A DNA stretch of 64,000 nucleotides. It comes from Brachyhypopomus gauderio. Its lineage: Eukaryota > Chordata > Actinopteri > Gymnotiformes > Hypopomidae. The notes under the pieces were generated by a model that did no database searches, had not been told where the DNA came from, and saw only the letters and a program-made list of their open reading frames with translations. Positions 1-64,000 of the stretch are shown in pieces; the first letter of the stretch is position 1, and each line of letters starts with the position of its first letter. Made by a program: the position numbers and the translations under genes. The DNA lies in contig NC_135225.1 in assembly GCF_052324685.1 (NCBI RefSeq), forward strand, positions 10,226,415-10,290,414. The letters run 5' to 3'.

Positions 1-401
1 GACGGGTCTTTTATGGTTTCCCTGTGGTACTTGCATTGTAGGGCACGTTCTGCACAGGGTTGGGTGAAGTTGCATATTGTTGCTGCCCCAGTGTTGCGAT
101 ACACAGTTGGAATGTGCAGTTTTGGTGAAGTTCTGTTGAAGCATGCACTTAGCTGAACTTTTAAGTAAGTGTGAATAAATGAAAAAAATGTCAGAAGAGA
201 AATAATGCTGACTGCCACTCACAAGGTTTAGTGTTCTACTTTCAAAGCCAGTTTGTGGCTTCAAGTTGAAGCATAAAATGTTTTGTGGTCACTTGTATGT
301 GCCGTACCAGGATGTTTTAACACATGAATATCCGAGTGTCATGCATTTTATGCATTTTGTACACTTAATACACTTGTATATGCTTAAAGTCTCATGGAAG
401 A

Positions 402-716
402 CAAAGTTCCAGACTATTCTCGGTCCTGGCTCCAAGATGGTGGAACAATCTTCCATTAGCTGCTAGGACTGCAGAGTCTATTGCTATCTTCAAGCGTAGA
501 CTGAAAACTCACATGTTTGTGGTGTTCTTACCAGAGCACTAACTCAGCTGATACCACTTGCCGTTGTTCTGAAATTGCCATTGTAGTCTGACTCAATGGT
601 GTCTTGAATTCTGGCCTATCCGTACTGTTACCTAGGATGTATTCTGTGATCAGAAGCAAAGCACTTTGTAAGTCGCTCTGGATAAGAGCATCTGCTAAAT
701 GCCGTAAATGTATATT
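402..716 (+). repeat. LINE 3' end fragment with fish-type tail
   Basis: In one frame the bases around 425-515 read WNNLPLAART followed by FKRRLKTHMF. This is the typical C-terminal end of a fish non-LTR reverse transcriptase ORF. It is followed by the widespread fish LINE/SINE tail around 669-705 (gtcgctctggataagagc, then tctgctaaatg). It sits in the intron upstream of the first visible naa15 exon. Only the 3' end is present, as expected for 5'-truncated retrotransposition. The family assignment is inferred from motif memory, not from a search. Confidence 0.6.
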
Positions 717-881
717 GTATGCATGCTAATGCAATTTACCTGGTTGGATATGCCAGTATGACTCGTGTGTGTTTTCCTTCTAAATGTCCTTTGTTTGTTT
801 GCTAACATTTTAAACCTAAAAAGCAATGCTTTAATGATCCATATTAATTAATTTGATTGTCCTTTATCTCCTTATTTCTAG

Positions 882-9070
<8,189 letters not shown>

Positions 9071-9291
9071 ACACCTGAGGGGGGCTGGGGCTGAGGAAGG
9101 AGGGGCGTGACTGTAGGCGTGGCAACACTGCCATATTGAAGATGCCCGAGACGGTTGCCATTGACGTGTTTCTGAATGTTGGCGTTACCTCCACCCCACT
9201 GACGTCACGATCGGGACCGGGAGGTTGTGATCTGCAGAGAGGATGAGGAAGAATGGGAAGAGGAAGAGGGGTGGGGGGAGGAAGGGAGAAG

Positions 9292-9526
9292 AATAAAAAA
9301 AAAGGCCATTTTACTTTTTTAACCTTGCTGATGACTACTCTCTAACTGAGAAATGGACACAACACGCGTCCTCTTCTGAACAGTGTCTGAAGGAAGGGAG
9401 CTGTACTGTGTGGGTGGCATAACTGAAGATGACCAGGAATGCCATAGTCAACGACCAAGCTGATTCGAACTCATCCCCAACCCACCCCACCCGTTTTAAA
9501 GAATAATTTATATGGAAAAAAATAAA
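9292..9526 (+). terminator. naa15 3' UTR with two candidate polyadenylation signals
   Basis: After the stop at 9070, non-coding sequence carries AATAAA at 9292-9297, within a purine-rich stretch, and at 9521-9526, followed by tcataaaatgag. The second is the more plausible main signal. A third AATAAA lies at 10008-10013. Which one is used cannot be told without transcripts. Confidence 0.6.
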
Positions 9527-9530
9527 AATG

Positions 9531-11134
9531 TCATAAAATGAGTTCTGGAGTGATTGGAGCGCCATGTTTCTGATCTGTATTGGTGTAAAAACCACACCAA
9601 GTTGTTTTGTAGTCTGGGGCGGGGCGGTGATACTGAACTTTGGGGAGGTTGAGATAGGGCGGGGTATGCTGATGAAGGGGTGGAGTTATTGGGGAGGTTG
9701 CTTGGAAACTGCTTGGTGGATGCCAGTCTGTAATGTTGATACTACTCACTTGTCACTTGTCTTTGGGTTAAAGTCAGGCCCTTGGCTCCTAGGGCCCCTT
9801 CCCCTGTGCCCTAAGCACTTACTGCTCATCACTAGTGAGACGATTAGAACAGCAGTTGTGGTAGAGTGCAAGCAGACGTGTAGTGAACGTTCAGGTCACT
9901 CTTTGCTCTCTCCTCTCTTGCTTTGGTCACTCTCCTCCACACTCTTTTTGCCCTTAATCCGGTTACAGTGTGAAATAATACATTTGTTGTATGATATGGA
10001 TTTTTGTAATAAAAAAATCAAAGAATGAAAAAGCATAAATTTGGTACAAGTCTATACCTTACAGCTTAAATACTAGCCTCTCTTTCAATGGTGAAGTCCA
10101 CTGAATCCTAAAATGGATTCCGTATGAAGAGCATTATCAGATAAGTTCTTTTTAGGAACATGATTTACTATGTAACATTTTATACAGATTTATAACATAA
10201 ACGTTGTATTGCTATGCTTCATGTAGACTGATAATAGAAATGACTAGGCACGAAAGGCTTCAAAATCGTAGCACAATTTAAAATACGGTGTCAGTAAATG
10301 GAGACTGGCCAAGGCCCTATAGTGCAGGTCTGCTGCATGGTCTTCGCACATGGTCCTTCATCTGTCAGGGCAATACTGACCGTTTTATTGTTGAAAGTAG
10401 TGAAAAGGGATTGTGTACTTCCTCTTAAAATGGTCACAACACAGGACTTTGCAATAGGTTACAGTTAAAAATGTACTGAATTATACAAAAATATAATTTG
10501 CCGTTTTTAAACGAGCACAATTTGGCACCTTACATTTCAGCTGTGCACATTTGTCCTCTTGTGACAGAAGGGGTATCAAAAAGCGTTTTAATAAATTGTC
10601 TCAAAACTTTAAAATCGTCTGATATGTCAAAAGTTTGTGTCTTAAGTTTTTGATGCACGTCGTGTTTCAGCCAGATATTCGTGTGGTCACAAGGGGGCGT
10701 GAAGGAGCCCACATGTGCTTTGTGATGTACATGATGCGTGTGGTGCAAATATCGATCCAGCATTTGCAAAAACAATTAATAAGACGTTTAAAATCTTTTG
10801 GACGCGGTGAACAAAGTACCACAAATCACTATTAAGTCGTTTTTTATAGAGAAAAGTAGACGCTTACGCAACATTTGTTTCAGATGCGGAATTAAGGTCA
10901 AGCATCCTTTATGGTGAGTAAGCCGGGCTAGTTTCCTCTTCCAACCTCAGCAGCGCTCATTTAAATTAGTATCAATTCAGCTTGAGCGGGGAGCAGACAC
11001 GAAACTGATCACGGACCGAAGAAATAGGTAGTGTTGTGAGCACTTTAATACCGCACACAGACTCCTCGGATAGTAATTATGAATGTTCGTAGTGCTTGAG
11101 TGTAGTTTTAGCAACTTAACCGCAAATCGGAGGA
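9531..11134. other. Intergenic region between naa15 and rab33b
   Basis: No coding region with exon-like features was seen. The first 500 bases may still belong to a long naa15 3' UTR (AATAAA at 10008). The last few hundred bases before 11135 should hold the rab33b promoter and 5' UTR, but no TATA box was recognised. Confidence 0.5.
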
Positions 11135-12826
11135 ATGGAATCGTCTTTACAGCGCGGTGAGCGGCGGCAGCCCCTGGCGTACTCCCGCACCTTTAAAATC
11201 ATAGTCATAGGAGATTCTGGGGTGGGAAAGACGTGCCTCGCCTACCGGTTCTGCAAGGGCCAGTTTCCTAGTAAAACCGAATCGACTATTGGTGTTGATT
11301 TCCGAGAAAGAATTCTGGATATTGAAGGAGAGAAAATCAAGGTAAAGCATTCTGTTAGAGTGCAACGTGGAAGAATTTCGTAGTCGTGATATTCAGCTAA
11401 GCAGATACTGTAACATGCTTATGTACGCTAGGTAATATTATAGGTGTGTGTATATGTGTGTGTGTGTGTGTAATATATACACACACACACATACATAAAC
11501 ACATTTTATATATTAGTGTAAATATATATGTAATGTAAATATGTAATAATTATATCTATATGTATATATTTCAAGTATTTTAATTATATTTTAATTACAA
11601 TTGAATTATATGTATAATTCAAGTAATTCAATGTCTGAATTGGATGTTTTTTTATTCTGCCATTACAGACATAATGAATTCAACTTACATTTTAAAGTCT
11701 TTTGTTTTTGGTATTTCCCATGTACTTCCAAAGGGGCGTTCAGAAACAGAAATGAATCACATATTGTTTGAGGGGGTTTTGCGTCCGCTAGAAAGAGGAA
11801 ACGAAAGACGGACGCCTGTTGAACACACGAATCACCTAATCCTCCGTATTATAAAGGAACATTAGCACCACTGTGTGTGTTTCTTCGTGCGACACTGATA
11901 GCATGCAGATTATTATTAATTTAATATTATTAATTATTAACAGTCATTAGAAGCAGGTGCATATTTCGTATGTGATTATGTGTAGATACTGTTGATTCTA
12001 AACATTCGTTTTATTAGCCATCCTCTTGCTGTTGAAAGTTTCTGACTACATTACATTAGCTGGATTTTTGTAGTGGTAGCCCCCACTAAGCCTATCAGTC
12101 ACACTGTAAAGACAAGAGCATCATATGCTTGATCAACACGAACAAGCTTCACACTCCGAGCCATCATGTCATAACAGTACTAATGTGCTGAGAATGGTCT
12201 GCCTCTCATAATATCCATAGTGGACCTGTGGTCACAAACGGACAGCTGCATGCTAACAGATTGCAAATTAGCTTATATGAAATGTACTGTAAAACAAGTG
12301 TGCGAAGTAAACTGGGCAGAGAGTGTACAGGTTCCTAATAAAATAGGTTCCTTCCTCTCAGGTGCAGTTGTGGGACACGGCGGGCCAAGAGCGCTTCCGG
12401 AAGAGCATGGTGCAGCATTACTACCGTGACGCGCACGCCGCGGTGTTCGTCTACGACGTCTCAGACGTGTCGTCATTCCGCAGCTTGCCCCTCTGGCTGG
12501 AGGAGTGCCGGCAGCACTCTCTGAGCCCGGACGTGCCCCGCGTCCTCGTCGGCAACAAGGCGGACCTGGTGCCATCGGTGACCACCGCCGCCGTCGTCGA
12601 GCAGGCTCGCCACCTGGCGGAGGTCCACGCCATGCCCTTCCACCTCTGCTCGGCCAGAGGTGGCGCCGGCGAGCAGGTAGACGCAGTCTTCACGGCGCTG
12701 GCTCACCGGCTGAAGAGGCAGGGAGGAGGGAGATGGAGAGGAGGGAGGGCAGTGGTGGTTGAGAGCTTCAAACTCCCTGCCAAAGCAGAGGGCAACTGTA
12801 AGGAGCTCTGGGCCTGCAGCTGCTGA
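11135..12826 (+). CDS. rab33b: Rab33-type small GTPase (RAB33B)
   Basis: Two exons, 11135-11341 (69 codons, donor aag|gtaaag) and 12362-12826 (acceptor ctcag|gtgcag), give a 223-residue protein. GTPase motifs are GDSGVGKT (P-loop), TIGVDFRE (switch I), WDTAGQERF (switch II), NKAD and SAR. The end CSC is a CXC double-prenylation signal. [12 protein letters not shown] is characteristic of the Rab33 family. RAB33B acts at the Golgi in retrograde traffic and binds ATG16L1 in autophagosome formation. Adjacency to naa15 in the same orientation matches human 4q31 and argues for RAB33B rather than the X-linked RAB33A. Oddities: the family usually has GDSNVGKT, NKCD and SAK where this protein has [12 protein letters not shown] and SARGG, and a GR-rich insert (GGGRWRGGR) precedes the tail. 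Exon 2 is much more GC-rich than its surroundings. Confidence 0.93.
11455..11490. repeat. TG run followed by CA run (self-complementary)
   Basis: In the rab33b intron a (TG)n tract is separated by taatata from an (AC)n tract, so the single strand can fold into a hairpin. The following AT-rich stretch to about 11640 is low complexity. Confidence 0.8.
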
Positions 12827-13599
12827 TGGAGCTATTTGGAGATTAAACCAGCTCTGCTTCACAATCTTGGTCATGGGAGAACCCTGCGCTACAGTTTAGT
12901 GTCTACCCTGATTACACATATTGTTTACAACTCACCAAAGTCTCTTCAATGAGCTGATGGCTTGAGCCAGGAGTATGGGGAGATCACTAAAGTGTTCAGT
13001 GGTGGGGTGCTGTGGGATCAAGGCTGCAGAAAGACGCTGCACCCCCTCAGCCTTCTAATACTGTCAAACCTGTCTCCCCTTAGTCCATGTAGCATGGCTG
13101 ATATAAGCGTTGAGACAGAATCACAAGGGCAGTTGTTCGTCAGCCTATCTGTCCTCTGAAGGATATGGGCTGCAGGCTGCCTTAAGTGCTGCATTGTTGA
13201 AAGGGAAGCTGTTGGTACACAGAAGTGGTCACTGGAGCTCTCCACAAAGTTGTTTAGCAAAAGAGTTGAAGATTCTGTTGTTCTGTTTTAGGTCCCATCA
13301 TCGCTGTGATGTCATAACTCTATTCTTGTTTCCTTTCAAGTCAGCCCGCTGATGACAACCTGGTAAATGTCCATTCAGAATGGCCTTCAATCTGGTTGGG
13401 CTACTGGCTACAATGAACGTTTTATGAATTTCCACAGTTTATGTATATGCCTCTCAGACCGCTGCCCACAATGTTCTAACTCATGTCATGGTAAAAGGCT
13501 CCAGATAAAAACATCATCTTTTAAATAAGTATATGTTAACAGCTGAGGCTAACATCTAAGTAATCTCACCATTTTGTTTTGTTAGGGCCCTGTAAAATT

Positions 13600-13653
<54 letters not shown>

Positions 13654-15137
13654 CAGATTGTACTTGTCAAGTAAATGAATACAAATGGTACTGGTCCACC
13701 TTGTGTTGTTTTACTAACCTTAATTAAATGAAAAACTGAATTTTGATCAACATTAAAGTCTTATAATGAAATATTTAATAATGGAAGGTTTCCAGTAATG
13801 CAGTGAAAACCACTGGGATTCCAGTAAAATCGACATCAGATACAGTGTGAGTAATCAGGCAGGTGGTTTTTGGTTGTTTTTGCTCTATAGCTACTCCAGC
13901 ACATTTGAAATGACTCTTGACTATAATGTTAGTGGGATGGAAATTTCATTTAAACTAATTGAATTTTATCACAAATGCACGTACATCAAGCAGCTGTGAT
14001 TATCCTGCCTAGCAATGCAGTTTCACTTCCTTGTTTGTCTCACGTCTTCCACTTGAGCTTCAGGTTTTTGGGTGAAAGGCGTGCTCTGAGAAATTTGGGT
14101 CTGGTTATCAGCCAGGCAAGCACATTCCACTCTTTGGCCATAAAACAATCCTGGTTTCTTTAGTAATGCGTTTTAGGTTGTGCTCGGATTAGTTCAAATG
14201 CTTCGCCGTGCCTCTGAGCTCACTCTGCTGCCTTCGTCAGTGGTCACGCCATTAACAAAGTCATTAACAGAGAGAGGAGAGGCAGTTCCATTGCCGTCTA
14301 CTTGGGTGCTGTGATGCCTGAGATCAGGAGTCTCCATGTTCTTGCCTCGCTCTCCTCATGCCATTACACTGATGGAGCTTCAGCTTCTTCTCATCTGTTC
14401 ATAGCACTTTGTCCCAGATTTCTGCAGGGTTTTAAGACTATTTTAGCTAGCCCACCTCTCTGTTTTTAAGTCTTCCTGATGTGATGTTTCTAAGCTCCCC
14501 AGTGTTGGTCCATAATGATGTATGGAGCTGTTTTTGGTGATACTCTTGTTATTTTGGCATTGATTGATTATTCTGACACTCCAGTCTTAAGCTTAACCCA
14601 AAGCTTCTCCATGTTAGCCTCATTCTGAGTGTTTGTTTTTAAATCCAAAGTCCACCTTGTGCATGGAAGAAAATAAAATGCAAACTTGCTCAAACACATT
14701 CACCTCTTCATGTTGTGTTCATTCTGTGGAGGTCTGGCACTAGGTTCTGTCTAGTATATGACGTACGCAACCTGTTGCAGTGTGAACCCGTCTCTCTGTC
14801 CATGTGGTTGAACACACTGGGTAAAGAAGGCATTTGAAGACTCTGAAGGTCCTTCAGCCTCACTAGCATTTTATATAGAGAGTGAAAGTTTACTGAATGT
14901 CACACCAACACCCACAATCACCCAGGTGTCACATTCAACACAATGATGCTACTGGAAAGAAAAAGTAAGTGGGGGAAAGAGACCAGTGCACAATAGATTT
15001 GACACGCTGCATCCTGTGACAGGTCAAACAGGTGCCTGAATGGGAGTAAGTTGAAGATATAGGGCCGGGTCATCAACAGAGGACCTTATCTAAGGTCTAA
15101 GCTGTAGCCATTAATGTGGCATTGCGTGCTGGGTTAG
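12827..15137. other. Intergenic region downstream of rab33b
   Basis: No gene was recognised. A (TG)n microsatellite lies at about 13604-13652. The stretch 14000-14650 has the look of an old, heavily decayed repeat, but no ends could be defined. The rab33b 3' UTR must begin here; no convincing polyadenylation signal was fixed. Confidence 0.5.
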
Positions 15138-15152
15138 GGCGCCCTCTGCTGG
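15138..15152 (-). promoter_or_regulatory. CTCF-like motif (minus strand)
   Basis: The reverse complement reads ccagcagagggcgcc, which fits the published vertebrate CTCF core CCASYAGRKGGCRS at all defined positions. It stands in the intergenic block after rab33b. Motif match only; occupancy is unknown. Confidence 0.4.
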
Positions 15153-15648
15153 AATATAAAGGATAACACCCTACATTCTACAACAGGAACATGAGTGATC
15201 AGATAGCTACAACTCACAAACTGCTATAAAAAAAAATTAGGGATATTTGGCTTTTGGGTGAAATTTATGAAAAACATTCACGCTACAGCAACTTTGATCA
15301 TGAAAGTAGGGCATTTAGAAGCATGCAATGGTGATTTTTTCATCTCAAACAATTTTTGAAACAAAAGCCAGCAGCAACAAATGTCAATGTTTCACTTAAC
15401 TTGTCATGTGACCTTGAGCATCAACTACAACTTGATAATGGTGTCTCATGGGGTTCACAAATTGACATATCTGCTAATGGCCCTCAGGTCAGTTGGAGCA
15501 TTGTCATCCATGAAGATGAAATTAGGTCTGTGTTGTTCGTGCAGAGGCACAATGACCGGATTAATGATGTTATTCAAGTAGTATGGGCTTGTCACTGTAC
15601 CGTTCACAAAGTGAAGGGCAGTTCAGTACTGACAACAATGGCTGATAC

Positions 15649-16221
15649 ACAGAGGTGGGGACTCGAGTCGCATGACTTGGACTCGAGTCAGACTCGAGTC
15701 ATAAGACTTTTGACTTGACTTGAAAAAATATTCAGAGACTTAGACTTGACTTGGACTTTTACACTAATAACTTGGGACTTGAGTTGGACTTGAACCTGTT
15801 TACTTGCAAAGACTTGATTTTTTACCCCAAATCTAAATTTTAAAACGCATATTAATATTTATAAAGTGCGCCCCATTAATTTCATTTCTGTCCTTCTGAC
15901 GCAGACCGGTCCTCTGCTTTTCCACACTCTGTACGTGTGTGTGTGTGTGTGCATGAGCTGCAGCACAACCAATCAAATGGGGGGGCAGCCAACGTAAATT
16001 GTTACCGGGCGGGGTGTAAAATGGACACAAATTAAGTATTATATCGCGATCGATCAATTGCCAGTGGTTGGCGCCAGAGCGAACTAGTAACTCATTGAAT
16101 GGATCAGAGGTAAATAAACTAGATTTTTTTTCGGCGTGAGAAATCGGATGTGTGGCGTGAGAGCGTGTGAAAACGGTCAAATGCATGTCTCACGCTCAAT
16201 GCGTGAGGGTTGGCAACCCTG
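15649..16221. mobile_element. Remnants of two fish DNA-transposon ends
   Basis: The left part starts with the fish MITE-like end acagaggtggggactcgagt, followed by repeats of gacttg. The right part ends with gcgtgagggttggcaaccctg, whose reverse complement begins cagggttgccaaccctcac, a common fish hAT terminus. The two ends do not match each other, so these are probably two juxtaposed partial elements. The right half resembles the small element at 54569-54873 in its gcattgagcgtg and gcatttgacc motifs. Confidence 0.5.
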
Positions 16222-16249
16222 GATTCTGTATCTGAACTCAGGTAAGAAT

Positions 16250-17251
16250 GGAGTCAAATTAGGGTCTTTAATGGTGACGAAAAAATAATAATATCGCAAA
16301 TATAAGATTAGCATTTTGCATTTTACGTTCCTAATTTGTTTCTGCAATACTTTCCCTCTTTTGCGTTTCTTTCTTTTCTTTGCGTTTCACATTTTATGTT
16401 GCTGCTTTTGTTTTGCAATACTTTCTCCCTTTTGCGTTTCTTTCTTTTGTTTGCGCGTCACTGCTTTTCTTTGCGTCTCGCATTTTACGTTCATAATTTT
16501 TTTTTTGCGCTTCTCTCTTTTCTTTGCTCCGGTTTTACCCTCTGTGTGGGGGCGGGGAAAGAGGCGTGGCCAAGAGCGAAAGGCGTGCTGTGAACGTTCA
16601 GCGTCAGTTCAGCTTCCTTCCACTCGCTGAACTGAACTGCTGCTGCAGGCATCTGGTGTTAAAGGAAGAGAGAGGTCGGGTGTGGGCGAGGTGGTGGCGC
16701 ATTTCAGGGCATTGTTTTTATTCGCTCAGGTTTTCAAAAGATCATTTCAAACCGACCTCAGTAAAATGTTAATAATAATAATAATAATATATGTATATAT
16801 TTTTAAACGAAGTTTTAAAAGGGCACTTTCGTTGATAAAGGGCAGAGTTGGTGGTGCTTTGGCACCTGATGTCTATGTCTGCACGCATATACCTGTGGTC
16901 CAGCTGGGCGACCGTCTGCCATGATACCAGTAACTAAATTGCCGCGCTGTGTGACGGTTCAACTGATGACGCTGAACGTTCACAGCACGCCTTTCGCTCT
17001 TGGCCACGCCTCTTTCCCCGCCCCCACACAGAGGGTAAAACCGGAGCAAAGAAAAGAGAGAAGCGCAAAAAAAAATTATGAACGTAAAATGCGAGACGCA
17101 AAGAAAAGCAGTGACGCGCAAACAAAAGAAAGAAACGCAAAAGGGAGAAAGTATTGCAGAAACAAATTAGGAACGTAAAATGCAAAATGCTAATCTTATA
17201 TTTGCGATATTATTTTTTTTTCGTCACCATTAAAGTCCCTAATTTGACTCC
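16250..17251. mobile_element. Foldback DNA element with terminal inverted repeats of about 290 bp
   Basis: The left end ggagtcaaattaggg is matched by cctaatttgactcc at the right. The inversion continues inward through shared sequence (gcgatatt, aacgtaaaatgc, cacagcacgcctttcgctct) to about 16600 on the left and 16965 on the right. The left arm carries an extra internal duplication near 16350-16425 (ttttgcgtttctttcttttc motif), so it is longer than the right. No transposase is present; long open frames here are low-complexity Phe/Leu/Ser. The target duplication is not clear. Confidence 0.85.
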
Positions 17252-18116
17252 ATAAAGAGAGCCTCTCTCTGTCACCATCATAATATCCAGTTCTATCTCA
17301 GCATGGATTGTGATTTTGAAGACATCTACGTCGAGAAAAATATATATTGACAAAAGTGGAGCGAGTTTTCAGCTATGGGGGCATCATTCTACGGCCTCAT
17401 CGTGCACAAATGACATGCAGACTTTTGGCCAGTTTGGTCTTTTGCAAATGCAATGCAGAATAGTTTACTGAAATGTCTAAAGTTGCAGATTCCTGTTAAT
17501 TGTTCAGTTCTTATATTTGTTTGTCTTGTGTCACTCACACATGGACACACGTGTTCTCTAAGAAACCAGATAAGAGAAGAGAGGGAAAAATGCCGTTATG
17601 GTTCTTTGTATTGTACTGTGAAAATATCAGCACTTTATTTGAACATGGAATTCTACTTATGACTTTCACAGAATATTTATTTCTGGAAAATTGTAGTTTA
17701 AAGTATGAATATATTTTTTTTAAGTTTAAAAAATTGAACTGTGCAATAAATTTTTTTTATACTTCGTGTTTTCAGTTGCACATGTTTTATCGAGATTTGA
17801 GAAGAATACAGATTTTAAAAAGAACACTGAAATATCTTTTCATTTCAAGCATAAAAAACTATTAGAAACAAATAATTAAAGTTTACTAAATTGCATTTTC
17901 TAGCACTGCTCATTTGCTGAACGGTCTCTCTGTAGCTCCATAACGACTCTCCCGCGCGCACGTGCTGCGCGTGGAGGAGGGCGATATCTAAAGTGTTTTG
18001 GGATTTTAATTCCACCAATAAACAGCTCTCACTATGTCTGATAGACATCTATTGATACGAAGCAGATTGGGTGGATTACAACAGATATGAACTACACAGA
18101 AATAAACAAATAAATA

Positions 18117-19676
18117 CACTGCTCAAAAAAATAAAGGGAACACAATATAACTCCAAGTCAACCACACTTCTGTGAAACCAACCTGTTCAGTTAGGAAACA
18201 ACACTGATTGTGAATCAATTTCACCTGCTGTTGTGCAAATGGAATAGACAACAGGTAGAAATGAAAGGCAATTAGCAAGACCCCCCCTATAAAGGAGTGG
18301 TTCTGCAGGTGGGGACCACAGACCACTTCTCAGTACCTATGCTTTCTGGCTGATGTTTTGGTCACTTTTGAATGTTGGTGGTCCTTTCACACTCGTGGTA
18401 GCATGAGACGGACTCTACAACCCACACAAGTGGCTCAGGTAGTGCAACTCATCCCGGATGGCACATCAATGCGAGCTGTGGCAAGAAGGTTTGCTGTGTC
18501 TGTCAACGTAGTGTCCAGAGGCTGGAGGCGCTATCAGGAGACAGGCCAGTACACCAGGAGATGTGGAGGAGGCCGTAGGAGGGCAACAACCCAGCAGCAG
18601 GACCGCTACCTCCGCCTTTGTGCAAGAAGGAACAGGAGGAGCACTGCCAGAGCCATGCAAAATGACCTCCAGCAGGTCACAAATGTGCATGTGTCTGCAC
18701 AAACGGTGGGAAACCGACTCCATGAGGATGGTCTGAGGGCCCGACGTCTACAGATAGGGGTTGTGCTCACAGCCCAACACCGTGCAGGATGCTTGGCATT
18801 TGCCAGAGAACACCAGGATTGGCAAATTCGCCACTGGCGCCTTGTGCTCTTCACAGATGAAAGCAGGTTCACACTGAGCACATGTGATAGACATGACAGA
18901 GTCTGGAGACGCTGTGGAGAGCGCCCTGCTGCCTGCAACATCCTTCAGCATGACCGGTTTGGCAGTGGGTCAGTAATGGTGTGGGGTGGCATTTCTTTGG
19001 AGGGCCGCACAGCCCTCCATGTGCTCACCAGAGATAGTCTGACTGCCATTAGGTACAGAGATGAGATCCTCAGACCCCTTGTGAGACCATATACTGGTGC
19101 GGTTGGCCCTGGGTTCCTCCTAATGCAGGACAATGCTAGACCTCATGTGGCTGGAGTGTGCCAGCAGTTCCTGCAAGATGAAGGCATTGAAGCTATGGAC
19201 TGGCCCGCCCGTTCCCCAGACCTGAATTTGATTGAGCACATCTGGGACATCATGTCTCGCTCCATCCGCCAACATCACGTTGCACCACAGACTGTCCAGG
19301 AGTTGGCGGATGCTTTAGTCCAGGTCTGGGAGGAGATCCCTCAGAAGACCATCCGCCACCTCATCAGGAGCATGCCCAGGCGTTGTAGGGAGGTCATATA
19401 GGCACGTGGAGGCCACACACAATACTGAGTCTTATTTTGACTTGTTTTAAGGACATTACATCAAAGTTGGATCAGCCTGTGTGTTTTTACACTTTAATTT
19501 TGTGTGTGGCTCCAAATCCAGGCCTCCATTGGTTAATAAATTTGATTTCCATTGATTATTTTTGTGTGATTTTGTTGTCAGCACATTCAATTTGTACATA
19601 ACAAAGTATTCAATAAGAATATTTCATTCATATCTAGGATGTTATGTGAGTGTTCCCTTTATTTTTTTGAGCAGTG
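18117..19676 (+). mobile_element. Full-length Tc1/mariner transposon
   Basis: The ends cactgctcaaaaaaataaag and its inverse ctttatttttttgagcagtg are flanked by TA on both sides (18115-18116 and 19677-19678), the Tc1/mariner target duplication. The 1560-bp element holds one uninterrupted transposase ORF. This family, with the CACTGCTCAAA end, is widespread in teleosts and lampreys, where cross-species spread has been reported for Tc1 elements. A shorter, broken relative lies at 53925-54975. Confidence 0.95.
18358..19401 (+). CDS. Tc1-type DD34E transposase, apparently intact
   Basis: It cuts and pastes its own element at TA sites. The frame is open from 18358 (347 aa); the ATG at 18403 ([14 protein letters not shown], 332 aa) is the likelier start because the helix-turn-helix paired-like region begins there. 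The N-terminal DNA-binding half is Arg-rich ([14 protein letters not shown]). The catalytic residues are visible: FTDES, then LMQDNARPH, then LNLIEHIWD, with exactly 34 residues between the second Asp and the Glu. There is no stop or frameshift up to PRRCREVI. One difference from the common family sequence is Leu where most copies have Pro in LNPIEH. Intactness suggests recent insertion; activity is not shown. Confidence 0.93.
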
Positions 19677-20215
19677 TACATTTAAACGGCTCCCAGAGGT
19701 GCGACTCTGTTCCTAGGTTTGTGAACGACCCACCCATCATCTTATCGTTATTAAATTATATAATACGAATCTCTTAAAATGAACAGACAAATGCAGTTTG
19801 GTCGTATCCTGGTGTTTGTAATGTCACACTGTTAAATTTGTCATGGATTTCTGTGAGCGTAACGAGTCACAAATGTACCACCTCTTGTAATTCCAGCAGG
19901 AAACATGAGAGAACGTGAAGATGTTGAGATGCGATTTGAAAATAAACTACCATTAAATAAAATGGTGTATATACTAGCTTGGTACAGGAGCAAATCCTAA
20001 CCAAACTAGCACATATTTAAAGTATATATTAACACGCCAACAAGTGTACGTAATACACATTCTTTTTCTATATATTTTGTGTAGCCTACCTTGTTTTGAT
20101 TTTTCAGTTTGCCCCCCTCTCAAAACTTTTAGCACCAACAGGTGTTACGGTCAATTCAGTTCCCCCTGTTCCCCCAAAACGGCGCATGCGCGAAATCAAC
20201 GAAATCACGTAATGG

Positions 20216-20505
20216 AGGAAGTGAAAGAGAGGTAAAGAAGAGAGTGCAGGCAAGGTGGTGTGGATGGCATAAAGTGGACATGTACAGAGGAGGGAGGAGA
20301 GGTATATTGGTAGGAGGGTCTTGAGGATGGAACTTCCAGGCAAGAGGAGGAGAGGTAGACCTAAGAGGAGGTTTATGGATGGGTGGTAGAGGATATGAGA
20401 GTGGCTGGTGTGTCAGTGGAGGACACTCAAGACAGGGCCAGATGGAGGAGTTTGATCCTATGTGGCGACCCCTAAATGGGAATTGCGGAAAGAAGAAAAA
20501 GATTG
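20216..20505 (+). repeat. LINE 3' end fragment
   Basis: The text around 20380-20505 (gaggatatgagagtggctgg, then cctatgtggcgacccctaaa, ending gaaagaagaaaaagattg) resembles the 3' end of a common fish LINE that finishes in GAAAGAAGAAGA. It begins just inside the left arm of the surrounding inverted-repeat element. The assignment rests on remembered sequence character. Confidence 0.55.
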
Positions 20506-20586
20506 ATGCTGATAAACTATATATAGATTACCATTTCCCTCAGTAACTTTAATACTATCTGCATCACATTTACATTGCGAATACAA

Positions 20587-21330
20587 GGGGAACCAAATGT
20601 CCCAGTCTCTGGTAAAACCTGTTCCCCCATGTGTTCTCAGTGTTAAAGGAGGTACAGGATGAATAAATGTTACTGAATGAATTGATTATAGACAGATATA
20701 AATAATCAGCATAATTTCTGTATTTTATATCAGCTCCAGCTTTATTCTTCAAGGGGAACCAAATTTCCCAGTCTCTGGTTAAATATGTTCCCCCATGTGT
20801 TCTCAGTGTAAAGGTGGTACAGATAGTTGTAAAGTCACTGAATGAAGTGAGTATACACAGATACAGATAATCAGCACTATTATTGTACTTTATATAATCT
20901 CCAGCAGTTATTCTACATGGGGAACCATTTTTCACAGGGCTCTGGTTAAATCCGTTCCCCCTGTGTTCTTAGTGTAAAAGCACTGTGCAGTGGATAAAAC
21001 TTGTTATATACAAGGATAAGAGTCAAATACACCCCCACCTTAATTGTTGTGCTTTACATGTACACTTTCTGTCATTTAAGTGGGGGGAACCATTTTTCAC
21101 AGGGCTCTGGTAAAATCCGTTCCCCCTGTGTTCTTAGTGTAAAAGAACTGTGCAGTGGATAAAACTTGTTATTTAAAAGGATAAGAGTCAAATACACCCC
21201 CACCTTAATTGTTGTGCCTTACATGTACATTTTCTGTCATTTAAGAGGGGGGAACCATTTTTCACAGGGCTCCGGTTAAATCCGTTCCCCCTGTTCTTAG
21301 TGTAAAAGCACTGTGCATTGGATAAAACTT
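20587..21330. repeat. Tandem array of about 165-bp units, five copies
   Basis: Each unit starts with ggggaacca at about 20587, 20753, 20919, 21083 and 21249, and about 30 bases later has ttccccc(a/t)gtgttct. The two form a short stem (ggggaac against gttcccc). Copies 3-5 are nearly identical (cagtggataaaacttgttat shared), while copies 1-2 are more diverged. This indicates outward growth of the array. Confidence 0.85.
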
Positions 21331-22656
21331 GCTCTGTAAAGCAAAAACAATATACCACATGCTCAAGTGATTTAAATATTGCGTGAAGCCAAATGGGATA
21401 ACATTTGTCGTGTAATACATTTTTATTTGTATTTAGAAATAAAATCTGTATTTAGACAAAAGTCCTTTTAGGCTGTAGAACATCCAGGACACAGCAAACA
21501 ACAAATAAGTCTGTTAAAAAACAACCTTTAAAGTGTGAACAATACACGTCTCTTTATGTTTCAATAAATAATTTAAATAGTTTAAAAAACGCTTTAAATC
21601 TTGCTAGCATGCAAGTGAACTAAAAAATGCAAGAGGCTGAAAAAGTAGCGTAAACAATTAAACATCGGAGTAATTTTTGTACATTTAATCCTCTGCTAAA
21701 ACACCTGAGCTTTACAGCACAGTTAGTCACAAGCACACAAAGTTAACTTTAGCTAGAGAAACAAAACCAACCCGAATAATAACGTGTACACATCGAGTAA
21801 AGGCGATAACCCAACAGCAGACTAAAGCGTGATTTCGTTGATTTCGCGCATGCGCCGTTTGGGGGGAACAGGGGGAACTGAATTGACACCGGCACTGGTG
21901 AAGTATCTGATAGTATCCGATGTGAAGTCAATAAGAACTGAAAGCATTTCTCAGACTATTGTGAATATAAAACATATGGTTAACTTAAGCTCTTACTGAT
22001 ACCTACTGAAATGTTCTGCTTTTGCACTTAAATGAGACACAGCCTACTCGATATGACACACAATTCCCACAAAGGAATGGGTCAGACTAACTAAAAAGTA
22101 GTTCTAATTAAGTGGAACATCTAATATCCTCCCGGGGTTTAAGATCACGTGCACTCACTTCAATAAGCCAAGTAAAACCAGCTAAGGATTAAAATTGTAG
22201 TTAGAACCATACAAAAAACATACAGAAATGTGTTTAATGTGTTTGTATTAAACTGATTTTATGTAAACATAATTTCATAAGGATTAGGATACCTCCATTC
22301 TGGAATGATCGTGATTAATATAATACATAGCAGCTCTACAGGGTGGATATATCAACTTGAAAGTGCTTATGAATATAAACGAAAGCGAACAGAATCGCCG
22401 GGCACCAGAGTAAGCCTTGTGCTCACAGACAAATTTAAGTACGCCACTGAACGTAAAAAATAGCCTATACAGTATATTTTTCCAGTCGATGTTGTATTCG
22501 TATGCTATCCGGATCGCAATGATTGACTTTCAAGTTAAATTCGTAGCCAGTGTTGTGGCTGACACCGAAGTCATAAAACTGTTTTGTATCTGGGGATTAA
22601 GCTCCAAGACTATTTTGTGATGTACCGGTCATTATGACGCCACGTTAAATACGGTG

Positions 22657-22662
22657 TATAAA
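22657..22662 (+). promoter_or_regulatory. TATA-like box of the unrecognised gene at 22777
   Basis: The sequence ggtgTATAAAgcagcg lies 115-120 bases upstream of the first ATG. A start of transcription near 22685-22695 would leave a short 5' leader. This is inference from spacing and motif only. Confidence 0.4.
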
Positions 22663-22776
22663 GCAGCGTTCCGGGACGATTGTTACATTTGTTTCGATGT
22701 GCAGTCAAATGTTAGACTGAGAATACTGATCATTTAAATTATTCCTTTACAACATAGTTAATTTTTTGAAGTGAAG

Positions 22777-25183
22777 ATGGACACAGCAAAAAGAAGGGAC
22801 AAACTGTGGTCCAGCATTAACAAGACCACTGTTTCTGCTTCTGCTTTGACCACCTTAGTTAAATCTACCACCAGGGCAGATGTCAGTTCGACATCCACTC
22901 TGTTAGGGGCAGGTGGCACCAGACACACTTTTGGAGCAGCTCTGACAAGTGATAGCCTTAACAGCTCAAGGTTCTTGCCAGCAGAGTTGAAGCCAGTCAA
23001 ACCGGCTTGGTGTCCTGATAGCAAGTTGGACATGACTAAGGTCTCCGGCACTCTCAAGAATTAACTGCTCCTTTCATAATCTTAATGAAGAATCATTTTA
23101 GCAGTCCTGTTAACATTTGTGTTTCTGTTTCTTAGGCTCCTTTGGGTTTGATTGACCCGGAGGATGAAAACAACACTCAGGAGGTCATAATCAAGAGAGT
23201 TGTGTCTGAGGATGATGAGATTTGTTGCAAAGACCCAGTCCAAGGAGAGACCCAGTCCAGGGTCCCGAGTGCCAGGGACAGGAGGGAGTTAAAGCCGGTC
23301 AAACTGGCTTGGTGTCCTGATAGCAAGTTGGACATGACTAAGGTCTCCGGCACTCTCAAGAATTAACTGCTCCTTTCATAATCTTAATGAAGCAGTCCTG
23401 TTAACATTTGTGTTTCTGTTTCTTAGGCTCCTTTGGGTTTGATTGACCCGGAGGATGAAATCAACACTGTTGGAGCAGCTCTCCCTAGTTTTAGGTGTAA
23501 CAGCAGAAGGATCTTGCTAGCAGCCTCTCCTCCTTCCACTGAATCTGGACGCATGCGGAATGCCAGGACCAGTTTGCCACCTATCATCACTAAGCTGAGT
23601 GAGAATGCCAAGAGGCTCCTCCAGAAGTACGCAGCTCAAGGACAGGTACACTTGTGGGATGGGGAGACGGCTCTGTTATGCTCCTTTCATAATCTTAGTG
23701 AAGGATTATTTTAGCAGTCCTGTTAACATTTGTGTTTCTGTTTCTTAGGGTCCTTTGGATTTGATTGACCCGGAGGATGAAAACAACACTCAGGAGGTCA
23801 TAATCAAGAGAGTTGTGTCTGAGGATGATGAGATTTGTTGCAAAGACCCAGTCCAAGGAGAGACCCAGTCCAAGGTCCCGAGTGCCAGGGACAGGAGGGA
23901 GTTAAAGCCGGTCAAACTGGCTTGGTGTCCTGATAGCAAGTTGGACATGACTAAGGTCTCCGGCACTCTCAAGAATTAACTGCTCCTTTCATAATCTTAA
24001 TGAAGCAGTCCTGTTAACATTTGTGTTTCTGTTTCTTAGGCTCCTTTGGGTTTGATTGACCCGGAGGATGAAATCAACACTGTTGGAGCAGCTCTCCCTA
24101 GTTTTAGGTGTAACAGCAGAAGGATCTTGCTAGCAGCCTCTCCTCCTTCCACTGAATCTGGACGCATGCGGAATGCCAGGACCAGTTTGCCACCTATCAT
24201 CACTAAGCTGAGTGAGAATGCCAAGAGGCTCCTCCAGGAGTACGCAGCTCAAGGACAGGTACACTTGTGGGATGGGGAGACGGCTCTGTTATGCTCCTTT
24301 CATAATCTTAGTGAAGGATTATTTTAGCAGTCCTGTTAATATTTCTGTTTCTGTTTCTTTGGTTGCTATGGTTTTGATTGACCTGAAGGATAAAAAGGAC
24401 ACTCAGGAAAGTAATGGGGTAATGGAGACCCAGGCATCCAGAAAGAGGGTCACAAACAAGAGAAGTGTGTCAGAAGATGCATCCGTCATTAACAAGGGTC
24501 TGGTCTCTGCTGCTGTTCCTCCCATGACCACTGCTACATGTTTCTCCCGAGAAGCTGCTACCTCTCCAGATGACATGAATGGCGAGATCAGTAGGACACC
24601 TGTAACCACTTGGATGGGTGAACATACCTCAAGATCTGTAAAGATTCATGCCAATTCTACACACCATAATTCCCAGACGTGTCTCTGTGAAATTGCAAAG
24701 AAGTGTCTTTCCCAGAGCTACGGTTATGCTTCAGTACAGGTATGTGGGGAGGAGCTGTAAAAGTGTGTTCCACTGTTTGTATGGAATGTACTGTATTGTG
24801 AAAAATCACATTGGCAACACTGATAGAATTTGTCTTCATATCCATCAGAGACATGCCACTGATCTGACACATGAGGAAAGTGAACAGAGGGATGGAGAGG
24901 AGAAAAAGAAGAGTGAAGTTCAGGGAATGAAACATAAAAAAAAGAACAAGTGGTGGAGGAGGTGAGGTTTTAGATATGAACTATTACATGAAGCAGTTCT
25001 CCCTTTTTGAAATCTCACCTCAGGACCAGAAGCAACACTTTGAGTAACAAGAATGTCATTTATGAAACCAGCCGTGTTTTCAGCCATTAAGATGTGCTGT
25101 GCAGTCGCCTTCCATTACAAAATGCATTTGTTCTTTTTTGTTACAGGCTCCTATGTTTCCTTCCTTGCTTTTCTGCTAAATAG
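22777..25183 (+). CDS. Unrecognised multi-exon gene made of amplified exon modules
   Basis: Not recognised. Proposed exons: 22777-23040 (88 codons, start MDTAKRRDKLWSSINKT), 23136-23342, 23427-23645, 23749-23955, 24040-24258, about 24362-24739, 24849-24961 and 25147-25183 (stop tag), about 547 residues. All junctions from the first to the sixth exon are phase 0. Four exons start with APLGLIDPEDE or a close variant. B-type exons (69 codons) end AWCPDSKLDMTK, as does exon 1; C-type exons (73 codons) end LLQKYAAQGQ. The last part is basic (EEKKKSEV, KHKKKNKWWRR). Acceptors are tttcttag in the module exons. Donors are CAG|GTACAC for C exons but the weak AAG|GTCTCC for exon 1 and B exons. Without that splice each of those would end seven codons later in SGTLKN and a stop. 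The sixth exon has TG where AG is expected. No domain or membrane segment was seen. It may be a young or decaying gene. Confidence 0.45.
23136..24361 (+). repeat. 613-bp tandem duplication containing two exons and two introns
   Basis: Bases 23136-23748 are repeated at 23749-24361 with only a few differences (for example aagtacgcagc against gagtacgcagc, and ggctcctttggg against gggtcctttgga). Each unit holds one B-type and one C-type exon, so the duplication adds 142 codons in frame. An older duplication is implied because B and C themselves share their first 11 codons and upstream intron sequence. Confidence 0.95.
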
Positions 25184-25205
25184 AGACCAGCAGGCTTGAT
25201 CAGAG

Positions 25206-25702
25206 GCGGACTGTGGAGAAAAAGTGGCCGGGACAGTATAGTCTACAGCGGCAGTTGTGGTGTTATTGTTGTTGTTGTGGTGTTATTGTGTTGTGGTGTT
25301 ATTGTGTACGTCCCTCGGGTGGGCGGAGCCCGCGATCCGTCTCACCTGAGGGTCGTTTGTTTGGAGTGGACTGTGGACTGTGGAGAAAAAGTGGCCGGGA
25401 CTACAGCATAGTCTACAGCGGCAGTTGTGGTGTTATTGTGGTTGTTGTGGTGTTATTGTGTTGTGGTGTTATTGTGTACGTCCCTCGGGTGGGCGGAGCC
25501 CGCGATCCGTCTCACCTGAGGGTCGTTTGTTTGGAGTGGACTGTGGACTGTGGAGAAAAAGTGGCCGGGACTACAGCATAGTCTACAGCGGGAGTTGTGG
25601 TGTTATTGTGGTTGTTGTGGTGTTATTGTGTTGTGGTGTTATTGTGTACGTCCCTCGGGTGGGCGGAGCCCGCGATCCGTCTCACCTGAGGGTTGTTTGT
25701 TT
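25206..25702. repeat. 170-bp tandem repeat, three copies
   Basis: Units start at about 25210, 25380 and 25550 with actgtggagaaaaagtggcc and share cgtccctcgggtgggcggag. The copies are nearly identical. Because 170 is not a multiple of 3, each copy is read in a different frame; open frames here are an effect of the repeat, not genes. The array begins 23 bases after the stop of the gene at 22777. Confidence 0.93.
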
Positions 25703-25741
25703 GTCTATGTCTTGTCTTTGTACCAGTTGACCGCTGGTTAT

Positions 25742-25862
25742 TATATCCTTAATTTGGATCGGTTCACGGGTTTTGGTTTGCGCACATTTCCTATTAAACC
25801 ATCATTTTTTCCCTGAGACTTGGCGTGATTGCTTCCATTTTATTTTGCTCACCGTGCCCGTC

Positions 25863-25866
<4 letters not shown>
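25742..25866 (+). repeat. Dispersed repeat end, inverted relative near 34416-34540
   Basis: The stretch ggttttggtttgcgcac, cctgagacttgg, ttgcttccattttatt and ending cccgtcaca recurs in reverse complement at 34416-34540. The shared terminus (…cccgtcaca, inverted tgtgacgggc) looks like the end of an LTR-type or similar dispersed element. It is followed by a (TA)n run at 25867-25894. Confidence 0.55.
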
Positions 25867-25898
<32 letters not shown>

Positions 25899-26083
25899 GC
25901 ACATAAGTGGTTGCAAATTCAGTTTTATCCTTACAAACAAAAAACCCTTCACCAGGTGTTCGGTTCAAGAAAAAATGACAAAGGAGCTTCCCAGCTGGCA
26001 CACGACCGACCTTCAACGTTGAAATGTGGTTGAAATATAGTTGAAATACTGTCTGTTGTTGTTTCAACGTTGAAACAACGTTG

Positions 26084-26236
26084 AATCAACGTTTAATGTT
26101 AAATGGTTGCGCAAACGTTGAACTATTAACGGTGAATCAACGTTTAATGTTAAATGGTTGCGCAAACGTTGAACTATTAACGGTGAATCAACGTTTAATG
26201 TTAAATGGTTGCGCAAACGTTGAACTATTAACGGTG
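26084..26236. repeat. 51-bp tandem repeat, three copies
   Basis: Three near-perfect units contain atgttaaatggttgcgcaaa and cgttgaactattaacggtg, inside the inverted-repeat element at 25990-26919. Confidence 0.95.
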
Positions 26237-26357
26237 AATCAACGTAATATCTTCAACCTGCCTTTGTATTACCATTTCAAGTTAAAAAAACACATACAAT
26301 AAAAAAGTACAAACAACACTTTGGCATTGGCTGAGGGTTTTGAAAGAGGTATTAATT

Positions 26358-26388
26358 ATTATTATTAGTAGTAGTAGTAGTAGTAGTA

Positions 26389-26441
<53 letters not shown>
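26358..26441. repeat. (TAG)n-(TAA)n microsatellite
   Basis: A run of about eight TAG units passes into a long TAA run, inside the element at 25990-26919. Confidence 0.95.
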
Positions 26442-26443
<2 letters not shown>

Positions 26444-26581
26444 AATTTTTTTTTTATTAATTCGTCCAAAAACGTCGTCAAAAACAGGCAGGTATTAACC
26501 AGGAAGACAACATCAGGCAATTAAACAGTTTTAAATGTTTTGAGGCAGAAACAAAACTTCGCAATGACAAATTGCAGGGTA

Positions 26582-26700
26582 GTCGTGGCCTGGCGGTTAG
26601 GGAACTGGACTTGAGACCGGAGGGTCCTGGGTTTGAGTCCCAGACTTGAGGCCATGACTGAGGTTGTGTGGTGGTACTCCGAGTAAAATGAAAGACTAAA
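26582..26700 (+). mobile_element. tRNA-derived SINE head
   Basis: The text gtcgtggcctggcggttagg (A-box-like) is followed 40 bases later by gggtttgagtccc (B-box-like). The same head is better preserved in the SINE at 51042-51345. Nested in the element at 25990-26919. Confidence 0.65.
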
Positions 26701-27567
26701 AAAATATAAAATTATTCTTTTTTCATTATGGCATACAGTTGTTTTTATCCTCTCTCCCATGCAATTTTGAGCATCATGAACGTGAATTTTATGGTTTATT
26801 CAAGGTTGAATGTATGACGTTGAAACGACGTTGGCGTATCAACGTTGATTCACCTTTCAAAATCGACACAAAATCCAACGTTGATTCAACGTCGATTCAA
26901 CGTTGAAATGCCTGCTGGGTTGGAACTTAAAATTGGAGCTTGAGAATGTTTGAATTTTAATGTTCAACATAATGTTGCATTTTCCAGATTTGAAAAGTGC
27001 TGGAATTATGGCTAATGTACTTGAAAATGCTTGAAATTAACCGAATTTTGTGTTTTCACAACACAAAATATCTATCTGACTGGTTCGCTTGTCTTACGTT
27101 ACATCACGTCTTGAATCAGTTATTCACTACAGGGCTCATCTCATAACTCACTCTATATTTATTTATTAGCCTAGGTGTAGGTGCATACAACACTGCTCAT
27201 ATCAAAGATAGTGTGTGTGTGTGTGTGTGTGTGTAGAGACCTTTGGTCTGGGCATTTGAAAAGGAACGAGTAGGTAATTAGATTTTACTTGTTCTATCGC
27301 TATGGTACTGCTCTGTGATTTTAACTATAATACCTTTCACTCTTATGTGAATATGTGATTCAACTTTAACACTTATGATTCAGCTGGTTAAAACTTTGAT
27401 GCACGCAGTGAAAGCGAACTCGACTGGACTCGCTCCTGCCGGACCTAAGTGCCAAAAAATCCGTTTAATGCATATCAAATGATTGGGAGTCTTAGATAAT
27501 TTTTCTAAGACATCATTCTTTACTCCTTAAGATAGCGGTTTTAATTTTTCTTACTACAAGGCGCGCG

Positions 27568-30500
27568 ATGCAGAACTGTCTTTTCGCCGTGACGGTGCTT
27601 TTTGCCCACAATTTTGTCGGAGCCGACCCGAAGGCGAAATGTACCGTCACATGCGACGTGAGTAAATGCCCGAGTCCAAGCTGCCAGAACGGGTACGTTC
27701 CAGACCGCTGCAACTGCTGTCTTGTATGTTCCCTGGGCGAGGGTGCGTCTTGTGGGCGCAGAGATGACCTCCCTTGTGGCAACGGTCTGGAGTGCTCCGA
27801 ATGGAAAAAGTCCTCAAAGAGGGTTTGTACGTGTAAGCTGGGCTATAAGGTGTGTGGCAGCGACGCCAAGACCTACGGAAATCCCTGCAAGCTGAAGGCT
27901 GCGAGCCGTAAAGCGCTGCGACGAGGGCTTCAAGCAATAAGCCAGAAGAACAAGGGTGCGTGTGCACCTACTACAGGTAGGTCGCTGATTGTCTTTCTCA
28001 AATCTGGACAATCTTATTATCACTTTATAACGCGCTTCAAAGATATTAGTCAATTACAGTAATCCATCGTTTGTCGCGGGAGATACGTCCCAGAACCACC
28101 GATAACCGAAAATCCGTGAAGTAGAAACGGTATTTATTTAAGTATTTATACAGTATATTAAGGCTTTATAAACCCTCCCCACACTTTTATGCTACATAAA
28201 CCTCTCCCATTCCATTAATAACCATTCCCACACTGTTCTGTGCATGTATTGTACCTTTACACTTACTTTACTGTACTGTAAAATGTTTTGAATTCTTAAA
28301 GAAAATGTAGGCACTGTACTGCCAATCAGGCGCTGGGATACAAAGCAGCACTCTGGTCTGGTTTGGTTTCATATCTAAATGAACTTAGATGTGATTTAGA
28401 TATGATATTTCTAAAACATTTAATCTCCTGAGATTTTAAATGAGATTTAACAGCAAACATACACCCAACCTGAGAAGTGCTCACTGAAGCTTTGTCGAAT
28501 GGAGGTTCTGAGCATGCAGCCCTCATGGAAGAGAAGAACGATGAGGAGGGTGTGCTAGTTTCTTTGTAGTTAAACCCTAAATAGCCATCTTTGATCAGGT
28601 TCTTTTACCACCAGATGCAGTGTGTAACTTCATCCTAGAGATGTAATTTAACCCAGTTCAGTTTAACAGACATGGGAGAGTGGAGAAGGTCCTGACACTC
28701 ATTCACGCCTGTGATGAAGGGAAATTAAACTATGTTGTGCCTACCAGATCTGATTATAACTGGAAACCACTGTCTAGTGGACATAGCATGATCATGAAAG
28801 CAGGAATTGAAAAAAATAGATGAGACTCTTCAGTCAAGCAAATTCAGCACTTGAGCATGAATTTTCAAGTTTATTTATCACATGCAAGACACATCACACT
28901 GGACATTCCTCACAGTGAAAGTTTTGGCTTCAATCTCTGATGCTCTACATAAACACTGCAGCAATAAATCTAACCAGTTTCACTACACAGCATGCAATAC
29001 ATAACACAGTGCAAAAGGACAAGCAAGTTAAAAACATTGTGCAAATGACCATGTGTAAACAGGTTCTGCAAAAGACCATGTGCAAACAGGTTCTGCAAAA
29101 GGTTAGGGTAATAACATTCAGTTGTCTATAGTCTATAGCAGGGGTACTCAACTGGCAGTCCTGTCCGGACCCAATCTCATTCCTGATTAACTGGATACGG
29201 ACCAAAAAAAAAACATATTTATTAATTTTGACGGGATAATTAATTTTAAACCGGAACATTTATTTCAGGGCTATTGAAAAAACACTCCGTCACGAGTGTT
29301 ACGTTTGCCACCCCGCTCAACAACTTACGTTCGTCACCCCCCGGACCTCAGGTCACAGCTATCTGCCAAAATTGGACCGCGGACAAATTTAGTTGAGTAC
29401 CCCTGGTCTATAGAGTGGTATTATATAGTTAAAGATACACGAGAGGCTGTAACTCCACGCCACCCTCTGAGCAAACAGCAGTTTTGGAAACACTATGTGA
29501 ATGTGTGTGTGTGACTTAAATGCAGAGCCACCACTTCTGAGCATCATGTTATTAACATCCATTATTCTTTCTGCTAGTACAGATCCCACGCACCATAACA
29601 GCCCCAGGTACAAGTTTAACTTCATCGCAGATGTGGTGGAAAAGATCGCCCCTGCCGTGGTCCACATCGAGCTCTTTCTCAGGTGAACGCCGCCTCCGTG
29701 GCGATGCTGTTTGGATAAACAATTGCCTCTTAACGGAGCACTGAAATGTACATAATCAAATGCATGTTTGTTATAACTGGATAATATAATTGACATTCAA
29801 GTGTGTGCAATGATTTTTCAATGTGTGTGTCCAGCCATCCTCTGTTCGGGCGCCATGTGCCGCTGTCGAGCGGATCAGGTTTCATCATGACACAATCTGG
29901 CCTGATCGTGACCAATGCTCACGTGGTGACCAGCAGCTCCACGGTAACAGGCCGCCAGCAGCTACGTGTACAGCTGCACGATGGACAAACATATGAGGCC
30001 TCCATCCGAGACATTGACAAGAAGTCTGACATCGCCACCATCAAAGTGAACCCACAAGTAAGAGGAGATACCTCATCACTGGCCTGCAAGAGGCTCTCTC
30101 TAAAATTCTCTCTAAAAATCCCACAAGAATTCTAGTGTGTAATACATGAGACCCTGGTCCTGGATTACTGGAGATTATAGTGATTTCCTTGATCTAATCA
30201 AAGCTACTGAACCTGCATATTAACTGCTGAGTTGAACGAACCTGTCGCTACTGCCCAGCAACAGCATGCCTTTTGATGTTGCAGAATTTTCTTGCACAGA
30301 TTAGTCAGTCCCCTTCGAGGAATTTAGAGGTGTTAATACACTGTCACAGGTTTCACGTAATCCCCATGGGCTGTGCACTGCAGCTTGTCAGCAGGTCTAA
30401 GATGTGCATAAGACATGTCGTTGCAGCACCAGAGGCTGCATGAACCCATGTCACAAACTCAACCAGCTGATTAGTCACTTGCTCCTCACCACGTCTAGAC

Positions 30501-33500
30501 TCGAGTATGTTAATGACCGCTGGCTGTCTTCTCTCACACTGACCTAGATATGTGTGTTTGTGTGGGAACTGGGGTGATGTCGTGGTGCAAGTGTTTGCAA
30601 TGATAAATCTTATTTCTTGTCACAAATTATGTGAGGGGCTACACACTCAGGAGAAGCCAGTCCGACTGGTCCTCTTGCTGCAGCCAAGAGGTTGGTTCAG
30701 ACAATGAAAGCCAGAGACCCAGTGAAGACGAGCAGAGCAGTGGGTGTCAGACTGTTCTCACTTATGGATTTAGTGCATTAGCAGCCGGACTGACAGTATC
30801 CCTCAGTGACAGTGTGTTTCACTGATGGTATGTCTCAGTGACAGTGTGTTTCACTGATGGTATGTCTCAGTGACAGTGTGTTTCACTGATGGTATGTTTC
30901 CGTGTCCACACCTCAACCTCATTTTTGTTTCCTTTCATCTCTTTCAGTTCTTTTCCACAGTGCTTTGTCTCATTTTTAAACCTCTTTGTAACGCATTGTG
31001 TGTTGCGGAACGAGGAGACGGACACAAACGCTGAGGAGAGCAAGATTTATTAAAGGGAATTCCAAACTCACGGTCGTATAGGCAGGCATGGGTCATATCA
31101 GGAGGGCAGTTCGAACAAGAAAGATATGTAGGCATACTCACACATGGAACTAGAATACAACACGGCAGGGTAACATGGAACAGGCGAGAACAAAAGAACA
31201 AGCAAACATCAGAATGAACAAACTATCAAACTGAACAAAATCACAGACAAAGGAACACGGACTATAAAGGCATATAACTAACAAGGCACAGGTGGAAACA
31301 CTGACGACATGGGTGTGACGGACAGAGGGAAATCATGGCAACAGATAACAAGGTGGGATCGACAGGCAAGGAACAATACAGGTACATGGAACAGGGGTGT
31401 CAGCTAGAAGAGGGAGGCGGAGTCCTACGTGACTTATTGTTTCTGCTCTTTGCCCTTTCGCTCAGCCTTTCCTATATGATCGTGTTTTTGCCCTGTCACT
31501 CAGCCCTGATCATCTCTGTGCTCGTCTCTCTGACCTCTTGCTCTGCCCTGAAGTCCCCTGTGCCTGTCTTGCTGCCCTGTCACTCGGCCCTGATCGCCCC
31601 TATGCTTGTGTCGCTGCCCTGCCAGAGGAAGCTGCCAGCACTGTTACTGGGCCACTCCACTGACCTCCGACCCGGAGAGTTTGTGGTTGCTATCGGCAGC
31701 CCTTTCACTCTGCAGAACACAGTGACCACCGGCATCGTGAGCACGGCACACAGGGACGGCAAAGAGCTTGGCATACAAGACTCGGACATGGACTACATCC
31801 AGACCGACGCTATCATTAATGTGAGACTCCATTAGGACAGTCTTAATCATGTCACCTCATGAAAAAGCTTTCTCTTTTTTTTAACCATTAACTCTCTCTT
31901 TCTCTCTTCTTCCACACAAAACCATTGAGTAGTATGGAAACTCAGGTGGTCCACTCGTTAACCTTGTAAGTAGCTGCCAGATATCAGTTAGTTTAATTCT
32001 GGATGTCAGTGGACACTGCCAAATCAGCAGTGAGAGCTTTTGAGCGTCATCTCCTCTTGCTTCAGGATGGGGAGGTGATTGGGATAAACACGATGAAAGT
32101 GACAGCCGGGATATCCTTTGCCATTCCGTCAGACAGGATTCATCGATTTTTACACGAATCTCATGACAAGAATCATAAAGGTAAGAATCAGGCCTTGGTA
32201 TTTTGGACTCCTGTATGGTACTGTAGAGGGTCTGTTTAACTTCCACGCTAGCAGTCATGTCACAGGCATGTTGTGGTTTGTTAGTGAGGCAAAGCAATTA
32301 AAACTTGCCACAGTTACAGAGAACACTTTTATTACACATTTCCTTAAAGTTTGCCTTAAGTAAGAGCACTTTCCAGGTATCTTATGTGTCCTTTACTCTG
32401 ACAAACAAAACTATGTATGTTTTATCACAGAGAACAGTATCATACACAACAGATGATGCAGCTAAGATGTAATTATCAAGTCATAATATCGAATGCAAAT
32501 CTTTATGTCAAGAAGGAATTTGACAGTTCTTCAAATCACTCAAACATTTACGGAGGCATGAATATTGCTGTATAGGACAGAAATGGCTGAGATGATTATC
32601 ATCAGAAAGAAGTAGCATGCACACATCTTACCCAGCAGCCTAACTGGTTTTCCTTATTTCTTTTATGGTAGTGAGTACTAAGAAAAGAATAGCAGAAAAT
32701 CATGTATTAGATAATGGTAATATGTTTTAGATTATTATGCAGTACTAACTGGAGGGTAGACGAAATTGTAATGCTACTGATACTTATGTAAGCTTCTCTT
32801 TTTCATCATGCTATTATTGTATTGTAAGTCTTAACTTACTTACATTGTGCTGGTACATATGGTGGGGACAAACATGGCCTTCATGTGTGTGCTAATATTA
32901 TCAGTGCCTGGTTTCTAGTAACTTTAATCAACATTATCAATGACCTTTTTTTCAGATGTAGAAGGCACAAAGAAACGGTTTATTGGAATCAGAATGATCA
33001 CCCTAACAGAGGAGTAAGTTCAGTATTTATTGGCTTCAGTATTTATATATTTATATAAGTTAAGTATTTATATGTTTTCAATTTCAGTACCGGTACTTAA
33101 ACCAGGAGCACAGATTTGTATGTATAAATACAATCTATGTGTGTCATATCTAAATATAGTACACTATATTGCCAAAAGTATTTGCTCACCTTCCTTGACT
33201 CCCATATGATCTTAAGAGACAATATGATGTTAGTCCATCCTTTGCAGCTAGAACAGCTTCAACTCTTCTGGGAAGATTGTCCACAAGATTTAGGAGTGTG
33301 TTTATGGGGATTTTTGACCATTCTTCCAGAAGCGCATTTGTGAGGTCACATTCTGATGTTGGACAAGAAGGCCTGGCTCTCAGTCTCCATTCTAATTTAT
33401 ACCAAAGTTGTTTTATCAGGTTGAGGTCAGGACTCTGTGCAGGCCAGTCAAGTTCATCCATACCAGACTCTGCCATCCATCCACGTCTTTATGGACCTTG

Positions 33501-35605
33501 CTTTGTGCACTGGTGCACAGTCATGTTGGAAGAGGAAGGGGCCAGCTCCAAACTGTTCCCACCAAGTTGGGAGGATGGAATTGTCCAAAATGTTTTGTTA
33601 CGCTGAAACATTCAGAGTTCTTTTTATTGGAATTAAGGGTCCAAGTCCAGCTCCTGAAAAACAACCCCACACCATAATCCCCCCTCCACCAAACTTTACA
33701 CTTGGCACAACGCAGTCAGTCATGTACCATTCTCATGGCAATCAACAAACCCAGACATGTCCATAAGATTGCCAGATGGAGAAGAGTGATTTCTCACTTC
33801 TGAGAACGTGCATACAGTGCTCCAGAGTTCAGTGGCGATGTGCTTTACACCACTGCTTTGCACTTGGTGATGTATGTCTTGGATGCAGCTGCTCGACCAT
33901 GGAAACCTATTCCATGAAGCTCTCTGTGCACTCTTTTTGAGCTAATCAGAAGGCCACATGAAGTTTGGATGCCTATAGTTATTGACTCCGAAGAAAGTTG
34001 TCGACCTCGTCACACTGCGCTTCACCATCCGCTTCATCAGTTTACGTGGCCTACCACTTTGTTGCTGAGTTGCTGTCGTTCCCAAACACTTCTATTTTCT
34101 TATAATACAGCTGACAGTTGACTGTGGAATATTTAGGCGCGAGGAAATTTCACGACTGGATTTGTTTCACGACTGGATCACAGTTCCACGCTGGAATTAG
34201 CTGAGCTCCTGAAAGTGACCCATTCTTTCACAAATATTTGTAAAAACCTAGGTGCTTAATTCTATACACCTGTTGCCATGGAAGTGATTGGAACACCTGA
34301 TTCCGATAATTTGGATGGGTTACAATATAGTGTATATCATTGAATGTTTTCTGTCCATGTCAGTTTCAGATTTGAGGACTGACATAGCATAAGTAAAATA
34401 TCAAGGTTTCCATTTGTGACGGGCAGGGAGTGTGAAATAAAATGGAAGCGACCAAGCCAAGTCTCAGGGAAAAGGGAGGTTTTAATGTAGAAAGTGCGCA
34501 AACCAAAAACGCTGTAGACAGGGGTGACCAGCCGGGGGCCCGCCGTTGACACCATTCTTCTGGGGTAGCGGTTCCCATGGTGATAGCATCATGTAGTTAT
34601 GTTTTTGCATCTGTTTCAGTCTTGCCTTATGCTTCATAATTTATGTATTGTTTTCACCTGTCTTGTTTTCCATTATTTATAAGGGTACACATACTTAAAT
34701 GTTGTATATATACTATATGTACACTTCTTGTCTTTGTGTCTTTTAACAATGTGAGGATCGAGGCAGGATGTTGAGGCAAGAGAGTGTTTAAAGAAAGAAT
34801 GCTTATTTGACATTAATGTAACGTCGAAACAAAGTCACACACACAAAGACTGAAAATGGATGCCGACCACACGCATAGTATTGGCTCTCTTGGTCTGAGG
34901 GTTGGCTGAAGGGGGAGGGCAAAACCTCCCTTCTTGCCATGCTTCTTCTTGGGCATCCTGGAGTTTTTAGACTTTCTCTAACAATACAGGTTTGAGGCAG
35001 GATGCTGATGCGAGAGCAGTGTTTAAAGAAAGAACATTTATTTAACAGTAGGGTAATGTTGACACAAAGTCACACACACAAAGTGTTATAGCTCCACTTC
35101 TACTCTTCAGGTGATTATACAAGAAATGTTCCTAAACATTTTTTTTTATCTTATTTTGACACAGAATGTTTGGACTCCACATAGTTTAATATAGTGATTA
35201 ACTTTTTGTACTTATTTTATTCATTTAATGCTAATTGTCTTTTTTTTCTTTAGCCTAATTCAAGAACTCAAACAGCAGAACGCAGATTTCCCAGATGTCA
35301 GCAGTGGGATTCTTGTTCATGACGTTATTCCAGATTCCCCTGCACAAAAGTATGTTGTTTAAACAATCTAAAATGCATTTTATACACCAAAGGAGATCAT
35401 CATATTTATGCATTATTTTATGGTTTCTATGTTCAGAGCTGGGCTCATGACGGGTGATGTCATAATCAAGCTCAATGGCCACCCATTGGTCAGCACTGCT
35501 GATTTACAATTAGCTCTACAAGAAGACTCACACCTTCTTTTGGAAGTTCATCGAGGTGATGACGATTTATTGTTCAACATTGAACCTCATATTAACACGC
35601 AGTAA
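27568..35605 (+). CDS. htra3: HTRA3, secreted serine protease
   Basis: Nine exons: 27568-27976, 29583-29682, 29835-30057, 31626-31820, 31933-31965, 32066-32180, 32956-33013, 35254-35349 and 35437-35605, giving about 465 residues with consistent phases. Residues 1-20 are a signal peptide ([19 protein letters not shown]). Next come an IGFBP-like Cys-rich region ([18 protein letters not shown]) and a Kazal-like region ([13 protein letters not shown]), both in exon 1. The protease domain has its triad: His199 (TNAHVV), Asp235 (KKSDIA) and Ser313 (GNSGGP). A C-terminal PDZ domain covers about 370-465 ([16 protein letters not shown]). HTRA3 degrades matrix proteins and dampens TGF-beta-family signalling. 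HTRA3 rather than HTRA1 or HTRA4 is favoured by [28 protein letters not shown] and the cpz gene downstream. Exon 5 is only 33 bases yet carries the catalytic serine. Confidence 0.96.
29139..29405. mobile_element. Small hAT MITE with 8-bp target duplication
   Basis: The ends caggggtactcaact and agttgagtacccctg are perfect 15-bp inverted repeats. The 8 bases gtctatag flank both ends (29131-29138 and 29406-29413). At 267 bp with no coding capacity, it lies in htra3 intron 1, about 180 bases before exon 2. An internal stretch (gctcaacaacttacgttcg) is shared with the element at 54569-54873. Confidence 0.95.
30803..30898. repeat. 32-bp tandem repeat, three copies
   Basis: Units of cagtgacagtgtgtttcact plus gatggtatgtct lie in htra3 intron 3. 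The following stretch to 31330 looks like part of a dispersed fish repeat (tttattaaagggaattcc, then many short adenine-rich segments), but no ends were defined. Confidence 0.9.
33162..34332 (-). mobile_element. Degenerate Tc1-like transposon
   Basis: The ends cactatattgccaaaagtat and gttacaatatagtg are flanked by TA (33160-33161, 34333-34334). On the minus strand, transposase fragments can be read, such as [18 protein letters not shown] and [15 protein letters not shown], interrupted by stops and frameshifts. The third catalytic Glu region reads LIKQLW instead of LIEHLW, so the Glu is replaced. It is in htra3 intron 7. A dead copy. Confidence 0.88.
34416..35090. repeat. Dispersed repeat pieces and a direct duplication in htra3 intron 7
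   Basis: Bases 34416-34540 are the inverse of the repeat end at 25742-25866. Downstream, about 100 bases at 34745-34850 recur at 34983-35085 (shared gtttaaagaaagaa, and caaagtcacacacacaaag), as diverged direct repeats. Their origin is not recognised. Confidence 0.55.
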
Positions 35606-36039
35606 AGATAACAGAAGCCCTGTTAGAGCACTAAGAGAGGCTAAGATGATATTAGCACCAGAAGGATATTTCATACAGTCAAATTCATACCAGTTATATT
35701 AGTGTTCTTTTTGGACAGATATGAATCAAGTTGGAGTGATGTAGTCAGTCACTGGACCAAGACAGTTGTGCTTATAGTCTATGTAAATAGCCTTGAACCC
35801 TGCTAATAAGTTAAAATGTTAAATCATGCATGAAGTATTTTGAAATTATGATTTAAGCATGCTGCATATTTTTTTAATTGACTGACTGGAACTCGTCCAT
35901 GCCATATTCTGTAGTCAGACTCTATTATTCATGTACTCTGTTTGACGCACCAGTGCCAGCATGTGTGGGCAAATGCTGTAGGTTGTCTTTTTTATGTGTA
36001 GTATTTTTTTTCATTTGAAATTAAAACAGATATTTGCAG

Positions 36040-36045
36040 AATAAA
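36040..36045 (+). terminator. htra3 polyadenylation signal
   Basis: AATAAA lies 435 bases after the stop codon, in gcagaataaagttgactttc, at a typical 3' UTR distance. No further gene follows for 7.5 kb. Confidence 0.65.
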
Positions 36046-36291
36046 GTTGACTTTCTCAGTGGTTTCCTACAGTTACCCAATGCACTAAACAGCAAAAGAC
36101 TCTGAATGTCAAAAGACAATTAAAAAAATGCACAACATAAAAAGGTGTATTAAGTCATCCATCCATCCATCCATCCATCCATCCATTTACATCCACTTAC
36201 ATGGGTCAGTAGCCTAAGCAAAGAGGCCCAGTTTCCCTCTCCCCAGCCACATCTTCCAGCTCTTGTGGGGAAATACCAAGGTGTTCCCAGG

Positions 36292-37219
36292 CAGTGATGG
36301 CATAGTTACCTTGAGAAAGTAATCCAATTACTGATTACTGATTACTCCTTTTAACTTAGTTACGTTACATATTACTTGATTTTAAAAGTAACTACGTTAG
36401 ATTACAAGTTACTTTAGTAGTTACATTCAGCAGCAAAATAAATTTTTCCAATACTGACTTTATTGGAAGTGCATTTTTAACAGTAACAATGTATTGAAGC
36501 AGGTTCGGTAACCGAGGCAGAAACTGCTTAATCCAAAAATCCCGGGAAACTTTATTGATAACGCAACCCTGGCGCGCGCAGTCGCCCCCCCCCTACAGTA
36601 TCTCCTGACATTACGTTTGTGTAGCTGCGCGGTATTATTTGTAAATTTATTTGTAAACGTAATACAAGCGAACTGGGGTGGGTTTCCCGAAACGTTCGTA
36701 GCGCCAAGTACTTCGTAACCTCGTATGAAACGTACGAGGTTAAGAAGTACTTAGCGCTAAGAACGTTTCGGGAAACCCACCCCTGTTCAGTCAGACAGCT
36801 TGTGAAACGAAATACCATTACAATTTCAAGCATTTTAAAGTAGGCGACGTTAGTCAAAATTCCAGCACTTTTCAAACGTGGAACACAGTGCAACATTAAA
36901 ATTCTTCAGGTAAATGTTCTTTCCCATTTTTGAGGGGTGTTTCTTTATACTATCACATGTCGTTACCGGAGGACACTGCAAAAAATGACGTTCGGAGTCG
37001 AGCGCTACGGTCAGACGCAAAAGTAGAACTGAGCCAAGAAGAAAGCAAAAATATATTTTTTACTAGGGAAAATAAAAATAGTAACGCACAGTTATTTGGA
37101 TAAGTAACTTTAATCTGATTACTGGACTGGAAATAGTAGCGCGTTATATTACTCGTTACCGAAAAAAGTGGTAAGATTAGAGTAACGCGTTACTAAGTAA
37201 CGCGTTACTGACATCACTG
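36292..37219. mobile_element. hAT-type element with 8-bp target duplication
   Basis: Left cagtgatggcatagttacc and right taacgcgttactgacatcactg share the end cagtgatg. The 8 bases ttcccagg flank both sides (36284-36291 and 37220-37227). Removing the element rejoins the host LINE. Both ends are full of variants of gtaacgcgttac/agtaact. No transposase is present. A 109-bp palindrome is nested inside. Confidence 0.92.
36675..36783. repeat. 109-bp near-perfect palindrome (foldback MITE)
   Basis: The 51-bp arms 36675-36725 and 36733-36783 are inverted copies with three mismatches around a 7-base centre (tgaaacg). The arms start ggggtgggtttcccgaaacg. It lies inside the hAT element at 36292-37219 and is probably a separate small foldback transposon. 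Confidence 0.93.
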
Positions 37220-38672
37220 TTCCCAGGACAGCTGAGATATATAATCTTTCCAGCGTATCCTGTCTTCCCCGGGGTCTCCTCCTAGTTGGACATGCCCAGA
37301 ACATGCCCAGGGTGTCAGGGCTGGCTCAAGTGTGTTTCCTCCTGCTGCCACAAGGAGGAGCTCACGGGCCAGTTCCAGGCAGAGCAATCAGCGGTGATTT
37401 GCCACAGCTGTCTCCCTCCCTACTTTAGGGAGAGAGTTGTGTGCGTGCGCGTCCATCCGCGTTCATTCGGCACAGATGGGAAAATGCAGAGGACTAATTT
37501 CAATTGGGGTGAAAATTACAATTGACTATATGGCAACTTAACAACTCTGCAGCCGCTGCACTGATCTACCTGTGAACCTCCCGTTCCTTCTTTCCCTCAC
37601 TCATGAACAAGAACCCGAGATACTTGAACACCTCCACTTGAGGCAAGGACTCACTCCTGACTTGGAGAGGGCACTCTACCCTTGTCCAACTGAGTAGCAT
37701 TAAGTTGTAATTGTTTTAAATCACAAATATGAATTGATTTTCAAAATGTACACTGTGTCCAAAACTATAAAAGAGTTTCACTCTTAATAAACATGCAGCA
37801 TCTCTGGTTAGGGGTCTATTATTACCCAGTACCCTGAACCAGGCTAAAAAAGGTACCTTTAAAAGACTACTTTCAAGGCTACTCATTAAACCCATCTTTA
37901 GTGGACTTCTGCTGTTAGATGTTCTATAGCAGAAAATGTGGCCTCCTATATCACAGCTGTGCCCTTTGGTACCATTATAAGTATTTCTAATTTAATTGAT
38001 TAATCATGTGTAATCACATCTCACGTCATTTCCTTGTCATTTTTGGACCCAAAAACAAATTGTCATGGTTGGCTATGCCCTCCATGTCAATCATGTCTAC
38101 ATTTGGTTTGTTGTGGTATGTTTTGTTAACGCCCCTTGTTATTACTTTCAGCTGTGTCTTGTTTGGTTTTCTTTACTATTGGTCTTCATATCCCATGTTT
38201 TATGTCTGTCTTTGTGGTTCATTATGTTGCTCTATTCCTGGTTGTATGCGTTATTCTATCACTCGGTACGTTTCTTGGTTTTGATGTTGTATGGTTTGTT
38301 CTCTGTTATCTTTCTCAGTTTTTGTTTTTTGGTTAGTTTAGGTATGCGTCTATGTGTGTTGTTGTTGTTTGGTTTCATGCTCTTTGCCTGTGTATACATA
38401 CACATGTACATTCATGTGATTGTGTGGTTTTCTGTTTAGTTCCCACAAATATCTAGCTTGTCTTTAGTTTCTTTGGCTTTGTTGGCATGCCTTGTTGTTC
38501 TCGTGTTGTCTGTGTGTCGTCTGTTTTGTTACAGGAAGCTGTTCATGTTGATTGTACAAGCCTGTTTTATAAAGACATCTCTACTTAGAATTTGTGTCTG
38601 CCCTCTGATTGTGCAATGCCTGCAGTGTTACACAAATATGTAGGAAATGAATAATTGACTGGTTGCTACATA

Positions 38673-39924
38673 CAGTGCATCTGGAAAATATTCACAGCGC
38701 TTCACTTTTTCCAAATTCTATTAAATTAATCTTTTTCTTCAAAATTCTACCAATAACCCATTATGACCATGTGAAAAATTTCTTGAGAGTTTTGTCTGTG
38801 CACAGCCATTTTCAGATCTCTCCAGAGATTCAAGTGTGGGCTCTGGCTGGGCCACTCCAGGACATTCACAGAGTGGTTCTGAAGCCACTCCTTTGAGATC
38901 TTGGCTGTGTGCTTCGGATCGTTGTCCTGCTGAAAAATGAACCGTCTCCCTAGTCTGAGGTCAAGAGTGCTCTGGAGCAGGTTTTCATCCAGGATGTCCC
39001 TGTATATTGCTGCATTCATCTTTCCCTCTATCCTGACTAGTCTGCCAGTTCCTGCTGCTGAAAAACATCCCCGTAGCATGATGCTGCCACCACCATGCTT
39101 GATTTTAGGGATGGTATTGGCCTAGTGATGAGCAGTGCCTGGTTTCCTCCAAACATGACCCCTGGCATTCAGACCAAATAGTTCAATCTTTGTCTCATCA
39201 GACCAGAGAATTTTGTTTCTCATGGTCTGAGAGTCCTTCACGTGCCTTTTGGCAAATTCTTGATGGGCTGCCTTGTGCCTTTTACTAAGGAGTGGTTTTC
39301 CCCTGGCCACTTTGCCATATAGGCCTGATTGGTGGATTGCTGCAGAGATGGTTGTCCTTCTGCAAGGTTCTCCTCTCTCCACGGAGGAACGCTGGAGCTC
39401 TGACAGACTGACCATCGGGTTCTTGGTCACCTCCCTGACCAAGGCCCTTCTCCCCCGATCGCTCAATTTAGACGGCCGGCCAGCTCTAGGAAGAGTCTTG
39501 GTGGTTCCAAACTTCTTCCATTTACAAATGATGGAGGTCACTGTGGTCACTGGGACCTTCAAAGCAGCAGAAATTTTTCTGTATCCTTCCCCAGATTTGT
39601 GCCTCGAGACAATTTTGTCTCAGAGGTCTACAGACAATTCCTTTAACTTCATGCTTGGTGTTTGCACTGGAAACAGGATGCACCTGAGCTCAATTTTGAG
39701 CTTCATGACGAAGGCTGTGAATACTTATGTAAATATGATTTCTTAGTTTTTTATTTTTTATTAATTTTCAGAACTCTCAAGAAAACTTTTTTCACATGGT
39801 CATAATGGGGTATTTTGTGTAGAATTTTGAGGAAAGAGATATATTTAATACAATTTGGAATGAGGCTGTAATGTAACAAAATGTGGAAAAAGTGAAGCGC
39901 TGTGAATACCTTCCGGATGCACTG
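38673..39924 (-). mobile_element. Tc1-like transposon with a broken transposase
   Basis: The ends cagtgcatctggaaaatatt and ttccggatgcactg are flanked by TA (38671-38672, 39925-39926). On the minus strand the N-terminal half reads from about 39562 (ITSIICKWKK-type, GRPSKLSDRGRR, LWSDETKIE) and the C-terminal half from about 39079 (FIFQQDNDPKHTA), in different frames. The block that should hold the third catalytic Glu reads SPHLNLWRDLK: four residues around PIEN are missing, so the active site is incomplete. Confidence 0.92.
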
Positions 39925-39926
39925 TA

Positions 39927-42900
39927 TTTGTGCAGACATTTTGAGTTAAGTGCTCTTAAGAAAACTATCTGCAGAAATTTCCTGAGGTATATTAGGATGC
40001 TAGAGACAATCATTTGTTTAATTTTGTATGTGTACAATGCAATATAATGTAATCAAACCCTTCTTTATTATGTTTCTAAAAGATTTCTAGTCATATTAAG
40101 TGAGTTGAAAGTGTGCAAGATGTTAATATAGCTAAAATGCTAGATCTTACTCTAGTAGTTCCCCCGTAGTGTGTGCCTTACAAGAAATTTCAATTCAAAA
40201 TTGGTTTCCAGTATATCACGTGCGAGGTATGGTAAGATGCCTTAGCTTATTGAACAAAAAGTGTCTACGTATCGCTAAGCGAACACATAGGCAAACATGA
40301 AGCAGACTCGCAAAGACGAGCATGGGACAGGACTACTACACAATATATATTAAACACATAAGCCCCACATGTAACACATTAGACTGATGGGTGAACACGT
40401 ACTCAAACAACCACACCCACAAGAAGTACATATATGGACATGGACTACACATACACATGCACAAAGGGAGGGATCCAGGGCTGTAACATGACACAGTAAT
40501 TTTCTGAACTTCAGCAAGTATACCAGACAGAATTTGAATGTATTCCTTACTTTGTCAAAATCTTGTATATCAAAAACTCAAAACATATATCAAATACTAT
40601 GTCAAAATCAGAGCAGCTTTGTTGCGTTATACTTAATGCTAAAGTCAAACTCTAGCAAACTCCCATAATCCCATGCCGAGCACTAAGTCTTCTGAGAGAG
40701 GACACTGAGAAAGTGCTGTAGTTATGAAGTACCTGTTCCATCCTGTGTATTTACATTGTAATTTGTATAAAAATTAGTTTTCATTTAATTAGTGATAAAT
40801 TTCAAGGTATCTTACAGTCACAGAGGATATCCAGAGGTTCCAAATAGTGGCTACCCGCTGAATCCTTTCTGCCTTTAGATTTGTACTTGTAATGAACAGG
40901 GTTCAAGGAGTGCAGGCGGCAGACATGAGGATAGATCAGATTTATTAACACTATATGGAGGCATCCCCTCGGGAGAGCAGGCGACGGACAGATGACCAAT
41001 AAACATACTAGACACAGACTTACATGTACGACAGGGCAGAATGAACACAACCGAGATAGTAACTATACAGAACAATACTATTAGACCAACATGAAAATAA
41101 TGAATACGCATAACAGTACAAACTTAAACAAAATCCTAGTACTCGGGGGTAACACATTGACAGAGCCAGTGCCGCGAGGAGGGTACGGCTCGAGAAAAGA
41201 GACCACCTCCCCGTGGCTGCGTGTGCGTGGCTGCCTGGCCATGGCACAAACGCGTTCCTGATCTCGCGCATGCTCGTTCGTGTGCAAAACGATGGCCGAC
41301 GCCAGCGTTTAGTGTAAGTTAAAATACCTCGTTTTTGTAGACAAACGAATCTTACATTCTAGTCTTGTATTGGCAGTGTATATGTTCATAAAGTTACTTT
41401 ATGGAGAGGAAAACATTTAAGAATAGCCTGTTAAGTTCTCTGCATTGTAAACTTCGCATGGGAACAATGAACAATGCTTGACAAATTGGGAATACCAATC
41501 AACTGTAAATTGAACAGTGTTTAAAGAGGGGAAGCCATGCGGCTTTTGCAAAAATAAAGTTCTAATGGAAATATTTTGTTTGTGTGTTTTCATGTATTTC
41601 TACCTGAATTTTATCTGCAAAACATTAAGTTTAATGTGCATTGAAGTTTTCAAATCCTTTGCAAACATCCTTATAATGCCATGTAGGATGTTTCGTAAAT
41701 ACAAAGAGTGAAGGTATAAGTAGTATATGTAGTTATTTATGTAGAAACGGTAAATTTGCATTTATTACTTTTATTTAGAAATTCCTATCACGCGAGACTA
41801 TAACGGAACTTCACCAGCGTGGTGCAGCCAGGATGAGAGAGCCATGGTGAGAGAGTCTCCCAGTCTCGCGCCGTATACTATTGGGTGCCGCCGTTCGGCA
41901 TACGCAGACCACGCAGCCTGCGTAGGGCCCCAACCATACTGCGGGGCCTCTAATTTACTGAAAAATGTGTTGAAATTATGACACGGTTTTTGTCTTTAAA
42001 CATTGTATGTGCCCCTACCCCATTACTTAATCGGGGTAAATAAATTAATAGTTTTTTGCCTAATATAAAGCCCCCATGATCCACCTCCGCTCCGATTCCC
42101 TGAAATGGCACGGTCCTGTCTTTCTCTGTTCGCTGTCACCTAACACCAAGATTGCCAGATGTGACGATTTCCAGTCCAATAAATGTTCAATTAATGCGTC
42201 CAATAAATGCATAGAGGTGCTAAATCCAACACAATTTTAACTGATTTTTAAAATATGTGTGGCAATTCTATACAAAAAACTCGCCCAGTGCCATATTTTA
42301 CCCTAAACAAACTAATTGGATGGAAAAACGGCCCCGATCTGGTAACCCTGGTCCTAAGTGTAGCAATGCGAGCTCACTTTCGAATTAAATGCCTAAATGA
42401 CAATGAAGTAAATGACAATGAAGCGACAGCACGACTCCGGAGCTGAAAAGCGGAGGAAGAAAAACAAAAAGATGATGCCCGCAACACTTGCTGGTAAGTA
42501 CGTGTTAAAGTTTTAAATTGGTTGATTACTTAATGTTCAGATTTACCATTAGGGCAAGGAGAGGGTGACACCTGCTGGTAAATGATTTTGTTGTGGTTGT
42601 TTATGGTTTCACAATGCCACCACTGTTTTGCTTGACGTGTATTATTTTTAATCTAAAATAAAATATTTTAGATATTTTCCTATGTGTCCATAATTTAATA
42701 TAATATAATGGTTTCATGTAGCTTTTCATGTAGTCCTATCATTATGGAATACACTGGATACTAGATAAAATAATATTGTGTTTTACAGTTAAACAGCAAA
42801 CCTTAACTGATGCACATTTTATGCACTTGTTATCATATTATGAGCAATAGTACAACACGGTATTTTGTTTGGAAAAAATGTAAAAAATTTTTTAATGTTT

Positions 42901-43474
42901 TTGTATTTTTGTTTAGCATTAGGCTACTAATGCTATTTTCTAATTTAAAAAATTTTCACAAAAGCGGGTAAAGCGATAGAACTGACTAAAACACGCCCCT
43001 AGCGGACATTATAGGAACCGCATATTTAAAATAAAATGGAGTTTATTCTTCTTTAATAATCCAGGTTTAGGCTATTCCGCGGGCTGGTCCTGAACCCCCT
43101 GGCGGGCCGTATGTTTGACACCCCTGCTTTAAATAATAATCATATAAAAAGAGTAATTATATAAATAAATATAATAACAATAAAATCATTTGAGCAAATT
43201 AGCCTTAAATAAAAATACAATGTATTTTGGGTAATTTTTTTACTCTGCAACAAGTCATTCTTTTGCTAGCATTTGCCTTTCGCCCCGTTACGTTGCTACG
43301 TGCGTTTCTGCATATCGTAGTCACGGATAAAAACATGTTTGGACATAAACGTAGATCACCAAGGTGAAAGAGGTTCCATGAACACAAGTTGTAAAATCCC
43401 TCAGTCGTTTACCGACCCCTCTATGAGACAAGACGCTGTTGCATTTGCTCTGGCAAAAATCAACAAACTAACAA
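39927..43474. other. Intergenic region between htra3 and the gene at 43638
   Basis: No supported gene. It holds unclassified dispersed repeat text (about 40260-40500 and 40900-41340, both rich in short adenine-rich segments with tttattaa). There is a possible non-autonomous element near 42145-42350 (gattgccagat against atctggtaacc) and a hAT right end at about 42980-43126 (tttgacacccctg). Sequences just upstream of 43638 may include the promoter of that gene. Confidence 0.5.
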
Positions 43475-43632
43475 CTCCAATTAATATCTTCTACAAATTA
43501 ATATCTTCAAAAATTAATCTCCATTTAATATATTCAGCCTATTAATATATCGAATTAATATATTTAACGAATTGATATCTCAAATTAATATATTCAACGA
43601 GTTAATATCTGGAATTAATATCTTTAATCTGT
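43475..43632. repeat. AT-rich degenerate tandem repeat next to a start codon
   Basis: Variants of aattaatatatt(c/t)aacga and ttaatatctccaa repeat at intervals of roughly 25-30 bases, ending only a few bases before the ATG at 43638. It would form the 5' leader or core promoter of that gene. Confidence 0.75.
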
Positions 43633-43637
43633 TTTAA

Positions 43638-45340
43638 ATGATGTTTCCCCTGCCTTTCCTTGGCATTGGTTTGCGACCAGTGGTCCTTTGTGCCACTGGA
43701 GTTTCGGCCGCTGCTGTTTCATCTTTTCTTGTTTACAGGTGGTGGGTCCGAGATCGCCAGCGGACGCAGGTCGAAGCTGGAACTCATGCCGACCCCTGCC
43801 ACGGTAAATTAGGGAGCTACTAAAGTTTATTTTTTTTCTTATCCATCCATTTGAATTCTACGCTACGGTCGTTGTAACTTCACCTTCAGCAAATCAAATC
43901 AAATCAAACATATCAAAATATTTGTATAGCGCTTTTCAAATATATTTGATTTGATTTGATTTGCTGAAGGTGTCACGAATGGAAAAAGACGTCACGGATG
44001 GAAAAGGACGTTTCTTTTCCATCGGACCCAATCTATTTCATTACCAAAAGCGTTGTTTCCTATGGCAACGGATTTCTTGATTAGCAAAACTTAGCATGTT
44101 AGCTAGCGCTAACTAAAATAGCTACTCTTAAACGGCTAATCTTTAACTAGGTTGTATCAAGCCACATTCAAAAAAACCATTTCAGTGTTGTTTTAACATC
44201 TTCCTTAGGACATGATGGGGAGACTTTTCCAATGGACGAGGACATCTTTGAAATGCCCCATTCCCCGATCCGAGAGGTAGCTGGCTATTTACTTTGTGGA
44301 TATTCTCTTAGCCAGATTCATTTTGTTTATGGAAGTTTGTGTGCAGAACTACTAGCATCCATTGTTTATTTTTGCGAGGCTCTGGTCACAATTATTGTAA
44401 AATGCTGGTTTTGCACATATTTGTCTCGCAAAATAACAAGTTTTGGTTCTCTCCACAGTCGAGGCGTCATGCTCATCAAGCGTTGCACAGAGCACACAGG
44501 GTGTACGCCTTCACCTTCTCACAGACGTTTTCGTCAGCTACAAAGGTTCCCTTGGGTTTTTAATGTGTATCACTGGCTTTTTGGCAGATATAAGTATAAG
44601 TAGTTTATAAGAGCTTCGTCCATTTCAATGGTAAAGTTTTTTTTCTGCATGCTTGCAGGTGGTGGAGGTGACGCTCCAGCACAAATCTGCCTACAAGGGG
44701 CAGGAGAGTGAGCACTGGTGGGTGCTCAACAATGCATTTTACAACATAGATGCAGAGGTGAGTCATGGGAACAGGTTCTCAGTTTCAGTGAGAATGGACT
44801 TGCCACAGTAGATGTCCTTCAACCTAACATTTTCTATGCATTTGTAGCTCACCCTCCACTACTGTGGCAACGCTAAAGCCGTGGCCTGGATCAAGGTAAG
44901 TAAGAGTCTTGGCTAAATGCATTTTAAACTAGCTTGTCTTGTTCTTAATCACACTCATCAGCATGTCCTCTGTTAATTCAGCGCAAAGAAACCAGCATCA
45001 CAGAAGCAACAATATACCTGTGCACCCAGTCCACAACATCATCAGTGCAGAATATTTTTTTGGTTAGTGCATCCTCATACCTAAATACATTTAGACTTAT
45101 TTATGGGGTATTTAGAAAATGATTTCTAAAGGCATCTTTACTTATGTTTACTCTATTTGTGTTTTTCAGCAAAAAGAAGTTTCTGTGACGTATAAGGGTG
45201 TCTCCATCGATTCAGATGGCCTTTTCAGGTTACATGAGTCTAATCACACCCAGACCCTGGAGACACCGGACCCTGCTGTTTTCTCCACCAGTCCAGACCC
45301 ACCAAGAGGACCCCCTCCACGCCCACCTCCAGGCTTTTAA
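43638..45340 (+). CDS. Unrecognised seven-exon gene, membrane-anchored protein with proline-rich tail
   Basis: Not recognised. Exons: 43638-43803, 44209-44276, 44459-44545, 44659-44757, 44848-44895, 44982-45062 and 45170-45340 (stop taa). Together they are 720 bases, 239 residues, with consistent phases; every intron has GT-AG, though the donor aag|gttccc after exon 3 is weak. Residues about 6-35 are hydrophobic (LRPVVLCATGVSAAAVSSFL) followed by YRWWVRDRQR, suggesting an N-terminal anchor. Residues 58-78 are acidic (DEDIFEMPHSPIRE). The middle looks like a compact beta-rich domain (HWWVLNNAFYNIDAELTLHY). The end is proline-rich (PRGPPPRPPPGF). Exons 3-7 are short and evenly spaced. Several in-frame splice junctions argue for a real gene. 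Start chosen at the first of two adjacent ATGs. Confidence 0.65.
43881..43972. repeat. Perfect 28-bp inverted repeat (hairpin)
   Basis: The arms 43881-43908 (starting caccttcagcaaatcaaatc) and 43945-43972 are exact inverse copies around a 36-base centre. The centre contains tttgtatagcgcttttca, a motif found in fish SINE/LINE ends. It is in intron 1 of the gene at 43638. Confidence 0.93.
44055..44069 (+). promoter_or_regulatory. X-box-like (RFX) motif
   Basis: The sequence gtttcctatggcaac fits the RFX X-box pattern GTNRCC(n)RGYAAC with one mismatch in the left half. It is in intron 1 of the gene at 43638. Weak evidence. Confidence 0.25.
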
Positions 45341-46291
45341 TCACCTACACAGCATTTTAATAGATTCTTATACAAAGTTCTGATCTCACTATGTATCATG
45401 CGTTTTACTTTTCCACATAAAAACAAATGTTTGTATGCATTTGTGTGTTTTTCAGATGAAGTCGGTTTTCGCCATAACAACATGAGGACTAGATGTTGGA
45501 CTGTTGGGACTCACATGGACTGATCACACACCTGGGGCATTGTGCATCTGCCCCTTCTTCTCTTTGCCCCTAACACTCAGTTTAATGTTTCATCTTTTGA
45601 GGTTTGTGTAACCCAAACACATCTCCCACATTTTCAGTAAAACATTGAACTATGTTTGGTCTTTGTGGAGATGCCTTGGGGGGTGGATGCGGCTTCACAA
45701 CAATGTATACACTGAAGAGGCCAGGGTTTTCCCCAAAAAGATCAGGCTTGACTCCAACGATAGACTTCACCCATGATTTGATTTTTTAATTTGTGCAGCA
45801 CACATGTGAACATAGTCCCTTACACCGGATAAAACATTGGTAAAACTGTGCAGTAAAAGCTTAGCGGCATGTCTTGCCACACTCGCTACCCTCGGGAAGT
45901 TCTGCCTTGAAAGATCCTATGCTCGGCATTTAAATGAGTAGCCCCACCCCCAACCTTGTTAGACTCTACCACCTACATTGGAGCAGGACTACATACGTCG
46001 CCGTTGAAACACGTACAACATACACAAACATAACTGTATGCTATTGTTTGCTGTACATCACATTCAGCATGATTACAACTTTTCCTGTCCTCCTCCTACA
46101 GGTTCAGTAGGACCTGCCTCCCCTCCTTTTGCCGACACCCGTGGGCTCTACCGGCCAGCACCAGGGAAGCCCTGGAAGACGGCCCTCCTTCCCTGAGGAC
46201 GAAGGACCTCTAGTGAGTTATTCCTCTTGCATATATATACATACACATACACACAGTCCAGGTGATGGGTCAGGTCTCTGACCCCATCACA

Positions 46292-47011
46292 GTCTTTATT
46301 TTGCTTTTCTGTCTCTTTCTTACTCTCCATCATGTAGGTCTCCAGTGCTTCTTCCTGGAGTAGAGAACAGAGACAGCTGTGCAACCTGATCTTTACCCAG
46401 ACTTCCAGGACAAGAGGAGTAATGCAGTTTGTGGACCAGGACATAATAATAAGCCTTAACAAGAAGCGCATCAGGATAAAGAGACTTTATGATCCACTCC
46501 AGAGAACAGAGACCAGACCAGAGGACTGATCGCCATCAAGAACTGATCTTTGGGATTTTTTAGTACCATCGCCAGTGAGCAAGGAACTTTAAGGAAAACC
46601 GGTCAAAATCACCATCCGTAGGTTTGTGTAACCCTAACACATCTACCACCTTTTTCAGTAAAACATTGAACTATGTTTGGTCTTTATTTTGCTTTTCTGT
46701 CTCTTTCTTACTCTCCATCATGTAGGTCTCCAGTGCTTCTTCCTGGAGTAGAGAACAGAGACAGCTGTGCAACCTGATCTTTACCCAGACTTCCAGGACA
46801 AGAGGAGTAATGCAGTTTGTGGACCAGGACATAATAATAAGCCTTAACAAGAAGCGCATCAGGATAAAGAGACTTTATGATCCACTCCAGAGAACAGAGA
46901 CCAGACCAGAGGACTGATCGCCATCAAGAACTGATCTTTGGGATTTTTTTAGTACCATCACCATCGCCAGTGAGCAAGGAACCTTAAGGAAAGCCGGTCA
47001 AAATCACCATC
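46292..47011. repeat. 388-bp-offset tandem duplication
   Basis: Bases from 46293 (tctttattttgcttttctgt) to about 46617 recur from 46681 to about 47011 with very few changes. The text upstream of copy 2 (46620-46680: aggtttgtgtaaccctaaca) matches 45600-45660, so the unit's original left part lies further upstream. It is downstream of the gene at 43638, whose 3' end may extend here. A possible extra exon-like stretch at 46101-46212 was not included. Confidence 0.92.
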
Positions 47012-47746
47012 CGTGGACTATTCAGCATAACCTTCGGCAACCATCAGCATTTCAGACTCGACCGTTATTGGACTTTTGGTTATTAACAGCAGATCATCAC
47101 TGCTCCTGTTATCCTCATGTTTTGTAAATTGTCAGTAAAATATGTCCTGTTGTTTCATACATGTTTATCAGCAACATCATTTTGTTTTTTTTATTCCAAG
47201 GGAGTCGTATTGTCTTCTGGTTTACCTTCAGTGTTACTCATGTATTCATTATTAGTGAGTTACAGGTTAACATGTTTTAGGTTGAATGTATCCAGTGTAT
47301 AATTTGAGGGATTCACTATTTTCCTTGTAAACAATTATTCATGGGCCAACCAGTCAGTCTTGTAAGGTGCATAAGCAAAGGTTTTGTATTCTATTCTTTG
47401 AAAATAATATTCTAAACTTTTGAAAATAATCTACATTAATACATTTTGAAGGACAATTATGTCACAAATTGTGGCCTAAAAATGGCCTAAAATAACACAC
47501 ATACTTGTCTATTCTATTTAAAGCTGTATTTGCATTCATTAAGTATTTTAACATTACATATTTGTTCTCTGATATCTATATAGAATGTATTTGACTTTGG
47601 GCAAACACATTTTCGAAAGTTTTGCCCACACAAATACTACTGGCTTTTCTTCCTTCACAGTTTGTGGGTTGGTAGGCACTGAGGATTCCCAAATATATGT
47701 GCACAAGCACTCAAATGGTTACTTTGTCATATGTTCCCTTTAAATC

Positions 47747-47850
47747 AGGGGTGTCAAACTCATTTTGGTCTGGCGGCCGAATACAACTTAATCAGACCTC
47801 AAGGGGGCCAGACTAGTAAACTCATTACAAAAAATTACATGGAACTAATA
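47747..47850. mobile_element. hAT-type left end
   Basis: The text caggggtgtcaaactcattt, then ggcggccgaatacaactta, is the well-known end of fish hAT elements. No matching right end was found nearby in the right orientation; the inverse end lies at 43113-43126. Confidence 0.6.
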
Positions 47851-47861
47851 ATAATCAATCA

Positions 47862-48600
47862 ATCAATCAATCATCAGTTATTTATATAGCTCATTACACA
47901 ACCAAAGTTGACCAAAGCGCTGTATACAATAGAATCAACAATAAATTAGTATGGTCTTAAAGATTTCGTCTGTGTGCAGTTGGTAATGTTACCATTTGCA
48001 AATAATTAGATGTTGAAACTCATCCTAAATAAGTATGTTTTAAGTTTGGCTTTAAATATTGGCAGATCAGTGATGGAACGTAGAACAGTAGGCAAGGCAT
48101 TCCACAATTTAGGACCTGCTACCGCAAAAGACCTATCACCCCACTGCTTACACCTAGACCGTGGTACCTCCAGTAGATATTGTCCACCTGAACGAAGATC
48201 TCTGCCAGGCTGATGTAACTTTAAAATGTCACATATGTAGGGAGGTGCAAGTCCATGGACTGCACAGAAAACAACAGGATTTTAAACTGAATTCTAAATT
48301 TTACTGGGAGCCAGTGAAGAGAGTAAAGAACAGGAGTAATATGATTGTGCTTGCGAGTGTTGGTAAGAAACCGGGCAGCTGCATTCTGAACCAAATGCAG
48401 GCGATGGAGCGATGCTTGACTTAGTCCAATGTACAGTGCATTGCAATAATCCAGATGTGAACTAACGAAGGCATGGATTGCTTTTTCAAGGTCATTATTG
48501 TTCAGAAAAGGTTTTACTTTGGTAAGGAGGCGCAGTTGAAAGAAACTTGCCCTCACAACAGAATTTATCTGAAGGTCAAATTTCAGACTTGAGTCCAACT
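47862..48600 (-). repeat. Rex1-like LINE fragment A
   Basis: On the minus strand the reverse transcriptase C-terminal region reads SSHLDYCNALYIGL, QNAAARFLTNTRKHNHITPV and LYSLHWLPVKFRIQFKIL, typical of fish Rex1/CR1-group LINEs. The 3' side ends in ATTG repeats (aatcaatcaatcaatc on the plus strand at about 47855). Truncated; no full ORF. Confidence 0.85.
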
Positions 48601-48848
48601 AATAATAAGTCAACTTTTTTTTCTTTGTATTAGTGCAAAGAAGTAAATTATAATAATCGTTATATGAAATGAATTGTCCTTTTACTACATATATTATGAA
48701 CAACTTTCTACTTTTACTTTTTACTTTTTAAGAAAAGTATGTGCAATTTCAAAAACACTTTTACTCAGTTAAACATTTATTTAAGTACATCTGGGAAGCA
48801 ATTCTGAACACATGAACTTTCCATTTTTCTTGAAAAATCCGACACTCT

Positions 48849-48850
<2 letters not shown>

Positions 48851-48882
<32 letters not shown>

Positions 48883-49812
48883 ATTTTATTTATAAAGCGC
48901 CTTTCATGAGACCCAAGGACACTGTACAATAAAAATTAATAATAATAATGATAATAAAAATGTTAAAAATAATAAAAACCAAACAATGATTACACAAACA
49001 ATTGCTCACTCATATGCTAGCTGATATAAATGAGTTTTCAGACTGATTTTGAACGACGGTAAAGACTGACAGGTACGTAACTGTAACGGGAGATCATTCC
49101 ATAGTTTAGGACCAGCAACACTAAAAGCCCTGTCACCTAGAGTACGCATTTTTGCAGATAGAACTGCTAGAAGATGTGTATTAGAGGAGCATAAAGTGCG
49201 TGTCGGAATATAACTCTCCAAGAGGCTAGCCAGGTATGAGGGGGCAAGGCCATGACGAGATTTAAAAACCAGTACCAGTATTTTATACTGGATTCGCAAC
49301 TGTACTGGCAGCCAGTGAAGATCCCTCAACACTGGTGTAATGTGTTCCCGAGATCTTGTATGGGTCAATACCCTGGCTGCAGCGTTTTGGACATACTGCA
49401 GCCTGTTCAACAGCCGATTGGGGATACCATGTAATACTGCATTACAGTAATCAATACAAGATGTTACAAATGTGTATAATGGTCTGGGCAGCAGAAAAGG
49501 AAAGATATGGGCGGATTCTTGAGATGCTCTTGAGGTGGTAGAAGGCAGATTTACAAATATTTTTAATATGAGGCTCAAATGACAGTGTTTTGTCAAAAGT
49601 AACACCCAAGTTGCGGACCTGATCCGAGGAAGAGACAACAAAGCCCGGTATAGTGAAGGGGATGTTACTGAGCTTCCTGATAGTTGCAGGTGAGGAAATC
49701 AGCATGGCTTCAGATTTTTTGCTGTTTAGGCTTAGGAAGTTATCATTCATCCAGGCCTGAACATCAGTTAGACATTCGAGCAGTGTCCACTTTTCTCTTT
49801 TTTGACAAAGAC
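48851..49812 (-). repeat. LINE fragment B, reverse transcriptase C-terminal half
   Basis: On the minus strand WMNDNFLSLNSKKSEAMLIS, LGVTFDKTLSFEPHI, SCIDYCNAVLHGIPN, QNAAARVLTHTRSREHITPV and WNDLPLQLRTCQSLPSFK can be read in order, with one frame change near 49450-49640. A (TAA)n run at 48851-48881 marks the 3' end. It is truncated at its 5' side, where the hAT gene relic begins. Confidence 0.88.
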
Positions 49813-51208
49813 ATTTCACTTAAATATGTACAAGGAGCACCAGCAATTCAGCAAGAGGATGATCAAGAGTCAAATGATCAACCATCTACTTCAAGCAGCC
49901 AACAACCCTGGCAAGGTTCCAGTTCAGGTACAGACATGCAAACCTTAGAATGTAGTAGGCCTACTACATCTATATCTGAAAGCCTTCCGTCTTTAAGTGA
50001 TGATGCAGAGATAAATGTGCCATCTCCAACAGACCCCGCCCTTTGGCCTGTAAATATTTCAGACAGTGACAGGGTCGAGCTTGTGAGGAGAGGACCATTT
50101 ATGGTTCCAGACACATTTTCTTTCCCAAGAGGCCCAGATGGAAGGGCATTTCACACCAGCCTGCAATTTAAATGCCTTCCCAATAAAGAAAAAATTAAAA
50201 GAAGCTGGATGATCTACTCTCCACAGAACAATGCTGTGTTCTGTTTTCCATGTAAGCTGTTTGGATCAAAGAGCATTAAGTTAACAGAAACAGGCTATAG
50301 CGACTGGTCCAATATAAACACCTGCTTGTGCAGCCATGAATGTAGTTCAGACCATACCAAGTGCATGTTGAAATGGAGGGAACTGGATATGTGACTAAGG
50401 AAGAATCTAGCTATAGACCAGCAGGAGCGGTCCTTAATGGAGGCGGAGAGGAAAAGATGGCACAATGTACTGAAACGGCTGTTCTCAATCACCTTGTCTC
50501 TAGCTACCAGAAGTTTGCCTTTTAGGGGCTCTTCACAAAGTTTATACGCACAAGACAATGGCAATTTTTTGAAAGAGGTGGAGCTGCTGGCTCAGGTTGA
50601 TTCAGTTATAGAGGGACATATGACCAGAATTAAAGACAAGGCTTCCAGAACGCACTATCTTGGACAACAAACTCAAAACGAAATAATTGAGATTATCTCC
50701 TCCCAGACAGTTCAAAACATTGTGGCAAAAATCCAAGAAGCCAATCCAAATATTATGCCATCATCCTTGATTGCACCCCAGACATCAGCCAAAAGGAACA
50801 AATGTCTCTTGTTGTGCGCATTGTGGAATTGGTGCCTGAGCCACACATCAACGAGTACTTCCTTGGATACATGAACGTGGTTGAAACGATGGGCCTCAAT
50901 CTGTCAAATGTTGTTCTGAAAAAGTTGAGGGAACTTGGTATTCCCTTTGACGATTGCAGAGGACAGGCCTATGAAACAGGGGCAGGGGCAGTCATGGCAT
51001 ATTCCCTTTGACGATTGCAGAGGACAGACCTATGAAACGGGGCAGTCATGGCCTGGCGGTTAGGGAACTGGTCTTGTGACCAGAAGGTCATGGGTTCGAT
51101 TCCCTGAGGTGCCCTTAAGCAAGGCACCTAACCCCAATTGCTCCCCGGGCGCCGGGCTAGGACTGCCCACCGCTCTGGGCACGTGTGATCCACAACTCCC
51201 TAGTAATC

Positions 51209-51265
<57 letters not shown>

Positions 51266-52558
51266 CTGACTGTACAGATGGGTAAAAAGCGGAGGACAAA
51301 TTTCGATTGGGGTGTAAAAATCACAATAGACAAAATATGGCACATTTACACATAATGGTGCCAACATGAAAGGAAAGAGGCAAGGAGTGCAGGCCAGACT
51401 GCTACAACTGAATCCAAGGGTGGCCTTTGTCCCTTGTGCCGCACATACAATGAATCTGGTCATATCAGATGCAGCTAAGTCATCTACAGATGTAATTAGC
51501 TATTTTGGATACCTTCAGATGCTGTTTTGTTTATTCTCAGCAGCCACACAGCGGTTGGACATCTTACTCAAACATGTTAAGTTGACTCTGAAGTCATGGT
51601 CTGATGTAAGATGGGAGAGCAGACTTCAGAGTGTTGTAGCTGTCCGAAGTCAAGTTAAAGAAGTGAGAGAAGCTCTCTTAGAAGCAAGACAAGCAGTTAC
51701 TGAACCTGTTGCAAGGTCAGAGGCTCAAGGCCTGGCAGAAGAGGTTGGCTCATTCAGATTTTTGATCTGCACTGTTGTTTGGGCTGAATTTCTTTCCATT
51801 ATCAGCCAGGCAAACAAGGTGCTGCAGTCATCCTCAATGCAGCTTGACATTGCTTCCAGGCTCATCGAGACTGCAAAAGCCTCTCTTACAAAGTACAGGC
51901 AGTCTGGGTTTTCTGAGGCCATAGAAACTGCCAAGGAGCTGTGTGAGGCTCTTAACATCAAACCTGAGCTCAAACAGAAGAGATTGAGAAGCACTAAAAG
52001 GCAGTTTAGTTATGAAGCACCTGATGAGCCCTTCAGTGATGCACAAAAGAGACTAGAGGTGGAATTTTTCAACCATGTGGTTGACTCTGCTCTGACATCG
52101 CTGCAGGAATGGTTCGAGACCATGAGCCAAGTGAGAGACACATTTGAAGTGCTTCTCGATTTTCAGAAAGTACATGGGATATCCAAGCAGGACCTGCACA
52201 AGCACTGTATGGATGTGGAGAAAACTCTCACAGATAAAGGTGAAGCTGATATTGATGGCCGGGAGATGATGCAGGAGATAATCAGTCTCCCTCAACTGCC
52301 TTGGAGTTGCTCACCTATCTGCATGATAATAGCCTGCAAGAAGTGTACCCAAATCTGTGGATTGCTCTCAGAATCATCTTGACTCTTCCGGTCACAGTTG
52401 CATCTGCTGAGCGTAGTTTCTCCAAACTGAAACTTATTAAAACATATCTACGGTCAACAATGGGACAGGAGCGTTTAAGTGGCCTTGCCGTCATCAGCAT
52501 CAATGCTGAAGTAGCACATTTTGGCCTGGCTCGACATCATTTTATGTCTCAAATCTAA
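49804..52558 (+). pseudogene. Broken hAT-type (ZMYM1-like) transposase gene
   Basis: In order: an N-terminal Ser-rich linker; a TTF/ZMYM-type zinc-finger region (KIKRSWMIYSPQNNAVFCFP, PCKLFGSK); a DUF4371-like segment (RSLPFRGSSQSLY, FLKEVELLAQ); a core (AAHTMNLVISDAAKSS, SDVRWESR); and the hAT C-terminal dimerisation motif (LTLPVTVASAERSFSKLK). The reading frame stops at 50394. It shifts near 50760-50830, between PNIMPSSLI and LVVRIVELVPEP, and again near 52300. A SINE lies at 51042-51345 and a 61-bp duplication at 50940-51054. Such genes are transposases or their domesticated relatives; this one cannot make a full protein. Confidence 0.88.
51042..51345 (+). mobile_element. tRNA-derived SINE inside the hAT pseudogene
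   Basis: The head gcagtcatggcctggcggtt leads to a B-box ggttcgattcc at 51093-51103, a perfect match to the RNA polymerase III consensus. Then come a body (ccccgggcgccgggctagga), a (TG)n run at 51212-51263 and a tail (aagcggaggacaaatttcga). The same tail occurs near 37480-37520 and the same head near 26582. Confidence 0.85.
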
Positions 52559-53924
52559 CAGGAAACATGGCACAGTTGTCCAAAGCCACACTGGCTCAAG
52601 GGTGTTAATTATTTTAAATAAAATACACACTGGCTATACGAAGTTCACCTCTGACCACGACTTTGCAGTATTACAGCAGTATTATGTCTAAATATCTAGT
52701 TAGACAAAACTAGAGTGCTCAATGAACTAAGTTAAAATCACTGAATATCATCTGTAGCATTTTTATGCGTGTGCAAACGAGGGGAGTTGGAATTTGGCAC
52801 AACACGTTCGTTTGAAAAAAATTCTCCATCGTGCCTGCTGCTTGCATGTGTTAAATGAAAATTAGCACTTTCTTCTTTGATTTACAACTTTGTCCTACCA
52901 CCTGATTAACTTTCTTTTCCACCCCTGACGGGTGAAGAAACATCTACAGAAAAGCCACACCTCATTATAAGTCGCATGGTTCAAAGCGTGAGGGAATAAG
53001 TAGTGGTTTATAATCTGGAAAATACGGGTAGCAATCACGGGGGCTCAGCTGTGGCGTGTCGAGGTCGCGTTCCGCTCTTCAGCTCTGTTTGCAGGGTTCA
53101 TCCACTTTTACAAGGTGGAATTCAAGCACATGTACGGCACTTTCAAGGTCCGTTTTCAATATTGTCCAGCACCTTCAGCTTAATTAAGTTAAGCACGTAG
53201 TCGTCTGTAACTGCACCAGCCTCAATTTGTCCAATTAGACTGTTTATTTCCTTTTATTCTGTCGTGAAAAGACATTTCTGCTGCATTCAAGTCCAACTAT
53301 GAGCGATTGCTTCTGACTGGAGTCTAAGCCCTGCCCCAAATTCAGGCGAGCATTCCTATTGGACAGTGATTAGATTTCATTCTGGCACGAATACAGCTTC
53401 GCAGAGACACACAGTGGAATACAATGACGTTCAGTCGATTGCATTTCAAGGTGGCTTCTGGCACGAATTCAGCGTTTCTTTCTTTAAATACAGATACACT
53501 TTTCATTGTGGCATGTTTTCATCACATCAGTGTTTAAATCAATCTCGTGATAACATTTATGTCTGAAATACCGTACGGTGAAAAGCAATACCTCTGTGCC
53601 GTGATTACATTTCGAGCTGTATTATATTCAATTCTGGCACAAATTCAGCGTTTTGGTTTTGAATGCAAATTCTTGTGTATTGTTTTTCAATAAAGAGATA
53701 AAGTGCATTGAAATGTAACGTAATAGTGCTTTTGCATTTCATTTTGGCATGTATTATGTATGTTTGTATGGAAAAGCATTTAAATTTGGCACTGAATCCT
53801 CTCCATATGGTTGGGGAAAAATGGAAGAGGCTGGAAATAGTCTACTACATACTACTCGCGTACAGAATTGGCCCCAAATAAGTATCCAGTATGCAGTATA
53901 GGACCAAAATGAATTTCCAGTTGA

Positions 53925-54975
53925 AAATCTTTATTTAATACATAGTGGAATGCATTGAGAACAAAATAACAATATCTACAGTATGTAACAAAATAACTAT
54001 AAATGTAATTGGATTTGGAATCATACTCTAAATCAAAGTGGAAAATCAAATGACAGGCTGATCCAACTTCTGTGGAAATTCCTCAAGACAAGTTAAAATG
54101 AGTCTCAGTAGTCTGTGTGGCCTCCACGTGCCTGTACGACCTCCCTACAACGCCTGGGCATGCTACTGATGAGATGGCGGATGTTCTCCCAAGGAATCTC
54201 CTTCCATACCTGGATTAAAGCATCAGTCAACTCCTGGACAGTCTGTGGTGGAACGTGGCATTGGTGGATGGAACAAGAAACAAGATGTGCTCGATTGGAC
54301 TCAGGTCTGTGGAACAGGCAGGCCAGTCCATAGCATCAATGCCTTCATCATGCAAGAATTGCTGACAAACCCCAGGCCTAGCATTGTCATGCATCAGAAG
54401 GAGCACAGAGCCCACTGCACCAGCATATGGTCTCAATGTGTCTGAGGATCTCATCCCGGTACCTAATGGCAGTCAGGGTACCTCTGGCTAGAACATGGAG
54501 GTCTCTGTGGCCCTCCATAGAAATGCCTCCCACCATTACTGACCCACTGCCAAACCAGTCATGTTGGACAGGGCTCTCAAGTCGCATTGAGCGTGTGACA
54601 CACGCATTTGACCGTCTTCACACGCTCACACGTCACACTTCCGATTTCACACGGCGAGAAAAAAAAAATCTAGTTTATTTACCTCCGATCCATATCTATG
54701 TCGCCCTCCACTGGCGATCGATCACGATATACAAACCCCCCATGAACCCCCCCCCCCCCCCCCCCTCAACAACTTACTTTCGCCCCCCCCCCCCGCCCCC
54801 GCTCAACAATTAACGTTCGCCCCCCGTCAACAACTCTCACACTCTGACATGAATCCAGAACTTGAGAGCCCTGTGTTGGAGGAACATTTTCCACGGCGTC
54901 TCCAGTCTCTGTCACGTTGGTTGACTTGGAGTTACATTGTGTTTTTTAAGTGTTCCCTTTATTTATTTGAGCAGT
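53925..54975 (-). mobile_element. Decayed relative of the Tc1 element at 18117
   Basis: Minus-strand text matches the same Tc1 family: ACNIL-side region, GVCQQFLHDEGIDAMDWPA and SPIEH can be read, with stops and deletions. The right end ttccctttatttatttgagc at 54955-54973 is the family terminus. The left end is worn. It is split by a small hAT element at 54569-54873. Confidence 0.85.
54569..54873. mobile_element. Small hAT-type element inserted in a Tc1 copy
   Basis: The ends cagggctctcaag and cttgagagccctg are perfect 13-bp inverted repeats. The 7 bases tgttgga flank both sides (54562-54568 and 54874-54880), and removing the element restores the Tc1 transposase text. It contains long C runs (about 54747-54767 and 54783-54793) and shares gctcaacaactta motifs with the element at 29139. 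Confidence 0.9.
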
Positions 54976-56043
54976 AGGCTATATATGCAGCACATGAGCA
55001 ATGCTCATTTTTTTTAATTGAGAGTTTGAGTTTACAGGCTCGATGGCAAAATTAATTAATGTTGAATTTCAGTGTTGGACAAGGAAGAGTTGATGGCAAA
55101 ATACTGCAGGCTAAATATTAATTATTTTAATAAATTAGTTATTTTGTAGGCTATTGGTATTTAGCCATGTAGTGTTAAATGTGTCCTAGGCTATTCTTAG
55201 CTGTCAAACAACGCTAAACAGGTGTTTTGTACAAACATTAACCTTCTATTCTAAAATGAAAGCTATGATTGTTTTCTTTTTAAAAAACGGATAGTTCTCC
55301 GTTGTGTGTACGCTGGGATATGATTTACTGGAGAAAAAAGCGCTACTTGTCTCATTGGACAAGTGCTTCTGCTAAATGCTGTAATTGTAAATGTACTTTT
55401 GTAATGGGGCACAGTAGCATCAATCGGACAGGACGTTTGAAAACTACGGTCTATATAAAAGTTATAGCTTGAAACGTAAAGGCGAAAAAAGCACTAAATC
55501 CCTAAGATCTGTAAGCATTTGTTTGAGAAATAATCGGCAGGCTATATCAACCAGCCCAACTTTGCGTTTGAACTCTAAATGGACATTTGTACAAAATGTT
55601 AACGAAGTTAACGAACAAATCATAATGGGATTAGACATAGCCTACGATATGATGTGTAAAGTTAGCACATACAATTAGCATAGATTTTGATGTTAATATG
55701 TTTTCATGTGAGATGTAGGCCACAACAATCCGATGGAAATGTTACACGTTTAAGGTTACATTAAGCAAAACGATTCCAAACTTTCAATAATATTTTTGTC
55801 TATTTTTATTGAATTACAGTTGAGGACTTTCTAATAATATACACACGCCTAACATACTTCTGAGGTAATGCCCCATACTTCGGAAAAACTAGCGTCGAAG
55901 CCCGACGCAGGGCTGTAATTTGATCGTCTGGCTGCGTAGCGCGGGTGGCCGCTTCACTTCACAAAGGACTGTCCTCCGGAGGTAATCAACGTCCAAGTGC
56001 CTATAGTGGTGCCTGCCACATCACTCGGGACGCGGGCTACACG
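54976..56043. other. Intergenic region upstream of cpz
   Basis: No gene recognised. A fragment of the LINE/SINE tail (ggacaagtgcttctgctaaa) lies near 55356-55380. The cpz promoter should be just upstream of 56044; the stretch 55890-56040 is more GC-rich, but no TATA box was seen. Confidence 0.45.
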
Positions 56044-63468
<7,425 letters not shown>

Positions 63469-63875
63469 TAGGCAAAAATAAGCAATAATAAGTAATTGTG
63501 TTGTTTTTAGACAATTGTATTAAAAAAACATAGTTTAACCACAGTCCTCACTGCACTAATAAAATAAAACATTCAGTTTGTCATGTTTTGAAAAGACTGT
63601 ACTCAAAAAGCTAAGTGAAAACCATACATATTAGTTCAGTGTGTTGTCATAGAATTCCTATCCTTTTAATATAGTTAAGTTCTGTTCTAATTATTTAAAT
63701 TTACTCCTTTTGGAAGTGTTTAAGTGTCAGTCAGTGATGTGAAAAGCTACCACTGCAAAACATTCATACTGTTCACCTTCTTATTAAAAACATTTGCCAT
63801 GTTATTTCATTATTAATAATAAACATATTTATGATTATCCAAAAAGCAATAAAGAAGCATTTAGAAACCATGATG

Positions 63876-63979
63876 CCACAGTGAACTGGTATAGTGGAGA
63901 ACTCCACAGTGAACTGGTATAGTGGAAAAGTCCACAGTGAACTGGTATAGTGGAAAAGTCCACAGTGAACTGGTATAGG
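63876..63979. repeat. 28-bp tandem repeat, four copies
   Basis: Units ccacagtgaactggtatagt plus ggaaaagt start at 63876, 63904, 63932 and 63960 in the last visible cpz intron. The first and last copies are slightly diverged. Confidence 0.93.
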
Positions 63980-64000
63980 GCAGGTGAAACACCCTGAGCC

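Follow-up and report, generated by a model that had tools for sequence, protein, structure and literature searches.

Exon units that multiply inside a gene are known from the NBPF Olduvai doublets and from tandem exon duplications. In the NBPF doublets, a short unit of two exons and small introns is amplified within a single gene, and this is the likeness that they bear to the locus described here. According to PMC9313022, the doublets are present in mature transcripts, whereas one of the two repeated blocks at the present locus (B) lacks the donor of its gene family; no sequence kinship is claimed. Tandem exon duplications (PMC9013439) likewise consist of tandem exons inside one gene, whereas the repeated blocks here are chimeras of two exons. 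The locus lies in a 64,000-nt stretch of Brachyhypopomus gauderio DNA, referred to in full as the window (C15:10226415-10290414), in which a sequence-only reading had proposed a new gene built from amplifiable phase-0 exons. Comparison with the other copies in the genome makes it very probable that the locus is instead a rearranged, degenerate paralog of an unnamed multicopy gene.

The repeated-block locus

The locus sits between a Ras-family gene (11.1-12.8 kb), which we take to be RAB33B, and a trypsin-like/PDZ protease (29.8-35.6 kb), presumably HTRA3. Pfam, by which these were assigned, also identifies a frizzled-domain carboxypeptidase at 57-63 kb, taken here as CPZ, and sequence of NAA15 type at 2.8-7.3 kb. 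Other occupants of the window are a Tc1-like transposon (18115-19678) with 29-bp perfect inverted ends and a DDE transposase ORF, part of which recurs inverted at 54010-54563, and an element with 60-bp inverted ends (98%) at 20150-21887 that contains internal tandem repeats of ~165 bp. The sole Rfam match is a UnaL2 LINE 3' element at 655-708. A 170-bp tandem repeat (2.9 copies, 25208-25703) begins 25 nt past the last coding base of the locus, and 25771-25866 recurs inverted at 34414-34508.

The block order A-B-C-B-C-D was verified at 22777..25183, and E and F then follow (Table 1). Given the borders of the sequence-only reading, B (207 nt) and C (219 nt) are indeed open and made of whole codons, and the near-exact duplication of a 613-bp unit appears as a self-match of 97.4% identity over 730 nt. 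At an offset of 613, 10 of 683 positions differ, 4/426 in exon and 6/257 in intron. Blocks A to E are all open in the model frame, as are D, E and F of the window, and the spliced model A-B-C-B-C-D-E-F comprises 538 or 547 codons, depending on the start of D. The start context gaagATGG agrees with the Kozak rule. The reported TATA-like box is present as well; the window + strand holds 30 TATAAA words, so that the one at 22657 is weak evidence by itself. The extent of 22777..25183 had been drawn too narrowly, since family homology begins at 22492, and block A stays open past its claimed donor. If translated, the basic tail KKxKWWRRLL..LPC would fit a membrane-associated terminus better than the nuclear protein suggested earlier.

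Table 1. Features of the repeated-block locus, in window coordinates
Feature	Position	Strand	Basis or remark
Family-conserved 5' flank (promoter side)	22492..22602	+	78% identity to C17a flank, E 3e-21
TATAAA box	22657..22662	+	script word search
Block A, 95-codon open frame, ATG to TAA	22777..23064	+	parent exon 2 pieces in the wrong order
Intron-2 remnant and block B1	23065..23363	+	parent exon 3 start, then exon 2 nt 15-38 and 305-419
Block C1	23427..23645	+	exon 3 start and exon 2 end (nt 694-763, from 783)
Block B2	23749..23955	+	near-exact copy of B1, 3/207 differences, all amino-acid changing
Block C2	24040..24258	+	near-exact copy of C1, 1/219 difference
Block D, parent exon 3	24362..24739	+	acceptor AG changed to TG; the nearest AG beyond it, at 27 nt, is in frame
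Block E, parent exon 4	24849..24961	+	splice scores, parent alignment
Block F, parent exon 5	25147..25183	+	terminates ...RRLLCFLPCFSAK stop

A multicopy gene family with two intact members

A DNA search of the whole 796.5-Mb genome returned at least 62 matching stretches, which we grouped into 22 places including the window, that is, at least 21 others. Thirteen of the 22 lie on C14, three each on C1 and C17, two on C15 (the window included) and one on C8; re-matching at E 1e-4 recovered 20 of the 21 other places, the one on C8 failing. Two near-identical copies on C17, at 3.49 Mb (L025+L033) and 3.56 Mb (L026+L034), are intact by sequence. With exon borders fixed from sequence patterns, they have five coding exons of 16, 842, 393, 119 and 52 nt (exon 1 being ATG AAG AAG AAT TCT G), four introns that are all GT-AG, and a single open frame of 473 aa. 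This gene is referred to below as the parent.

Many further family copies are broken as well, several C14 copies among them not open. Exon 3 shows stops or loss of frame in L008, L010, L012, L015, L016, L017, L019, L020 and C1a and is open in L011, L013, L018, C1b and the C17 pair, and the phase of exon 4 is lost in L008, L010-L013, L016, L017 and L019 and kept in L018, L020, C1a, C1b and the C17 pair, this scoring by patterns being incomplete for L009, L014, L015 (exon 4), L021, L027, L028 and C1c. In C1b, exon 2 is split over two frames. Eleven family places (L010-L019, L008) are gathered at C14:17.07-17.55 Mb in two oppositely facing groups. For the one C14 unit tested, a protein-kinase ORF (L036:4870-5259; Pkinase E 5e-23) was found about 5 kb upstream, and a similar kinase-type ORF was seen by eye in the L018+L037 stretch.

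The sequence-only reading could not name the family, and the searches leave it nameless. The 473-aa parent gave nothing significant in Pfam (best DOCK_C-D_N, E 0.23) or in the PDB (best 2osd, E 2.1), and none of the papers that came up in literature searches names the family; the parent may well be catalogued elsewhere, Pfam and PDB being the two libraries tried. The spliced window model had no Pfam match above cut-off, the sub-cut-off matches being DUF7088 (24.7 bits; cut-off 27.8), Acetyltransf_18 (21.9; cut-off 22.7) and four weaker ones. No match was found in Pfam for the single blocks A, B1, C1 and D, nor any significant relative of the window model in the PDB. AlphaFold models of C1 (mean pLDDT 66.9, one helix at 52-71) and D (mean pLDDT 47.9) offered too little for a structure search. 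Four matches among phage records, all to Streptomyces phages (E 0.07-0.08), were judged to be chance, and of 79 pattern matches among viral contigs none was confirmed. A match to a transposon family, named in the sequence-only reading as a finding that would speak against a gene, did not appear in the Pfam search or the repeat comparisons: Pfam shows no transposase or reverse-transcriptase domain in the blocks, the unit is not flanked by any of the 25 listed inverted pairs (28 in total) in 18000-29500, and no direct repeat pair in the window self-comparison flanks it either.

Parent pieces in the window copy

Piecewise alignment of the window to one intact copy, C17a (E from 1e-145 to 0.033), maps the locus as a mosaic. 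Block A begins with 22768-22984, which corresponds to parent exon 2 nt 537-744, and continues with 22987-23061, which corresponds to exon 2 nt 345-419, so that the order is reversed within A. In the following segment, 23065-23182 begins in parent intron 2 and reaches exon 3 nt 38, 23208-23231 is a weak match (E 0.033) to exon 2 nt 15-38, and 23249-23363 matches exon 2 nt 305-419. Intron 2 then recurs, running into exon 3 nt 24 (23367-23459), and is followed by exon 2 nt 694-763 (23473-23545) and by a piece that starts at exon 2 nt 783, crosses intron 2 and ends in exon 3 (23586-23795). The second 613-bp unit has the same piece order as the first, and 24199-25182 is continuous from exon 2 nt 783 to exon 5 (1041 columns, E 2e-145). 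This map makes A and B exon 2 fragments, in B placed after the exon 3 start. Both are cut at exon 2 nt 419 and fused to intron 2 without a donor, and the frame of A, past the fusion, meets a TAA at 23062-23064; in B1, where the family donor is also absent, an in-frame TAA comes next. Over the tails of A and B, 3 of 57 positions differ before the claimed donor and 0 of 50 after it.

The window copy belongs to the family by sequence homology, which extends over exons 2-5 and introns 2-4. It has in common with the parent the 5' flank, the exon 2/3 pieces, introns 2-4, exons 4-5 and the basic C-terminal tail with its WWRR. The parent, however, has exons 1-5 once each, in order and bounded by GT-AG introns, whereas the intact five-exon structure is absent from the window copy: there is no match to exon 1, exon 2 is scrambled, exon 2/3 pieces are duplicated, A and B have lost their donors, and the acceptor of D reads TG. 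The parent codon phase is nevertheless retained at 15/15 anchor points, and the five rearrangement junctions are all in frame, which would happen by chance about 1 time in 240 if they were independent; two of them border the weak 24-nt match.

Two other copies are also rearranged. An inverted copy ~67 kb away (L009) has the truncated start in common with the window copy at 96.5% identity; its order is simpler, with the head of A followed by the tail of C, and there are stops in that frame. On C14, L010 has another fusion of the exon 3 start to later exon 2 sequence, longer and frameshifted, so that such fusions are not unique to the window locus.

Splice sites

Splice sites were scored in consensus bits, with frequencies that approximate the vertebrate consensus. 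The donors proposed after A, B1 and B2 all read AAG|GTCTCC and score 0.43 bits; 35% of all GTs in the window, counted over its two strands, reach or exceed this value. The junctions 23040/23136 and 23342/23427, together with 23955/24040, were not confirmed, and their donors are mid-exon nucleotides in the intact paralog (23040 maps to parent exon 2 nt 398 of 842). If each repeat of an amplified exon module is to bring its own acceptor and donor, C1 and C2 pass, as phase 0-0 chimeric exons carrying the family acceptor (9.66 bits) and the family donor (4.72 bits), and B1 and B2 fail, their claimed donor being a mid-exon position in the parent. The whole-codon, phase-0 character ascribed to the modules holds for B and C as to length, but only C has both family splice sites, and the proposal of a new gene with amplifiable exons of phase 0 is not supported, A and B being exon 2/3 fragments without the family donor.

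The shared tttcttag acceptor was found in four of the five block copies; before D, at a junction that the sequence-only reading had not listed, TG replaces AG and the sequence reads TTTG rather than TTAG. The AG is kept at this position in 14/14 other aligned copies, the window copy alone having TG. The first AG downstream (24389), 27 nt past the lost acceptor, is in frame and weak (3.61 bits). In PMC2374985, TG 3' sites are described only as alternatives to AG and never as the sole site, and a TG-AG limit of 28 nt is stated, within which the 27-nt spacing at D falls. The C-terminal exon pair stands as proposed, with strong donors and acceptors at 24739/24849 and 24961/25147 (donors of D and E, 9.55 and 11.01 bits). 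A scan for chains in which an open frame spans two short introns with strong sites, run on both window strands and on one strand each of 12 shuffled windows, found D-E-F as the only match in the window and none in the shuffled windows; the same scan is insensitive, detecting nothing in the neighbouring known genes either.

Coding signal and divergence

Third positions account for 13/65 differences over nine block comparisons (P 0.013), which are not independent and from which the B1/D row was omitted as redundant; without the C/D and A/D pairs, which on the later map set exon 2 against exon 3 pieces and may not be homologous, the count is 8/39. The 'synonymous structure' that had been invoked for the locus is contradicted by the changes themselves, 13/13 of which alter an amino acid (3 in B1/B2, 1 in C1/C2, 9 in B2/D over the first part of D). 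On a codon-usage score for which 2/14 training stretches were negative, B1 and B2 outscore all 98 non-coding ORFs, and C1 and C2 exceed the 95% point. The coding character of A, D and E is only moderate, and the open frames of A, C and D are each beaten by a stop-rich frame.

Exons differ more than introns in 9/15 chosen copy pairs (p below 0.05), for example by 30.9% against 17.3% between C17a and the window and by 8.1% against 3.8% between C17a and C1b; the other six pairs, all closely similar copies, show no exon excess. Between C17a and C1b, synonymous differences in exons 2 and 3 amount to 0.11-0.165, introns 3 and 4 differ by about 3%, dN/dS in exons 2 and 3 is 0.55-1.0, and exon 4 has four changes, none synonymous; C17a and C17b give dN/dS values of 1.08 and 0.29 from few changes. 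Positive selection is not claimed, since homogenised introns account for the exon excess equally well, and the family is regarded as fast-changing, with no firm claim on selection.

Origin of the locus and alternative explanations

Parts of the sequence-only reading are borne out, namely protein-coding origin, local duplication of blocks and considerable divergence between copies; the outcome is a locus of real coding origin and real local amplification that is probably a dead rearranged copy. From the observed homology, piece order and missing splice sites, we infer the following order of events. A deletion would have brought the promoter flank up against the latter half of exon 2; the copy accordingly starts without exon 1 and without the front part of exon 2. 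The exon 2-intron 2-exon 3 segment may then have been duplicated in tandem, with internal deletions that joined the exon 3 start to exon 2 pieces and so gave the chimeric blocks, and tail sequence would have been copied between A and B. Duplication of the 613-bp B-C unit would be a recent step. Missing are the exon 2 end and donor in A and B and the acceptor AG before D. Translation of a transcript from the promoter flank would begin at the ATG of block A and end with the TAA at 23062, so that the locus could express a peptide of 95 aa at most, and a full-length product would be absent. The chimeric exons were probably once translated, because the five junctions keep the frame and every block is open.

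Some points weigh against a degenerate paralog: the parent phase is kept throughout, the frame is open from A to E, the D-E-F sites are excellent, and an AG lies in frame 27 nt past the lost acceptor. A more far-reaching and unlikely reading takes the chimeric exons as a working source of new protein variants in this fast-changing family, frame-keeping rearrangements having been selected; this copy, or close ones whose splice sites are intact, would then still make a modular protein.

A shorter product that skips most or all of the array is improbable. Enumeration of splice paths linking the ATG with the last exon, over 149 GT and 203 AG, gave eight in-frame paths with all sites at or above 4.5 bits, none through B or C, and 30 at 4.0 bits, some of which include a 21-nt piece of C2. 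One path (22777-22912, 24570-24739, 24849-24961, 25147 on), encoding 151 aa in frame, has the top total among five tied on the best weakest site (5.0 bits); an alternative joins A, cut at 22881, to the C exons, and further in-frame variants exist. However, the sites 22912 and 24570 map to the interior of parent exons 2 and 3, and with so many GT and AG searched some skipping path is expected.

Still less probable is a functional modular gene A-B-C-B-C-D-E-F of phase-0 exons with weak or non-canonical splice sites. The open blocks, matching phases, 538- or 547-codon model, start context, good acceptors and good D-E-F sites fit such a gene, but it requires splicing at three donors that correspond to mid-exon codons of the intact copy and score no better than an ordinary GT, and a TG acceptor or the weak AG at 24389 before D. 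Least probable of all is an assembly artefact in which a single 613-bp copy was assembled twice, as the 97.4% identity between the units might suggest, for the units differ at 10/683 positions and part of the odd block order recurs in the inverted neighbour L009.

As a degenerate paralog, the locus teaches that the shuffled exons of a multicopy gene can mimic convincing in-frame 'modular genes', and that comparing copies within one genome tells such mimics from working genes.
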